Both the position numbers and the translations under genes were made by a program. Shown piece by piece: positions 1 through 64,000 of a stretch of DNA of 64,000 nucleotides. The first letter of the stretch is position 1. Every line of letters begins with the position of its first letter. This stretch comes from Chryseobacterium gleum (GTDB taxonomy: Bacteria; Bacteroidota; Bacteroidia; Flavobacteriales_D; Crocinitomicaceae), in assembly GCA_945897755.1 (NCBI GenBank), contig CAMDGH010000001.1, positions 23,671 to 87,670 on the forward strand, given 5' to 3'. The notes under the pieces are model-generated. The model had not been told where the DNA came from. It did no database searches and was given only the letters and a program-made list of their open reading frames with translations.

Positions 1-1
1 A

Positions 2-187
2 GGTTCGTCTATGCCGAACAAAACAAAAGTTGGTTCTATATCTTGGGATCAAATTAGAGCTATAGCTGAAGATAAAATGACTGATATGAACTGTTTTACA
101 GTTGATTCAGCAATGAAGATGGTTGCTGGAACGGCAAGAAGTATGGGTGTAACCGTTAAAGGTGGTCAAGCACCAGTAACTAAATAA
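2..187 (+). CDS. rplK: 50S ribosomal protein L11, C-terminal part
   Basis: The first 61 complete codons, in the frame starting at base 2, match the C-terminal rRNA-binding domain of ribosomal protein L11, for example [21 protein letters not shown] and the A-G-T-A-R-S-M-G segment near the end. The gene is cut by the left edge and ends at TAA 185-187, nine bases before rplA. L11 binds 23S rRNA in the GTPase-associated centre. It starts the rplKAJL-rpoBC operon, the standard bacterial order. Confidence 0.93.
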
Positions 188-195
188 TCGCAGAC

Positions 196-891
196 ATGGG
201 AAGAGTATCTAAAAAGAGAAAAGAAGTTTTAGCTAAATATGATTTAGTGAAAACTTACACCTTAGTTGAAGCGTGTGATTTAGTGAAGGTGATAACTACA
301 GCAAAATTTGATGCTTCCGTTGACATTAGCGTTAGACTTGGTGTTGATCCAAGAAAAGCGAATCAAATGGTTAGGGGAACTGTTGCATTACCTCATGGTA
401 CTGGAAAGGATGTAAAAGTATTAGTACTTTGTACTCCTGATAAAGAAGCTGAGGCGATTGCTGCAGGTGCAGATTTCGTTGGGTTAGATGACTACATTGA
501 GAAAATCAAAGGTGGTTGGACTGATGTTGACGTTATTATTACGATGCCTTCTGTTATGGGTAAAGTTGGTGCGTTAGGAAGGATTCTAGGACCTAGAAGT
601 TTGATGCCTAACCCAAAAACAGGAACTGTGACTATGGAGGTTGGTAAAGCTGTATTAGAAGTTAAAGCTGGTAAGATTGATTTTAAAGTTGATAAGTATG
701 GTAATATTCATGCTGGTATTGGTAAGGCAAGTTTCGAAGGAGATAAATTGCGTGAAAATGCTGCTGAAATGATCAGTGCTTTAAATAAATTAAAACCATC
801 TGCAGCGAAAGGTACCTACATTAAAAGTGTATACCTAAGTTCTACTATGAGTCCAAGTATTCAAATTGACGCTAAATCTTTGTTAGCTTAA
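196..891 (+). CDS. rplA: 50S ribosomal protein L1
   Basis: This 231-residue protein has the normal length for bacterial L1. The family signature [19 protein letters not shown] lies near residues 128-146. L1 forms the mobile L1 stalk of the large subunit at the E site and in other bacteria also represses its own operon by binding mRNA; no such site was identified here. The ATG at 196 lies nine bases after rplK and no other start fits better. It is the second gene of the ribosomal protein operon. Confidence 0.98.
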
Positions 892-903
892 AAACTTAAG
901 AAA

Positions 904-1425
904 ATGACTAAAGAAGAAAAAGCTAAATACATTGATGATCTGACTGCTGAATTAGTAGATGCCCGTATTTTTTACTTGGCAGATACTTCAGAATTAACTG
1001 TTGATGTAATTAATAACCTTAGAAGAAAGTGTTTTCAATCAGATGTTAGATTGAAAGTAGTAAAAAACACATTATTGTCTAAGGCAATGGATCGTGTTGA
1101 GGGCATTGATTATGGACAGTTAAAAGATGTTTTGGCTGGTCCTACATCAATTTTATTTGCAGAAGTAGGTAATGTACCTGCAAAAATTATTCAAGAGTTT
1201 CGTAAAAAAAGCGCTAAACCTTTATTAAAGGGAGCATTTATTGAAGAAGCTATTTTTATTGGAGACAATCAATTAGAAGCATTATCTAATATTAAGAGTA
1301 AGAATGAGCTTATTGGTGACATTGTTGGTTTACTTCAAAGTCCTGCTAAGAACGTTATTTCTGCCCTTAAAGGTCAAGGTGGTAAAATTGTAGGTATCCT
1401 TAAAACGCTCGAAGAAAGAGCTTAA
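904..1425 (+). CDS. rplJ: 50S ribosomal protein L10
   Basis: L10, 173 residues, is the base of the L7/L12 stalk. The N-terminal half holds the rRNA-binding segment, with the family-like R-x-K-x-x-x-V-V-K-N-T-L pattern near residues 48-60. The C-terminal helix (roughly residues 135-173, containing SPAKNVISALKGQGGKIVGI) is the docking site for L7/L12 dimers. It sits 12 bases after rplA and 37 bases before rplL, the expected arrangement for stoichiometric expression of the stalk. Confidence 0.97.
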   Translation: MTKEEKAKYIDDLTAELVDARIFYLADTSELTVDVINNLRRKCFQSDVRLKVVKNTLLSKAMDRVEGIDYGQLKDVLAGPTSILFAEVGNVPAKIIQEFRKKSAKPLLKGAFIEEAIFIGDNQLEALSNIKSKNELIGDIVGLLQSPAKNVISALKGQGGKIVGILKTLEERA

Positions 1426-1462
1426 TTAATTTTATAAATAATAATTCAAAAACAAAAATAAC

Positions 1463-1837
1463 ATGGCTGATTTAAAGCAAATCGCGGAAACGCTTGTAAA
1501 CTTAACGGTTAAAGAAGTAAATGAACTTGCTGCTATCCTAAAAGACGAATATGGTATCGAACCTGCTGCAGCTGCTGCTGTAATGGTTGCTGGTGGTGGT
1601 GCTGGTGCTGAAGTTGCTGAAGAGAAAACTGAGTTTGATGTGATCTTAAAAGCGGGTGGTCCTAGCAAACTTGCAGTTGTTAAGTTAGTGAAAGAATTAA
1701 CTGGAAATGGTTTGAAAGAATCAAAAGATTTAGTTGATAATGTTCCTTCTGTATTGAAGGAAGGTATTGCTAAAGACGAAGCCGAAGCACTTAAGAAAGC
1801 TTTAGAAGAAGCTGGTGCTGAAGTTGAAATCAAGTAA
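1463..1837 (+). CDS. rplL: 50S ribosomal protein L7/L12
   Basis: The 124-residue acidic protein has the classical three parts: an N-terminal dimerisation helix, an Ala/Gly-rich hinge (about residues 34-55) and a C-terminal globular domain that recruits translation factor GTPases. It ends in the typical AGAEVEIK tail. The minus-strand ORF 1432-1833 in the track is a shadow caused by the Ala/Gly-rich codons. A hairpin follows before rpoB. Confidence 0.98.
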
Positions 1838-1859
1838 TTATTCTACTTTTATTATAGGT

Positions 1860-1886
1860 TAGGCACTGCTGAAAAGCATGTGCCTA
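1860..1886 (+). terminator. Hairpin between rplL and rpoB (attenuator or processing site)
   Basis: The arms TAGGCAC and GTGCCTA pair, extended inward by GCT/AGC around a GAAA loop, and are followed by TTCCTATTTTTATA. The U-tract is interrupted, so partial termination or RNA processing is more likely than full termination. In well-studied bacteria the rplL-rpoB gap carries an attenuator or RNase III site that sets polymerase levels relative to ribosomal proteins; that this hairpin does the same is inference. Confidence 0.6.
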
Positions 1887-1944
1887 TTCCTATTTTTATA
1901 TTAAGTGCATAAGAGTACATTTTTTTTAATAAATTCTTTTATCC

Positions 1945-4900
1945 TTGGCAACATCAACAAATATATCGACAAGAATCAATTTTGCTTCAAGCAAAAATGC
2001 AATTGAATATCCTGATTTTCTAGATATTCAATTAAAATCCTTCCAAGAGTTTTTTCAATTAGAAACAACTCCTGAAAATAGAAATAGTGAAGGTCTATTT
2101 AAAGTTTTTTCTGAAAATTTCCCAATTACTGATACACGAAATCAGTTTGTACTTGAATTTTTAGATTATTTTATTGATCCTCCAAGGTATACTATCGAAG
2201 AGTGTATCGATAGAGGGTTAACTTATAGTGTGCCTCTTAAGGCTAAGCTAAAGTTATATTGTACTGATCCCGAACACGAAGATTTTGAAACTATAGTTCA
2301 AGATGTATATTTGGGAACGATACCTTATATGACACCAAAAGGTTCATTTGTGATTAACGGTGCTGAACGTGTTATCGTTTCTCAGTTACATAGATCTCCA
2401 GGTGTTTTCTTTGGACAAAGCCGTCATGCAAATGGTACTAAACTATACTCTGCAAGAGTAATTCCTTTTAAAGGTTCTTGGATTGAATTTGCGACTGATA
2501 TTAATAATGTCATGTATGCATATATTGATCGTAAGAAAAAACTTCCTGTAACCACTCTTTTTAGAGCGATTGGATATGAAACAGATAAGGATATCCTTGA
2601 GATTTTTGGTCTTGCGGATGAAATAAAGGTTTCTAAATCTGTTCTTAAAAAACTTGTTGGCAGAAAACTGGCTGCTCGTGTATTGAAAACTTGGATCGAA
2701 GATTTTGGTGATGAAGATACAGGAGAAGTCGTTTCTATTGAAAGAAATGAAGTGATCTTAGATCGTGATACTGTTATTGAAGATCATCATATTGATCTTA
2801 TTTTAGAAGCAGGTGTTAAAACAATTATCCTTCATAAAGAGGATGTTAATTCAGCTGAATTCACGATCATTTATAATACCTTACAAAAAGATATTTCCAA
2901 TTCTGAAAAAGAGGCGGTTGAACATATCTATAGACAATTGCGTAATGCTGAACCACCAGATTATGAGACCGCGAAGAATGTTTTTGAAAAGTTATTCTTT
3001 TCAGATACAAGATATGACTTAGGTGAGGTTGGTCGTTTTAGGTTAAATAAAAAGTTGCGTTTAGATGATTCTGAAGCTTCTCGTGTATTAACTAAAAATG
3101 ATATCATTTCTATCATCAAATATTTAATTGAATTAATTAATTCAAAAGCTGATGTTGATGATATTGACCACTTATCAAATCGTCGTGTTCGTACTGTAGG
3201 GGAACAATTATATTCTCAATTCGGTGTTGGTCTTGCTCGTATGGCAAGAACGATTAGAGAGAGAATGAATGTAAGGGATAATGAAGTTTTTACTCCTATT
3301 GATCTTATTAATGCTAAAACCTTATCTTCTGTTATTAATTCATTTTTTGGGACTAATCAATTGTCTCAATTTATGGATCAAACGAATCCCTTATCAGAAG
3401 TTACTCATAAACGACGTTTATCTGCACTAGGGCCAGGTGGATTATCTAGAGAAAGAGCTGGTTTCGAGGTTCGTGATGTTCATTATACACATTATGGTCG
3501 TTTATGTACCATTGAAACTCCGGAAGGACCTAATATTGGTTTAATTTCTTCTCTTTGTGTTTATGCTAAAGTGAATAAATTAGGTTTTATTGAAACTCCA
3601 TATCGTTCAGTTGATAAAGGTAGAGTGGTTGTTGAAAATGCTCCTGTATACTTAACTGCTGAAGAAGAGGATGCTAAAATGATTGCACAAGCGAATGTTG
3701 TTGTTGATGACAATGGTAACATTTCAAGTGAGTTTGTTAAAGCTAGGTACGAAGGTGATTTTCCTGTTGTTACTCCAAATGATATTCATTTAATTGATGT
3801 CGGTGCGAATCAAATTGCTTCTATTGCTGCCTCATCTATTCCTTTCTTGGAACATGATGATGCCAATCGTGCTTTGATGGGGTCCAATATGCAACGTCAA
3901 GCGGTTCCTTTATTAAAACCAAATTCACCAATTGTTGGAACAGGTATTGAACGATTAGTTGCCCGAGATTCTCGCGTATTAATTAATTCTGAAGGTTCTG
4001 GTGTTGTTGAATATGTTGATGCAAACGAAATCATAATTAAGTATGATTGGAATGAAGATGATAAGCTTGTTAGTTTTGATATAGAAACAAAACAATATTC
4101 ATTAACTAAATTTCAAAAAACGAATCAAAGTACTACAATCAATCTTAAGCCGATTGTCAAAAAAGGGGATCGTGTTGAAAAAGGTCAAGTGCTTTGTGAA
4201 GGATATGCAACTCAACAAGGAGAATTAGCTTTAGGTCAAAATCTTAAGGTTGCATTTATGCCTTGGAAAGGGTATAATTTTGAGGATGCTATTGTTATAT
4301 CTGAAAAAGTGGTTCGTGATGATATCTTCACTTCGATTCACATCGATGAGTATACCTTAGAAGTAAGAGAAACAAAACGCGGAATGGAAGAATTAACTTC
4401 TGATATTCCAAATGTGAGTGAAGAAGCTACTAAAGATTTAGATGAGAATGGTCTTATTCGTATCGGTGCTGAAATTAAAGAAGGAGATATTTTAATTGGT
4501 AAAATTACACCGAAAGGTGAAACTGATCCGTCTCCTGAAGAAAAATTACTTCGTGCAATTTTTGGTGATAAAGCGGGAGATGTTAAAGATGCATCTTTAA
4601 AAGCTGGACCATCTTTAAGAGGTGTTGTGATTGACAAAAAATTATTCTCACGATCTGTTAAGGATAGAAAGTCTAAATCGCAAGATAAACCAATATTAGA
4701 GTCTTTGGATTCTGATTATGAAAAAGATTTTTCTTCTTTAAAAGAGAGGTTAGTTGATAAATTAGTTCAAATTTTAGGGGAAACGAAAGCAAGTGGTGTT
4801 TTCAATAACTTTAAAGAAGAAATCATAAAAAAGGGAAGTAAATTCTCTCAAAAAGCTTTAATTGCGATTGATTATTCTATTGTTAATCCTACTAATTGGA

Positions 4901-5757
4901 CTTCCGAATCTGAAATTAATTCTCTTATTGGTCGTGTAATCCATAATTTTACGATTAAAGCAAACGATTTATTAGGTGCTTACAAACGTAAAAAATTCCA
5001 TATTTCTGTTGGTGATGAACTACCAGCTGGAATAGTAAAAATGGCAAAAGTTTATATCGCTAAAAAACGTAAGTTGAAAGTAGGTGATAAAATGGCTGGT
5101 CGTCACGGTAATAAAGGGATTGTTGCTAATATTGTTCGTGAGGAAGACATGCCTTTCTTAGCGGATGGTACTCCGGTAGATATCGTTTTAAATCCACTAG
5201 GCGTTCCTTCTCGTATGAATTTAGGTCAGATTTATGAAACTGTTCTAGGGTGGGCTGGTGAAAAACTAGGTGTTAAGTTTGCAACTCCTATTTTTGACGG
5301 AGCTACTCCAGATGAAATAAATGATTGGACTGATAAAGCAGGAGTACCAAGATCAGGTAAGACCTATTTATATGATGGTGGAACAGGAGATCGTTTTGAT
5401 CAAACTGCTACCGTGGGTGTGATTTACATGCTTAAATTATCACACATGGTTGATGATAAAATGCATGCACGTTCAATCGGACCATATTCATTAATTACTC
5501 AGCAACCATTAGGTGGTAAGGCTCAGTTTGGTGGTCAGCGTTTCGGTGAGATGGAAGTTTGGGCATTGGAAGCTTTTGGGGCTGCTAATATCCTTCAAGA
5601 AATCTTAACTGTCAAGTCTGATGATGTAATCGGAAGGGCTAAGGCATATGAAGCAATTGTTAAAGGGGACAATATTCCAGAACCTGGAATTCCAGAATCC
5701 TTTAATGTATTATTACATGAGCTAAGAGGTTTAGGTCTTAACATATCAATGGATTAA
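1945..5757 (+). CDS. rpoB: DNA-directed RNA polymerase subunit beta
   Basis: The 1270-residue beta subunit has the usual Bacteroidota length. It forms one side of the catalytic cleft. The rifampicin cluster I segment [22 protein letters not shown] keeps the sensitive-type residues. Beta C-terminal motifs are present, such as [10 protein letters not shown] and [21 protein letters not shown]. The start appears to be TTG at 1945, since the N-terminus [18 protein letters not shown] fits the family and no in-frame ATG lies close. One oddity is Thr522 where the near-universal CPIETPEG motif has Pro. rpoC follows after 35 bases. Confidence 0.98.
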
Positions 5758-5792
5758 TTATCACGTTGTTGAATTTTAAAATAAGCAAGTAG

Positions 5793-8700
5793 ATGGCTTT
5801 TAGAAAAGAAACACCAAAAAAACAAAGTAGTTTTAGTAAAATCACAATATCATTGGCATCTCCAGAAGTAATTCTGGAGCAGTCAAGTGGTGAAGTATTA
5901 AAACCAGAGACAATTAATTATAGAACATATAAACCAGAAAGAGATGGTTTATTTTGTGAAAGAATTTTTGGTCCAGTTAAAGATTATGAATGCCATTGTG
6001 GTAAGTATAAACGTATTCGATATAAAGGAATCGTTTGTGACCGTTGTGGAGTTGAGGTAACAGAAAAGAAGGTGCGTCGTGAAAGAATGGGGCATATTTC
6101 TTTAGTTGTTCCAGTTGCACACATTTGGTATTTCCGTTCTTTACCTAACAAAATCGGTTATTTATTAGGACTTCCTACTAAAAAACTAGATCAGATTATT
6201 TATTACGAACGTTATGTTGTAATTCAAACAGGAACTGCTACTCATTTAGATGCTTCTCCTATTAAGAGATTAGATTTTTTAACGGAAGAGGAATACCTTG
6301 ATATTTTAGAATCTGATTCTGTATCTAAAGAAAATCATCATTTAGATGATTCAGATCCGAATAAATTTATTGCTAAAATGGGTGCTGAAGCACTTCATGA
6401 TTTGCTTAAAGGATTAAACCTAGATGAATTATCTTTTGGTCTTCGTCATAGTGCAAACACAGAAACTTCAGTTCAACGTAAAAATGAAGCATTAAAACGT
6501 TTACAAGTTGTTGAATCAATGCGTGAATCGCAAACGCGTATTTCGAACCGTCCTGAGTGGATGATTGTTAAAGTTGTGCCTGTTATTCCACCTGAATTGC
6601 GCCCATTGGTTCCTTTGGATGGTGGTCGTTTTGCTACTTCTGATTTAAATGACCTTTATCGTCGTGTTATTATTCGAAATAATCGTTTGAAACGTTTGAT
6701 CGAAATTAAAGCACCTGAAGTAATTTTAAGAAATGAAAAACGGATGTTACAAGAATCTGTAGATTCTTTATTCGATAATTCTAGAAAAGCAAGTGCGGTT
6801 AAAACTGAATCAAATCGACCTTTAAAATCATTATCTGATTCTTTAAAAGGCAAACAAGGACGTTTCCGTCAAAATTTATTAGGTAAACGTGTTGACTATT
6901 CTGCACGTTCTGTTATTGTTGTTGGTCCAGATTTGAAATTGCACGAATGTGGTCTTCCGAAAGACATGGCTGCTGAACTTTATAAACCATTCATTATCCG
7001 TAAAATGATAGAGCGTGGTATCGTAAAAACAGTTAAGTCTGCTAAAAAAATTGTTGATAAAAAAGACCCTGTTGTTTGGGATATTTTAGAAAGTATTTTA
7101 AAAGGTCACCCTGTATTATTAAATCGTGCTCCTACTCTTCACCGATTGGGTATTCAAGCTTTTCAACCTAAATTAATTGAAGGAAAAGCAATTCGATTAC
7201 ATCCTTTAGTTACGACTGCCTTCAATGCGGATTTTGATGGGGATCAAATGGCTGTTCACTTACCACTTGGTAATGCAGCTATTTTAGAAGCTCAATTGTT
7301 GATGCTTGCTTCTCATAATATTTTAAATCCTGCTAATGGTGCTCCAATTGCTGTACCTTCTCAAGACATGGTTCTTGGTTTGTATTATATTACGAAGCCA
7401 AGAACTTCAACTCCTGAAAGAAAAGTAAAAGGGGAAGGTGGTATTTTCTATTCTCCGGAAGAAGTGATTATCGCTTATAATGAAGGTAAATTAGAATTAC
7501 ATGCCCCGATCAAAGTTAAATCTTATGATTTAGATGCTTCGGGTCTTCCTGCTTTAATGATGATTGAAACTACGTGTGGTAGAGTCCTTTTTAATGAACA
7601 AGTTCCTCGTGAAGTTGGATTTATTAATGACATATTAACTAAGAAAGCACTTCGTGATATCATTGGACGCGTATTAAAAGTATCTGGTACTGCAAGGACC
7701 GCTCAATTTCTTGATGATATTAAAGAGTTAGGTTACAATATGGCTTTCAAAGGTGGATTATCATTCAATTTAGATGATATTATCATTCCTGCTGAAAAGT
7801 CGGTCTTGGTATCTAAGGCTGAAGCTGATGTTTTAGAGGTGATGAGTAACTACAATATTGGACTAATCACTAATAATGAACGTTATAACCAAATTATTGA
7901 TATTTGGACGCATACAAATTCTCGATTAACTGAAACACTAATGGATCAGTTGAAAAATGATAATCAGGGTTTCAACTCTATTTACATGATGTTCGATTCT
8001 GGTGCTCGTGGATCTAGAGAACAAATACGTCAGTTATCTGGAATGAGGGGATTAATGGCTAAACCACAAAAATCAGGTGCTTCTGCTCAGGAAATCATTG
8101 AAAATCCAATTTTAGCTAACTTTAAAGAAGGTTTGTCTATTCTTGAATACTTTATTTCTACACATGGTGCTCGAAAAGGACTTGCTGATACGGCATTAAA
8201 AACTGCAGATGCTGGTTATTTAACAAGGCGTTTGGTTGATGTATCTCAGGATGTGATTATTAATTCACAAGATTGCGGTACTCTTCGTGGTTTAGTTGCT
8301 ACTTCACTTAAGAAAAATGATGATATCGTTGAACCATTAATTGATCGTATTGTTGGTCGTACTTCGGTGCATAATATTTATAACCCAGATACGAATGAGT
8401 TAATAGCTAATTCGGGTGAATTAATTTCTGAATTTATTGGTGAAGCGATTGAAGCTGCTGGTATAGAGGAAGTTGAAATTAGATCTGTGTTAACATGCGA
8501 AATGAGAAGAGGTGTTTGTGCTAAATGTTATGGTATAAATCTTTCAAATCACAGGTTAGCTCAAGAAGGAGATACTGTTGGTGTTGTTGCTGCTCAGTCT
8601 ATTGGTGAACCAGGAACTCAGTTAACGCTTCGTACTTTCCACGTTGGTGGTACAGCATCTAATACAACTGACATCTCTGACATGAAAGCTAAAGCAAATG

Positions 8701-10085
8701 GTATTCTTGAAATCGACGAATTAAGAACGATTGATATTAAAACGAATGATGGTGTTAAGAAAATTGTTGTTGGTCGTGCTGCTGAATTAAAAATCACAGA
8801 TGAAAATACAGGTATCGTTATTATGACAGCGAATGTTCCTTATGGATCTGAATTGTTAATTGGTAATAATATTTCAATTAAGCGTGGTGATGTAATCTGT
8901 AAATGGGATCCATATAATGCTGTAATTGTTTCTGAAGTTTCTGGAAAAGTAGTTTATGATAATATTCATGAAGGAATAACTTACCGAGAGGAAATTGATG
9001 AACAAACAGGATACAAGGAAATTGTTATTATCGAATCACGTGATAAAAAGAAAAATCCTGCTATTCATATCATTAATCCTAAAACAAAAGAAGTTCTTCG
9101 CGAATATAGCTTACCTGTAGATGCGCATATTTCTGTAAATGAAGGTGATAAAGTTGAAGCAGGTGTTACCTTGGTTAAAATCCCGAGATTGTCTGGCAAG
9201 ACTGGAGATATCACTGGAGGACTTCCTAGAGTTACAGAGTTGTTTGAAGCTAGAAATCCTTCTAATCCTGCTGTTGTTTCTGAAATTGATGGTATCGCTA
9301 ATTATGGTACAAAAATTAAAAGAGGTAATAGAGAGGTTGTAATTACTTCAAAAACAGGAGAGGAAAGAAAATACTTAGTTCCACTTTCTAAACATATCTT
9401 AGTACAAGAAAATGATTTTGTTAGAGCAGGTCAACCATTATCTGATGGTGCGATAACTCCAAATGATATTCTTAATATTGAGGGTCCAACGAAGGTGCAA
9501 GAATACATTGTGAATGAGATTCAAGAGGTGTATCGTTTGCAAGGGGTTAAGATAAATGATAAGCATTTCGAAGTAATTGTTCGTCAAATGATGCTTAAAG
9601 TTGAAATAATTGATGGAGGCGATACTAAATTCTTAGAAGGTCAGTCAGTTCATAAAGCTGATTTTATGGAAGAAAATGATGCGCTTTTTGGAATGATCGT
9701 TATTGAAGATGCTGGAGATTCAGATGAGTTGAATGCGGGACAAATTATTTCTTCACGTAAACTAAGAGATGTTAATTCTCAACTGAAACGTGCAGATAAG
9801 AAAATTGTTCAAGCGAGAGAAGCAGTTCCTGCTACTTCGACTCCTTTGCTTCAAGGGATTACAAGGGCGTCTTTACAGACTCAATCGTTTATTTCGGCAG
9901 CTTCTTTTCAAGAAACGACAAAGGTGCTTAACGAAGCGGCTATTTCTGGAAAAGTAGATCATTTATTAGGACTAAAAGAAAATGTAATTGTTGGACATTT
10001 AATTCCTGCAGGGACTGGTACAAGAAGATTTCAAAATGTATTAGTTTCATCGAAGGAAACTTTAGCTGAATTACAAGAAAATTAA
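5793..10085 (+). CDS. rpoC: DNA-directed RNA polymerase subunit beta-prime
   Basis: The 1430-residue beta-prime subunit carries the catalytic NADFDGDQM motif with Mg-binding Asp480, Asp482 and Asp484. An N-terminal zinc ribbon uses Cys67, Cys69, Cys82 and Cys85. A second zinc site is at [13 protein letters not shown] near residues 902-914. The trigger-loop region ([16 protein letters not shown]) is intact. It is the last gene of the operon and is followed by a strong terminator hairpin. Confidence 0.99.
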
Positions 10086-10101
10086 TTTTTGTTTTTTATA
10101 G

Positions 10102-10131
10102 ATGGGGGTACATTTGTGTATCCCCATTTTT
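10102..10131 (+). terminator. Intrinsic terminator after rpoC
   Basis: The arms ATGGGGGTACA and TGTATCCCCAT (one G-U pair) enclose a TTTG loop and are followed by TTTTTATTTT. It lies 17 bases after the rpoC stop and 14 bases before the DUF3467 gene, so it should end the rpl-rpo transcript at least partly. Confidence 0.85.
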
Positions 10132-10144
10132 ATTTTAATTAATT

Positions 10145-10453
10145 ATGGAAGAAAATAATGAAAATCAAATTAGCATTGAGCTAAATGAAGAAATTGCAAC
10201 AGGAATTTATTCTAATTTAGCAATTATCACGCATTCTCAATCAGAATTTATAAGTGATTTTGTTCAGTTATTGCCTGGTATGCCAAAAGCGCAAGTGAAA
10301 TCTCGAATCATTATGACTCCCTTTAATGCAAAGCGATTGATGCGTGCATTGATGGATAATGTTCAGAAATATGAGCAATCATTTGGACTAATACATGAGG
10401 ATGATGTTCCAACACCGCCTATGAATTTTGGGACACCGAAAACACAAGCTTAA
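10145..10453 (+). CDS. DUF3467 family protein
   Basis: This small 102-residue cytoplasmic protein matches the DUF3467 family that follows rpoC in many Bacteroidota. Recognisable parts are the early I-x-L-x-x-E-I-A-x-G-I-Y-S-N-L-A segment and the later P-G-x-P-K-A-x-V-x-S-R-I-I-M-T-P segment. Its function is unknown. It starts just after the rpoC terminator and may be expressed by readthrough, because no clear promoter was seen in the 60-base gap. No signal peptide or membrane segment is visible. Confidence 0.85.
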   Translation: MEENNENQISIELNEEIATGIYSNLAIITHSQSEFISDFVQLLPGMPKAQVKSRIIMTPFNAKRLMRALMDNVQKYEQSFGLIHEDDVPTPPMNFGTPKTQA

Positions 10454-10546
10454 CTTAGGTGATATAATAATCATTTCAAGTATATAGAATTTATTATTTG
10501 TTAAGAAGTATTTTTTTAATATGTGAAAATATTAGATTATCAATAC

Positions 10547-10554
10547 TACTTTTG
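10547..10554 (+). promoter_or_regulatory. Candidate Bacteroidota -7 promoter element for the zapB-like/zapA/rny unit
   Basis: TACTTTTG matches the Bacteroidota -7 consensus TAnnTTTG and lies 15 bases before the start codon at 10569. The -33 TTG is not well matched (TGTG about 21 bases upstream), so this is a moderate prediction. Confidence 0.5.
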
Positions 10555-10568
10555 TAAAAAAAAAATAT

Positions 10569-10877
10569 ATGTCTGAAAAATCCACACAATTTATAAATGA
10601 TATTCGTTTAAAGTTTCAAACGATTCAAGAAACAATTTTAGATTTACGTTCTGAAAATCAACTTTTAAAAGTTGATAATTCACGTTTGTCTGAAGAATTA
10701 GAACTAAAAAGGAGTGCGTTTGATCAAGTAAATGCTGAGTTAATTGGTTTGAAATCTCAAAACAATGAATTGACTCTTTTGTTAACTCAAAAAGATGATT
10801 CTACGAATGAAAATGATCAATTGATAAATGAGTTAGTTAAAGAAATTGATGATTGTATTAGCCTTCTCAAAAATTAA
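10569..10877 (+). CDS. ZapB-like coiled-coil protein upstream of zapA
   Basis: The 102-residue protein is almost entirely heptad-patterned, with Leu/Ile spacing from about residue 10 to 98 and many Asn, Gln, Lys and Glu. It ends in a short I-D-D-C-I-S-L-L-K tail. No enzyme motif is present. It lies two bases before zapA, and coiled-coil proteins in this position in Flavobacteriia are probable division-ring partners. Assignment to a ZapB-like role is inferred from position and coiled-coil character. Confidence 0.65.
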   Translation: MSEKSTQFINDIRLKFQTIQETILDLRSENQLLKVDNSRLSEELELKRSAFDQVNAELIGLKSQNNELTLLLTQKDDSTNENDQLINELVKEIDDCISLLKN

Positions 10878-10879
10878 TT

Positions 10880-11167
10880 ATGAGTAAAATCCCCTTGAAG
10901 ATTGTAGTTGCTGGTAGAACCTATCCTTTAACAGTTAATGAAGGAGAAGAAAGTAAGATTTTGAAAGCAGCTGAAGACATTAATAGAGCAATTAAACTTT
11001 TGCAAGAAAATTATGCTGTTAAAGACATGCAAGATTTATTGGCAATGACTGCGCTTCAATTGGCAACGAAGTCTTCAAACCCAGGTCCAAATACCAGTCA
11101 GCAAGAAATTGATGAATTAGAAATCTCATTAGAGATTTTATTAGAGGACTTGAATAATATAAAATAA
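10880..11167 (+). CDS. zapA: Cell division protein ZapA
   Basis: This 95-residue protein has the ZapA layout: an N-terminal beta-rich domain (I-V-V-A-G-R-T-Y-P-L, E-E-x-x-I-L-K-A-A-E-x-I-N) followed by a C-terminal helix for tetramer formation. ZapA cross-links FtsZ protofilaments at the division site. It is translated two bases after the coiled-coil gene and 27 bases before rny, so the three are probably one transcript. Confidence 0.85.
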   Translation: MSKIPLKIVVAGRTYPLTVNEGEESKILKAAEDINRAIKLLQENYAVKDMQDLLAMTALQLATKSSNPGPNTSQQEIDELEISLEILLEDLNNIK

Positions 11168-11194
11168 CCATCCTTTTGGATTAAAATAATACAT

Positions 11195-12727
11195 ATGTAC
11201 ACAGTAATTGGTATATTAATAGGAACTATTGTAGGGGCTATTTTGTCTTTTCTTATACAAAGTTTTTTATTGAAAAAACGTGTTGAAAAAACATTGTTAG
11301 ATGCCGAACATGACGGAGAAGCAATTAAAAAAGATAAGATATTTCAAGCAAAGGAACGTTTTTTGAAATTAAAAGAAGAGCATGAGGAGGTAATCAAAGA
11401 CAGAGAACGAAAAACGCAATCAAACGAAGATAAAATTAAAGCTAAAGAAAAGGCCTTATCTCAAAAAACAGAAGAAGTTGCTAGAAAAGAAAAAGAACTT
11501 GATAAAACTCAATTGGATTTAGATCATAAAATCGCTACTGTTGAGGTAAAGCATCAAGAACTAGATAAAACCCAACAAAAAAGAGTTGCAGAACTTTCCC
11601 GAATAAGTGGTATGTCTGTTGAAGACGCTAAGAATCATATGATGGAAGCATTGGTTGATGAAGCTAGAACTGGTGCTATGGCTTTAATTAAAGAGGTTAC
11701 AGAAGAAGCTAAATTAAACGCTAATCGTGAGGCCAAAAAGATCGTTATTCAGACAATACAAAGGGTTGCAACTGAACAAGCGGTTGAAAATGCAGTATCT
11801 GTTTTTAATATCGAATCTGATGAAGTTAAAGGTCGTATTATTGGACGAGAGGGTAGAAATATTCGTGCAATTGAAGCGGCTACAGGGGTAGAAATTATTG
11901 TTGATGATACACCAGAAGCGATTATACTTTCTTGTTTTGACCCTGTACGTAGAGAAATTGCTAGACTTTCCTTACATCAATTGGTATCAGACGGAAGAAT
12001 TCATCCGGCACGTATTGAAGAAGTTGTTGCTAAAACAAAAAAATCACTCGAAGAAGAAATTGCAGAAACAGGTAGAAGAACTTGTATTGATTTAGGGATT
12101 CATGGGTTGCATCCAGAATTGACACGAATGGTTGGTAGAATGAAATACCGTTCATCTTATGGTCAAAACCTTTTACAACACTCCCGTGAAGTTGCAAATC
12201 TATGTGCTATCATGGCAGCTGAATTAGGGTTAAATGTTAAAATAGCGAAAAGAGCAGGTTTATTACATGATATTGGTAAAGTTCCTGATGAAGAACCAGA
12301 ATTACCACATGCAATTTTAGGAATGAAATTGGCTGAAAAATATGGGGAAAAGCCGGATGTTTGCAATGCAATTGGAGCTCACCACGATGAAATAGAAATG
12401 ACTACATTGATCTCACCTATTGTTCAGGTTTGTGATGCTGTTTCTGGCGCTCGTCCTGGCGCGAGAAGAGAGATTGTAGAGTCTTATATAAAAAGAATTA
12501 AGGAGTTAGAAAATCTTGCTCTTTCTTATGATGGTGTAACAAGTGCTTATGCAATCCAAGCAGGAAGGGAATTGAGGGTTTTAGTCGAAAGTGAAAAAGT
12601 AACTGATTTAAAAGCGGATGAATTATCATTTGCGATTTCACAACGAATTCAAACAGAAATGACTTATCCTGGCCAGGTGAAAGTAACTGTAATTCGTGAA
12701 AAAAGATCTGTTAATTATGCAAAATAA
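11195..12727 (+). CDS. rny: Ribonuclease Y
   Basis: The 510-residue endoribonuclease has an N-terminal membrane anchor (about residues 4-27), a long charged coiled coil (about 30-190), a KH RNA-binding domain with [19 protein letters not shown], and an HD hydrolase domain with the metal-binding pair in LLHDIGK and HSREVA upstream. It starts bulk mRNA decay at the inner membrane. The length is normal for the family. A clear intrinsic terminator follows. Confidence 0.97.
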
Positions 12728-12747
12728 AAGCATTTAATTATCTATTT

Positions 12748-12783
12748 AAAAGAACTCTTTTTTTTAATTGAGTTCTTTTTTTT
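12748..12783 (+). terminator. Intrinsic terminator after rny
   Basis: The arms AAAAGAACTC and GAGTTCTTTT flank a T-rich loop and run into eight or more Ts. It separates the zapA-rny unit from the polysaccharide island that begins 13 bases later. Confidence 0.85.
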
Positions 12784-12795
12784 GCTCAATTTTTG

Positions 12796-14076
12796 ATGAA
12801 ACGTATTCGAATTTTATTTAAAAATGATTTTGTTAAATCTGTTACTATTTTAGTTACAGGAACCATTTTGTCACAACTTGTAGTTTTTTTATTATCCCCC
12901 ATTATCTCAAGGTTATATACTCCAGAAGACAATGCTGATTTTGCTATTTTTATTCGCATAGTCATTTTTATTTCTACCATCGTGACTGCTCGTTTTGAAT
13001 CGGCTCTTGTCTTACCTAAAAAAGATGAACATGCTTTTTCTTTATACCTGCTCTTAATTCTATTGATTAAATATGGTTTTATAATATCATTGCCAATTTC
13101 TTTTTTAATTGTTTTCTTTTTTGAGTTATCTTCTAATATAGACTTCGTTATAGTATCGGTTCCTTTTGGTTTTCTTCTTCTTGCGATTATGAATATTGGG
13201 AACAATTTGGCAATTCGTTTTGGCGAATTTAAAGAAATTAGTAGGATACGTATGCTCAATTCCATTTCAATGAATTGTGCTAACATTTTATTTGGTTGGG
13301 CTGGGTTAGCATTTAAGGGACTCATTTTTGGGTATATAATTAGTGTTGCTTTACCGAGTATTTGGTTTACTCGAAAATTCAGATTCTTGTCATCAAAGTT
13401 TATTGATTTTTCTAATCCAAAAAGAAAGTACGTTATCGGAAGAAAATACCTTGAGTTTCCAAAGGTTATGTTACCCCATGCTTTAATCGATATTTCCAGG
13501 GAAATGCTTATTGTTTTTTTTATTCTTCTTTATTTTGATAAAAACACATTAGGCTCATATGATTTTTCATTTAAAATGCTAAAGTTGCCATTGTCCGTTT
13601 TAGGTGCTGCTATTGGTCAAGTTTATTTTCAAAACATAGCGAAAAAGCATAATAATGGAGAATCATTAATGTATATTACTTTTACAACAATGCGTAATTT
13701 ATTTTTATTTTCAATTGTACCCTTTGGATTATTGTTTTTTATAGGAGATGACTTATTTGCTTTTGTTTTTGGTGAAAATTGGAGGCAAGCAGGGGAGTAT
13801 TCACAGATTATGGCACCATGGTTAATGTTAAATTTAATTGTCTCCCCTATCTCCCAATTACCGATGGTTTTGGGTAAGCTTAAATTTTTTTTCTGGATAG
13901 GATTAGTTGGCTCGATACTATTAATTTCGGTTTTAAATTTACCTTTCTTTATAGGGCATCAAATGAATTTTAATACTGTTTTAAAATGGATAAATTGGAC
14001 TCAGTTTGCATTTATGTTATTTGTATTGCTTTGGATGGTTTTTATTGTAAAAAAAGACAATAAGCAAATTCGATAG
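12796..14076 (+). CDS. Polysaccharide flippase (Wzx-like, MOP superfamily)
   Basis: The roughly 426-residue, very hydrophobic protein has about twelve predicted membrane segments. Its N-terminus is typical of Wzx-type exporters (T-G-T-I-L-S-Q-L, S-P-I-I-S-R-L-Y-T-P-E-D). It should flip lipid-linked glycan units across the inner membrane. The track start at 12793 is TTG; the adjacent ATG at 12796 is preferred. It heads a set of glycan genes on the same strand. The substrate cannot be predicted. The minus-strand ORF in the same place is a shadow. Confidence 0.82.
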   Translation: MKRIRILFKNDFVKSVTILVTGTILSQLVVFLLSPIISRLYTPEDNADFAIFIRIVIFISTIVTARFESALVLPKKDEHAFSLYLLLILLIKYGFIISLPISFLIVFFFELSSNIDFVIVSVPFGFLLLAIMNIGNNLAIRFGEFKEISRIRMLNSISMNCANILFGWAGLAFKGLIFGYIISVALPSIWFTRKFRFLSSKFIDFSNPKRKYVIGRKYLEFPKVMLPHALIDISREMLIVFFILLYFDKNTLGSYDFSFKMLKLPLSVLGAAIGQVYFQNIAKKHNNGESLMYITFTTMRNLFLFSIVPFGLLFFIGDDLFAFVFGENWRQAGEYSQIMAPWLMLNLIVSPISQLPMVLGKLKFFFWIGLVGSILLISVLNLPFFIGHQMNFNTVLKWINWTQFAFMLFVLLWMVFIVKKDNKQIR

Positions 14077-14179
14077 AAATAGTAAATACAGGTAGTAGCT
14101 TTTGAAAACATCAGTTTATAAATAAGATTAAACTTTAAATACATTTTTAATTTATTAAAATGAACAAAATGAAAATAGA

Positions 14180-14782
14180 ATGAGTATATTTTTGAAATTT
14201 AGAGTTTTTATAAGTAGTTTGAGACATCCTTTTAGAGTGAGAAAATTAAAAAATCATTCACCTAAAATGATCGGTAACTATATTTTAAATGGAGTAATTT
14301 TAGATAACGTACGCATAAGTAATTCGACTGTCATAACGGATGAAAAAAACCTATCTATAAAAAAAAATGTATTTATTGGTCACTATAACTTTATTGAATC
14401 GTCGAATGGTATTTTTATAGACGAAGGGGTACAAATGACAAATTATATTTCTATTTTAACTCATAGCAGTCATATTTCTATTCGTCTATACGGAGAGCAT
14501 TATGTTAATTTTAGTGGTGAAATGGATGGATATATTAAAGGAAAAGTTTCAATTGGAAAATATACGTTTATTGGACCTCACTCAACGATTCAAGCAGGAA
14601 CAAATATTGGTATAGGGTGTATTATAGCATCTCATAGTTTGGTTAAAGGTGATTTTCCTGACTTTTCAATCATTGGAGGGATACCTGCAAAAATAATTGG
14701 AGATACTAGAAATTTAGATAAAACATTTCTCGACAATAATTCTGAATTAAGATTTCATTATAACAAATGGACACAAAATTAA
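14180..14782 (+). CDS. Hexapeptide-repeat acyltransferase
   Basis: The 200-residue protein shows left-handed beta-helix (LbH) hexapeptide periodicity from about residue 45 to 165, for example I-G-x-x-x-x-I-x-x-G and I-G-I-G-C-I-I-A-S-H-S-L-V-K-G-D-F. It ends with the G-G-I-P-A-K-I-I-G-D element common to O-acetyltransferases of the maa/wbbJ type. It probably acetylates a sugar of the surface glycan. A 7-codon ORF from ATG 14160 overlaps its start by ATGA. The next gene overlaps its end by 16 bases. Confidence 0.8.
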   Translation: MSIFLKFRVFISSLRHPFRVRKLKNHSPKMIGNYILNGVILDNVRISNSTVITDEKNLSIKKNVFIGHYNFIESSNGIFIDEGVQMTNYISILTHSSHISIRLYGEHYVNFSGEMDGYIKGKVSIGKYTFIGPHSTIQAGTNIGIGCIIASHSLVKGDFPDFSIIGGIPAKIIGDTRNLDKTFLDNNSELRFHYNKWTQN

Positions 14783-15705
14783 CAGTTGTAATTATTGGGT
14801 TGCCATTGTTTGCTAAACGTTTAGCAAAACAACTTTCTGCTTATAAACCTGAAGGAAAATATATTGCATTAGATACCTACTATTCTAAAAGAGATAAAAT
14901 TTTAGCACTTTGGTGGATTCGAAAAGCTGATATTGTTTTTTCAATCAATGGTTCTTTAGAAACCAGTAAAATATTTGATTACACACTTAAATTGGGTAAA
15001 CCGCTTGTTATGAATTGGGTTGGTACTGATGTGATATTTGCCAAAAAACAATTTAATAATAAGAAAATTCGACAAGATTACGTGAATTACGCTATTCATT
15101 TATGCGAGGTAGATTGGATTAAGGAAGAGCTTTTTGAAATTGGAATCGATGCAAAAATTTTAAATTTTGCTTGTTTTGATAAAGTTTTTAAAACGGATGA
15201 ATCATTTAAAAATCATTTTGCGGTATTAAATTATATTCCTGAAGATAGAAAATCATTTTATGGGATAGACCTATATATAGAACTAGCCAAACTTAATCCA
15301 ACGATACACTTTTACATTGCAGGATGCATGGCTAATGAGTATGTACTACCTGTAAATATTCTTCCTTTAGGTTGGGTATCAGACATGAATGATTTATATC
15401 TTAAAGTACAAGTTTGTATAAGAATACCAGAGCATGATGGATTATCAACATTTGTTTTAGAAGGATTAGCAAGGGGAAAACAAGTGATATACAAGTATCA
15501 ATACCCTAACGTATTTCAACTGAATGATATTCATGATATTGATTCAAAATTAAAGGAATTTCAAACAAAATGGTTAGCGAAACAATCGTTGATAAACTTA
15601 GAAGGAATGAATTATATTTCCGAACATTTTAATTCAAACTTTATTTTATCCAATTTATTATCATTTTTTTATAATTTAACAGGTAATAAATATGTCAATA
15701 GATAA
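14767..15705 (+). CDS. Glycosyltransferase, GT-B type
   Basis: The 312-residue protein has a GT-B-like architecture: a first Rossmann-like half with a W-V-G-T-D-V motif near residue 80 and a second half with P-E-H-D-G-L-S-T-F-V-L-E-G-L-A-R-G, which resembles the donor-binding E-x7-E region of GT4-like enzymes. It overlaps the acyltransferase by 16 bases and the next glycosyltransferase by 14, so the genes are translationally coupled. The transferred sugar is unknown. Confidence 0.75.
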   Translation: MDTKLTVVIIGLPLFAKRLAKQLSAYKPEGKYIALDTYYSKRDKILALWWIRKADIVFSINGSLETSKIFDYTLKLGKPLVMNWVGTDVIFAKKQFNNKKIRQDYVNYAIHLCEVDWIKEELFEIGIDAKILNFACFDKVFKTDESFKNHFAVLNYIPEDRKSFYGIDLYIELAKLNPTIHFYIAGCMANEYVLPVNILPLGWVSDMNDLYLKVQVCIRIPEHDGLSTFVLEGLARGKQVIYKYQYPNVFQLNDIHDIDSKLKEFQTKWLAKQSLINLEGMNYISEHFNSNFILSNLLSFFYNLTGNKYVNR

Positions 15706-16909
15706 AATTCGAATAGCATTAATAACCGTATGGTATCCACCTACTAAAAGTATTGCGGTTAATCGGATGCATGCATTTGCTAAATATTTGTCTGCAAAGG
15801 AGGATATCCATGTGTCTGTGTTTACTATGGGTGAGGTACCTTATATGAACGAAAGTAAATCAATTGATGTTTTTGCGATACCATCATCTAGAATCTCTAA
15901 AATATTAATTAGTAAGACTACTGATAATATTTATTTACACAAAATTAAAACTGCTTTTCGTATATTATACATCAAGGTTGCCGGAAGTCCTTTTGAGAAT
16001 TGGAGAATAAAAAGTATAAAAAATTTAATTGAGGTTGATAAATTAACTCCATTTGATTGTATCATTAGTTCTTACTCTCCTGAGGATGCACATTTATTAG
16101 CGATTGAATTTATAGAAAAGATCAGAAGAATACCATGGATTGCTGATATGAGAGATGAAATGAGTTTAAATCCAGGGATTTCATTATCTCAAAAAAAAAA
16201 ATTGGCTGACATTGAAGTTAAAGTAAATAAACATGCAAGTGCGATAACTTCTGTTAGTGGTCCTATCTTGGATGATTTTCGTTCTATATGTCCTAAGGTT
16301 AATTTTTTCGAAGAAATAAGAAATGGTTTCGATCATACATTTCAGCCAATACATAGGTTAAAAAATTCTTATTTTTCAATAGGATATTTTGGCACGTTTT
16401 ACGGTGCTCGAAAACCCTGCTTTTTTTTTGAGGGCTTATGTGCTTTTAAGAAAAAATATTCAGCTGTACAATTTAAAATTATGTTGTATGGAGTTCATCA
16501 TAATTTTACAATCCCTACTGAATTGGTTGATTATGTTTCAATCGAAGATAGTTTATCATACTCCGATGCTATTGTAGAAATGTCTAAAATGGATGTAAAT
16601 TTATTGGTTTTACCAAGTGGAGTTGGAAAGGGGGTTTATTCGGGAAAAATTTTTGACTATATATCAGTTCATAAGCCAGTTTTTGCATGTGTTGATATAG
16701 AGGATGTTGCAGCAGAATTGATTATGAAGTTGGAATGTGGTTATGTTGCAGATTTTTATTCTGTAGATGAAATTTTTGCTCAACTTGAATTATTTTATTT
16801 TGATTGGTTATCGAATGTTAATAAATCTGCTAAAAAAACAGAAATAGATAAATTAAACCGCAAATCTCAGATTGAAAAGTTAGAAAATTTAATTAGACGT
16901 TTAGTATGA
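15692..16909 (+). CDS. Glycosyltransferase, GT4-like
   Basis: The 405-residue protein begins with the group 1 glycosyltransferase pattern I-A-L-I-T-V-W-Y-P-P and has a W-I-A-D-M-R-D-E segment in the middle, as in many GT4 enzymes of surface glycan clusters. The second domain holds L-P-S-G-V-G-K-G-V-Y-S-G-K-I-F-D-Y, matching the family's phosphate-binding K-x-F-E/D-Y region. The coding sequence contains an 11-A run and a 9-T run. It overlaps its neighbours by 14 and 4 bases. Confidence 0.78.
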   Translation: MSIDKIRIALITVWYPPTKSIAVNRMHAFAKYLSAKEDIHVSVFTMGEVPYMNESKSIDVFAIPSSRISKILISKTTDNIYLHKIKTAFRILYIKVAGSPFENWRIKSIKNLIEVDKLTPFDCIISSYSPEDAHLLAIEFIEKIRRIPWIADMRDEMSLNPGISLSQKKKLADIEVKVNKHASAITSVSGPILDDFRSICPKVNFFEEIRNGFDHTFQPIHRLKNSYFSIGYFGTFYGARKPCFFFEGLCAFKKKYSAVQFKIMLYGVHHNFTIPTELVDYVSIEDSLSYSDAIVEMSKMDVNLLVLPSGVGKGVYSGKIFDYISVHKPVFACVDIEDVAAELIMKLECGYVADFYSVDEIFAQLELFYFDWLSNVNKSAKKTEIDKLNRKSQIEKLENLIRRLV

Positions 16910-17931
16910 AACTATTAATTGTTGGTTCTAATTCAGTTCATGTATCATCGTTTATTGCATCTATTGAAAATGATAAAAATGAGTTGTTGTTGTTGGCAGA
17001 GGAGTCGTGTTCTTTTGTTGATTCAAATAGGGAATACGCTGTTAGTTTTAGGAGTTTAAATCCATTCTTTTTAATCTTTAATTTAATAAGATTAAAGCGA
17101 CTTATAAGGATTTTAAAACCAGATTTAATTCATATTCACCAAGTAAATCGTTTAGCTTTTTTTGTTTCTTTAGTAGCTGTTAGATTAAAGTTGCCTTTTA
17201 TTGTAACGGCTTGGGGAAGTGATGTTTTAACTATTCCAAAGAAAAATAGACTTTATTTTGAAATGGTTAGATATGTTTTGAAGGAAGCAGTATTTGTTAC
17301 TGCAGATTCAAGTGAAATGATTAAAACGATGCGTGGTATTTCTCCAGATTCAACTAAGTACAAGTTATTACAGTATGGAATCGATATAGTGCCACAAAGC
17401 GATAAAGAACAATTGATATTCTCAAACCGATTACATAAGTCTTTATATCAAATTGATAAGATTATTGATTATTTTTCTGAATTTGTTAAGTATTATAGCA
17501 CTTGGAGATTGGTGATTGCTGGACATGGATCTGAAACAGACCATTTAAAGCAGTTAGTTATTGATTATGGTATTGAAGATAAGGTTAGTTTTGTTGGATG
17601 GTTAAATAAGGAGGCAAATTACGATTTTTATTCTAGGGCAGAAATTTACATTACTCTACCTAAAAGTGATGGTATGTCGGTGAGTGTTCTAGAAGCTATG
17701 TCTGCAGGATGTATTCCTATTGTAGCTGATTTAGCTGTTTCTAAGGAATGGATTAATAATGGTGTTAATGGTGTAATTTGTTCGTCAACTTCAAATCCTT
17801 TTTTTGATGCTGTGAAGTTATCTCAACCTGATGTTGCAGTCATTAATTTGAAATTAGTGAACAAAAAAGCAACAAGAAAAGCGTCTAATGCTCTTTTTTT
17901 TGAGTTATACTCTAAATGTATTAAGCTATGA
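16906..17931 (+). CDS. Glycosyltransferase family 4 (group 1)
   Basis: This 341-residue GT-B enzyme has a clear group 1 C-terminal domain: I-A-G-H-G-S-E-T-D-H-L, V-S-F-V-G-W-L-N, and P-K-S-D-G-M-S-V-S-V-L-E-A-M-S-A-G-C-I-P-I-V, which contains the nucleotide-sugar E-x7-E type signature. The N-terminal half has T-A-W-G-S-D-V. The gene overlaps its neighbours by 4 bases on both sides (ATGA), so it lies inside one operon. Donor and acceptor are unknown. Confidence 0.87.
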   Translation: MKLLIVGSNSVHVSSFIASIENDKNELLLLAEESCSFVDSNREYAVSFRSLNPFFLIFNLIRLKRLIRILKPDLIHIHQVNRLAFFVSLVAVRLKLPFIVTAWGSDVLTIPKKNRLYFEMVRYVLKEAVFVTADSSEMIKTMRGISPDSTKYKLLQYGIDIVPQSDKEQLIFSNRLHKSLYQIDKIIDYFSEFVKYYSTWRLVIAGHGSETDHLKQLVIDYGIEDKVSFVGWLNKEANYDFYSRAEIYITLPKSDGMSVSVLEAMSAGCIPIVADLAVSKEWINNGVNGVICSSTSNPFFDAVKLSQPDVAVINLKLVNKKATRKASNALFFELYSKCIKL

Positions 17932-19151
17932 ATAATAAAAACTTTTATCTTTTATTGAATGTACTTCTTGGTGTATTTCTGGTAGTTTTTTGTGTTGCGC
18001 CTAAATTATCTTCTCTTTGTCTTATTATTTTTTCTATTTCCGTTATTTACGGATGGGTAAGCAGAAAGTTGGATTTTCAATGGAATCACCCTGGCTTTTG
18101 GTTACTTGGTTTGTATTTAGCTTATTTAATTGGGTGTATTTTTACTCAAGATAGTTCTTTGGCTATTAAATGCTTGGAGTATAAGATCCCTTTTTTATTG
18201 TTCCCTTTTATCCTTAGTTTAAATTGCGTAAAAGTGATTAGACTGCCTATAATTGCTACAAGTTTAGTATTTGGGTTACTTGTTTTGAGTTTAATTGGAT
18301 ATGTAAATGCCTTATTTTGCTTTTTTGATACTGGTGGTATTGGATGTTTTTTAACAGTTTCTATTTCTCCAGTTCACCATCCAAGTTATTTTGTTGTCTT
18401 TCATGTACTCACTTTGGCATTTGTTTGGAAAGGATATTTTGATAAATGGCGATTTTATCGATTAAATTGGGTTATTCCATTTACACTTTTTTCTATTGTG
18501 ACTCAATCTTTAGCTCTCTCATTAGCAGGACTTTTATATTTATTTATTCTTGGTGTCATTCTTGTTTTGTGTTTTGTTAAGAAGAGATTTGGATTAAGGT
18601 ATTTTACGATTTCATCGGTTTTTATTCCAATTATAGCATCATTTATCTTTTTATCTATTCCTCAATTTAGAGGAGAATTTAATGGTGCGTTTAAATTTGT
18701 TAAAGCATATGTTGAATCACCAACAAAATTTGTTGAATCACGAAAACCGGGAATGACTGGATCAGAAACTAGACTAGTAATGTGGACTCTATCTGGTATT
18801 GAAATAATAAAAAATCCATGGGGAGTAGGTACTGGAAATGTAGATATTCATTTAGCCAAGAGTTTAAAAAGATACAAGCAATCCCATATGATTAAATATA
18901 ACTATAACCCACATAATCAGTTTCTACAAACTACTCTTGAGATTGGTTTCATCGGTTTCTTGTTATTACTAGGTTTTATGGCTCATATTTCATATATCGC
19001 TTGGAGAACTAGAAATTGGATATTGTTGTTATTGGTAACTAATTTATTTTTCAATTCATTGTTTGAATCTATGCTTCAAAGGCAAAGTGGTGTTGTCTTT
19101 TATATTTTTTTTATTTGTTTATTTTATTCTTCAATAAAAAAAACAACATGA
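17928..19151 (+). CDS. O-antigen ligase/polymerase family membrane protein (Wzy/WaaL-like)
   Basis: The 407-residue protein has about ten membrane segments and a large loop before the last ones. The loop contains S-E-T-R-L-V-M-W, N-P-W-G-V-G-T-G-N and N-P-H-N-Q-F-L-Q, which fit the Wzy_C/O-antigen ligase family with its conserved Arg and His. It would polymerise glycan repeats or ligate them to a lipid acceptor at the periplasmic face; the sequence does not decide which. It overlaps the next start by 4 bases. Confidence 0.82.
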   Translation: MNNKNFYLLLNVLLGVFLVVFCVAPKLSSLCLIIFSISVIYGWVSRKLDFQWNHPGFWLLGLYLAYLIGCIFTQDSSLAIKCLEYKIPFLLFPFILSLNCVKVIRLPIIATSLVFGLLVLSLIGYVNALFCFFDTGGIGCFLTVSISPVHHPSYFVVFHVLTLAFVWKGYFDKWRFYRLNWVIPFTLFSIVTQSLALSLAGLLYLFILGVILVLCFVKKRFGLRYFTISSVFIPIIASFIFLSIPQFRGEFNGAFKFVKAYVESPTKFVESRKPGMTGSETRLVMWTLSGIEIIKNPWGVGTGNVDIHLAKSLKRYKQSHMIKYNYNPHNQFLQTTLEIGFIGFLLLLGFMAHISYIAWRTRNWILLLLVTNLFFNSLFESMLQRQSGVVFYIFFICLFYSSIKKTT

Positions 19152-20161
19152 AGGTATCCGTTGTAATTCCTTGTAGAAATGAAAAGGCATTTGTTGGCAG
19201 ATGTATTGAGGCTATTTATAATTCAGAACTACCAGAGCATGTTCATATTAAGGTGATTGTAGTTGATGGGATGAGTAATGATGGTACAAGAGAAGAGCTT
19301 GATCGGTTACAAACAATTTATACTTCATTGAATGTAGTTGATAATATTCAACAATTAACGCCTATTGCTTTCAATTTGGGCATTCATTATTGTGACTTTG
19401 ATTTTTTACAGATTATTGGAGCAAGACATATTATTACTGCTAATTATATATCCAAATCTATAGATATCTTAATTAATAAGCCCGAAATTTGGTGTGTTGG
19501 TGGAAAAATCAAGAATGTATTTACCACTGAAGATAGTCAAGTTATTTCAGAAGCTATGTCCACTTCTTTTGGTATGGGGTTAGGGAATTTTAGGACATTG
19601 AATGAATCATCCTTTACTGACACTGTTACAAGTCCTATGTATCCAAAGTTTGTATTTGAAAAAATCGGTTATTTTGATGAGCAATTGGTAAGAAATCAAG
19701 ATGATGATTTTAATTTTAGAGTAAACAAGGCAGGGGGGAAAATATGGTTTGAAAGTGAAATAGCTTTAGATTATTATGTGAGAAGTAATTATTCAGGTCT
19801 AATGAAGCAATTTTATCAATATGGTTACTGGAAGGTTTTTGTGAATACAAAACATAAAACAGTTACAACATGGAGACAATTAATACCGCCTGTATTTGTT
19901 TTGTATGTATTTTCAATTGTTTTTCTTCCGTTTTTACCTTTTCTTTTTACCTTATTTTATTCTTTACCTTTCATTTTATATTTGATATTACTTGTTTTTG
20001 TAAGTTTAAGATGTGCTAAAAAATCAACGAGCGTATTTGCATTTATTCGCACATTCATAATATTACATTTTAGCTATGGCTCGGGCTACCTTCACGGTAT
20101 TTTAAATTTTATCATTTTAAAAAGAAAACCCTCTAAAAATCAAATGAGATTATCTCGTTAG
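19148..20161 (+). CDS. Glycosyltransferase family 2
   Basis: The GT-A domain begins with K-V-S-V-V-I-P-C-R-N-E and has V-V-D-G-M-S-N-D-G-T, followed by N-Q-D-D-D-F-N-F-R in the acceptor region. The C-terminus has about three hydrophobic segments that may anchor it in the inner membrane. The track starts at 19115, but the ATG at 19148 (337 residues) overlaps the previous stop as ATGA and puts the first beta strand at the N-terminus, so it is preferred. It resembles succinoglycan-type GT2 proteins. Confidence 0.87.
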   Translation: MKVSVVIPCRNEKAFVGRCIEAIYNSELPEHVHIKVIVVDGMSNDGTREELDRLQTIYTSLNVVDNIQQLTPIAFNLGIHYCDFDFLQIIGARHIITANYISKSIDILINKPEIWCVGGKIKNVFTTEDSQVISEAMSTSFGMGLGNFRTLNESSFTDTVTSPMYPKFVFEKIGYFDEQLVRNQDDDFNFRVNKAGGKIWFESEIALDYYVRSNYSGLMKQFYQYGYWKVFVNTKHKTVTTWRQLIPPVFVLYVFSIVFLPFLPFLFTLFYSLPFILYLILLVFVSLRCAKKSTSVFAFIRTFIILHFSYGSGYLHGILNFIILKRKPSKNQMRLSR

Positions 20162-20167
20162 TTGTAT

Positions 20168-20175
20168 TATTTTTG
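20168..20175 (+). promoter_or_regulatory. Candidate -7 promoter element before the DegT aminotransferase
   Basis: TATTTTTG matches TAnnTTTG and lies 14 bases before the start codon. No good -33 TTG is present about 20 bases upstream, so the call is weak to moderate. It would allow the last two island genes to be transcribed separately. Confidence 0.4.
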
Positions 20176-20189
20176 TAAAAATATCAAGA

Positions 20190-21401
20190 ATGATTCCTTT
20201 CTCACCACCCCGTATCGACGATGCTGTTATCAATGAAGTAACTGCTGCTTTAAAAAGTGGCTGGATTACCACTGGACCACGAACAAAAACGTTTGAAAAA
20301 GAAGTTTCAGCTTATTGTGGTTGCACTTCTACTGTAGCTGTAAATTCATGGACAATGGGTATGCAAGTGTTGTTGCATTGGTGGGGGATAGGTCCTGGCG
20401 ATGAAGTTGTTTTGCCGGCCTATACTTATTGTGCGAGTGCTAATGTTATAGTGCATTCTGGAGCAAAACCGGTGATGGTTGACATAAATGAAGCAGATTT
20501 TAATATTTCTATCGATGCGATTCGCAAGGCAATTACACCCAGAACAAAAGCGATTATTGCGGTTGATTTAGCTGGTTTTCCATGCGATTACGATGCGATA
20601 ATGGATTTGATAAATGAAGAGTCCATTCTAAAACAATTCAATCCTCAGGGTGAAAATCAGGAAAAATTGAATCGGATTTTGATCATTTCTGATGCTGCAC
20701 ATAGCTTTGGAGCTATTTACAAAGGAAAAAGAGCTGGTTCTTTGACAGATATTTCCACATTTTCATTTCATGCAGTAAAAAATTTAACAACGGCTGAAGG
20801 TGGTGCATTGTGTTTTGATTTACCAGAAAATTTTGATCACGATATCATCTACAGGGATTTTTGCACGATGATATTACACGGTCAAAACAAAGATGCATTG
20901 GCCAAAACGCAAAAAGGGAATTGGAGATACGACGTAGAAGAGCCAGGTTTCAAATGTAACATGACGGATATTCAGGCGGCAATAGGACTTGTAGAGTTGA
21001 GAAGATACCAAGAAAATCTGGACCGTAGGAAGCAAATTTTTGAGGCCTACGACTCCGCATTTTCTGAATTTGAATGGGCGATTTTACCGCTACACACCAC
21101 AGAAAACAAAATTTCTTCATACCATCTTTATCAATTAAGAATTGCAAATGTCACGGAGCAACAACGCGATGCCATTATGCAAGGGGTTTTTGACCAAGGC
21201 GTATCGGTGAATGTTCATTTTTTACCTTTACCAACGTTAACTGCCTATAAAAAGCGAGGATACAAGATGGAAGATTACCCTGAAACATGGAACAAATACC
21301 ACAATGAGATCTCTTTACCAGTTTATTTTGACTTGAATGATGAAATGGTTAAGCGTGTGATTGAAGCTCTTACGATTTCAGTTAACACTATTTTAGGATA
21401 A
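20190..21401 (+). CDS. DegT/DnrJ/EryC1/StrS aminotransferase
   Basis: The 403-residue PLP enzyme is of the sugar aminotransferase family. The catalytic Lys is probably Lys197 in S-F-H-A-V-K-N-L-T-T-A-E-G-G. The upstream Asp in I-S-D-A-A-H-S-F-G should contact the pyridine nitrogen, and the N-terminal G-W-I-T-T-G-P motif is family typical. It would make an amino sugar nucleotide for the glycan. It ends immediately before the sugar transferase with no spacing. Base use looks slightly less AT-rich than the preceding genes. Confidence 0.92.
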   Translation: MIPFSPPRIDDAVINEVTAALKSGWITTGPRTKTFEKEVSAYCGCTSTVAVNSWTMGMQVLLHWWGIGPGDEVVLPAYTYCASANVIVHSGAKPVMVDINEADFNISIDAIRKAITPRTKAIIAVDLAGFPCDYDAIMDLINEESILKQFNPQGENQEKLNRILIISDAAHSFGAIYKGKRAGSLTDISTFSFHAVKNLTTAEGGALCFDLPENFDHDIIYRDFCTMILHGQNKDALAKTQKGNWRYDVEEPGFKCNMTDIQAAIGLVELRRYQENLDRRKQIFEAYDSAFSEFEWAILPLHTTENKISSYHLYQLRIANVTEQQRDAIMQGVFDQGVSVNVHFLPLPTLTAYKKRGYKMEDYPETWNKYHNEISLPVYFDLNDEMVKRVIEALTISVNTILG

Positions 21402-21989
21402 ATGAAGCGGATACTTGATGTTTTTATTGCTTTACTTGTACTTTTTATTTTTCTTCCGTTTGGAGTTATCATCGCATTTTTGATAGTTATAGAATCTAAA
21501 GGTGGTGTTTTTTATGTGCAACAACGCATCGGTTTGTTCGGGAAACCCTTTGGATTGTTAAAGTTTCGTTCGATGCGCCCAAATTCCGATCAATTAGGAC
21601 AACTGACTGTTGGTGTAAGCGATCCAAGGGTAACCGCTATGGGATTATTTGTACGTAAATATAAATTGGATGAATTCCCTCAATTTATTAACGTTTTAAA
21701 AGGAGATATGAGTATCATAGGGCCACGTCCAGAAGTCAAGAAATACGTTGATTTATATACACTTGAACAACGTAAAATCTTAAACGTAAAGCCTGGAATT
21801 ACCGATTATGCTTCTATTGAGTACTTTGATGAAAGCACCTTATTAGGAGCGTCTGAAAATCCTGAGCAAACTTACATTCAAGAAATCATGCCTAAAAAAT
21901 TGGTGTTGAATCAAAAGTATTTGGCACATCCAACTGTATTTAATGATTTGAAAATCATGTGGTTGACTTTAAAAAAAATTATTTCTTGA
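21402..21989 (+). CDS. Initiating sugar-phosphate transferase (bacterial sugar transferase family)
   Basis: The 195-residue protein has one N-terminal hydrophobic hairpin (about residues 5-28) and then the conserved catalytic block: Q-Q-R-I-G-x-x-G-K-P-F, L-L-K-F-R-S-M, K-L-D-E-F-P-Q-F-I-N-V-L-K-G-D-M-S-I-I-G-P-R-P-E. This is the small monotopic phosphoglycosyl transferase type that loads the first sugar phosphate onto undecaprenyl phosphate. It starts directly after the aminotransferase stop and is the likely entry enzyme for the island. Confidence 0.93.
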   Translation: MKRILDVFIALLVLFIFLPFGVIIAFLIVIESKGGVFYVQQRIGLFGKPFGLLKFRSMRPNSDQLGQLTVGVSDPRVTAMGLFVRKYKLDEFPQFINVLKGDMSIIGPRPEVKKYVDLYTLEQRKILNVKPGITDYASIEYFDESTLLGASENPEQTYIQEIMPKKLVLNQKYLAHPTVFNDLKIMWLTLKKIIS

Positions 21990-22066
21990 ATTCAATAATT
22001 CTTTCAAGCCTGAATAAAACATAGTATTAGCTCCATATAATTCGTTGCGTTTTTCAATGTAATTTG

Positions 22067-22429
22067 ATGCTTAGTAATTTTATTAAAATGTATGACATGC
22101 CACATTCTGATTTTTTCGTGTCAGTATTTCAAGTAGTACAGTTAATACCTTCGGGTAGAGTTACCACTTATGGAGCAATTGCTTCTTATTTAGGCGCCAA
22201 AAAATCAAGTCGTGTTGTTGGTTACGCTATGAATGCCTCACACAAAATCCCTGGAATTCCAGCCCATCGTGTTCTAAACCGCTTAGGTTACTTAACTGGT
22301 AAAATGCATTTTACTTCACCGGATGAAATGGAGCGATTATTATTCCAGGAAGGAATAATTGTTAAGGATGACTGTGTTGTTAATTTTAAACATTTGTTTT
22401 GGGATCCTTCTATCGAATTAGAATTGTAA
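22067..22429 (+). CDS. Alkyltransferase-like protein (MGMT family without the acceptor Cys)
   Basis: The roughly 120-residue protein has the DNA-binding core of O6-alkylguanine transferases: V-x-x-I-P-x-G-R-V-T-T-Y-G, S-S-R-V-V-G-Y-A and P-x-H-R-V. The acceptor motif PCHRV reads PAHRV (Ala66), so direct methyl transfer is not expected. Proteins like this (ATL) bind O6-alkylguanine lesions and hand them to nucleotide excision repair. The track start is TTG at 22064; ATG 22067 is adjacent and a later Met is possible. Confidence 0.85.
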   Translation: MLSNFIKMYDMPHSDFFVSVFQVVQLIPSGRVTTYGAIASYLGAKKSSRVVGYAMNASHKIPGIPAHRVLNRLGYLTGKMHFTSPDEMERLLFQEGIIVKDDCVVNFKHLFWDPSIELEL

Positions 22430-22445
22430 TTCTTAAATTCGTTGC

Positions 22446-23456
22446 ATGATACTTGTAACAGGTGGTACCGGACTTTTAGGAAGTCATTTAATTCACAATG
22501 TGGCTTCTGCTGGAAAAAGTGTTCGCGCTATTTATCGTGACAAGAAGCGTATCGAGAAGGTGAAAGTATTGTTTTCTTTCTATAAAACACCTTTAGAAGT
22601 ATTTGACACCATAGAATGGGTGGAATGTGATGTCTTGGATGTAGTTACCTTGCAAGAGGTTATGACAGGTTGTGATGAAGTGTATCATTGTGCTGCGATG
22701 GTTTCTTTTCAAAAAAAGGATTACCAAACCATGCTACGGATTAATAAATATGGAACAGCAAACGTCGTCAATGTAGCGATGGACATAGGTGTAAAACGAT
22801 TTTTGCATGTATCCTCGACTGCTGCGGTTGGTAAAACTTCACTTAATCAGAATGGTTATCAATCGGTTGTTGAAACTAATAAATGGGTGGATGCTGATCG
22901 TCATTCAGGATATGCGATTTCGAAATACCTCTCTGAAAATGAAGTTTGGAGAGGTATTGAAGAAGGGTTAAATGCGGTAATTATTAATCCGAGCGTAATT
23001 ATCGGGCCTGGAGATTGGAATGAAAGTTCCTTGTCGATTTTTAGAACGCTGGCAAATGGACTAAAATTCTATACCTTGGGAGCGAATGCCTTTGTGGATG
23101 TTCGTGATGTTGTTTTTGCGATGACTAATCTTATGGAACGGCCAGAATCGTTTAATCAGCGTTATTTGTGTACAGGAACAAATGTCAGCTTCAAACAACT
23201 TTTTGATGTTACAGCGAAGCAAATGAATCGAAAAGCGCCGTTTTTGCTTGCTAAGTCCTTGTTGAGTGGATTAGCTTGGCGAGTTTCCTGGTTATTGAGT
23301 TTAGTGACAGGACATCAAACGGTAACGAAAGAATCTGCAAGTAGCGCACAAGCGAAAGTAAACTACGATAGTTCGAAATTGAAAAATGTGTTAGATTTTG
23401 AATTTAGAAGTTTAGAAGATACGGTGAAACATGCGGTTGAAGGGAGATTAATGTAG
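22446..23456 (+). CDS. NAD-dependent epimerase/dehydratase (SDR, extended type)
   Basis: The 336-residue protein starts with M-I-L-V-T-G-G-T-G-L-L-G-S-H, the Rossmann G-x-x-G-x-x-G site. It has V-S-S-T-A-A-V-G and a Y-x-x-x-K pair in S-G-Y-A-I-S-K-Y. The overall pattern resembles dihydroflavonol-reductase-like SDRs, so the substrate could be a sugar nucleotide or a small ketone. The gap to the alkyltransferase-like gene is 16 bases, which suggests co-transcription. Confidence 0.85.
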   Translation: MILVTGGTGLLGSHLIHNVASAGKSVRAIYRDKKRIEKVKVLFSFYKTPLEVFDTIEWVECDVLDVVTLQEVMTGCDEVYHCAAMVSFQKKDYQTMLRINKYGTANVVNVAMDIGVKRFLHVSSTAAVGKTSLNQNGYQSVVETNKWVDADRHSGYAISKYLSENEVWRGIEEGLNAVIINPSVIIGPGDWNESSLSIFRTLANGLKFYTLGANAFVDVRDVVFAMTNLMERPESFNQRYLCTGTNVSFKQLFDVTAKQMNRKAPFLLAKSLLSGLAWRVSWLLSLVTGHQTVTKESASSAQAKVNYDSSKLKNVLDFEFRSLEDTVKHAVEGRLM

Positions 23457-23516
23457 TAATTTTTCAATGTAAAATGTAGCAAATAACAATTTATAATTGT
23501 TAAAATTGATAGAGAG

Positions 23517-23693
23517 ATGAAGAAAAATAAGTATGTACAATTGTTATTTCAAATATGTGTAAGTTTTTTGATTTTTACTTTAATTGATTATATGATCGAA
23601 AAGGAGTTTCGTTTTATACGAAATACGATCATTAGTGTTCCTGTTTCCACTTTTCTTTTTTTTATGAATAGAAAGAATGATATTGAAAAATAA
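23517..23693 (+). CDS. Small membrane protein, 58 residues
   Basis: This ORF is too short for the track. It begins MKKNKYVQLLFQICVSF and ends NRKNDIEK. It has two hydrophobic stretches, about residues 9-26 and 38-50, with positive residues at both ends, which fits a membrane hairpin. It starts 60 bases after the epimerase gene on the same strand and is closed by TAA. No family is recognised. It is judged real because of its membrane topology and because it fills an otherwise empty gap. Confidence 0.55.
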   Translation: MKKNKYVQLLFQICVSFLIFTLIDYMIEKEFRFIRNTIISVPVSTFLFFMNRKNDIEK

Positions 23694-23828
23694 GGTTTAA
23701 TGAGTATCTGTAGATATAGTAATGGTTTTGTAATAAAATTTGTCCTATATAGTATATGTGTTTAGCATAAATTCAGGCCTAAATTCATTAACTATGAGTT
23801 CCCCTCAATCGTTTTTTATTATTGTGTA

Positions 23829-23864
23829 CAAAAAAAACTCCCTTGGTTACCCAAGAGAGTTTTA
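23829..23864 (-). terminator. Intrinsic terminator of groES-groEL (minus strand)
   Basis: The arms AAAACTC-CTTGG and CCAAG-GAGTTTT (one mismatch) enclose a short loop. On the minus strand the stem is followed by about eight Ts (the plus-strand A run at 23830-23837). It lies about 90 bases after the groEL stop. Confidence 0.75.
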
Positions 23865-23914
23865 TATATAGGCGTCATTTTCTATCCTAATCGAGTAGGG
23901 AAGAAAAGACGAAT

Positions 23915-23939
23915 AAGGTTTGAGTTTAACTCAAACCTT
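23915..23939 (-). terminator. Perfect 12 bp inverted repeat just after groEL
   Basis: AAGGTTTGAGTT and AACTCAAACCTT are perfect complements around a single central base. It begins 12 bases after the groEL stop. No long T tract follows on the minus strand, so it may protect the 3' end of the mRNA while the next hairpin terminates. Confidence 0.6.
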
Positions 23940-23951
23940 TAGTTCCTAATT

Positions 23952-25592
<1,641 letters not shown>

Positions 25593-25602
25593 TTATTGAT
25601 TT

Positions 25603-25884
25603 TTATGATTCAATGATTCCGTAAACATCTGCTTCTTTCATGATTAAGTAGTTTTTTCCATCTACTTTAATTTCAGTACCTGAATACTGTCCGTACATTA
25701 CTTTATTTCCGGATAATAGGGACATTGGCTCGTCTTTTTTTCCATTTCCAACAGCAACAACGGTTCCGTATAAAGGTTTTTCTTTTGCAGTATCAGGAAT
25801 GATAATTCCACTAGCTGTTTTTAATTCTGCTGGAGCTGGCTCAATAAGAACTCGGTCAGCTAAAGGTTTAAATGATATAGACAT
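25603..25884 (-). CDS. groS: Co-chaperonin GroES
   Basis: The 93-residue lid protein of the GroEL chamber starts with [15 protein letters not shown]. It has the mobile-loop region [15 protein letters not shown] and the [10 protein letters not shown] segment. The 139-base gap before it should hold the promoter. No CIRCE element was found there and no convincing TAnnTTTG element was assigned, so heat regulation cannot be stated. Confidence 0.98.
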
Positions 25885-25968
25885 GTGTTAAATATTTAAA
25901 TGTTCACAATTCCTTTCACGAATACCGTACCATGTTTGTAAAATAGACAGAATTGCAATTTTTGGGAT

Positions 25969-26004
25969 AAAAAAAAATGTCAGTATGTGACATACTGACA
26001 TTTT
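25969..26004 (-). terminator. Strong intrinsic terminator after secG (minus strand)
   Basis: A perfect 15 bp inverted repeat, AAAATGTCAGTATGT with ACATACTGACATTTT, has one central base. On the minus strand it runs into at least eight Ts. It separates the miaB-secG unit from groES-groEL. Confidence 0.88.
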
Positions 26005-26023
26005 AATGTGATTGGACAAATGA

Positions 26024-26302
26024 TTAATTTTTAACAGGTTGGTTTTGCTCTGTAGCTTGTTGAGGCATCACTACTCTTTTTGGAGTAGATTTAATAGTTA
26101 GTACGATACTAAAAACTACAATAATACCCATTAAAATCCATGTTGTTTTATCGATTACTTCATTTGTTTTTTGAACACCACCAATTTGACTTGAAGCTCC
26201 AAAATCAGAAGATAGTCCTCCACCTTTTGGGTTTTGAACAAAAATTACTGCGATAAGTAAGATACTTGCAATGATGATGATGATAGATAAAAGTGTTGTC
26301 AT
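26024..26302 (-). CDS. secG: Preprotein translocase subunit SecG
   Basis: The 92-residue protein has two membrane segments (about residues 3-22 and 53-71) and the SecG loop F-V-Q-N-P-K-G-G-G-L-S-S-D-F-G between them. It is the accessory subunit of the SecYEG channel. Its ATG overlaps the stop of the TPR gene (ATGA on the minus strand). Confidence 0.95.
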   Translation of the reverse strand: MTTLLSIIIIIASILLIAVIFVQNPKGGGLSSDFGASSQIGGVQKTNEVIDKTTWILMGIIVVFSIVLTIKSTPKRVVMPQQATEQNQPVKN

Positions 26303-27267
26303 GAGTTTGCTTTATTTTTTAATTCTTCAATTTTTTGTACAAAGTAAGTCTTTTTTTCTGGAAATGTCAAGCATAATTGTTCAAACGCTTTAATTGCCTT
26401 TGGAAAATTTCCCTGCATTGCTAAAATTGTTGCTAGTGTTTCAGAATATTGAACGTTTTCATCATCTAAACTTCGCTGAGCTTGTTTGATTGGAGAGTAA
26501 AATTCTTTTGTTGGTTTTTGTATGCTAGGCTCTTCTTGTATGAATTTTATGATACGATCGTCGTTTATTTTTTTTAATGGTTGAATTTTATCAGTTTCTT
26601 CTTTACGGTCTATTTTTAACCAATCACTAAATTTTTTCGGTTTTACAAGGATCTCTTTTTTTGTTTGTATAGGTTCTTCAGCACGGTTATATTTTTTCTC
26701 TTGTGTTAATTCGTCTGATTCAGTAAAATCAAAACTAAATGCGGAGGTTAATACATTAGATAATATTTCTACTTCTAGTGGAATTTCATCTTGTTTAGTT
26801 GAAATCGTAATTGGAATTTCCGTTTCAATTATTTTTTGATCTAATTCAATTTTGTCTTTTGATTTGTCTATTTTAATTTCAGTTTTGTTTGTATTCTTTA
26901 GATTGATTTCTTGCTCTTTTATTTCGGATTCATGGGTTGAATCTATTTTATCTTCGGTAATTAGTTTATTTGTTTCAATAGTAAATGGGATCTCTTTATC
27001 ATGTGTTTCTTCCGTCTCAATTTTAGTGACAATCGTTTGTTGTTGTATTAAATCAAATAGCTTTGTTCGATCTGAAACTTTATAGGCGTACTTTTCGATT
27101 TCTTCTGAAAAAAGTTCTTTATCTTGAGTTGATATTGCTTTTAAATAGAGAATTGAAAATAGTTGTGAATAGGGATACTTTTCACTTAATTTCTTCAAGT
27201 GTTGACTTTCGCTGAGAGAGATTTCTCCTCCAATTGTTATTAGCTTTAAAAGTTCTTGTGTATTCAT
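26299..27267 (-). CDS. Hypothetical protein with a C-terminal TPR-like motif
   Basis: The 322-residue soluble protein has an N-terminal helical part containing E-K-Y-P-Y-S-Q-L-F, a long low-complexity middle rich in Glu, Lys, Ile and Thr (about residues 90-250), and a C-terminal Y-S-E-T-L-A-x-I-L-A-M-Q-G-N-F-P-K-A-I-K-A-F-E-Q-L helix pair that fits one tetratricopeptide repeat. Proteins like this commonly sit between lptE and secG in Bacteroidota. Function is unknown; a link to envelope assembly is inferred from position. Confidence 0.75.
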   Translation of the reverse strand: MNTQELLKLITIGGEISLSESQHLKKLSEKYPYSQLFSILYLKAISTQDKELFSEEIEKYAYKVSDRTKLFDLIQQQTIVTKIETEETHDKEIPFTIETNKLITEDKIDSTHESEIKEQEINLKNTNKTEIKIDKSKDKIELDQKIIETEIPITISTKQDEIPLEVEILSNVLTSAFSFDFTESDELTQEKKYNRAEEPIQTKKEILVKPKKFSDWLKIDRKEETDKIQPLKKINDDRIIKFIQEEPSIQKPTKEFYSPIKQAQRSLDDENVQYSETLATILAMQGNFPKAIKAFEQLCLTFPEKKTYFVQKIEELKNKANS

Positions 27268-27773
27268 TACCAGTTCGAAAGAAGTTTGTTGATTAGATCT
27301 TGAACGATTTGTTTATTTATTTCTTTTAATAAATTTGATTCTATAGCAGAGATATCACTTGAAGAGTTGTAATCTGCAAATCGCGCACAGCTTATAGTCA
27401 TTTCTTCTTCTTTAGGGGACGATATAATAATTTTAAAATCTGTATTTATAGTTAATCTGTTTTTTGCTGCATTATCTCCCAATTGAAGTGCTATTGGATT
27501 TATTGAATAATTTGTAATTACACCTTCTATGCGAACTTCTCCTTGATCTTTATTTGCTAGTTTTAAATGTGTATTGTTTTGAATTCCATCCCTTAATTCG
27601 TCTGAGAGTAGTGATGGGTAGTTGATTGGTGCGTTTGCAGCATTGTTTTCAAGAGAACCAACAGAAAATGTTTTCCATGATTCTGGCATTGAACCAGTGT
27701 CTTTAAATGAGATACTGGTTGGCCAGCAACTAGACAAGCTTGCTAAAATGGCTAGAAAGATCAGTTGTTTCAT
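27267..27773 (-). CDS. lptE: LPS assembly lipoprotein, LptE-like
   Basis: The roughly 168-residue protein has a lipoprotein signal with lipobox L-S-S-C (Cys16) and the Bacteroidota LptE-type start S-I-S-F-K-D-T-G. LptE plugs the LptD barrel and helps place LPS in the outer leaflet. The track begins at a TTG (27779), but the ATG at 27773 gives the correct signal peptide. It follows the sigma-54 activator gene by two bases. Confidence 0.82.
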   Translation of the reverse strand: MKQLIFLAILASLSSCWPTSISFKDTGSMPESWKTFSVGSLENNAANAPINYPSLLSDELRDGIQNNTHLKLANKDQGEVRIEGVITNYSINPIALQLGDNAAKNRLTINTDFKIIISSPKEEEMTISCARFADYNSSSDISAIESNLLKEINKQIVQDLINKLLSNW

Positions 27774-27775
27774 AA

Positions 27776-29014
27776 TCAATTTATATCGTATTCTTTGATT
27801 TTTCTGTATAGTGTTCTTTCTGAAATCCCAAGTTCTTCTGCTGCGTTTCTTCTTTTTCCTTTGTGCTTATCTAAGGCTTTTTGAATTAATTCCTTCTCTC
27901 TGTCCTCAAGGGATAGTGATTCTTCTACTTCAATATGTTCTTGAAAATCATGTTGGAAATTAGCTGGATTTGCAAAAGATTGATTTTCTGCTGAAGGTGG
28001 AGAGAGAAGTTTAGGTAAATCAGTTATAGGACTAATGTCTTTGTATATTCGATTTATAATTGCATTGTGTTCGGGGTCTAACTGTACTTCTCCACTTCCT
28101 TTTTGAATTAATTCATGAACTAATTTTTTCAGATCGTTCATATCGTTTTTAATATCAAAAAGAAATTTATACATCAAATCTCTTTCGGAGATTGATTCGT
28201 TGGAGGTTGATATGATACTAGGGAATTTTTCTTCTTGATTGGGAAGGTAGGAAATCAAGGATATACCGTCTATTTCTCGTTTACTTTCGATTACGGAAAG
28301 TTGTTCTACTAGGTTTCTTAATTGACGTATGTTACCAGCCCAATGGTAATTTTCAAGAATGACTACAGCATCTTCTGTTAAGCGGATACCTGGCATCCTA
28401 TACTTTTCTGCAAAATCATTCGAAAACTTTCTAAATATCAGGTGAATGTCTTCTTTTCGTTGCCTAAGTGGAGGTAAACTGATAGGAACTGTACTTAATC
28501 GATACAATAGGTCTTCTCTAAATTTTCCAGAAGAAATTGCTTTTTGCATGTTTTCATTTGTTGCAGCTACAACCCTAACATTTGTTTTTATTACTTTAGA
28601 AGAGCCAACTCGAATAAATTCTCCTGTTTCCAAGACACGTAATAGACGAACTTGGGTCTGCATGGGTAATTCAGCTACTTCATCTAAAAACAAGGTTCCT
28701 CCATTTGCAACTTCAAAATAACCTTGCCGACTTCCACTAGCTCCTGTAAAAGATCCTTTTTCATGACCAAATAATTCTGAATCAATTGTTCCTTCAGGAA
28801 TTGCACCACAGTTTACTGCAATATATTCGCCGTGTTTCCGAGCACTAAGCTGATGTATTACCTGAGGAATAATTTCTTTACCTGTTCCGCTTTCTCCAGT
28901 GACTAATATCGAAATGTCGGTAGGAGCAACTTGAGATGCAATTTCTAAGGCCCGATTTAAAAGAGGTGCATTACCTATAATTCCAAAACGTTGTTTAATT
29001 TGTTGAATATTCAT
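27776..29014 (-). CDS. Sigma-54 interacting transcriptional activator without receiver domain
   Basis: The 412-residue protein starts almost directly with the AAA+ domain: Walker A G-E-S-G-T-G-K-E at about 40-47, the sigma-54 contact loop as G-S-F-T-G-A near residue 90, and Walker B L-F-L-D-E-V-A-E-L-P. The C-terminus has a Fis-type helix-turn-helix ending R-R-N-A-A-E-E-L-G-I-S-E-R-T-L-Y-R-K. There is no N-terminal receiver or GAF domain, so it may be always active or controlled by level. Neighbours are miaB and lptE. Confidence 0.93.
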   Translation of the reverse strand: MNIQQIKQRFGIIGNAPLLNRALEIASQVAPTDISILVTGESGTGKEIIPQVIHQLSARKHGEYIAVNCGAIPEGTIDSELFGHEKGSFTGASGSRQGYFEVANGGTLFLDEVAELPMQTQVRLLRVLETGEFIRVGSSKVIKTNVRVVAATNENMQKAISSGKFREDLLYRLSTVPISLPPLRQRKEDIHLIFRKFSNDFAEKYRMPGIRLTEDAVVILENYHWAGNIRQLRNLVEQLSVIESKREIDGISLISYLPNQEEKFPSIISTSNESISERDLMYKFLFDIKNDMNDLKKLVHELIQKGSGEVQLDPEHNAIINRIYKDISPITDLPKLLSPPSAENQSFANPANFQHDFQEHIEVEESLSLEDREKELIQKALDKHKGKRRNAAEELGISERTLYRKIKEYDIN

Positions 29015-29015
29015 C

Positions 29016-30458
29016 TTAGTTTACAAATTCGCCTAACAAAGTTGCTGAGGTGCAATCAGTTATTTTAATCTTAACGTAACTGCCAGGTGCTAATTTTGTT
29101 TTTTCAAATACAACTTTCGTATTTCCTGTATTTCGTCCGCTTTGATGTTCCGTTGATTTTTTAGAGTAGCCCTCAATTAATACTTCTTGAATTTCACCAA
29201 TTTTGGATCTATTTAGAGAGAGAGAATTTGCGCGCTGAATTTCAATCACTTCTTGCAATCGACTTTTTTTAATTGCTTCTGGGACATCATCTTTAAATTT
29301 TCGTTCGGCTAATGTTTTCGGACGTTCTGAATACATATACATGTAAGCAAAGTCAAACACTACATTTTTTAAAACCAAAAGAGTGTCTTGATGTTGCTCT
29401 TCTGTTTCTCCACAAAAACCAGTAATTATATCTGTTGAAATGGCACAGCCAGGTAAAATAGTTCTAATTGCTTTGACGCGATCCATATACCATTCCATTG
29501 TATAGCCTCTATTCATGTTGTATAGTACTTCATTATTTCCAGATTGAATAGGAAGATGTATGTGTTTACAAATGTTGTTGTAGTTCGCCATTACTTCTAA
29601 CACTTCATTGGTCATGTCTTTGGGATGTGATGTTGAAAAACGTACACGAAGTTCGGGATCGATCTCAGCGACCATTTTTAATAATTGAGCAAAGTTTATT
29701 GTTGGTAAGCTAGTATCTTTGATTTCTCCTTTGCTAGTCATATTCCAACGATAGCTATCCACATTTTGGCCCAAAAGAGTCACCTCCTTGTATCCGTTTT
29801 GGATTAGCTCAGCACATTCATCTATAATCGTTTGTGGGTCACGTGACCGTTCTCTCCCTCGTGTAAAGGGAACAACACAAAACGAGCACATGTTGTCGCA
29901 ACCTCTGGTAATGCTGACAAATGAGCTCAATCCTTTTTGATCTAAACGAACGGGACTTATATCAGCATAAGTCTCATCTCTAGAGAGTAATACATTTACT
30001 GCTTTTTGTCCGCCTTCCACGTGTTGTATTAAGAAAGGTAAATCTCGATAAGCATCAGGACCTGCAACAATGTCGACTAACTTTTCTTCTTCGAGTAAGT
30101 TCTGTTTTAATCGCTCTGCCATACAACCAAGTATTCCAACAATAAGTCCAGGTTGCCTTTTTTTTCTGTTTTTAAAATCGTTTAAACGCAGTCTAACTCT
30201 TTGTTCTGCATTTTCTCGAATAGAGCAGGTATTTATTAGAATGATGTCGGCTTCACTTTCATCTCTGGTGGTAATAATACCTTCTTTAGAAAGAATGGAA
30301 GCAATTACTTCAGAATCTGAAAAATTCATAGCACAACCATAACTTTCTAAAAATAGTTTTTTCCCTGTCTTTAGTTCGCCTGGCAAAACCATAGTGGCTT
30401 CTCCTTGTCTAGTTTCGTCGATTACTTTAGCTTTGTTTTCTTCGAAATGATTCATCAT
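29016..30458 (-). CDS. miaB: tRNA-2-methylthio-N6-dimethylallyladenosine synthase MiaB
   Basis: The 480-residue radical SAM enzyme has three N-terminal cluster cysteines (Y-G-C-A-M-N, N-T-C-S-I-R, G-C-M-A-E-R) and the radical SAM C-x3-C-x2-C in [15 protein letters not shown] domain ends the protein. It adds the methylthio group to i6A37 of tRNAs reading UNN codons. Two ATGs lie next to each other at the start (30458, 30455). It is the first gene of the minus-strand unit. Confidence 0.96.
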
Positions 30459-30468
30459 GTTTTTTTTT

Positions 30469-30502
30469 CAAATTTAATTAAAAAAAACTTAAAAGTGACA
30501 AA
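30469..30502 (-). promoter_or_regulatory. Candidate promoter for miaB
   Basis: On the minus strand, TTTG and TAAATTTG (a match to TAnnTTTG) are separated by 22 bases, slightly longer than the usual 19-21. The -7 element is only about 10 bases from the first ATG, so the mRNA would have almost no leader or start at a later codon. Weak to moderate. Confidence 0.35.
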
Positions 30503-30720
30503 ATGGCAGAAATTATCAATCTGAATTAACTTTTATTTGCTTTTAAAAGTTGTATGAAAATGGTTTATTATTATTATTTTACATGCGCTTAATCCAATGT
30601 TTTAGGGATGGTAAATTAGGTTTTTTTTACCGATTTTTTTTAAGCTATTAAATGCTAGGTTTGTTTTTTGAAAATAAATAGAGTTAATTTGTAGCGAACA
30701 TAATCTCAAATTCAATTTAA

Positions 30721-33123
30721 ATGGCTAAAAATTTAGTAATCGTTGAGTCCCCCGCAAAGGCAAAAACAATAGAAGGATACTTAGGGAAAGATTTTGTTGT
30801 AAAATCAAGTTATGGCCATGTTAGAGATTTGGCATCTAAGGGTATAGCGATTGAAATTGAGAATAATTTTCATCCTAATTATGAAGTTTCACCAGATAAA
30901 AAAACAGTTGTATCTGACTTGAAAAAATGCACAAAGGATGCGGATGTTGTTTGGTTAGCTACTGATGAGGATCGTGAAGGTGAAGCTATTTCTTGGCATT
31001 TATATGAGACTTTAAACCTCTCTAAAAAAGTCACTAAACGAATTACTTTCAATGAAATTACTAAAACAGCTATTTTAAAAGCCATTGATAACCCAAGGGA
31101 AATAGACTTACATTTAGTAGATGCGCAACAGGCAAGAAGAGTTTTAGATAGATTAGTTGGATTTGAGCTTTCTCCAGTGCTTTGGAAAAAAGTTCGTCCA
31201 AGCCTCTCTGCAGGTAGAGTTCAATCTGTTGCAGTGAGATTAATTGTTGAAAGAGAAAAAGAGATTAGAGCGTTTAATACGGAAACTTTTTTTAAAATAC
31301 AGGGTGTTTTCGGAAAGGGGCTAGATAAAATAAAAGCTGATATTACTCGAAATATAGGAACAATTGAAGAAGTTCATAGTTTGTTAAATGAATTTAAAAA
31401 CATTGATTTTAAGGTCTTGGATGTTCAAACTAAACCTGCAATAAAATCTCCATCTGCTCCATTTACAACTTCTACTCTACAACAAGAAGCAAGTTTAAAG
31501 TTGGGTTTTTCGGTTTCACGCACAATGACAGTAGCTCAAAAATTGTATGAAGCTGGAAAGATAACGTATATGAGGACCGATTCGGTTAACTTCTCCGAAA
31601 CGGCAATGAATGCTGCTAAGTCAGAGATTTCTCGTTCTTATGGGGACCTATATTCAAATCCAACAAAGTATAAAACGAAAAGTTCAGGTGCTCAAGAAGC
31701 CCATGAAGCAATTCGTCCAACTGATTTTGGAGTACATTTTACTACAGGTGAATCGGATGAGGTGAAGTTGTACGACTTGATTTGGAAAAGATCTATTTCT
31801 TCACAAATGAGTAATGCTAAATTAGAAAGAACGACGATTAAAATAGGAGACCCTTCTCTTACGGACGTATTTAGCGCAAAAGGGGAGGTAATTAAGTTTG
31901 ATGGGTTTTTAAAAGTATATCTCGCGGCTTCACTGGATGAAGAAGAGGATGAAAATTCAGATATTCTTCCTGAAGTGATTGAAGGTGAAAGCTTAAGTCG
32001 TACTTTGATTAAAGCAACTCAACGATTTTCTAGGGCTGCTCCTCGGTACGTGGAGGCCTCTCTTGTTAAAAAACTAGAAGAGTTAGGTATTGGAAGGCCT
32101 TCTACTTACGCCCCAACGATTTCTACAATTCAAAAACGTGGTTATGTTGAAAAAAATGAACGCGAAGGAGAAGAAAGAGCATTTATCGTGGTTGAACTAG
32201 TAAAACAAGATATTAAACAAGAACTGAAGACTGAAATTACGGGAAAAGAAAAAAATAAATTATTTCCTACCGATATAGGAATTGTGGTAACTGATTTTTT
32301 ATGTGCACATTTTGATCGTATCATGGATTATCATTTTACTGCTAAGGTGGAAGAACAATTTGATGAAATAGCTCAAGGTTCAATTGTTTGGACTAATATG
32401 CTTCAGGATTTTTATACTCCTTTCCATAATAATGTAACTAATACGCTAGAACATTCAGACAGAGCAACAGGTGAAAGAGAACTGGGCATGCATCCAGAAA
32501 GCGGTAAAAAAATCATTGTTCGGATTGGTCGTTTTGGTCCAATGGTTCAAATTGGAGATGAAAAAGTTGATGGAGAAAAGCCCCAATTTGCCTCGCTTAG
32601 ATCAGGTCAAAATTTAGACAATATGACCATAGAGTCTGCTTTAGAGCTGTTTAAGTTACCAAGAGACTTAGGTTTTTTTGAAGATCTACCTTTGAAGGCT
32701 AATGTTGGGCGCTTTGGTCCTTACCTTCAACATGGAAAAGCGTTTATTTCGCTTAAAAAAGAAGATGATCCAATGACTGTATCACTTGATCGGGCTAGTG
32801 AGTTGATTATTCAAAAAAGAGAAGATGACATTGCTAAAGTGTTAAAAGTATTTCCTGAGCAAGAAGACATGCAAATTCTAAATGGTCGTTGGGGAGCTTA
32901 TTTAAAAGTAGGGAAAGACAATGTTAAATTACCGAAAAAAGATGCTTGGGAATTACTAACTTATGAAGAATGTTGTCAGTTACATAAAAATCAACCAGCC
33001 CAAAAAAAAGGCAGTAGGTTTACTAAAAAGACTGCTGAAATAGTAAAAGACACCCCTAAAAAAGCAGTTAAAAAAGCAGTTAAAAAACCAGCAGCTAAAA
33101 AACCAGCGGCTAAAAAAAAGTAA
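30721..33123 (+). CDS. topA: DNA topoisomerase I
   Basis: The 800-residue type IA enzyme opens with the Toprim motif E-S-P-A-K-A-K-T-I-E-G-Y-L-G and has D-E-D-R-E-G-E-A-I-S-W-H. The catalytic Tyr is in I-T-Y-M-R-T-D-S. After the core there are about three topoisomerase C-terminal repeats (G-R-F-G-P-M-V, G-R-F-G-P-Y-L, G-R-W-G-A-Y-L) and a Lys/Ala/Pro-rich DNA-binding tail with repeated A-A-K-K-P units. It relaxes negative supercoils. The 262-base gap to miaB is a divergent promoter region. Confidence 0.97.
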   Translation: MAKNLVIVESPAKAKTIEGYLGKDFVVKSSYGHVRDLASKGIAIEIENNFHPNYEVSPDKKTVVSDLKKCTKDADVVWLATDEDREGEAISWHLYETLNLSKKVTKRITFNEITKTAILKAIDNPREIDLHLVDAQQARRVLDRLVGFELSPVLWKKVRPSLSAGRVQSVAVRLIVEREKEIRAFNTETFFKIQGVFGKGLDKIKADITRNIGTIEEVHSLLNEFKNIDFKVLDVQTKPAIKSPSAPFTTSTLQQEASLKLGFSVSRTMTVAQKLYEAGKITYMRTDSVNFSETAMNAAKSEISRSYGDLYSNPTKYKTKSSGAQEAHEAIRPTDFGVHFTTGESDEVKLYDLIWKRSISSQMSNAKLERTTIKIGDPSLTDVFSAKGEVIKFDGFLKVYLAASLDEEEDENSDILPEVIEGESLSRTLIKATQRFSRAAPRYVEASLVKKLEELGIGRPSTYAPTISTIQKRGYVEKNEREGEERAFIVVELVKQDIKQELKTEITGKEKNKLFPTDIGIVVTDFLCAHFDRIMDYHFTAKVEEQFDEIAQGSIVWTNMLQDFYTPFHNNVTNTLEHSDRATGERELGMHPESGKKIIVRIGRFGPMVQIGDEKVDGEKPQFASLRSGQNLDNMTIESALELFKLPRDLGFFEDLPLKANVGRFGPYLQHGKAFISLKKEDDPMTVSLDRASELIIQKREDDIAKVLKVFPEQEDMQILNGRWGAYLKVGKDNVKLPKKDAWELLTYEECCQLHKNQPAQKKGSRFTKKTAEIVKDTPKKAVKKAVKKPAAKKPAAKKK

Positions 33124-33203
33124 TTTAAAAATAAATAAAACTTAATTTGGGTTCTGATTTTTTTATTGATTTCAACTCGTTTTATATGTTAATACATTAA
33201 TTT

Positions 33204-34364
33204 ATGAATGCAAGTGATATTTCATTTTATTTTCAGCCAGTTGAAAATATAAGTTTTATTGAAGGTGCGCTTTCAAACGAAATCAGTATTCATAAAGAAA
33301 ATGATTTTCCAGAATTGGAAAGAAATTCGATTGCATTGATTTATTGTCCGGAGTTTAGAGGTTATGAAGAAATATCCGAAAAATTGTTTGATGATGGTTT
33401 TAGATATCACTTCTATTCTTTATTTGCTGGGGTAAATTGGACTCGAAAAATCCTCGATTTAGGAAATATTATTATAGGTAAATCACTAGAAGATTCTCAG
33501 TATGCTGTTGTTCAGGTAGTTTCTGTGTTAGTAAAGCGAGATATTATCCCGATTATCATTGGGGGAACGCAAGACCTTATAAACTCAATTTACAGAGGCT
33601 ATGAAGATTTAGAACAATCGGTTAATGTTGTATCGATAGATTCTAAAATCGATATGGGGTCAACAGATTCTCCTATTGAGAAGGATGGCTTTTTAAGTCA
33701 ATTACTTACGCAATTACCGTGTCATTTGTTTAATTACAGCGTTATTGGACTTCAATTCCCGTATGTAAAAAAATCAGAATTAGAATTGTTTGACAGATTG
33801 TATTTTGACTATCTACGTTTGGGAGAGTTAAACCATGATATTAAACGGACCGAGCCTTTATTACGTAATTCAGATATCGTTTCTATCGATCTTCAGTCGC
33901 TAAAGTGTACCGATTTCAAAGGCGACTACTACCATTCACCAAATGGATTTTATAGTGAACAGTTATGCCAGATTGCTAAATATGCTGGGATTAGTGATAA
34001 GCTTTCTTCATTTTCAATTCTTAATTTTATTCCTGGAAATCTAAATTTAGTCTCTCACGCATTAGTTGCAGAATTAATTTGGTATTTTATAGATGGTGTT
34101 TCAGAACGAATTGGTGATTTTCCTAAGTGCTCAAAAAAAGACTATACAAAGTTTATTGTTCAAATGAATCAGTTTGATCACGATATTGTTTTTTATAAAA
34201 GCAATAAGTCAGAAAGGTGGTGGATGGAGGTGCCATATCAAGGAGATAATGAGAATAAGTATCTTAGACATCATTTAGTACCTTGTAATTATGAAGATTA
34301 TTTAAATGCTGCTGAGAACGAAATGCCTGATTTATGGTGGAAAACGTATCAAAAATTAAAATAA
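33204..34364 (+). CDS. Arginase/formimidoylglutamase-fold protein, probably not a metal-dependent hydrolase
   Basis: The 386-residue protein fits the ureohydrolase (arginase, HutG) family in layout, with I-I-I-G-G-T-Q-D where active members have GGDHS, V-S-I-D-S-K-I-D where they have DAHxD, and V-S-I-D-L-Q-S-L where they have SxDxDxxDP. About half of the Mn ligands are therefore replaced. Such genes occur next to the gldKLMN locus in Flavobacteriia. It lies between topA and the porP-like gene. Catalytic activity is doubtful; a binding or structural role is possible. Confidence 0.7.
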   Translation: MNASDISFYFQPVENISFIEGALSNEISIHKENDFPELERNSIALIYCPEFRGYEEISEKLFDDGFRYHFYSLFAGVNWTRKILDLGNIIIGKSLEDSQYAVVQVVSVLVKRDIIPIIIGGTQDLINSIYRGYEDLEQSVNVVSIDSKIDMGSTDSPIEKDGFLSQLLTQLPCHLFNYSVIGLQFPYVKKSELELFDRLYFDYLRLGELNHDIKRTEPLLRNSDIVSIDLQSLKCTDFKGDYYHSPNGFYSEQLCQIAKYAGISDKLSSFSILNFIPGNLNLVSHALVAELIWYFIDGVSERIGDFPKCSKKDYTKFIVQMNQFDHDIVFYKSNKSERWWMEVPYQGDNENKYLRHHLVPCNYEDYLNAAENEMPDLWWKTYQKLK

Positions 34365-34451
34365 ATCCAAAATAGATAACTTTTTAATGATTTTATCGTA
34401 TTGTAATAATTAGTATTTTAGCAAATCAGTGAGCTGTTGCTCCTACATGTC

Positions 34452-35384
34452 ATGAAGAGATTAGTCTTGTCTATAATTATGTTTGTTCATTGCTGTGCTT
34501 TTGCACAACAGGAAAAATTATTGACTCATTTTATGTATGATAAAATAAGTATTAATCCTGCTTCAACTGGAGTTGAAGATGCCATTAATGCTACTATGCT
34601 ATACAGAAATCAATGGGATAAGATATCTGGCGCTCCAAATTCAGCATTGTTTAATATAGAAACTAACTTAAATAAGATTTCGTTAGCGAAACGAAATTTA
34701 ATAGGCGGTATTGGTTTTTCATTTTACCATGATCAAATTGGATTTACCAAGCAAAATAATGTGATTTTTAATTATAGTTATCCCTTTCAAATTGGTGAAT
34801 TAGGTTTTATTCACGTTGGCTTAGGGCTTGGATTAGTAAATTTAAGTATAAATCCTGACTGGATTCCTCCCACTACGATGAATGACCCTTTACTCACTAA
34901 ACCTGCTTCCGGAACTAATCTAGATGCAAACCTAGGGGTATACTGGAAAAGTTTTAAAGGGTTTTATGCTGGCTTTTCTTCAACACATGTAAATCAGCCG
35001 ATTATTAAATCGATCAATTTTACGAACAAACGTCATTATTTTTTAACTACCGGATATCGTTTTTCTAATTTAATCGCACCCGCTCAGGATATTGATTTGC
35101 AGTTTTTAATGAGGTCAGATTTAATTAAAATTTCTGCTGATTTTAATGCCCGTTACTTCTTTAAATCTTTGTTTTATCTAGGATTAACCTACAGAACAAC
35201 AGAATCTATCTCATTTATGGCGGGGTTCTATCCGGTAAAACACCTAACTTTTAGTTATTCATATGATATTACCACAAATGGCCTAAACACGGTCTCTAGA
35301 GGGTCTCATGAATTGGTGATGAGATACTCTTATACGATACCTGATCCTCCTTTAGAAAAAACAAAACATCCTAGATGGTTGTAA
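34452..35384 (+). CDS. PorP/SprF family type IX secretion outer membrane protein
   Basis: The roughly 310-residue protein has an N-terminal signal peptide (M-K-R-L-V-L-S-I-I-M-F ending C-A-F-A-Q) and PorP/SprF features: H-F-M-Y-D-K-I-S-I-N-P-A-S-T-G, Y-R-N-Q-W and many alternating beta-strand segments, with a strand-rich C-terminus. The track start at 34437 is TTG; ATG 34452 begins the signal peptide. These barrels help assemble the T9SS and deliver certain adhesins. It stands just before gldK. Confidence 0.9.
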   Translation: MKRLVLSIIMFVHCCAFAQQEKLLTHFMYDKISINPASTGVEDAINATMLYRNQWDKISGAPNSALFNIETNLNKISLAKRNLIGGIGFSFYHDQIGFTKQNNVIFNYSYPFQIGELGFIHVGLGLGLVNLSINPDWIPPTTMNDPLLTKPASGTNLDANLGVYWKSFKGFYAGFSSTHVNQPIIKSINFTNKRHYFLTTGYRFSNLIAPAQDIDLQFLMRSDLIKISADFNARYFFKSLFYLGLTYRTTESISFMAGFYPVKHLTFSYSYDITTNGLNTVSRGSHELVMRYSYTIPDPPLEKTKHPRWL

Positions 35385-35443
35385 ATTAAAAAAAAATAAC
35401 GAAATTTGTAACAAAATTTTAAAAGTCTCGTTATATCATTAAA

Positions 35444-35451
35444 TAGATTTG
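35444..35451 (+). promoter_or_regulatory. Candidate -7 promoter element for gldKLMN
   Basis: TAGATTTG matches TAnnTTTG, 47 bases before the gldK start. The -33 region (TTTT about 23 bases upstream) is a poor match. Plausible start of the gldKLMN transcript. Confidence 0.4.
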
Positions 35452-35498
35452 AACATTTAGATCGTTTAAATGAAATTCGAAACTTAAAAGCAAGCAAA

Positions 35499-37346
35499 AT
35501 GAAAAAAGTATTCTTATTTGGTGTTATTGCTCTCGTGCTTTATGCATGTAGTACTGGTCAATCTGGAAATTTAACCGGAGTGTTAGGTCGGCCTACTTAT
35601 CAGCCAGAAGTTCCTTTAGGTATGGTTTATATCAAAGGAGGTGGCTTTACGCTTGGAGAAAGTGATCAGGACATTACTTTTCAGCAACAATCGAGGGCTC
35701 GGACTGTTTCAATTTCAGCTTTCTATATGGATGCTACTGAAATTACGAACAATGAGTATCGTCAGTTTGTGTATCATGTGCAAGACTCTTTATCTAGAGA
35801 AAGGATTTTCTTGGGCTTATTAGATGGACTAACAATTAGTTCAGGTGAAGAGGGTGAAGGAGATGCAGAAGCTGAAGGTGGGACAGAGTCTAAGTACGAT
35901 CAAATTACTAAGTATAAAAATCCAAAAAAAGAAACTGAAGAAGAGCCAGCTGAAGGTGAAGAAGGAGCTAGCAATAATCACGAGTCATCTATTAAGAAAG
36001 AAGAAAGAACTGCTTACACACGTGCTTTTATTGGAATAGACGAAGATGAAGAATATTACGACGATATTGAACGTGGATTTATTAAAGTAGATGATCCTTT
36101 TTTAATTGCCAATTCAAAAAATGTTAAAAATAGATACAAATGGAACTACGATCAAACATTTAGTTACGACGATAAAGCAGTTGTACCTTTGTTAAGCGAT
36201 TTATATTTACCTCCAAATGAAAGGTTTTATAATCAAAGACAAATAGATACACGTAAGTTAATGTTCCGTTATTGGTGGCTTGACACTCGTGAAGCAGCTG
36301 TAAAAGGAACGATTGAGTTGATTCCTAATGGTCATGATTGGGATTTAGATTCTAAGTCTGCTAAACTTGATGTTGATCAACAAGATAGCTATATCAAGGA
36401 ACAAGGAAGAGAACAGGGTGCTCACCGTAAACTAGTTATTGATGAAAAGCATCCAAGAAACAAAATTTTGTATACTGGAGATACATCAGGTCTTGACTTA
36501 GATTTAGGTCATATCAATAAAAAAGGTCAAAATAATGCTATTAGAGGTCATGTCGATCGAGAACGATTTATCATAGAAGAGGTAATTAATGTTTATCCTG
36601 ATACATTGTGCTGGGTTAGAGATTTTACGTATTCATTCAATGACCCAATGACCAACATGTATTTTTCTCATCCGGCATATGATAATTATCCCTTAGTTGG
36701 TGTAACTTGGCAACAAGCAAAAGCGTTTAGTGTATGGAGAACTCAATTATTAAATAATTGGGCGACTTCTCAAGAGATGTTGTATTATAATGATTTTAGA
36801 TTGCCTTCTGAAGCTGAATGGGAAAGAGCAGCTCGTGGAGATTTGGCTTTACAGCCATATCCTTGGGGCGGTCCTTACATAAGAAATGCTTATGGTTGTT
36901 TCATGGCAAATTTTAAACCAATGAGAGGAAGGTATTTTGAAGATGGAGGTTTTTATACTGTAAAAGTACATTCTTATTCACCTAATAATTTCGGATTGTA
37001 TTGTATGGCGGGTAATGTTGCAGAGTGGTGTGAAACTGCTTACGATGAGTCAGCATATGAATTTTATGCAGATGTTAATCCTGAACATAGATACGATGCT
37101 AAAGATTGGGATCTTCCTAGATTCAAACAAAAGGTTGTGAGAGGAGGTTCTTGGAAAGATATTGCTTATTATTGTACAACTTATGCGCGTAACTATGAGT
37201 ATCAAGATACTGCAAAGTCATATATTGGATTTCGAAATGTAATGAATCACCTTGGTAGAGGTTCAGAATATCCTAGAACGAGTGAAGGATATGATTTTTC
37301 AAGAGATTCGAACGAAGAAGCTGAAAACGAAATAGAATTAAGATAA
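35499..37346 (+). CDS. gldK: Gliding motility/T9SS lipoprotein GldK
   Basis: The 615-residue outer membrane lipoprotein has its lipobox Cys at residue 17 (L-V-L-Y-A-C). The sulfatase-modifying factor (FGE-like) fold is split: an N-terminal part at about 35-95 (G-G-G-F-T-L-G, D-A-T-E-I-T-N-N-E-Y) and a C-terminal part (L-P-S-E-A-E-W-E-R-A-A-R-G, M-A-G-N-V-A-E-W, V-R-G-G-S-W-K-D). GldK forms a periplasmic ring with GldN. An acidic low-complexity insert at about 114-165 makes it longer than the typical family member. Confidence 0.95.
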   Translation: MKKVFLFGVIALVLYACSTGQSGNLTGVLGRPTYQPEVPLGMVYIKGGGFTLGESDQDITFQQQSRARTVSISAFYMDATEITNNEYRQFVYHVQDSLSRERIFLGLLDGLTISSGEEGEGDAEAEGGTESKYDQITKYKNPKKETEEEPAEGEEGASNNHESSIKKEERTAYTRAFIGIDEDEEYYDDIERGFIKVDDPFLIANSKNVKNRYKWNYDQTFSYDDKAVVPLLSDLYLPPNERFYNQRQIDTRKLMFRYWWLDTREAAVKGTIELIPNGHDWDLDSKSAKLDVDQQDSYIKEQGREQGAHRKLVIDEKHPRNKILYTGDTSGLDLDLGHINKKGQNNAIRGHVDRERFIIEEVINVYPDTLCWVRDFTYSFNDPMTNMYFSHPAYDNYPLVGVTWQQAKAFSVWRTQLLNNWATSQEMLYYNDFRLPSEAEWERAARGDLALQPYPWGGPYIRNAYGCFMANFKPMRGRYFEDGGFYTVKVHSYSPNNFGLYCMAGNVAEWCETAYDESAYEFYADVNPEHRYDAKDWDLPRFKQKVVRGGSWKDIAYYCTTYARNYEYQDTAKSYIGFRNVMNHLGRGSEYPRTSEGYDFSRDSNEEAENEIELR

Positions 37347-37352
37347 AATAAA

Positions 37353-37380
37353 TAAAAATAAAAATAAAAATAAAAATAAA
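37353..37380 (+). repeat. Hexanucleotide tandem repeat between gldK and gldL
   Basis: Four full copies of TAAAAA in tandem plus a partial copy lie in the 60-base gap between gldK and gldL. Such repeats can change in copy number by slippage, which would alter the spacing before gldL. Confidence 0.8.
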
Positions 37381-37406
37381 TTATTTAACAACTAAAAATA
37401 AATATC

Positions 37407-38252
37407 ATGAGTAGTAGTAAAGAAATGAAGATTTTTGGAATGGTTCCAGGTAGTTTAAAATGGAAAACGTTCATGAAGTATTTTTATGGTTATGGGGCAG
37501 CAGTAGTAATCTTAGGTGCTTTATTTAAAATTATGCACTGGCCTGGTGCATCTGTGATGCTTGTGACTGGTTTGCTTGTTGAGGTAGCTATTTTCGTTAT
37601 GTCATCATTTGAACCTTTACCTCATGATTATCACTGGGATTTGGTTTATCCAGAATTAGGTCATGTTCAGGAGGCTAGCGCTGGTGAGGAAGATCATTCT
37701 ACTGACGATCATAAAAAAGTTAGTAGTATTCCAATTACAGAGCAATTAGATAATATGCTTCAAGAAGCTAAAATTGATTCTGAACTATTAGAAAGTTTAG
37801 CTTCAGGAATGAGGAATTTAGGTGAAAATGCTAAATCGTTAGAAGGAATTACTTCCGCTGTATCAGCAACAGATTCTTATGTTTCAAGTTTGCAAAAAGC
37901 TTCGGATAAAGTTTCGTCTTTATCTGATGCTTATGAAAAAGCTTCTTTATCCATTTCAGGAATTACTTCTGATACTCAAGGTGGTGAATCTTTTGGAGAA
38001 CAAATGATTAAAGTTTCTCAAAATTTAGCAGCTTTGAATAATGTTTATGAATTACAATTGAAGGGCTCTTCTGCTCATTTAGAATCAACTCAAAAGTTTC
38101 AATCTCAAGTAACTGAAATGATGAAAAATCTTTCTGATTCTGCTGAAGATACGCGTTTATACAAAGAAAACATGTCAGTTTTAACTAGAAACTTATCAGA
38201 TTTGAATAATGTTTATGGTAATATGTTGAAAGCAATGAATGTAAATAGGTAA
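37407..38252 (+). CDS. gldL: Gliding motility/T9SS motor protein GldL
   Basis: The 281-residue inner membrane protein has two N-terminal membrane helices (about 26-41 and 47-66) around the family motif K-I-M-H-W-P-G-A. Its Glu within the second helix (V-E-V) is a candidate proton-path residue. The remaining cytoplasmic part is helical and Ser-rich. GldL forms a pentamer around two GldM copies and powers gliding and secretion with the proton gradient. Confidence 0.96.
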   Translation: MSSSKEMKIFGMVPGSLKWKTFMKYFYGYGAAVVILGALFKIMHWPGASVMLVTGLLVEVAIFVMSSFEPLPHDYHWDLVYPELGHVQEASAGEEDHSTDDHKKVSSIPITEQLDNMLQEAKIDSELLESLASGMRNLGENAKSLEGITSAVSATDSYVSSLQKASDKVSSLSDAYEKASLSISGITSDTQGGESFGEQMIKVSQNLAALNNVYELQLKGSSAHLESTQKFQSQVTEMMKNLSDSAEDTRLYKENMSVLTRNLSDLNNVYGNMLKAMNVNR

Positions 38253-38284
38253 TATTTTTTTTATAAACTTTAATTTTTATACTC

Positions 38285-40063
38285 ATGGGAGGTGGTAATG
38301 AAAGTCCAAGGCAAAAAATGATTGGTATGATGTACCTTGTTTTGACTGCGCTTTTAGCATTAAATGTATCAAAATCAATTTTAGAAGCGTTTGTAGCTAT
38401 TGAAGAGAATATTCAGGTTGCAAACGAGAATGAGTATGCGCGTGGCCAGGAAAAAAAAGGTCAACTAGAAGAAGTTGCGAATGATAAGACTGTTCCTGCT
38501 AATGCTGAGAAAGCATTAAAATACCTTAAAGATGTTGAATCCATTGATAAGTTAACTGCTGAGATGATTGTTTTAATTGATAATTGTAAATTAGAAATTA
38601 TGACTGCTTGTCAAGAAGCAATCACAAAAGATGGAAAAAATGCACCTGGAGTTCCAGAAGAAGAAGGACTTATTCATACACCTTATGATGCGAAAAAAGC
38701 CCCTTGTAAACCAATACGAATGCATTTAGCGCATGTCCAAGGTGCTGATAAGTACGACGAACCAATGTTTGTAATGGGGATTGCAGACTCACCTGTAACA
38801 CCTGTTAAAAGAGGTAAAGAGCTTTGGGATAAATACAATGAGTACAGAAAAAAAATTATTGAACTTACTGTTAAGAGTGCTTCTAAAGAAGGTAAAGCAT
38901 ATAGTTTAAAAGTTGCTGAGATTGATAAATTTAAGGATGCTACTGATCTTAATAAGCAAGTAGATAAAATGTTTGAAAAAGGTATTGTTTCTCCAGATGA
39001 AATTGATGAATTAAAAAAAATATATAAGTCACTATCCAAAAACAAAATGGTTGAAGGTCATGACCAAGAGGTTCACTGGATAGGTAAAACGTTTGATCAT
39101 AATCCACAAGTTGCAGGAATTGCTTCATTGTCTTCTGTTGAAAAAGAAGTTTTAACTGCGCGTGCTGATGCTATTGCTTTAATAAGAAGTCGTGTTGGTG
39201 GTGGGGATTATTCTTTTAACAAAGTTCAAGGTTTTGCTTTTGGACCTTCTATTGCCAATAGTGGTGCTGAAGTAGAGATTTCTGTAATGATGGCTGCTTT
39301 CGATTCGGATAAGCAACCTGAAGTTAAAGCGAATGGTGCTAGATTAAAAGGAGCTCCTAAAGATGGTATTGGTGTCGTTATTGCCAATGTTAGTGGTAGT
39401 GGAGAAATGAAACTTTCAGGTCAGGTTGGAATAGCTAAAAAAAGTGGAGAAATGAAGTATATGCCATGGGAACATACCATTAAGATTATGAAACCAGAAG
39501 GGTCAGTAACATTACCAGAAATGATGGTTATGTATGAAAACTATGAAAATAAAGTTTTTGGTGTAGCTTCTGGTTATGAGTCTACTTCTTTAAGTGGTGA
39601 GGGTTGTGTTATATCAGGTGGATCTAATTTCGATGGTAAACCATGTTCTATTGCTAAACCTACAGTTAAATCACCAGGTAATTGCTATATTACAGTTTCC
39701 GGTAAAAATTCAATTAATAATGAGACTAAATCCTTAGGTAAATTTGCTTTCAGAATTAAGCCTTTACCAAGAGCGGATGTTTTTATTGGTGGATTACCTA
39801 GTGGAAGTAAGATTTCAACTGTACCAGGTATTCTTTCTTCTGGTTTTCCAAAAGATGCACTCCTTCAGATTCCTTCTCAAGTAATATCTTGGTCATTAAA
39901 AATCAAAGGAGTGCCTCCTTTAAAAGGCGACGGAGCTTCTCTGTCTGCTGCTGCAATTAACACCTTAAAAACCCTTAAATCTGGAGATCCCGTTATGTTT
40001 GACTGTACAGTTTTGCAAAAAGGAACTACTTTTAATAAAACAGCAGCTTTTACTATTAAATAG
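38285..40063 (+). CDS. gldM: Gliding motility/T9SS motor protein GldM
   Basis: The 592-residue protein has one N-terminal membrane helix (about 12-32, M-I-G-M-M-Y-L-V-L-T-A-L-L-A-L-N-V-S) and a long periplasmic part made of successive domains, as in known GldM/PorM. It spans the periplasm and links the GldL motor to the GldK-GldN ring. It starts 32 bases after gldL. Length is slightly above the approximately 510-residue family average. Confidence 0.95.
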   Translation: MGGGNESPRQKMIGMMYLVLTALLALNVSKSILEAFVAIEENIQVANENEYARGQEKKGQLEEVANDKTVPANAEKALKYLKDVESIDKLTAEMIVLIDNCKLEIMTACQEAITKDGKNAPGVPEEEGLIHTPYDAKKAPCKPIRMHLAHVQGADKYDEPMFVMGIADSPVTPVKRGKELWDKYNEYRKKIIELTVKSASKEGKAYSLKVAEIDKFKDATDLNKQVDKMFEKGIVSPDEIDELKKIYKSLSKNKMVEGHDQEVHWIGKTFDHNPQVAGIASLSSVEKEVLTARADAIALIRSRVGGGDYSFNKVQGFAFGPSIANSGAEVEISVMMAAFDSDKQPEVKANGARLKGAPKDGIGVVIANVSGSGEMKLSGQVGIAKKSGEMKYMPWEHTIKIMKPEGSVTLPEMMVMYENYENKVFGVASGYESTSLSGEGCVISGGSNFDGKPCSIAKPTVKSPGNCYITVSGKNSINNETKSLGKFAFRIKPLPRADVFIGGLPSGSKISTVPGILSSGFPKDALLQIPSQVISWSLKIKGVPPLKGDGASLSAAAINTLKTLKSGDPVMFDCTVLQKGTTFNKTAAFTIK

Positions 40064-40084
40064 TTATTTTTAATACAATACATT

Positions 40085-41338
40085 ATGAAAAAGTTATTTT
40101 TATTTTTAACAATATGTTCAATTCAAATTGTTTTTTCTCAAGGGAAACCTTATAATGATGATGTTAAAACGATAAAAGGTGGACCTATTAATGTGCCCGA
40201 AATTACGAATACAGAAAAGAATCAACTCGGAGTTCACATCGAAAAAGAATCATATAATAATAATGGTTCTGAATTTCAAGGTACTAATGATGGTATTATT
40301 GATGGTGTTTTTATTAAGGAAAATATTCCTTCAAAAAGAGTTATGGCTGAAGAACCCATAAGAGAAGCAGATGTAACTTTTCAAAGACGTTTATGGAGAG
40401 ATATAGATTTACGAGAAAAGTCTAACCAATGTCTTTATTTTCCGTTAGATGTTAATGTTCCCATGATGAATTTAAATAAAGATAATGCAACAGAAATTTT
40501 TAATGTTGTTAATCCTAGTAAATTATCTTTATGGTCTTTATTGAAAAAATTAATTGAAAGTGGTCAAGTTATTCCTTTTAATACATATGGTGTACCAGAA
40601 GGATATCTATTAACACCTTCTTCTCCTAAAGTTTATGATGGAGATCAATTTAAATACCCGATAAAGCCTTTTTCAAATGGAAGAACTTACACTTCCATTT
40701 CTAATTCTTCACCTCAAAATGAATTAGAAAAAACTTATTCTAAAAGAATAATTGCTTGTGTAGGTACCCAAGGTGAGGATATAAAGGTAGAAAACCCAAA
40801 TAAAACGGGAGAGGATGATACATATTTAAAATCAGTTTTTAAAAAGAAAACAAAAGTTAAAGACCCTTCTACAGGTGTTGAATCTGAAGTAATTTCTGAT
40901 ATCGATTCCACTGAATCACCTTTGCCCCAATTTTTTACTACTCAGGATATTATAGCTTATCATTTAAAAGAGGATTGGTTTTTTGATAAGGAAAGAAGTC
41001 AATTTGAGGTTCGTATTATTGGTATTGCACCAGTGATTTACGATACGACTGGTGGAGAAGGTGCTGTTATTGGAAAAAGAGAGTTATTTTGGTTGTATTT
41101 TCCTAATTTAAGAAAACATTTAGTTAATTATTATTTATACAATCCTAAAAATGATGCTCAATGGATGTCGTTTGATGATTATTTTAGAAAAAGATTATTC
41201 ACAAGTACTATTTATCAGGCGACTAATATTAAAGATGCCTCTATAGATAAGTTTAAGTCAGGTGTGGATGCGTTATATGAATCTCAAAAGATTACGGATG
41301 AGCTTCGTGATTGGGAACATGATTTATGGCAGTTTTAA
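40085..41338 (+). CDS. gldN: Gliding motility/T9SS protein GldN
   Basis: The 417-residue exported protein has a signal peptide (K-K-L-F-L-F-L-T-I-C-S-I-Q-I-V-F-S-Q) and the GldN core: F-Q-R-R-L-W-R-D-I-D-L-R-E-K, F-F-T-T-Q-D-I-I-A-Y-H-L-K-E-D-W-F-F-D and W-M-S-F-D-D-Y-F-R-K-R-L-F. It joins GldK in the outer membrane associated ring. It is the last gene before a strong terminator. Confidence 0.95.
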   Translation: MKKLFLFLTICSIQIVFSQGKPYNDDVKTIKGGPINVPEITNTEKNQLGVHIEKESYNNNGSEFQGTNDGIIDGVFIKENIPSKRVMAEEPIREADVTFQRRLWRDIDLREKSNQCLYFPLDVNVPMMNLNKDNATEIFNVVNPSKLSLWSLLKKLIESGQVIPFNTYGVPEGYLLTPSSPKVYDGDQFKYPIKPFSNGRTYTSISNSSPQNELEKTYSKRIIACVGTQGEDIKVENPNKTGEDDTYLKSVFKKKTKVKDPSTGVESEVISDIDSTESPLPQFFTTQDIIAYHLKEDWFFDKERSQFEVRIIGIAPVIYDTTGGEGAVIGKRELFWLYFPNLRKHLVNYYLYNPKNDAQWMSFDDYFRKRLFTSTIYQATNIKDASIDKFKSGVDALYESQKITDELRDWEHDLWQF

Positions 41339-41356
41339 CACTTAAATTTGAATGCT

Positions 41357-41385
41357 AGACCTTGTTTTAACAAGGTCTTTTTTTA
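41357..41385 (+). terminator. Intrinsic terminator of gldKLMN
   Basis: AGACCTTGTT and AACAAGGTCT form a perfect 10 bp stem with a two-base gap (the real loop must open further), followed by seven Ts. It lies 18 bases after gldN. Confidence 0.9.
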
Positions 41386-41394
41386 TTTTATTTT

Positions 41395-41718
41395 ATGTCT
41401 GATATACATGTTATAATAATTGATAGAGATGGAGTAAAGCATGATTTACTTGCTCCTACAGATATGAGTTTAAATGTGATGGAACTTTGTCGCTCATATG
41501 ACTTACCTGTTAAGGGTGAATGTGGCGGTATGGCTATGTGTGCCACTTGTCAGTGCTATTTAGAGTCTGACACTGAATTGCCTGATCAGGTTGATGCTGA
41601 GTTAGATATGTTAGATCAAGCATTTTTTGTAAAGTCAAATTCTCGTTTGGGTTGCCAAATCCAGATAGAAGATTCTATTGATGGGATTGTTTTAAGACTT
41701 GCTCCAGAACAAGATTAA
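41395..41718 (+). CDS. 2Fe-2S ferredoxin (adrenodoxin type)
   Basis: The 107-residue protein has the cluster-binding pattern G-E-C-G-G-M-A-M-C-A-T-C (C-x5-C-x2-C) and a fourth Cys in L-G-C-Q-I-Q-I, as in ISC-type ferredoxins. It acts as a small electron carrier in the cytoplasm. It starts just nine bases after the gldN terminator, and its stop TAA overlaps the stop of convergent nadE (shared TTAA). The electron donor and acceptor are unknown. Confidence 0.9.
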   Translation: MSDIHVIIIDRDGVKHDLLAPTDMSLNVMELCRSYDLPVKGECGGMAMCATCQCYLESDTELPDQVDAELDMLDQAFFVKSNSRLGCQIQIEDSIDGIVLRLAPEQD

Positions 41719-42485
41719 TGATTAGGGATTTTACAGATTGGAATAGGAATCATTTTGTGCTTATTTTGAGTATTAAATCGTTTATATATCTCTAAAACTT
41801 CTATTTCTCTCTCACTTAAATGCTCATTATTTCCTTTATAATCCATAGCCCATTCAAGTTCTTTGTAACTTGCTCCGAGTTGTTGTTCGTCTGTTCTTGA
41901 ATCATCATCCCATAATCCATCAGTGGGTGGTGCTTCTCGTATTTCTGAGCTTATATTTAAACACGCTGCGAGCTCTTTTACTTCTGTTTTTGATAAATCT
42001 GCAATCGGACTTATATCGACACCTCCATCACCATATTTTGTGAAAAATCCAACACCAAAATCTTCTATTTTATTTCCTGTACCAACCACCAACATATTGT
42101 TTGTTTGAGCTAAGGCGTATAGTGTAGTCATTCTTAATCTTGATCTACTATTAGCCATTGCTAATTTATTTTCAGTTACTGTTTTTGTCAAAGTATCTTC
42201 AAATAATGAAAATAATTTGCTTAAATCTATTGTTATTGAACGTACATTTTTGTTTTCTTTTGTTAATTTTTCAATATGATCGCATGCTCTTTTTAATTCC
42301 TGTGGATTTTGTCTTAGTGGTAGGTTTACAAGAAGTGTTTGTTTTCCAGTTTTAACGCACAAAGCGGAAGTGACTGCAGAATCTATCCCTCCTGATATAC
42401 CAATTACAAATCCTTCTTGTTTTGAGCTTATACAGTAATCGTTTAGCCAATTAGTAATGTATGTGATTTTATCTTCGCTTATCAT
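41715..42485 (-). CDS. nadE: NH3-dependent NAD+ synthetase
   Basis: The 256-residue enzyme has the ATP pyrophosphatase P-loop I-S-G-G-I-D-S-A-V and V-G-T-G-N-K-I-E-D further on. It lacks a glutaminase domain, so ammonia is the nitrogen source for deamido-NAD to NAD+. It begins one base after the beta-barrel gene stop, so these two are probably one transcript. The stop codon overlaps that of the convergent ferredoxin gene. Confidence 0.95.
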   Translation of the reverse strand: MISEDKITYITNWLNDYCISSKQEGFVIGISGGIDSAVTSALCVKTGKQTLLVNLPLRQNPQELKRACDHIEKLTKENKNVRSITIDLSKLFSLFEDTLTKTVTENKLAMANSRSRLRMTTLYALAQTNNMLVVGTGNKIEDFGVGFFTKYGDGGVDISPIADLSKTEVKELAACLNISSEIREAPPTDGLWDDDSRTDEQQLGASYKELEWAMDYKGNNEHLSEREIEVLEIYKRFNTQNKHKMIPIPICKIPNH

Positions 42486-42486
42486 G

Positions 42487-43251
42487 TTAAAATAGGATGG
42501 TTAATTTTAGTTCAATTTGATGTTGATTTGCCGTATAGTTTCTGTATTCAAGCGGGGTTGAATTTAGGATGATACTTGTTTTGTTTTTATCTTTATCTCC
42601 AAATAGTGCATTTCCCCTGTGGATATTCATATATCCATAATAATATCCAATTTCGATTATCCCATTTAGAGCTGATTGAAATGTTGTTTCAACACCTCCA
42701 CTTATACCTATTGATCCTTTATATAGCGCTAAATCTTTGTTCAAGGTAAAGTCTTCATGTTTAATCTCTGTGGGTGATATATCGGTTACATTATTCTTTA
42801 AGTTAAATGAATGTTTCATTCCAAACTTAGATATAATGCGAAGATGTGAATATTTAAGTTCGTTACTACGAATTAATATTAATGTTGGAATTGTGATATA
42901 AATTGCTTTATATGTTCGTTCTTTAAATTCAAATTTATTTGTTTTTTCATTTTCATTTTCTTTCGATAAAATCATTTTATCATCGTAGAAATAAAATAGT
43001 TTTTCGTTGTTTATGTAAGAAAAGTTGTTTTGATTAAATTCAAATCCAAAATTAAATCCAGTATGTTGATTGTAATTTTTCACAATATTGATTCCGAGAT
43101 TTAAATCTGTTCCGTTTCGTGCATTGTATTTTTCAGTGGTTACTTTTGTCATATTTAAACCTCCCGAAAATGTTAAACCTACATTGTATTTTTGTGCAGT
43201 TATTAAATTACAGAATAGTACGAATAATAAAATTAGTCTTATTTTTTTCAT
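42487..43251 (-). CDS. Outer membrane beta-barrel protein
   Basis: The 254-residue protein has a signal peptide (K-K-I-R-L-I-L-L-F-V-L-F-C-N-L-I-T-A-Q) followed by alternating beta strands with aromatic ends, for example Y-N-V-G-L-T-F-S-G-G-L-N and I-E-I-G-Y-Y-Y-G-Y-M. It ends with a strand that finishes L-T-I-L-F. It resembles generic PorT-like or beta-barrel family proteins of Bacteroidota. The specific role is not known. It is directly upstream of nadE. Confidence 0.75.
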   Translation of the reverse strand: MKKIRLILLFVLFCNLITAQKYNVGLTFSGGLNMTKVTTEKYNARNGTDLNLGINIVKNYNQHTGFNFGFEFNQNNFSYINNEKLFYFYDDKMILSKENENEKTNKFEFKERTYKAIYITIPTLILIRSNELKYSHLRIISKFGMKHSFNLKNNVTDISPTEIKHEDFTLNKDLALYKGSIGISGGVETTFQSALNGIIEIGYYYGYMNIHRGNALFGDKDKNKTSIILNSTPLEYRNYTANQHQIELKLTILF

Positions 43252-43420
43252 TTTCTTTGAATTTAAGTTTATATATAAAATTAACTATCTGTTCGATATA
43301 ATTAGTAATTTATTATCTGTAAATTAATTTTATTATTAGTTGTTTAAAATGTTGAAAACAGATAACTAAATGAATGGTCATGCCTTATCAAAAATTCCAA
43401 TCTCTAATTTCCAAGGTCAG

Positions 43421-43702
43421 TCACGAATATACAACCTTATTTTTAGTATTAAAAGTACATTTTGTATCACAGGTTACTAATGCTGGAATTTTACCTTTTT
43501 CAATCTTTATTCTTTCTTTAGTAAAAGTATAATCAGTTAACTTTAATCGATTATCAAATTCAATTGATTCAAATTTTTACGGTGATTCATCTTTTTCGAA
43601 GAATACAACGCTTATTTTCTTCTTTCGTTTTATGTATTCAATTTCAAAAATACTTCCCAATACAATACCTAACAGTGTAATACATCGTTTAATGGTTGTT
43701 AT
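43421..43702 (-). pseudogene. Remnant of a hypothetical protein gene
   Basis: On the minus strand one frame of 94 codons is open except for a single TAA at 43577-43579. Before it the frame reads ...G-S-I-F-E-I-E-Y-I-K-R-K-K-K-I-S-V-V-F-F and after it K-F-E-S-I-E-F-D-N-R-L-K-L, a natural-looking continuation. No ATG starts the frame; an upstream in-frame stop lies just beyond 43702. The gene is therefore probably decayed. The family is not recognised. It fills most of the 568-base gap between the beta-barrel gene and the next gene. Confidence 0.5.
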
Positions 43703-43728
43703 TTACTGGTAATGTTTAAGATTAGTTT

Positions 43729-43763
43729 GTACTATTAAAATTTTGCGTAAATTTTAATAGTAC
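43729..43763. repeat. Perfect 15 bp inverted repeat, AT-rich
   Basis: GTACTATTAAAATTT and AAATTTTAATAGTAC are perfect complements around TGCGT. Neither side has a T tract typical of a terminator. It lies between the pseudogene and the promoter of the next gene. It could be a regulator site, a transcript 3' end or a mobile element scar. Confidence 0.8.
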
Positions 43764-43790
43764 GATAATTTTTAATGTGATTTTTTTATT

Positions 43791-43798
43791 TAAATTTG
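43791..43798 (+). promoter_or_regulatory. Candidate -7 promoter element for the 200-residue lipoprotein gene
   Basis: TAAATTTG matches TAnnTTTG and lies 21 bases before the ATG at 43820. The -33 element is not clear. Confidence 0.4.
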
Positions 43799-43819
43799 TA
43801 GATAATTTAAAAATATAAA

Positions 43820-44422
43820 ATGATGAAAAAAACAAATTTTATTAAAACACTTTCTTTTGCACTAGCAACAGGGGTAATGTTAACAATGACTACATCTTGT
43901 AAAAAAGATGAAGTTGCACCTGTTGCACCGATAGAAGATACAGATTATCAATTTTCTGCAACATTTGATGGTTCAACTTATACTTTTAAAGATAAAACAT
44001 TTAGTGAAGCGGGGTTGGAAGATGGCCTAAATTTAGGTGCATTATCAAAAACGTTTCAAGACACTACAGTTATGTTGCTATCAGGGGTAAACGCAAGTAA
44101 AGATACATTACAAATCTTTTTTGTAGATCAAGCTGGCGGGGCAAAATCTTCTTTTGCAATGGGAAACACAATTTTTCCAAAAACTGATCTTAGCTCACAA
44201 ACCGAACCTGATAAATTTATCTATGTAATTAGTTCAAAAAGCAAAGATGTGTTAACATGCTATCAAACAGGTGATAACACAACACTAACTGTTACTAAAT
44301 CGGATGTTTTTTCACAAAATAGTGCTTTAAAAGGTTCTTTTACAGGTAAGGTATCTTCTTTTTTTACTAAAAAACAGTACGATATATCAGGAACTTTTAG
44401 AGCTAAAAAATCGAAAGATTAA
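43820..44422 (+). CDS. Hypothetical lipoprotein
   Basis: The 200-residue protein has a signal sequence and a lipobox-like T-T-S-C followed by K-K-D-E, as in many Bacteroidota lipoproteins, so it is probably attached to the envelope. The remainder is Ser/Thr/Asp-rich with beta-type segments (F-S-A-T-F-D-G-S-T-Y-T-F, D-I-S-G-T-F-R-A-K). No family is recognised. It has its own candidate promoter and a strong terminator, so it appears to be a single-gene unit. Confidence 0.65.
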   Translation: MMKKTNFIKTLSFALATGVMLTMTTSCKKDEVAPVAPIEDTDYQFSATFDGSTYTFKDKTFSEAGLEDGLNLGALSKTFQDTTVMLLSGVNASKDTLQIFFVDQAGGAKSSFAMGNTIFPKTDLSSQTEPDKFIYVISSKSKDVLTCYQTGDNTTLTVTKSDVFSQNSALKGSFTGKVSSFFTKKQYDISGTFRAKKSKD

Positions 44423-44516
44423 TTTAGATTTTAAGTATCTTCATTACTAATCTTGGGAATTGGAATTTTTGAATAACTTAAAGTAATTCAATGAATAATC
44501 CTTATTCACAAGGTTT

Positions 44517-44560
44517 AAAAAAAAATGATTAACATTTAATGTTAATCATTTTTTTTTTTA
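44517..44560 (+). terminator. Intrinsic terminator after the lipoprotein gene
   Basis: AAAAATGATTAACAT and ATGTTAATCATTTTT form a perfect stem with a TTA loop, flanked by an A run and a T run of about ten. It can act on either strand, though only the plus strand has a gene to terminate. Confidence 0.85.
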
Positions 44561-44562
44561 TT

Positions 44563-44570
44563 TACATTTG
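44563..44570 (+). promoter_or_regulatory. Candidate -7 promoter element for the 170-residue membrane protein gene
   Basis: TACATTTG matches TAnnTTTG, 21 bases before ATG 44592. Because it overlaps the track start at 44568, it supports the later start. Confidence 0.45.
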
Positions 44571-44591
44571 TTCGTATTTTTTAAATTTAAA

Positions 44592-45104
44592 ATGATGAAA
44601 AATAGTACAAAATACCTTACAACCTTTAGTCTTCTTATTCTACTACTCCCGTTTCTACAAACGTGTACAAATCAAGAGCTGAAAAATCCTGAATATGTAG
44701 GCTACGAAAAAAATGTGAAACATATCCCTTTAAATTACAATAAGGAAAAGAGTAACAAAGTAAAAAGTGAAAGCACCTTTAACGGTTATAAAATAGCTTT
44801 TTCAGTCTTTAAAAATGAACCAAAAAAAATAAATTTAGATGATGCTATTTTAGCAGATTATTTTATGTTAACTAGTGTTATAATTTCTATAATTATTTGT
44901 ATACTTTCATTTTTCAATAGATTTAATTTTATCGTGTTTTATGCTACTCTTGCAAATATGTTACTTGTTATATTAAGTATTTATGTGTTTAAAAAATCAG
45001 GAATATTAAGAGAGTTTCATCAAATAAAAGTAGGTTATTATTTGTATACCATTAATTTGATTTTAATCGTTTTATTTTCTAAAAGAAAGATTTATCTAGC
45101 ATAA
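44592..45104 (+). CDS. Hypothetical membrane protein with N-terminal lipoprotein-like signal
   Basis: About 170 residues from ATG 44592. The N-terminus L-L-I-L-L-L-P-F-L-Q-T-C looks like a lipoprotein signal. A hydrophilic Lys/Asn-rich part follows, then about three hydrophobic helices in the C-terminal half (A-D-Y-F-M-L-T-S-V-I-I-S-I-I-I-C-I-L and two more). A lipoprotein anchor plus membrane helices is unusual; the first segment could also be a membrane helix. No family recognised. The track start at 44568 overlaps the candidate promoter. Confidence 0.55.
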   Translation: MMKNSTKYLTTFSLLILLLPFLQTCTNQELKNPEYVGYEKNVKHIPLNYNKEKSNKVKSESTFNGYKIAFSVFKNEPKKINLDDAILADYFMLTSVIISIIICILSFFNRFNFIVFYATLANMLLVILSIYVFKKSGILREFHQIKVGYYLYTINLILIVLFSKRKIYLA

Positions 45105-45149
45105 ATCTTTTTTTAAATATACTCTAATGTCGTTTAGTCTAAAAAGAAA

Positions 45150-45746
45150 TTAACACGTCTTCAAAATCTCATCGATATAATTCAACAAAGGTTCTTTACC
45201 AAATTTCGATTCGCTAGAAGTAGCAAAAACTGGGGGTAATTCTTCCCACTGCTTCAACATTTCCTTTTTATAGCTCAAAATATTTTTTTGTTTTTCTGAA
45301 GAAGATAATTTGTCTAACTTTGTGAAAACCATAGAGAAAGGAATTTCTTTTTCTCCACACCATCCCATAAATTCTAAGTCGATATTTTGCGGAGGTAATC
45401 TTGCATCTAACAATACAAAAGTGTTTAACAAGGTTTTGCGTTGTGTTAAATAAGCCGCAATAAATTCTTCCCACCCATGACGTGCTTTTTTAGAAGCCTT
45501 CGCGAATCCGTATCCTGGTAGATCGACCAAGTACCATTCATTATTGATTTCAAAATGATTGATTAACTGTGTTTTCCCTGGAGTTCCAGAAGTTTTTGCT
45601 AAGCTTTTTTGATTGGTCAACATATTGATTAACGATGACTTACCTACATTAGACCTCCCGATAAATGCGAATTCTGGCTTGTTGTCTTCTGGACAAAGCT
45701 TGTGATCTGAGTTACTCACTTTGAATGTTGCTGTTTTTATGATCAT
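45150..45746 (-). CDS. engB: Ribosome biogenesis GTP-binding protein EngB (YsxC/YihA)
   Basis: The 198-residue GTPase of the TRAFAC class has G1 G-R-S-N-V-G-K-S-S, the T-P-G-K-T switch, G3 D-L-P-G-Y-G and G4 T-K-L-D. It assists late assembly of the 50S subunit. Length is normal. It is transcribed away from the dcw cluster; the roughly 400-base gap on its upstream side also holds the mraZ control region. Confidence 0.95.
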   Translation of the reverse strand: MIIKTATFKVSNSDHKLCPEDNKPEFAFIGRSNVGKSSLINMLTNQKSLAKTSGTPGKTQLINHFEINNEWYLVDLPGYGFAKASKKARHGWEEFIAAYLTQRKTLLNTFVLLDARLPPQNIDLEFMGWCGEKEIPFSMVFTKLDKLSSSEKQKNILSYKKEMLKQWEELPPVFATSSESKFGKEPLLNYIDEILKTC

Positions 45747-45984
45747 ACGGAGTGTTTTTTATGCGAATTTAGTGATTATTTTTAGTCTTTCTGATGTTTG
45801 GTTTTCTAAAGCTTTCCTTGTAGTTGATGCATTGTAATTGAGTTATTTATGGTCTATATTAAAAATAGTTTAACTCTTTTTGCATTAGGATCGTTCAATC
45901 TCTTTTTTGATGTTTCCATCTCTGTCTGAATTTGTTTTTGAGCAACAAAAAAAGATTAAGTTTTCCACATAAATTTATATTTTA

Positions 45985-46001
45985 CCACTTTATACCACTT
46001 T
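45985..46001 (-). promoter_or_regulatory. Inverse-oriented pair of AAAGTGG repeats upstream of mraZ
   Basis: CCACTTT occurs at 45985-45991 and 45995-46001, exactly 10 bases apart. On the minus strand this reads AAAGTGG-TAT-AAAGTGG, which fits the AAAGTG[T/G]-N3 MraZ box pattern known from mollicutes. A further CCAC at 45965 keeps the same 10-base phase. Possible MraZ binding site, facing away from mraZ. Confidence 0.5.
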
Positions 46002-46091
46002 CATTTATATGAGTTATATATATGATATACATAGTTTTATGTTTAAAAATGCAACCTTTTAGTATGTTTAATCGTACGAAGTTATTAACAT

Positions 46092-46116
46092 AGTGTAAAA
46101 GAGTGGTAATAAGTGG
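46092..46116 (+). promoter_or_regulatory. Putative MraZ operator: three direct repeats, 10 bp period
   Basis: AGTGT (46092), AGTGG (46102) and AGTGG (46112) lie on one helical face with exact 10-base spacing, ending 36 bases before the mraZ start codon. MraZ is known to bind direct repeats of a TGGG- or AAAGTG[T/G]-like core upstream of its own gene, one core per subunit. The rest of the 406-base gap (45747-46152) is AT-rich with no ORF recognised. Confidence 0.6.
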
Positions 46117-46152
46117 ATGAAACTTCACTAAATTTACCCATTATTAATTGTT

Positions 46153-46614
46153 ATGGCTGGTTTAGTAGGAGAATATGAGGTTAGGTTGGATGCCAAAGGG
46201 CGTTTCCTGTTTCCTTCGTCGTTGCGTAAGCAATTGTCTCCTGCTGCCCAAGAAAAATTTATGTTGAACAAAGGTTTTGAGGAATGTTTAACACTTTATC
46301 CAATGAATGAATGGGATAGATTAAGTGGAAAGCTGTCTAAAATGAATTTGTTTAAGCCAAAAAACAGGATGTTCTACCGTCTATTTCATCAAGGAGCGAA
46401 GTCAATTGCGCTTGATGGGGTCGGAAGGGTTTTGATTCCTTCTTCTTTGATGGAGAGAGTTGGTTTAGATAAAGACGTGATGCTCATAGCCTATAATGAT
46501 CGCATAGAAATTTGGGATAAAACCAAGTACTTCGATGTTATTGAAGGGAACATGGCAGATTTTGCTGATTTAGCAGAGGAAGTAATGGGTGATATAAATG
46601 ATGACGACGAATAA
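46153..46614 (+). CDS. mraZ: Transcriptional regulator MraZ
   Basis: The 153-residue protein has two AbrB-like MraZ repeats: an N-terminal Y-E-V-R-L-D-A-K-G-R-F-L-F-P-S-S-L-R and a C-terminal A-L-D-G-V-G-R-V-L-I-P-S-S-L. It forms a ring-shaped oligomer that binds tandem DNA repeats and controls the dcw operon. The candidate operator lies just upstream. The gene overlaps rsmH by 17 bases. Confidence 0.95.
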   Translation: MAGLVGEYEVRLDAKGRFLFPSSLRKQLSPAAQEKFMLNKGFEECLTLYPMNEWDRLSGKLSKMNLFKPKNRMFYRLFHQGAKSIALDGVGRVLIPSSLMERVGLDKDVMLIAYNDRIEIWDKTKYFDVIEGNMADFADLAEEVMGDINDDDE

Positions 46615-47521
46615 AGAGGTTTACCACGTTCCAGTTTTACTTGATGCTTGTTTGGATGGTTTAAAAATCAATCCTGACGGGGTATACGTAGATGTTACCT
46701 TCGGTGGTGGTGGTCACTCGAAAGCTATTTTTTCAAAATTATCAGAAAAAGGTCAATTGATTGCCTTTGACCAGGATCCAGATGCGCAAAAGAATGCATG
46801 GGATTCACCTAACTTCAATTTAATTCCTTCCAATTTCGCCTTTTTAAAAAATCATTTACGCGCCTTAGGAATTGATAAGGTTGATGGTGTTTTAGCTGAT
46901 TTAGGTGTTTCTTCCCATCAGTTTGATGAAGGGAAACGTGGTTTTTCAATTCGTTCCAATGATCCTTTAGATATGAGGATGAATCAAATGGGTTCTTTTT
47001 CAGCATTTAATTTAGTTAACGAATATGAAGAAGATGAGTTGATCGTTATTCTTAGGAAGTTTGGAGAGGTTTCTTCACCGGGAAAAGTTGCTGGGACTAT
47101 TTGCAGGGGCAGGCAAGCACGCCCGATCAAAACTACAGGTGAGTTAATGGATATTCTTGCGCCTATAGCTCCAAAATTCAAAGAACATAAGTTTTATGCC
47201 CAAGTTTTTCAGGCGATTCGTATGGAGGTGAATAAGGAGTTAGATGTGTTGGAAAAGTTTTTATTGCAAACGCAGGATGTGCTCAAGCCTGGAGGCAGAT
47301 TGGTTGTAATGTCTTATCATTCCCTGGAAGATCGCTTGGTAAAAAATTATATTAAACGTGGAAATCTAGATGGTTCAATAGAAAAAGATTTTTACGGAAA
47401 TATATTAAAGCCTTTTATTGACATTACGAGAAAGCCTATTTCTCCATCTGTTGTTGAGGTTGAGCAAAATTCAAGAGCTAGAAGTGCAAAATTAAGAATA
47501 GCAGAGAGAAGCAATGGATAA
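46598..47521 (+). CDS. rsmH: 16S rRNA (cytosine1402-N4)-methyltransferase RsmH
   Basis: The 307-residue SAM-dependent enzyme has Y-V-D-V-T-F-G-G-G-G-H-S (SAM site), G-V-L-A-D-L-G-V-S-S-H-Q-F-D and D-P-L-D-M-R-M. It methylates N4 of C1402 in the ribosomal P site. Two neighbouring ATGs (46598, 46601) could start it. It overlaps mraZ upstream and the ftsL-like gene by 8 bases downstream. Confidence 0.97.
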   Translation: MMTTNKEVYHVPVLLDACLDGLKINPDGVYVDVTFGGGGHSKAIFSKLSEKGQLIAFDQDPDAQKNAWDSPNFNLIPSNFAFLKNHLRALGIDKVDGVLADLGVSSHQFDEGKRGFSIRSNDPLDMRMNQMGSFSAFNLVNEYEEDELIVILRKFGEVSSPGKVAGTICRGRQARPIKTTGELMDILAPIAPKFKEHKFYAQVFQAIRMEVNKELDVLEKFLLQTQDVLKPGGRLVVMSYHSLEDRLVKNYIKRGNLDGSIEKDFYGNILKPFIDITRKPISPSVVEVEQNSRARSAKLRIAERSNG

Positions 47522-47930
47522 TGAATATGTTGAGCCAGGTAAGCAGGATTCTGAGAATACTACTAAACCGAAAATTAAAAAAGTGAAAAAAGCGCAAAAG
47601 CGTTCTCAATCTTTTCATGTGATTATTCAGCTATTGAATGGCGAATTCCTTATGAAAGATTTTGTAGTTAAAAATTTAACCTATGTTTTTTTTGTGTTTC
47701 TATTATTGATATTGGTTATTTCTAAAGGTTATTATGCGAAAAGCTTGGTTGAAAGCATTGACACTATTCAAAAAGATACGAATGCGAAAACTGCTCAATA
47801 TGTTGAATTAAAAGCGCGTCTTGAGTATCAGACGAGAAGAAATGAATTAGTGAGAAGATTGAATCCGGTAGGCTTGTTTGAAACAAAGAAGCCAGCTAAA
47901 GTAATTAGAATTAAAAAGGGAACGAAGTGA
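47514..47930 (+). CDS. FtsL-like division protein
   Basis: The 138-residue protein has a Lys-rich cytoplasmic N-terminus, a single membrane helix (about residues 57-75) and a short extracytoplasmic coiled coil. This fits FtsL by size, topology and position between rsmH and the ftsI-type gene; sequence similarity in this family is always weak. FtsL with FtsQ and FtsB-like partners activates septal wall synthesis. It overlaps the next start by 4 bases. Confidence 0.75.
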   Translation: MDNEYVEPGKQDSENTTKPKIKKVKKAQKRSQSFHVIIQLLNGEFLMKDFVVKNLTYVFFVFLLLILVISKGYYAKSLVESIDTIQKDTNAKTAQYVELKARLEYQTRRNELVRRLNPVGLFETKKPAKVIRIKKGTK

Positions 47931-50062
47931 CTGATAAACAATCCATAGCGCTTAGAGTCTATTTTGTTGGTTTTGTATTTATTGCAGCTCTTTTATGCGT
48001 TGTTTTTGAAACCTTTTCTATTCAAATGGATGAATATAATCCTGAGTTTAAAACAAATTCGAAATACAACAAAAAAATACCAGTACGTATCTCTAAGAGA
48101 ACACCTCGGATGGGGGATATCCTCGATATGAATGGTATTTCAATGGTGACCTCTATTTCTTTTTTTGATATTTATATGGACCCGACGGTTCCAAGTAAAG
48201 AAGTCTTTGATTCTGAGATTACTGATTTGTGTGAGAAATTAAGTGATTTGTTTCCAGAGGATATTGATCAGCGTGATTTTGAAAATAAAGTGCGTAATGC
48301 GCGTGAAAGAGATCAAAAATATTTATTAGTCAGAAAAAAGGTGACTAATGAGCAACGAAACAGGATAAAAGAGTTCCCGATTTTTAAATTAGGTAGAAAT
48401 AAGGGTGGATTAATTGATTTTATTGAGAATAGCATTAGAAAACGTCCTTTTGGAGATTTGATGAGTCGTACTTTAGGATATTATAAAGTGCTTAAAAATA
48501 ATGAGGTTTTGCGTGTAGGTATTGAAGGGGCGTTTTATGAATACTTGAAAGGGGAAGAAGGGGAAGAGATTGAACAAAGAATTTCAACGGGTTGGAAAAA
48601 AACGGGTCAGGTAATCAAAACGTCTGTTGAAGGAGCAAATGTGGTAACTTCAATTGACAAGGAAATTCAAGAAGTTGCACACAATGAATTATACACTCAA
48701 TTAAGAGATCAAAATGCAACGAGTGGATGCGCTATCGTCATGGAGGTTAAAACTGGTTTCATAAAAGCGATAGTCAACTTATCCCAAGAAAATGATGAAA
48801 GTCCATCAGGTAAAAAATCAAATGTAAAACCTGTTTTTACAGAACGTTATAATCAAGCCATTGGATCTAGAGAGGTTCCCGGTTCTACTTTTAAGTTAGC
48901 TTCTTTAATGGCGGGGCTTGAAGACGATAAATTTAAAATCTCGGATGAAGTTCAGGGGGCTAGTTTGTATCGTTTTAATGGACTAACCTTGCATGAAGTT
49001 AAAGGTCATAACTATGGTAAAATGACTATCCAACAAGCATTTGAAAAGTCTTCTAATGTTATTGCTAGAATCATATATAGGGCATATCGCGATGAGCCTC
49101 AATTGTTCATTAAGCGTTTAGAACAATTTGGATTAACAGAGTCGTTAGACCTTGATTTAGTCGGTGAGCCAAATCCTAAATTTTATCGACCAGGATCTAA
49201 TAGTTGGCATAATGCGACCCTTGCTTCCATGGCTGTAGGGTATGAGTTTCAACAAACACCTCTTCAAACATTAGCTTTTTATAATGCGGTTGCTAATCAC
49301 GGTAAATTTATGAAGCCTCAATTTGTAAAAAAAATTACGCGTGGTCAAGACCTTGTGAAAGAATTTCAACCCATCGTTTTAAAACAGAAAATTTGTTCAA
49401 TGCAAACATTAGAGATTCTTCAAAAATGTTTAAAAGGAGTTATGACTGATGGAACGGGTAAGAAAATAACCTCTTCTTATTTTGATATTGCAGGTAAAAC
49501 TGGAACTGCAATGATATTAAATGATAAAAGTAAAAAAAGTGAACATGTTTATTTAGCCTCTTTTGTTGGCTATTTCCCAGTCAAAAACCCCCTCTATTCT
49601 TGTATTGTTTCGGTTGAAGCTGTTGGTAATAATGTGTATGGTGGATCAATGTCCGGTAAAGTTTTTTCAGAAATTGCAAATAAAGTCTATGCGACTAGTT
49701 TGAAATATCATAAAGCAATTAATGAAAATGGTGTAAAAAAACATGAGGTTCCTATTTCAAAAAACGGAAATAGTTATGATCTAAAAAAAGCATTAAAAAA
49801 ATTAAATGTTCCATATCGATCTAATACGCATGAAGAATGGGTAAAAACGACTAAAGGGAATGTAGTGGTATTGGATCATGTTGCTTTCAATAAGTCAAAG
49901 GTTCCTAATGTGATTGGAATGACTGCAAAAGATGCCGTAAAGTTAATAGAAACAACTGGAATGTATGTTAGTTTGAGGGGTTATGGTAGGGTTGTGAGTC
50001 AGACTGAGCCTGCAGGGAATCCAGTTTATAAAGGAGGTTTAATTCAATTGAAACTTGAATGA
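47927..50062 (+). CDS. ftsI: Penicillin-binding protein 2/3 type transpeptidase with PASTA domain (FtsI)
   Basis: The 711-residue class B PBP has one N-terminal membrane helix (about 8-28), a dimerisation domain and a transpeptidase domain with catalytic Ser320 (G-S-T-F-K), the S-S-N motif and Lys524-Thr-Gly (G-K-T-G-T-A). A C-terminal PASTA domain follows (V-P-N-V-I-G-M-T-A-K-D-A-V-K-L-I). It cross-links septal peptidoglycan. The start is GTG, overlapping the ftsL-like gene by 4 bases. Confidence 0.94.
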   Translation: MTDKQSIALRVYFVGFVFIAALLCVVFETFSIQMDEYNPEFKTNSKYNKKIPVRISKRTPRMGDILDMNGISMVTSISFFDIYMDPTVPSKEVFDSEITDLCEKLSDLFPEDIDQRDFENKVRNARERDQKYLLVRKKVTNEQRNRIKEFPIFKLGRNKGGLIDFIENSIRKRPFGDLMSRTLGYYKVLKNNEVLRVGIEGAFYEYLKGEEGEEIEQRISTGWKKTGQVIKTSVEGANVVTSIDKEIQEVAHNELYTQLRDQNATSGCAIVMEVKTGFIKAIVNLSQENDESPSGKKSNVKPVFTERYNQAIGSREVPGSTFKLASLMAGLEDDKFKISDEVQGASLYRFNGLTLHEVKGHNYGKMTIQQAFEKSSNVIARIIYRAYRDEPQLFIKRLEQFGLTESLDLDLVGEPNPKFYRPGSNSWHNATLASMAVGYEFQQTPLQTLAFYNAVANHGKFMKPQFVKKITRGQDLVKEFQPIVLKQKICSMQTLEILQKCLKGVMTDGTGKKITSSYFDIAGKTGTAMILNDKSKKSEHVYLASFVGYFPVKNPLYSCIVSVEAVGNNVYGGSMSGKVFSEIANKVYATSLKYHKAINENGVKKHEVPISKNGNSYDLKKALKKLNVPYRSNTHEEWVKTTKGNVVVLDHVAFNKSKVPNVIGMTAKDAVKLIETTGMYVSLRGYGRVVSQTEPAGNPVYKGGLIQLKLE

Positions 50063-51519
50063 TGAATACACTTGAAATCATAACTCTTATTCGGCCAACT
50101 AAGGTTGTTGGTATGGTCAATTTTTCAATCACGGATGTAGTCTTTGATTCTAGGATAGCTTCCTCTTCCTCTTTATTTGTAGCCATTAAAGGGGTGCACG
50201 TAGATGGGCACGATTTCATTTATTCGTTAGCTACTAATGGAGTAAGATTAATTGTTTCAGAAGTTTTTGTTGAGGTCCCAGATAAGTGTTGTTTGTTAAT
50301 TGTAGAAAATTCTGCACGTGCACTGGGTGTAATTGCAGCCGCTTTTTATGGTAATCCATCTAATAAATTAAAACTGATTGGGATTACGGGTACGAATGGG
50401 AAAACAACTTCTGTTACTTTGTTACATGCTTTGTTTTTAGGATTAGGTTACAAGGTAGGCTTACTTTCTACGGTTGTTAATAAGATTGGGCTACAAGAAT
50501 ATCCATCCACACACACTACTCCTGATCCGATTTCCTTAAATAAATTATTAGCTGAAATGGTTTCACAAGGATGTGATTATTGTTTTATGGAGGTAAGCTC
50601 TCATGCTGTTGTTCAAGAAAGAATTGCTGGTCTTTGCTTTCAAGGTGGAGTATTTACAAACATTACGCACGATCATTTAGATTATCATGGAACGTTTAAG
50701 GAATATATTTTTGCTAAAAAAAGATTCTTTGACCAAATGGAAATAGGCGCTTTCGCTTTAACCAATGTTGATGATAAAAATGGTCAGGTGATGATGCAAA
50801 ATACAAAAGCATTGGTTTATTCTTATGCGCTTAAATCACCAGCAGATTTTAAAGTGAAAATTATGGAGAATCAATTCTCAGGATTGGTTTTAAATATAAA
50901 TAATCAAGAAGTTTGGACAAAATTAATAGGATCTTTTAATGCCTATAATTTATTGGTAGTTTATGCCGTCTCTATTTTGTTAGAGCAAGATCCAATTGAA
51001 ACTTTAAGTGTGTTGAGTAACCTTGACTCTGTTGTAGGTCGTTTTCAATATGTTAGAAGTAATACGGGCATCATTGCAATCGTAGATTATGCGCATACGC
51101 CTGATGCGTTAGAAAATGTGTTGCATACGATTGGGTCCATACGATCTCGGAATGAAACTGTTTTTACGGTTATTGGATGCGGAGGGGATAGAGATAAGAC
51201 TAAAAGACCTAAAATGGCATCAATCGCTTGCGATTTAAGTGATAAAGTAATCATTACATCTGATAATCCACGTTCCGAAAATCCAGAAGATATAATAAAG
51301 GATATGATGGAGGGAGTTAGTGGACTACATTTTAAAAAAACACTGTCAATTTCCGATAGGGAACAAGCAATCAAAACAGCTTGTGCAATGGCCTTACCAA
51401 ATGATATTATTCTGATTGCGGGTAAAGGGCATGAGAACTACCAAGAAATTAATGGTGTCAAACATCATTTTGATGATATGGAGATAGTTAAACAATTATT
51501 TATAAAATTAGGAATATAA
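50059..51519 (+). CDS. murE: UDP-MurNAc-tripeptide synthetase MurE
   Basis: The 486-residue Mur ligase has the P-loop [11 protein letters not shown] and H-T-T-P-D-P. The D-N-P-R motif at residues 402-405 indicates meso-diaminopimelate as the third residue, typical for Gram-negative walls. ATG overlaps the ftsI stop (ATGA), and the gene's last base is the first base of mraY. Confidence 0.97.
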
Positions 51520-52766
51520 TGTTGTATTATTTATTTGATTTCTTAGACAAGATGAATTTTCCAGGGGCTGGATTATTTCATTTTATTTCTTTTCGTGCTG
51601 CTTTAGCATTGATAAGCTCTTTAATAATCTCAGTCGTTTTTGGTAAGAAATTGATCAATTTATTGAGGAATCAACAAATTGGTGAAACGGTTCGAGATTT
51701 AGGTTTGTCTGGTCAAATTGAAAAGTCAGGTACTCCAACAATGGGTGGACTAATCATTTTAAGCGCAATTATAATACCAACCTTGCTATTCGCTAAGCTT
51801 CACAATATATATGTGATTACAATGTTGATTACTACTGTTTGGCTTGGTTTAATCGGTTTTATTGACGATTATATTAAAGTTTTTAGAAAAAACAAAGACG
51901 GACTTGCAGGGAAGTTTAAAATTGTCGGACAAGTTGGAGTAGGAATAATTGTAGGTTGTATTTTATATTTTAATAATGATGTTAAAGTTCATAAGCTAGT
52001 CCATAATTCACATGTGTTGAGCCCTGAAGAACGTCTTGTAAATCATCATCATACTGATTTAGTAAAGGATGCTCATTTTAAGTGGATTGAAACCCGAGAT
52101 ATGACGACTACTATTCCTTTTGTTAAAGGAAATGAATTCAATTATAATTGGTTGATTAAGGATTCTAACAAATCTTGGGGATGGTTGATTTTTATTCCGG
52201 TTGTGATTTTTATTGTAATTGCGGTCTCTAATGGGGCTAATATAACCGATGGTTTAGATGGATTGGCAACAGGAACTTCTGCGATTATTGGACTTGCATT
52301 AGCTGTATTTGCTTATGTGAGTTCTAATGTCCGTTTTGCAGATTATTTAGATGTGATGTATATTCCAAGGGCAGAGGAGTTGGTTATTTTCATTGCCGCT
52401 TTTGTTGGTTCCTGTATTGGTTTTTTGTGGTATAATTCATATCCAGCTCAAGTTTTTATGGGAGACACAGGTAGTTTGGCTCTGGGTGGTATTGTTGCAG
52501 TATTTGCTATATCTATTCGAAAAGAGTTATTGATTCCTATTTTGTGTGGTGTATTTTTAATCGAGAATCTTTCGGTCATGATTCAAGTGGGGTATTTTAA
52601 GTATACCAAAAAACGATTCGGTGAAGGAAGGAGGGTTTTCCTGATGGCTCCTCTTCACCATCATTATCAAAAGTCAGGAATTCATGAAGCGAAAATTGTT
52701 TCTCGCTTTTGGATTATTGCGGTCCTTCTTGCTGTAATTACAATTGTAACTCTTAAAGTGAGATAA
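51519..52766 (+). CDS. mraY: Phospho-MurNAc-pentapeptide transferase MraY
   Basis: The 415-residue integral membrane enzyme has about ten helices. Signatures are [31 protein letters not shown] and [12 protein letters not shown], holding the catalytic Asp residues, plus P-L-H-H-H-Y. It makes lipid I from undecaprenyl phosphate. A hydrophilic insert around residues 155-195 (N-N-D-V-K-V-H to E-T-R-D) makes it longer than the 360-residue E. coli protein. Confidence 0.97.
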
Positions 52767-52768
52767 TA

Positions 52769-54112
52769 ATGGAAGGAAAAGGGAAATTCATTGTAATTCT
52801 TGGTGGTGGTGAAAGTGGTGTTGGTGCTGCTATTCTTGCCATTAAAAAAGAATGGACTGTTTTTGTTTCTGATTCGGGATCGATTAAAGATGAGTTTAAA
52901 TTAGAACTTGATGATTATGGTATTCTATGGGAGGAACAAGGTCATTCTTTAGATAAAATGCAAAACAGTGATTTGGTAGTTAAATCACCGGGGATACCAG
53001 ATTCTTCAAGTATTGTAAGGTTTTTCAAGGATAAAAGCATTCCTATTATTTCAGAAATAGAATTTGGTGGTTTTTACTGTAATGCTAAAACCGTTTGTAT
53101 TACTGGAAGTAACGGTAAAACGACTACTACGATGTTAATTTACCATATTTTTAAAAAGGCAAATATCAATGTGGGTCTTGCTGGTAATGTAGGAAAAAGT
53201 TTTGCCAAGCAAGTTGCAGTTGAAAAATTTGACTGGTATGTATTAGAATTAAGTTCATTTCAATTAGATGGCATGTATACATTTCAAGCTGATATCGCTG
53301 TTTTGTTAAATATTACGCCTGATCATTTAGATAGATACGATTACAATATGCAACACTATGTTGATTCTAAGTTACGTATCATACAAAATCAAACACCTCA
53401 ACATTATTTCATTTACAATGCTGACGATGAGTTAATTGTGAATGAGATAAATAAAAAAAATATGCAATCTACGATGTTGCCTTTCAGTATCATTAAGGAA
53501 TTGGAAGTAGGCGCATACAGTATAAATAATCAAATAATCATAAATATAAAAGATCCAATTATTATGTCAATCCACGATTTAGCTTTAAAAGGGAAACACA
53601 ACACCCAAAATTCACTTGCTTCTGGAATAGCAGCTCGTTTAGTAGATATTCGCAAAGATGTTGTGAGAGAAAGTTTCACTGATTTTGTAAATGTTGAACA
53701 TCGCTTAGAATTTGTTGCGAAAGTTCATGGAATTTCATTCATAAATGATTCGAAAGCAACTAATGTAAATTCTACTTGGTTTGCATTGGAAAGTATGGAA
53801 AACCAAACGGTATGGATTGTTGGGGGTGTTGATAAAGGGAATGACTACGCTGAGTTAACGGACCTAGTGAAAGAAAAAGTGAAGGCAATTATTTGTCTTG
53901 GTCACGACAATAAAAAAATTATCGATGCCTTTTCAGGTTTTGTAGATACGATTGTTGAAGCTGGATCTGCAATTGAGGCGGTTGCCTATGGATATCGCTT
54001 AGCTAAAAAAGATGAAACGGTTTTACTTTCTCCTGCATGTGCAAGTTTCGATTTGTTTGAAAATTATGAAGATAGAGGAAATCAATTTAAATCGGCTGTA
54101 AAGTCTTTGTAA
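52769..54112 (+). CDS. murD: UDP-MurNAc-L-alanine:D-glutamate ligase MurD
   Basis: The 447-residue Mur ligase has an N-terminal UDP-binding Rossmann segment V-I-L-G-G-G-E-S-G-V-G, the P-loop C-I-T-G-S-N-G-K-T-T-T, N-I-T-P-D-H-L-D-R and F-I-N-D-S-K-A-T-N. It adds D-Glu to UDP-MurNAc-L-Ala in the cytoplasm. It begins two bases after mraY. Confidence 0.97.
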   Translation: MEGKGKFIVILGGGESGVGAAILAIKKEWTVFVSDSGSIKDEFKLELDDYGILWEEQGHSLDKMQNSDLVVKSPGIPDSSSIVRFFKDKSIPIISEIEFGGFYCNAKTVCITGSNGKTTTTMLIYHIFKKANINVGLAGNVGKSFAKQVAVEKFDWYVLELSSFQLDGMYTFQADIAVLLNITPDHLDRYDYNMQHYVDSKLRIIQNQTPQHYFIYNADDELIVNEINKKNMQSTMLPFSIIKELEVGAYSINNQIIINIKDPIIMSIHDLALKGKHNTQNSLASGIAARLVDIRKDVVRESFTDFVNVEHRLEFVAKVHGISFINDSKATNVNSTWFALESMENQTVWIVGGVDKGNDYAELTDLVKEKVKAIICLGHDNKKIIDAFSGFVDTIVEAGSAIEAVAYGYRLAKKDETVLLSPACASFDLFENYEDRGNQFKSAVKSL

Positions 54113-54128
54113 TTTTAAATAAATTAAT

Positions 54129-55304
54129 TTGTTTCAATTATTTAAATACCTTAAAGGAGACCGTGCAATCTGGGTAATTTCAATTGTATTACTAGGGTTT
54201 TCAATGGTAAGTGTGTTCAGTTTTGTTCCTATTCTTGTGAAAATCGAGAAGGGTTCAACACCGTATCATTTCTTATTAAAACATATGTTTTATGTTTTAA
54301 TTGGATTTGCAGCTATGTTTTTTATTCATAGAAAAGATCCAATTATTTTTTCCAAATATGCCAAGCTTGCCTTAATTGTTTCTATTATTCTCCTTCTTTA
54401 TACAATGGTTTTTGGAACAAAAGTAAATGATGCAGGAAGGTGGATTAAAATCCCATTTATTGGATTAACATTCCAATCATCAGATTTTGCTAAACTTGGA
54501 TTAATTATTTATTTATCGAAGGTTTTAGCCAAACGAAAAGATGATTTTAAAAACTGGAAATCAGGATTTTGGAATGTTATTGGGCCAATTGCATTCGTTT
54601 GTATTTTAATCCTAAAGGATAATTTTTCTACGGCCATTCTTTTGTTTATGATGTGTTTCATTTTACTTTTTATTGGTAGGTATCCGATTAAAAAAATGTT
54701 AGCTGCAATTGGTTCTGGTATGGCTATTGCGTTACTTTTGGTAGGTCTTCATATTGCTCTTCCAAGCGTAAATATCCTGCCGAGGTATGAAACTTGGAAA
54801 AACCGGATATTAAATCGCATGGAAAGTGATCGCAATGTGTTAGCGAATGCCCAGTCTAAAAATGCGGAATTAGCAATTTATAATGGTGGTTTTATTGGAC
54901 AAGGGGTAGGTGATGGAAAGTTAAAGGAATACTTACCCGAAGCTTATGCAGATTTCTATTATTCTAGTTTTGTTGAGGAGTTTGGATCGCTCGCTGCAAT
55001 TGGTTTAATTTTTATTTATGCGTTATTAATGTTTAGGACTATTCGGATTGGACTTAAGTCAGATAAGGCCTTTGAGACTTTTTTGTGTGTAGGAATTGCA
55101 ATTTTATTGTTAACACAAGCTACCGTTAATATGATGGTGTGTACAGGCATTTTTCCTGTAACGGGACAAAATATGCCTTTGCTTGCAATGGGAGGATCGG
55201 CCTTAATTATGACATGTGTTTCTATTGGGATCATTCAATCGGTTGCAAGTCGTTTGAAAAATACTGAAAATCAGTCGGAAAGTGAAAATAGTATCGAAGT
55301 TTAA
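54129..55304 (+). CDS. ftsW: Cell division SEDS glycosyltransferase FtsW
   Basis: The 391-residue SEDS protein has about ten membrane helices. Landmarks are A-G-R-W-I-K-I-P-F-I-G-L-T-F-Q-S-S-D-F-A-K, K-D-N-F-S-T-A, and F-P-V-T-G-Q-N-M-P-L-L-A-M-G-G-S-A near the C-terminus. It polymerises lipid II at the septum together with the class B PBP. The start appears to be TTG at 54129 because no ATG lies in the first part of the frame. Confidence 0.95.
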   Translation: MFQLFKYLKGDRAIWVISIVLLGFSMVSVFSFVPILVKIEKGSTPYHFLLKHMFYVLIGFAAMFFIHRKDPIIFSKYAKLALIVSIILLLYTMVFGTKVNDAGRWIKIPFIGLTFQSSDFAKLGLIIYLSKVLAKRKDDFKNWKSGFWNVIGPIAFVCILILKDNFSTAILLFMMCFILLFIGRYPIKKMLAAIGSGMAIALLLVGLHIALPSVNILPRYETWKNRILNRMESDRNVLANAQSKNAELAIYNGGFIGQGVGDGKLKEYLPEAYADFYYSSFVEEFGSLAAIGLIFIYALLMFRTIRIGLKSDKAFETFLCVGIAILLLTQATVNMMVCTGIFPVTGQNMPLLAMGGSALIMTCVSIGIIQSVASRLKNTENQSESENSIEV

Positions 55305-55306
55305 AT

Positions 55307-56410
55307 ATGGATAGAGTCGTTATTTCTGGAGGTGGTACTGGTGGACATATTTTTCCAGCGATTGCTATCGCAAATGAGTTAAAAGATCGTTTCCCAACGA
55401 TTGATGTTTTATTTGTTGGTGCTTTAGGCAAAATGGAAATGCAAAAGGTCCCTGCGGCAGGTTATAAAATCATTGGACTTCCAATTACTGGATTCCAGCG
55501 TAGGATTACCTTATCTAATTTTTTACTTCCTTTTAAATTAATATATAGTCTTTTTTTAGCATATCGCTTAATTAAAAAGTTTAATCCGGATGTTGTTATT
55601 GGTGTTGGGGGATACGCAAGTGGACCGACTTTGAGGATGGCTGCACTCGCTGGCATTCCTTCGGTGATCCAGGAACAAAATTCTTTTCCTGGAAAAACAA
55701 ATCAATTGTTAGCTAAACATGTTTCTAAGGTTTGTGTTGCTTATGACGGATTGGATGTTTTTTTTCCTGCTTCAAAACTTATTTTTACCGGAAATCCTGT
55801 AAGAAATGAAGTCATTACGATTACGGGTAAACGGGAAAGTGGAATCAATTTTTTTAAATTAGATCCTTCGCGTAAAACAATTTTGATTGTCGGTGGAAGT
55901 TTAGGGGCTAGAACTTTGAACGAAAGTATAGTTTCTAATTTGGAGATCATCTATGAATCTGGTTGTCAGGTTTTATGGCAATGTGGATCATATTATTTCC
56001 CTCAATTGAATGAATCAAATCATTTGTTTGTCAATAATCGTGTTCATTTAAATGAATTTATTAAAGAAATGGATTTAGCTTATTCTGTTGCCGATATTAT
56101 TGTTTCTAGAGCTGGAGCTATTTCTATTTCAGAGTTATGTTTGGTGAAAAAACCGATTATTTTAGTTCCTTCTCCTAATGTTGCTGAAGATCATCAAACG
56201 AAAAACGCACTTGCTTTATCCTCAAAAAATGCAGCTCTTTTGGTTTCTGATATTTCAGCAAAAACAGTATTGATTCCTACTGTTTTATCAACATTAAAGG
56301 ATGATGTGCTGATGAAGGAATTGAGCATGAACATATCCAAATTGGGAATTAATGATGCCGCAAACAGGATTGTAAATGAATTGGTTAATTTGGTGAGTCA
56401 TGGAAAATAG
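55307..56410 (+). CDS. murG: UDP-GlcNAc:lipid I N-acetylglucosaminyltransferase MurG
   Basis: The 367-residue GT-B enzyme has the G-loops S-G-G-G-T-G-G-H-I-F-P-A and V-G-G-Y-A-S-G-P, L-I-V-G-G-S-L-G-A-R-T-L-N, and S-R-A-G-A-I-S-I-S-E-L. It makes lipid II on the inner face of the membrane. It starts two bases after ftsW and overlaps the first possible murC start. Confidence 0.97.
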   Translation: MDRVVISGGGTGGHIFPAIAIANELKDRFPTIDVLFVGALGKMEMQKVPAAGYKIIGLPITGFQRRITLSNFLLPFKLIYSLFLAYRLIKKFNPDVVIGVGGYASGPTLRMAALAGIPSVIQEQNSFPGKTNQLLAKHVSKVCVAYDGLDVFFPASKLIFTGNPVRNEVITITGKRESGINFFKLDPSRKTILIVGGSLGARTLNESIVSNLEIIYESGCQVLWQCGSYYFPQLNESNHLFVNNRVHLNEFIKEMDLAYSVADIIVSRAGAISISELCLVKKPIILVPSPNVAEDHQTKNALALSSKNAALLVSDISAKTVLIPTVLSTLKDDVLMKELSMNISKLGINDAANRIVNELVNLVSHGK

Positions 56411-57779
56411 TAAAATGGAAACGTATAAAAATGTATATTTTATTGGTGTCGGAGGTATTGGTATGTCTGCTTTAGCAAGGTATTTTAATGTCTTAGGTTA
56501 TACTGTTTATGGATATGATAAAACGCCTTCTCCTTTAACTGATACTTTGATTAGGGAAGGGGTTCTAATTCATTTTGATGACAATCCTAATTTAATTATT
56601 GAACTAGGATTAACGATTTTAGACACCTTGGTTGTGTATACTCCAGCGATTCCATCAGACCTCAATGAATTTATTTATTTCTCTGATCATGCTTTTACTT
56701 GTTTGAAAAGGGCAGAAGTGCTGGGGTTAATTACACGAAATTCTAAAAGTGTTTGCGTAGCGGGTACTCACGGTAAAACGACTACGAGTGCTATGTTAGC
56801 GCATATACTTCATAATTCAAGTGTAGGATGTAATGCTTTTTTGGGTGGTATAGCAACTAATTATGATACAAATTACTTGGGTTCAACTACTTCTGAGTAT
56901 ACGGTTATTGAGGCAGATGAGTTTGATCGGTCATTCCTTCAATTAACTCCTTTTATTTCAATTATTACTACAACTGATGCTGACCACTTAGATATATATG
57001 GTAATGTGGAGGAATTTGCGTGTGGATTTAACGCTTATGCTCATTTAATAAATGAGCAAGGAGCTCTCATCGTAAGAAAGGGAATTACCTTGGATTCTGT
57101 TGCGCATCAAATTACGTATGGGAGTGAACTAGATGCGGATTTTTCGTTTATTAATCTGCGTTTTGAGAATAATTTCCAATTAATGGATGTCTATTTTCAA
57201 GGACAATGCTGGACGGATGTTCATTTGGGTTTACCAGGCCTTCATAATGCTGAAAATGCATTGGCTTGCATTGCAGTTTGTATATCTATTGGTTTAACAG
57301 AAGTTGAGATTAGAGATTCACTTCGTTCTTTTAAAGGGGTTAAGAGAAGATTTGAGTTCCATATTAGAAGGAATGAGTTAGTTTACATCGATGATTATGC
57401 GCATCACCCAACAGAAATAAATGCGTTGGTGAATTCGATTAAGAATTTGTATCCGAATAAAAAGATTACAATGGTTTTTCAACCACATTTGTTTTCTCGA
57501 ACACGAGATTTTATTGATGGGTTTGCTCAAGCATTATCTGCTGTTGATTGTCTTTACTTATTGCCTATTTATCCGGCACGTGAAAAACCCATATTGGGTG
57601 TTACCAGTGATGCACTATTTGATTTAATTGATTTAAAGGACAAGCATTTGGTGCCTTACGCAAACCTAGTGGATGTTTTTGTTGTTCCTTCGGAAGGAGT
57701 ATTATTAACCGTCGGTGCTGGTGATATAGACCGCTTGGTGATGCAGTTAAAATGTAAAATTGAAGAAACGTTTAATTAA
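56400..57779 (+). CDS. murC: UDP-MurNAc:L-alanine ligase MurC
   Basis: The 459-residue Mur ligase has an N-terminal F-I-G-V-G-G-I-G-M-S-A-L-A-R, P-loop A-G-T-H-G-K-T-T-T-S, E-A-D-E-F-D-R-S-F-L and D-D-Y-A-H-H-P-T-E-I. It attaches the first L-Ala. Two starts are possible: ATG 56400, overlapping murG by 11 bases, and ATG 56415 just after the murG stop; the family motif begins soon after the second. Confidence 0.97.
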   Translation: MENSKMETYKNVYFIGVGGIGMSALARYFNVLGYTVYGYDKTPSPLTDTLIREGVLIHFDDNPNLIIELGLTILDTLVVYTPAIPSDLNEFIYFSDHAFTCLKRAEVLGLITRNSKSVCVAGTHGKTTTSAMLAHILHNSSVGCNAFLGGIATNYDTNYLGSTTSEYTVIEADEFDRSFLQLTPFISIITTTDADHLDIYGNVEEFACGFNAYAHLINEQGALIVRKGITLDSVAHQITYGSELDADFSFINLRFENNFQLMDVYFQGQCWTDVHLGLPGLHNAENALACIAVCISIGLTEVEIRDSLRSFKGVKRRFEFHIRRNELVYIDDYAHHPTEINALVNSIKNLYPNKKITMVFQPHLFSRTRDFIDGFAQALSAVDCLYLLPIYPAREKPILGVTSDALFDLIDLKDKHLVPYANLVDVFVVPSEGVLLTVGAGDIDRLVMQLKCKIEETFN

Positions 57780-57780
57780 G

Positions 57781-58593
57781 ATGAAGTTGTGGCTTAAAAT
57801 TTTATGTTGGTTTTTGTTTTCCAGTCTTGTTTTCCTTGTAATTAGGGCAGCAAAAAAGGAGGAATCAGATACGGAAATCGCTTATCCAGAAGTTTTTATA
57901 GATGTTAAGGGTGAAAATGCGTTCCTAAATGAAAATGAGCTAAAAAATAGACTTAAACGTAAAGGATTAGTTTACCCTAATCAACCAAAAGACAGCTTAA
58001 ATATTCATAAAATTGAATCTTTCATTCAGAATATGTCAGAGGTTTTAGAGGTAAAGGTATTTGTAAACATTGGTAATTCTTGGAAAATAGTGATTAGGGT
58101 CCGTAAGCCAATTGCCCGAATTTTTAATGCCTATGGAGAGAGTTATTACTTAGATGAATTGGGCTATATGATTAGAAATTCATACCTTTATACGGCTAGG
58201 GTTGTTGTTGTTTCTGGTGAAATTGAAGAGCATTTCTCGAAACGTTCAGTATCAGAAATTATTAACAATAAGTCCTTGAAAAGTAAATCAGAATTAGATG
58301 ATATCTATCGAATATCGTCTTATGTTTGTAAAGATCCTTTTTTTAATTCACAGATAGGTCAAATCTATCTCGAAAAAAACGGTGACTTTTTATTGGTGCC
58401 GCGCGTTGGTGATCAAAAAATAATATTTGGAACAGCTCATAATAGGCTTGAAGTCTCAACGAAATTTCGTAAATTAGCAGACTTTTATGCACAAGGAATT
58501 CCTTATGAAGGCTGGAGTACTTATAATTGCATTAATTTAAAGTACAAAAATCAGGTAGTTTGTAGTAAAAAAGAAAATAATATAGAAAAATGA
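57781..58593 (+). CDS. ftsQ: Cell division protein FtsQ-like
   Basis: The roughly 270-residue protein has one N-terminal membrane helix (about residues 5-22) and a periplasmic region with a POTRA-like part (D-V-K-G-E-N-A-F-L-N-E-N-E-L-K) followed by the FtsQ domain (R-K-P-I-A-R-I-F-N, Y-Y-L-D-E-L-G). Length and position between murC and ftsA fit. The track start is a TTG at 57760; ATG 57781, one base after the murC stop, gives a better N-terminus. It overlaps ftsA by 4 bases. Confidence 0.85.
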   Translation: MKLWLKILCWFLFSSLVFLVIRAAKKEESDTEIAYPEVFIDVKGENAFLNENELKNRLKRKGLVYPNQPKDSLNIHKIESFIQNMSEVLEVKVFVNIGNSWKIVIRVRKPIARIFNAYGESYYLDELGYMIRNSYLYTARVVVVSGEIEEHFSKRSVSEIINNKSLKSKSELDDIYRISSYVCKDPFFNSQIGQIYLEKNGDFLLVPRVGDQKIIFGTAHNRLEVSTKFRKLADFYAQGIPYEGWSTYNCINLKYKNQVVCSKKENNIEK

Positions 58594-59870
58594 AGCATCA
58601 GATAATTGTGGGTTTAGATATTGGTACAACCAAGATTGCATGTTTTGTTGGTAAAATGAACGAGCATGGTAAGATTGAGATTTTATCAATGGGGAAAAGT
58701 GATTCACTTGGAGTTGCAAGGGGGGTTGTTGCGAATATCGAGAAAACCGTGACATCAATTAAGGCTGCTGTAGAAGAGGCTCAGTCGCGTGTTGAAGGCG
58801 AACTTAAGATTAGATCTGTTAATGTAGGCATTGCTGGTCAGCACATTAAAAGCTACCAACATCGGGGCATGATTGTCCGTAATAGTCTTGATGAGGAAAT
58901 ATCTCAGAAAGACATAAACACTTTGATTGACGATATGTACCGATTGTCCATGGAGCCAGGTGAAGAAATTATTCATGTTTTACCTCAAGAATTTATTGTA
59001 GATAATGAACAAGGGATTAAAGATCCTATAGGAATGTCTGGAATAAGATTGGAAGCGAATTTCCATACGATTACGGGTCATGTATCTGCAGCGAGAAATA
59101 TAAATCGTTGTGTTGAACGTGCTGGTCTTGTTATAAAAGAGACTATACTTGAGCCTTTGGCTTCTGCTGATGCCGTTTTATCTGAAGATGAAAAAGATGC
59201 TGGTGTTGTTTTAGTTGATATTGGTGGTGGAACTACTGATATCGCTGTTTTTCATGAGGGTATTATTCGTCACACTGCTGTAATTCCTTTTGGGGGCAAT
59301 GTAATTACCGAAGATATTAAAGAGGGATGTACAATAATGAAAAAACATGCAGAAACGCTAAAGGTTAAATATGGATCTGCTGTTTCTTCCGAAAGCTTAG
59401 ATAATGAAGTGGTTTGTATTCCTGGCCTAACAGGTAAGCCTCACAAAGAAATTTCTTTACGAAATCTTGCAAATATTATACAGGCAAGGATGGAGGAGAT
59501 TATTGGTCATGTGTATCTTGAAATTAAAAATTCAGGATATGAAAAGAAACTAATTGGGGGTATTGTTGTAACGGGTGGTGGTGCTCAATTGAAACATTTA
59601 CCTCAATTGTTTGAGTTTTTAACAGGAATGGATACTCGGATTGGCTATCCTACAGAGCATTTAGGTAGCTCGAATACAAGCGATGATTTAAAGAGTCCGA
59701 TGTACTCAACTGGAATTGGACTTGTTTTAAAAGGGTTTCAAGCAATTGAAAAGTCAATTGAGCAGCCTTTAGTTGACGAAAGAATTGATTTGATAAATAA
59801 CCCTAAAAAAGGTTCCTTTTTTGAATCAATATTTATAAGAAGTAAACAGTTTTTAACTGACGAAGATTAA
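58590..59870 (+). CDS. ftsA: Cell division protein FtsA
   Basis: The 426-residue actin-family ATPase starts with V-G-L-D-I-G-T-T-K-I-A-C-F-V-G and has D-I-G-G-G-T-T-D-I-A-V-F and V-V-T-G-G-G-A-Q-L. It anchors FtsZ to the inner membrane, normally through a C-terminal amphipathic helix; the tail F-F-E-S-I-F-I-R-S-K-Q-F-L could serve this. Its start overlaps the ftsQ stop. Confidence 0.97.
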   Translation: MKHQIIVGLDIGTTKIACFVGKMNEHGKIEILSMGKSDSLGVARGVVANIEKTVTSIKAAVEEAQSRVEGELKIRSVNVGIAGQHIKSYQHRGMIVRNSLDEEISQKDINTLIDDMYRLSMEPGEEIIHVLPQEFIVDNEQGIKDPIGMSGIRLEANFHTITGHVSAARNINRCVERAGLVIKETILEPLASADAVLSEDEKDAGVVLVDIGGGTTDIAVFHEGIIRHTAVIPFGGNVITEDIKEGCTIMKKHAETLKVKYGSAVSSESLDNEVVCIPGLTGKPHKEISLRNLANIIQARMEEIIGHVYLEIKNSGYEKKLIGGIVVTGGGAQLKHLPQLFEFLTGMDTRIGYPTEHLGSSNTSDDLKSPMYSTGIGLVLKGFQAIEKSIEQPLVDERIDLINNPKKGSFFESIFIRSKQFLTDED

Positions 59871-59906
59871 ATTAATTAATGTAATTAAATTGAAAATATA
59901 AGAAGT

Positions 59907-61526
59907 ATGGAGTTTGATATACCAAAAAATACATCTCAAATAATTAAAGTTATCGGTGTTGGTGGCGGCGGAAGTAATGCTGTTAATCATATGTACAACA
60001 TGGGGATAAAAGGAGTTGATTTTATCGTTTGTAATACAGATAAGCAAGCATTAGATATTTCTAGTGTTCCATATAAAATTCAATTGGGAGTGTCTTTGAC
60101 TGATGGAAATGGCGCAGGTGCAGTTCCTGAAATAGGCAAAAATGCTGCAATTGAAAATATTGAAGATATCAAAGATTTGCTAGGAAAAAACACTAAAATG
60201 TTATTCGTTACTGCAGGTATGGGCGGTGGTACAGGTACTGGTGCTGCTCCTGTAATTGCTGGTATTGCTAAAGAAATGGGTATTTTGACAGTAGGTATTG
60301 TTACTGTCCCGTTTAATTTTGAAGGTAAAAGACGTAGGGTTCAAGCTGAGGAAGGTCTTGAGCAGATGCGACAAAATGTAGATACATTACTGGTTATCAA
60401 TAACGAAAAGTTACGCGAGTTAACTGGTAATTTGCCTATAAATAATGCATTTTCTAAAGCAGATGATGTATTGACTGTTGCTGCTAAAGGAATTGCAGAA
60501 TTAATTTCTGTTACAGGGCAAGTAAATGTCGATTTTAATGATGTTTCTACTGTAATGAAAGATTCTGGAGTTGCTATCATGGGATCAGCATCTGTTGAAG
60601 GTGAAGATAGAGCAATAAGATGCGTGCAAGAAGCGATGAGTTCTCCTTTATTAAATGATAATAATATCTTAGGTGCTAAGTATGTTTTATTAAACATTAC
60701 GTATGGAGCGAAGGAAGTTTTGATGGACGAAATCACCGAAATCACCGATTTCATTCAAGATGAGGCTGGGGCTACTGCTGATGTTATTTGGGGCCATGCT
60801 TACGATCCTTCTTTAGGGGATAGTTTATGTGTTACAATTATTGCTACTGGCTTTAAAACGTCTCCTATAACTGGAGCAGATAAGGCGCCTGCAAAAACAG
60901 TTTTGCCTTTAGAGGATGAACCAATGCGTGAAATTAAAAATCCCTTGTTATCTGCTACAGAGACGGTAAAAAAAACAAATCTTTCGTCTGATTCTTTTAA
61001 CGGAAATGGGTTTAATGCTCAAGTTGAACCTATTATCAATAATGAAGTGAAAACTTCTGTAGAAAATAGAATTGTAGGAGAAGAAAAGAAAGAGGAAACT
61101 CTTGAAACAACTGAGTGGGTTGTTAAATCATATGCTACTCCTGAATTTGTTGTCAATGAAGAGGTGAATCAAGAAGATGGTTTTGTTGTTCCGATTGATA
61201 CTACGCGAAAAATTGTTCATAATTTGGAAGATGATTCTCCTCAGAATTTTGAGATCCCGGTTACGCGTAAGATCACCTCTACGGTTGAACAACAACGATT
61301 AAATGCTGAGCGTATTGGGAGGATTCAAGATTTAACTCACAAACTTAAAAGAGCAGATGGATTAGCTTCTTTAGAGTCTGAACCTGCTTATGTACGTAAA
61401 AATATTAGCTTAGATTTTTCTAATCCTAGTTCAGCTTCTACGACTTCTCGTTTTGGTGTTGTAGGGAATGGTCAAAATGCAACTTTGAAGAGTAATAATT
61501 CTTTTTTACACGATAATGTCGATTGA
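59907..61526 (+). CDS. ftsZ: Cell division protein FtsZ
   Basis: The 539-residue tubulin homologue has I-G-V-G-G-G-G-S-N-A-V-N-H and the tubulin signature G-M-G-G-G-T-G-T-G-A-A-P. The GTPase core ends near residue 320, followed by a long variable linker of about 160 residues. A peptide S-E-P-A-Y-V-R-K resembles the conserved C-terminal peptide that binds FtsA, but about 40 more residues rich in Ser and Asn follow it. FtsZ builds the division ring. It overlaps the next gene by 11 bases. Confidence 0.98.
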   Translation: MEFDIPKNTSQIIKVIGVGGGGSNAVNHMYNMGIKGVDFIVCNTDKQALDISSVPYKIQLGVSLTDGNGAGAVPEIGKNAAIENIEDIKDLLGKNTKMLFVTAGMGGGTGTGAAPVIAGIAKEMGILTVGIVTVPFNFEGKRRRVQAEEGLEQMRQNVDTLLVINNEKLRELTGNLPINNAFSKADDVLTVAAKGIAELISVTGQVNVDFNDVSTVMKDSGVAIMGSASVEGEDRAIRCVQEAMSSPLLNDNNILGAKYVLLNITYGAKEVLMDEITEITDFIQDEAGATADVIWGHAYDPSLGDSLCVTIIATGFKTSPITGADKAPAKTVLPLEDEPMREIKNPLLSATETVKKTNLSSDSFNGNGFNAQVEPIINNEVKTSVENRIVGEEKKEETLETTEWVVKSYATPEFVVNEEVNQEDGFVVPIDTTRKIVHNLEDDSPQNFEIPVTRKITSTVEQQRLNAERIGRIQDLTHKLKRADGLASLESEPAYVRKNISLDFSNPSSASTTSRFGVVGNGQNATLKSNNSFLHDNVD

Positions 61527-61974
61527 TATGAATTTTACAGAAAGAATTAATGCAGACATTAAAACGGCTATGCTTGCTAAAGAAAAAGACAAGTTAGCTG
61601 TATTAAGAGATATCAAATCAAAATTATTACTAGAAGCGACTTCGGGTAACGGAGATGTAACGGAAGAGTTAGCGATAAAGATTATTCTTAAATTACACAA
61701 ACAACGTGTTGAAACACACGCGCTTTATGTTGCTCAAGATAGACCAGATTTAGCTAGCGATGAGTTTTATCAAGCTTCTGTTCTTGAAACCTATTTACCT
61801 AAAATGCTTTCTAGTGATGAGGTTCTTCAGGAGGTAATGAACGTAATTAAAGATACAGGTGCGTCCGGACCACAAGATATTGGAAAGGTCATGGCTGTAC
61901 TTACTAAAAGTTTAGCAGGAAAAGCGGACGGAAAATTAATTTCTGCATTAGCTAAAGATGCGTTAGCTAATTAA
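61516..61974 (+). CDS. GatB/YqeY domain protein
   Basis: The 152-residue protein matches the YqeY family: A-D-I-K-T-A-M-L-A-K-E-K-D-K-L-A-V-L-R near the start and G-P-Q-D-I-G-K-V-M-A-V-L near the end. The fold resembles the tail domain of the GatB amidotransferase; its exact role is unknown, perhaps in tRNA binding. Start may be ATG 61516 (overlapping ftsZ) or ATG 61528. It follows ftsZ in many Bacteroidota and closes the dcw cluster. Confidence 0.9.
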   Translation: MSIDMNFTERINADIKTAMLAKEKDKLAVLRDIKSKLLLEATSGNGDVTEELAIKIILKLHKQRVETHALYVAQDRPDLASDEFYQASVLETYLPKMLSSDEVLQEVMNVIKDTGASGPQDIGKVMAVLTKSLAGKADGKLISALAKDALAN

Positions 61975-62013
61975 ATTTTTTCGATAACTTTTTTTAGTAT
62001 TCAAATACGATTT

Positions 62014-62045
62014 AAAAACAACCTTTAAAGAGGTTGTTTTTTTTT
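62014..62045 (+). terminator. Intrinsic terminator of the dcw cluster
   Basis: AAAACAACCT and AGGTTGTTTT form a perfect 10 bp stem with a TTAAAG loop and run on into Ts. It lies 40 bases after the yqeY-like gene. Confidence 0.9.
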
Positions 62046-62084
62046 GAACTTTATTTTAATTCATGTGTTTATACTATAATTCTT

Positions 62085-62116
62085 TTTGAAGAATCAATTC
62101 ACTTTTTGTATTTTTG
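62085..62116 (+). promoter_or_regulatory. Promoter of ahcY, full Bacteroidota consensus
   Basis: TTTG at 62085-62088, a 20-base spacer and TATTTTTG at 62109-62116 match the Bacteroidota -33/-7 consensus (TTTG, N19-21, TAnnTTTG). The start codon is 20 bases downstream. This is the best promoter match in the window. Confidence 0.75.
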
Positions 62117-62136
62117 TAAAAACATAATTAATTTGT

Positions 62137-63450
62137 ATGACAAACACAACTGAAAAATTGGCTTATAAGGTAAAAGACCTTTCTCTAGCGGAGTGGGGCA
62201 GAAAAGAAATGACATTAGCTGAAGCTGAAATGCCAGGTTTAATGTCTTTAAGAGTTGAATATGGTGCTGCTAAGCCTCTCGCTGGCGCTCGTATTGCGGG
62301 TTGTCTTCACATGACTATTCAAACAGCTGTTTTAATTGAAACATTGATTGAGTTAGGTGCTGAGGTAACTTGGTCTTCTTGTAATATCTTCTCAACACAA
62401 GATCATGCTGCTGCTGCTATTGCTGCTGCAGGTATTCCTGTTTTTGCTTGGAAAGGAATGAATGAAGAAGAGTTCGATTGGTGTATCGAACAAACGTTAT
62501 TTTCGTTTAAAGACAATCAACCATTAAACATGATATTAGATGATGGTGGTGATTTAACGAATATGGTTTTTGACCGTTTCCCTGAATTAGCAAATTCTAT
62601 AAAAGGATTGTCAGAAGAAACGACGACTGGTGTACTTAGACTTTATGAAAGAGTTAAAAACGGTACATTGTTAGTTCCTGCAATTAATATAAATGATTCA
62701 GTTACTAAGTCTAAATTCGATAACAAATATGGTTGTAAAGAATCTTTAGTAGATTCAATTCGTCGTGCTACAGATGTTATGATGGCTGGTAAAGTTGCTG
62801 TTGTTTGTGGTTACGGAGATGTTGGTAAAGGTTCTGCTGCATCTTTGAAAGGTGCTGGTGCGCGTGTTATTGTTACTGAAATCGATCCAATTTGTGCTTT
62901 ACAAGCTGCAATGGACGGATTTGAAGTAAAAAAATTAAACAATGTTGTTCACTTAGGTGATATTTTAGTTACTACTACGGGTAATAAAAACATAATTGTT
63001 GGTTCTCATTTTGAAAAAATGAAAGACAAAGCGATTGTATGTAACATTGGACATTTTGATAATGAAATCGATGTTTCTTGGTTAAATACTAACTTTGGTC
63101 ATACTAAAAATGAGATCAAACCTCAAGTTGATATGTATACTATCAATGGAAAAGATGTGATTTTATTAGCTGAAGGACGTTTAGTGAATTTAGGTTGTGC
63201 TACTGGTCACCCTTCTTTTGTAATGTCTAATTCATTTACAAATCAAACATTAGCTCAACTTGAGTTATGGGCAAATGCTGCAAACTATGAAAATAATGTG
63301 TACACTTTACCAAAGCATTTAGATGAAAAGGTAGCTCGTTTGCATTTAGAGAAAATCGGAGTTGAATTGGACGTTTTAACAACTGAACAAGCTTCTTATA
63401 TTGGAGTTCCAGTGAATGGCCCTTACAAATCAGATGAGTATCGTTATTAA
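62137..63450 (+). CDS. ahcY: Adenosylhomocysteinase
   Basis: The 437-residue NAD-dependent enzyme splits S-adenosylhomocysteine to adenosine and homocysteine and so recycles the methyl cycle. Signatures are [11 protein letters not shown], the NAD site [18 protein letters not shown] and the C-terminal K-S-D-E-Y-R-Y typical of the family. It is a single-gene unit with a consensus promoter and a GC-rich terminator. Confidence 0.98.
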
Positions 63451-63465
63451 TTTTTATAATATAAG

Positions 63466-63491
63466 AAAACCGGCCTTGTGCCGGTTTTTTT
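63466..63491 (+). terminator. Intrinsic terminator of ahcY
   Basis: AAAACCGGC and GCCGGTTTT form a 9 bp stem with a CTTGT loop, followed by more Ts. GC-rich core and T tract make it a textbook terminator, 15 bases after the stop. Confidence 0.93.
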
Positions 63492-63552
63492 GTTTTTAGA
63501 AAGTTTATTGTGCTTATGGAGAATGCATGATAAGACCAATGATATAACCCTC

Positions 63553-63581
63553 GTTCCGCTGGATTTGTAATCCTGCGGAAC
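63553..63581. repeat. REP-like imperfect palindrome upstream of the transposase remnant
   Basis: GTTCCGC-t-GGATT-tgt-AATCC-t-GCGGAAC folds into a hairpin with two perfect arms of 7 and 5 bases. It is preceded by CCCTC. Together with the next repeat it forms a pair, as expected for REP elements mobilised by RAYT transposases. Confidence 0.75.
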
Positions 63582-63602
63582 ATTAATATACATTCCCCCA
63601 CC

Positions 63603-63626
63603 GTTCCGAAATTAATCCTGCGGAAC
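63603..63626. repeat. Second, shortened copy of the REP-like palindrome
   Basis: GTTCCG followed by AATCCTGCGGAAC repeats the right arm of the first palindrome exactly and keeps only the outer part of the left arm. It lies 22 bases after the first copy, in the same orientation. Confidence 0.65.
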
Positions 63627-63695
63627 AACAAAATCTCCCTTGAAATACTTTTCAAAAGTATTTTTTACAGCATATTTTTTCTTAACTTCAAGTAA

Positions 63696-64000
63696 ATGGA
63701 ACAAGGAGTAAAGCAAAATATCAAAGAAAATAAGGCCTATTACATCACTATGACAGTCGAATCCCGATAGCTATCGGGAGGATAGATGTTTTCACGCGAA
63801 AAAACCACTGTGAGGCAATTATAGAATCATTAAAATAGTGTCAGAAATAAGAAGGGTTGAATATTTTCGCTTATTGTATAATGAGCAATCATATACCTAT
63901 GTTAGTCAATACAAACGAACCTTTTGAATTAAAAGATGTGATTCGTGACTTCAAAAAGTTTACTTCAAAAAAGATATTGTTTCAAATACAAAACGAACCT
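63696..64000 (+). pseudogene. REP-associated (RAYT, IS200/TnpA_REP-like) transposase, decayed and cut by the window edge
   Basis: The frame starts M-E-Q-G-V-K-Q-N-I-K-E-N-K-A-Y-Y-I-T-M-T-V and continues, after an 18 bp palindrome and a frame change, as D-V-F-T-R-K-N-H-C-E-A-I-I-E-S-L-K, then L-N-I-F-A-Y-C-I-M-S-N-H-I-P-M-L-V. This is the Y1 transposase pattern, whose HUH motif should read N-H-I-H-M-L. There are in-frame stops at 63768 (TAG), 63836 (TAG) and 63848 (TAA), and the second HUH His has become Pro. It cannot make an active enzyme. Confidence 0.85.
63762..63779. repeat. 18 bp perfect palindrome inside the transposase remnant
   Basis: TCCCGATAGCTATCGGGA is a perfect self-complement. 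It sits exactly where the transposase frame breaks, introduces a stop (TAG 63768-63770), and the protein resumes in another frame six bases later. It looks like an inserted short interspersed palindrome. Confidence 0.85.

Follow-up and report, generated by a model that had tools for sequence, protein, structure and literature searches.

The phased repeats at 46092-46116, upstream of mraZ, are best explained as O1, the mraZ-proximal half of a bipartite MraZ operator that would autoregulate mraZ and, via mraZ, the dcw cluster, with an inverted pair of boxes farther upstream (O2) acting as auxiliary operator; we put the probability of this reading at about three in four. On sequence comparison, the three repeats noticed in the original prediction are one half only of a conserved structure, which also includes O2, a conserved 9-mer and a promoter element that the prediction did not contain (Table 1). 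Few bacterial transcription regulators are as widely conserved as MraZ, whose gene stands first in the cell-division cluster. To our knowledge, the MraZ operator is characterized from a few model species only, none of them from Bacteroidota, and a search of open-access papers for MraZ sites from Bacteroidetes returned none.

The identity of the gene is clear in the window (the whole stretch of DNA analysed, 64,000 nt): the mraZ product scored 112.9 bits against Pfam PF02381 (cut-off 23), with two domains, matched the solved MraZ structures 1n0e, 9qlr, 9qlg and 9sx6, and contains both DxxxR-type loops (LDAKGR and LDGVGR).

Table 1. Features of the mraZ leader and its surroundings, with coordinates in the window.
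Feature	Coordinates	Strand	Sequence or basis
engB/ysxC	45150..45746	-	TIGR03598, 222.7 bits; divergent neighbour of mraZ
TGTGG	45965..45969	-	part of TTTTCCACA on the + strand; in phase with O2 at 20 bp (two turns); columns partly conserved
O2, inverted pair of predicted MraZ boxes	45985..45999	-	minus-strand sequence AGTGGTATAAAGTGG; 104 bp away from box 2 of O1
Conserved 9-mer	46082..46090	+	TTATTAACA; class form TTWTYAACA; abuts box 1
O1 box 1	46092..46096	+	AGTGT; degenerate third MraZ box (predicted), in exact 10-bp phase with boxes 2-3
O1 box 2	46102..46106	+	AGTGG; near-invariant in ~80 relatives; phased GTGG boxes class-wide
O1 box 3	46112..46116	+	AGTGG; same basis as O1 box 2
Probable -7 promoter element of mraZ	46129..46136	+	TAAATTTA; Bacteroidota consensus TAnnTTTG
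mraZ	46153..46614	+	153 aa; Pfam PF02381 and PDB MraZ matches
rsmH/mraW	46598..47521	+	TIGR00006, 313 bits; next dcw gene after mraZ
Rest of the dcw cluster	47927..61526	+	NCBIfam matches
PBP/FtsI-like; murE; mraY; murD	47927; 50059; 51519; 52769	+	NCBIfam matches
ftsW-like; ftsA; ftsZ	54129; 58590; 59907	+	NCBIfam matches

Phased boxes upstream of mraZ

As originally described, AGTGT, AGTGG and AGTGG start at 46092, 46102 and 46112 with a period of 10 bp, leaving 36 bases (46117-46152) between box 3 and the ATG of mraZ (46153). The pattern AGTGKN5AGTGKN5AGTGK has a single occurrence on the two strands of the 64-kb window and is absent from all of 100 dinucleotide shuffles. We compared this leader with a close set, comprising the best 80 relatives by MraZ (Crocinitomicaceae and related Flavobacteriales, both MAGs and isolates), and with a distant set of 105 Bacteroidia genomes from 52 families. 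Boxes 2 and 3 (RGTGGTAAAAAGTGG) are nearly invariant in about 80 Crocinitomicaceae, where they take the form [AG]GTGGTAAAAAGTGG and lie 35-50 nt 5′ of the ATG. Because the position of box 1 carries GTG (GTGT) in 13 of 78 Crocinitomicaceae, as opposed to 0-2 at the other offsets tested, we regard box 1 as real though degenerate, that is, a decayed box poorer than boxes 2 and 3.

The same arrangement extends to the class. GTGG boxes in exact 10-bp register, two to four in number and most commonly three, precede mraZ in 86 of the 105 Bacteroidia genomes (46/52 families), against a single genome of the 105 in a reversed-letter control; the box unit is AAGTGG[T/G]AAA, with T (50%) or G (40%) after GTGG. 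The comparison of related mraZ upstream regions that the original prediction had called for thus found the phased boxes kept in close and distant relatives, and this strong conservation supports its proposal of an MraZ operator of the dcw cluster; the boxes are almost certainly such an operator, here a predicted binding site. The predicted operator can be extended to the whole class, with the consensus AAGTGG[T/G]AAA every 10 bp, TTWTYAACA before it and TAnnTTT after it.

The mollicute repeat, with its 3-base spacer, has a 10-bp period, as in the window. Fisunov (2016), as cited in PMC8475190, gives the mollicute MraZ site as direct repeats of AAAGTG[T/G], which share with the window the AGTG[T/G] core and a single genome locus; as a difference, the M. 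genitalium paper reports the motif in the mraZ promoter only and, in the accessible text, makes no mention of an inverted auxiliary site. The E. coli K-12 mraZ operator (NC_000913.3) reads AGTGGGAAATTGTGGGGCAAAGTGGGA, with boxes AGTGGG, TGTGGG and AGTGGG, and resembles that in the window in having three GTGG boxes with an exact 10-bp period just 5′ of mraZ (AGTGGGAAAT TGTGGGGCAA AGTGGGA), but it has G after GTGG where the window has T or A, and no inverted second pair in the ~160 bp upstream that were searched. The E. coli MraZ operator was reportedly treated by Eraso et al. in 2014, a study cited in PMC5138195 and PMC8475190. The earlier statement that the site in the window is nearer to the mollicute form found no support, since the E. 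coli boxes share both the AGTGG core and the 10-bp period, and T and G are both frequent after GTGG in Bacteroidia; as we read these sequences, the contrast between mollicute and E. coli sites is a product of how the boxes were trimmed.

The inverted second pair

A pattern search of the 2.48-Mb genome retrieved three strict GTGGKANNNNGTGG pairs, two of which are O1 and O2 at mraZ. The opposed pair is kept in 78 relatives, with an O2-O1 spacing of 94-110 bp (mode, 104-105), although the sequence of the spacer is only 43% identical at 80% MraZ identity. Class-wide, strict inverted pairs occur in 31 of 105 Bacteroidia leaders, against 3 in the control, and O2 is therefore not universal; additionally, the composite of O2, 9-mer and box was found in 58 of 395 Bacteroidia genomes and in none with the reversed control. 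As far as could be found, an inverted second MraZ pair has no earlier description, and it is a conserved feature that work on single species would miss. A wider MraZ regulon was considered and rejected: the genome contains no further convincing site, and the third GTGGKANNNNGTGG match (C107) has a GC-containing spacer (GTGGTACTTCGTGG).

The divergent gene in the window is engB, and the equivalent position in many other Bacteroidia families is taken by an alpha/beta hydrolase with engB behind it, which would fit with O1 alone being the mraZ operator and O2 a separate MraZ operator of the divergent gene, coupling division to ribosome assembly. The neighbourhood of O2 in 75 Crocinitomicaceae makes this unlikely, because the upstream gene varies (EamA-like in 30, engB in 6, other genes in 29 and none divergent found in 10), and O2 lies anywhere from -22 to >1000 from the divergent start whereas O2-O1 stays at 95-110 bp. 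In terms of standard deviation, spacing varies by 3 bp between O2 and O1 vs. 167 bp between O2 and the start of the upstream gene, be this engB, EamA-type, other or a co-directional neighbour. Moreover, no 9-mer or -7 element is conserved beside O2 on the minus strand. Since the O2-O1 spacing is fixed whatever the upstream gene, O2 most likely belongs to the operator of mraZ rather than to that of engB, and engB/ysxC is probably not its target.

Several minor observations concern the surroundings of O2. In the window, the alpha/beta hydrolase gene is missing from this position and engB is adjacent. The TGTGG on the minus strand beyond O2 is possibly an extra weak box or a DnaA-like box, and in one group of relatives (L040, L042, L057, L059, L063 and others) the minus strand beyond O2 carries two to four clustered TTWTCAACA-like 9-mers, possibly related to DnaA.

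We also examined the spacer for helical phasing. Class-wide, O2 and the 9-mer are separated by distances that cluster near 60-61, 70-75 and 80-88 bp, and a circular test at 10.5 bp gave p ~0.02 at the family level and ~0.001 at the genus level, genera not being independent; the best-fitting period is, however, above 12 and exceeds a helical turn. Within Crocinitomicaceae, the O2-O1 spacers of 102-110 bp span most of one helical turn, and phasing of this spacer is suggestive only.

Probable promoter overlap and predicted mode of action

The sigma-A -7 consensus in Flavobacterium is TAnnTTTG (PMC9723704). In all 80 relatives of the Crocinitomicaceae set that were scored, the corresponding TANNTTTR starts 11-12 nt beyond the last box. 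TAnnTTT (followed by A, G or T) begins 10-12 nt beyond it in 48 of 86 Bacteroidia, and fewer genomes have the element at 21-22 or 31-32 nt; these offsets are separated by 10-bp steps. A scan for E. coli-type sigma-70 promoters gave matches no commoner than in shuffles, as expected in Bacteroidota. From the position of the -7 element we infer that transcription of mraZ would start near 46141, giving a leader of ~12 nt and placing the O1 boxes at approximately -48 to -25, where they would overlap the -33/spacer region of the promoter.

MraZ forms rings in which each subunit presents a DxxxR loop, and these rings read direct repeats on one helical face. The 10-bp-spaced GTGG boxes would share one face of the helix, and therefore neighbouring subunits of one MraZ ring could each read a box. 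MraZ bound to O1 would cover the -33/spacer region, compete with RNA polymerase and repress mraZ; because O1 overlaps the probable promoter, repression by occlusion is the most likely outcome, with the caveat that MraZ acts as an activator or a repressor depending on the species and that its sign here is uncertain. O2, about ten helical turns upstream, would most likely raise the occupancy of O1, probably with one or two MraZ rings bridging the two sites or looping the DNA between them, and O1 and O2 are probably occupied jointly. The comparison establishes the sequences, their conservation, their fixed spacing and their independence from the upstream gene; MraZ binding, repression and joint occupancy are inferred.

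Looping operators with two sites per promoter, ~90-115 bp apart, are known from GalR (OE/OI) and Lac (O1/O3), and the predicted MraZ operator is comparable in having two operators of one promoter at a similar distance. Conversely, the GalR and Lac repressors are dimers or tetramers on palindromes, while MraZ is a ring on direct repeats, and looping by MraZ is a proposal. The two-site layout offers a simple test case for a ring-shaped regulator using more than one DNA site.

The conserved 9-mer next to box 1

TTWTYAACA was present in 152 of 178 sequences, at a distance of 1-4 nt from box 1, to which 10 or 20 nt are added if that box is degenerate; its columns are near-invariant in the Crocinitomicaceae relatives. 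It may link the division genes to another factor. The motif differs by one base from the DnaA-box consensus TTWTNCACA and does not itself qualify as a DnaA box. In the window there are 12 copies of TTWTCAACA vs. 5.2 expected, a mild excess equalled in 2 of 100 shuffles, and consensus DnaA boxes are not enriched. A replication origin in the window was considered and rejected, as the GC skew keeps its sign at mraZ and DnaA boxes show no enrichment.

The likeness of the 9-mer to a DnaA box, together with its fixed distance from box 1 across the class and the binding of DnaA to the ftsL promoter region in Bacillus subtilis (review PMC8203912), could indicate that MraZ reads the boxes but that 9-mer and boxes serve mainly as a DnaA/MraZ switch tying dcw transcription to the initiation of replication. 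We consider this slightly less probable still than a separate operator for the divergent gene: a DnaA reading of TTWTYAACA is without proof in this phylum, the GC skew is unchanged at mraZ, no origin was located, and triple clusters of such 9-mers turned up in no more than 5 of the 25 family genomes and shared no site. Least credible by far is that the boxes are chance repeats and no operator, since a short motif in an AT-rich leader could arise in this way but class-wide conservation and the absence of matches in shuffles refute it.

Returning to the two-part MraZ operator, a more elaborate version of it is tentative and would, if anything, be the less probable outcome: Crocinitomicaceae and several other Bacteroidia families may control the dcw promoter by a two-operator loop in which one or two MraZ rings clamp opposed arrays about ten turns apart, beside a DnaA-like 9-mer, so that the switch for the cell-division genes would be tightly autoregulated and possibly tied to replication.

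Other motifs were noticed around the 9-mer. In Crocinitomicaceae leaders, TG[AT]AACCTTT is conserved between O2 and the 9-mer (e.g., at 46050-46060 in the window) and CGTTA directly before the 9-mer; in some families, the stretch between O2 and the 9-mer also contains TAnnTTTG, perhaps a second promoter. Incidentally, three AGTTATNAACA-type 9-mers lie together at a contig end elsewhere (G000:C45:20034-20086, the end of L271), and this cluster could be part of oriC.
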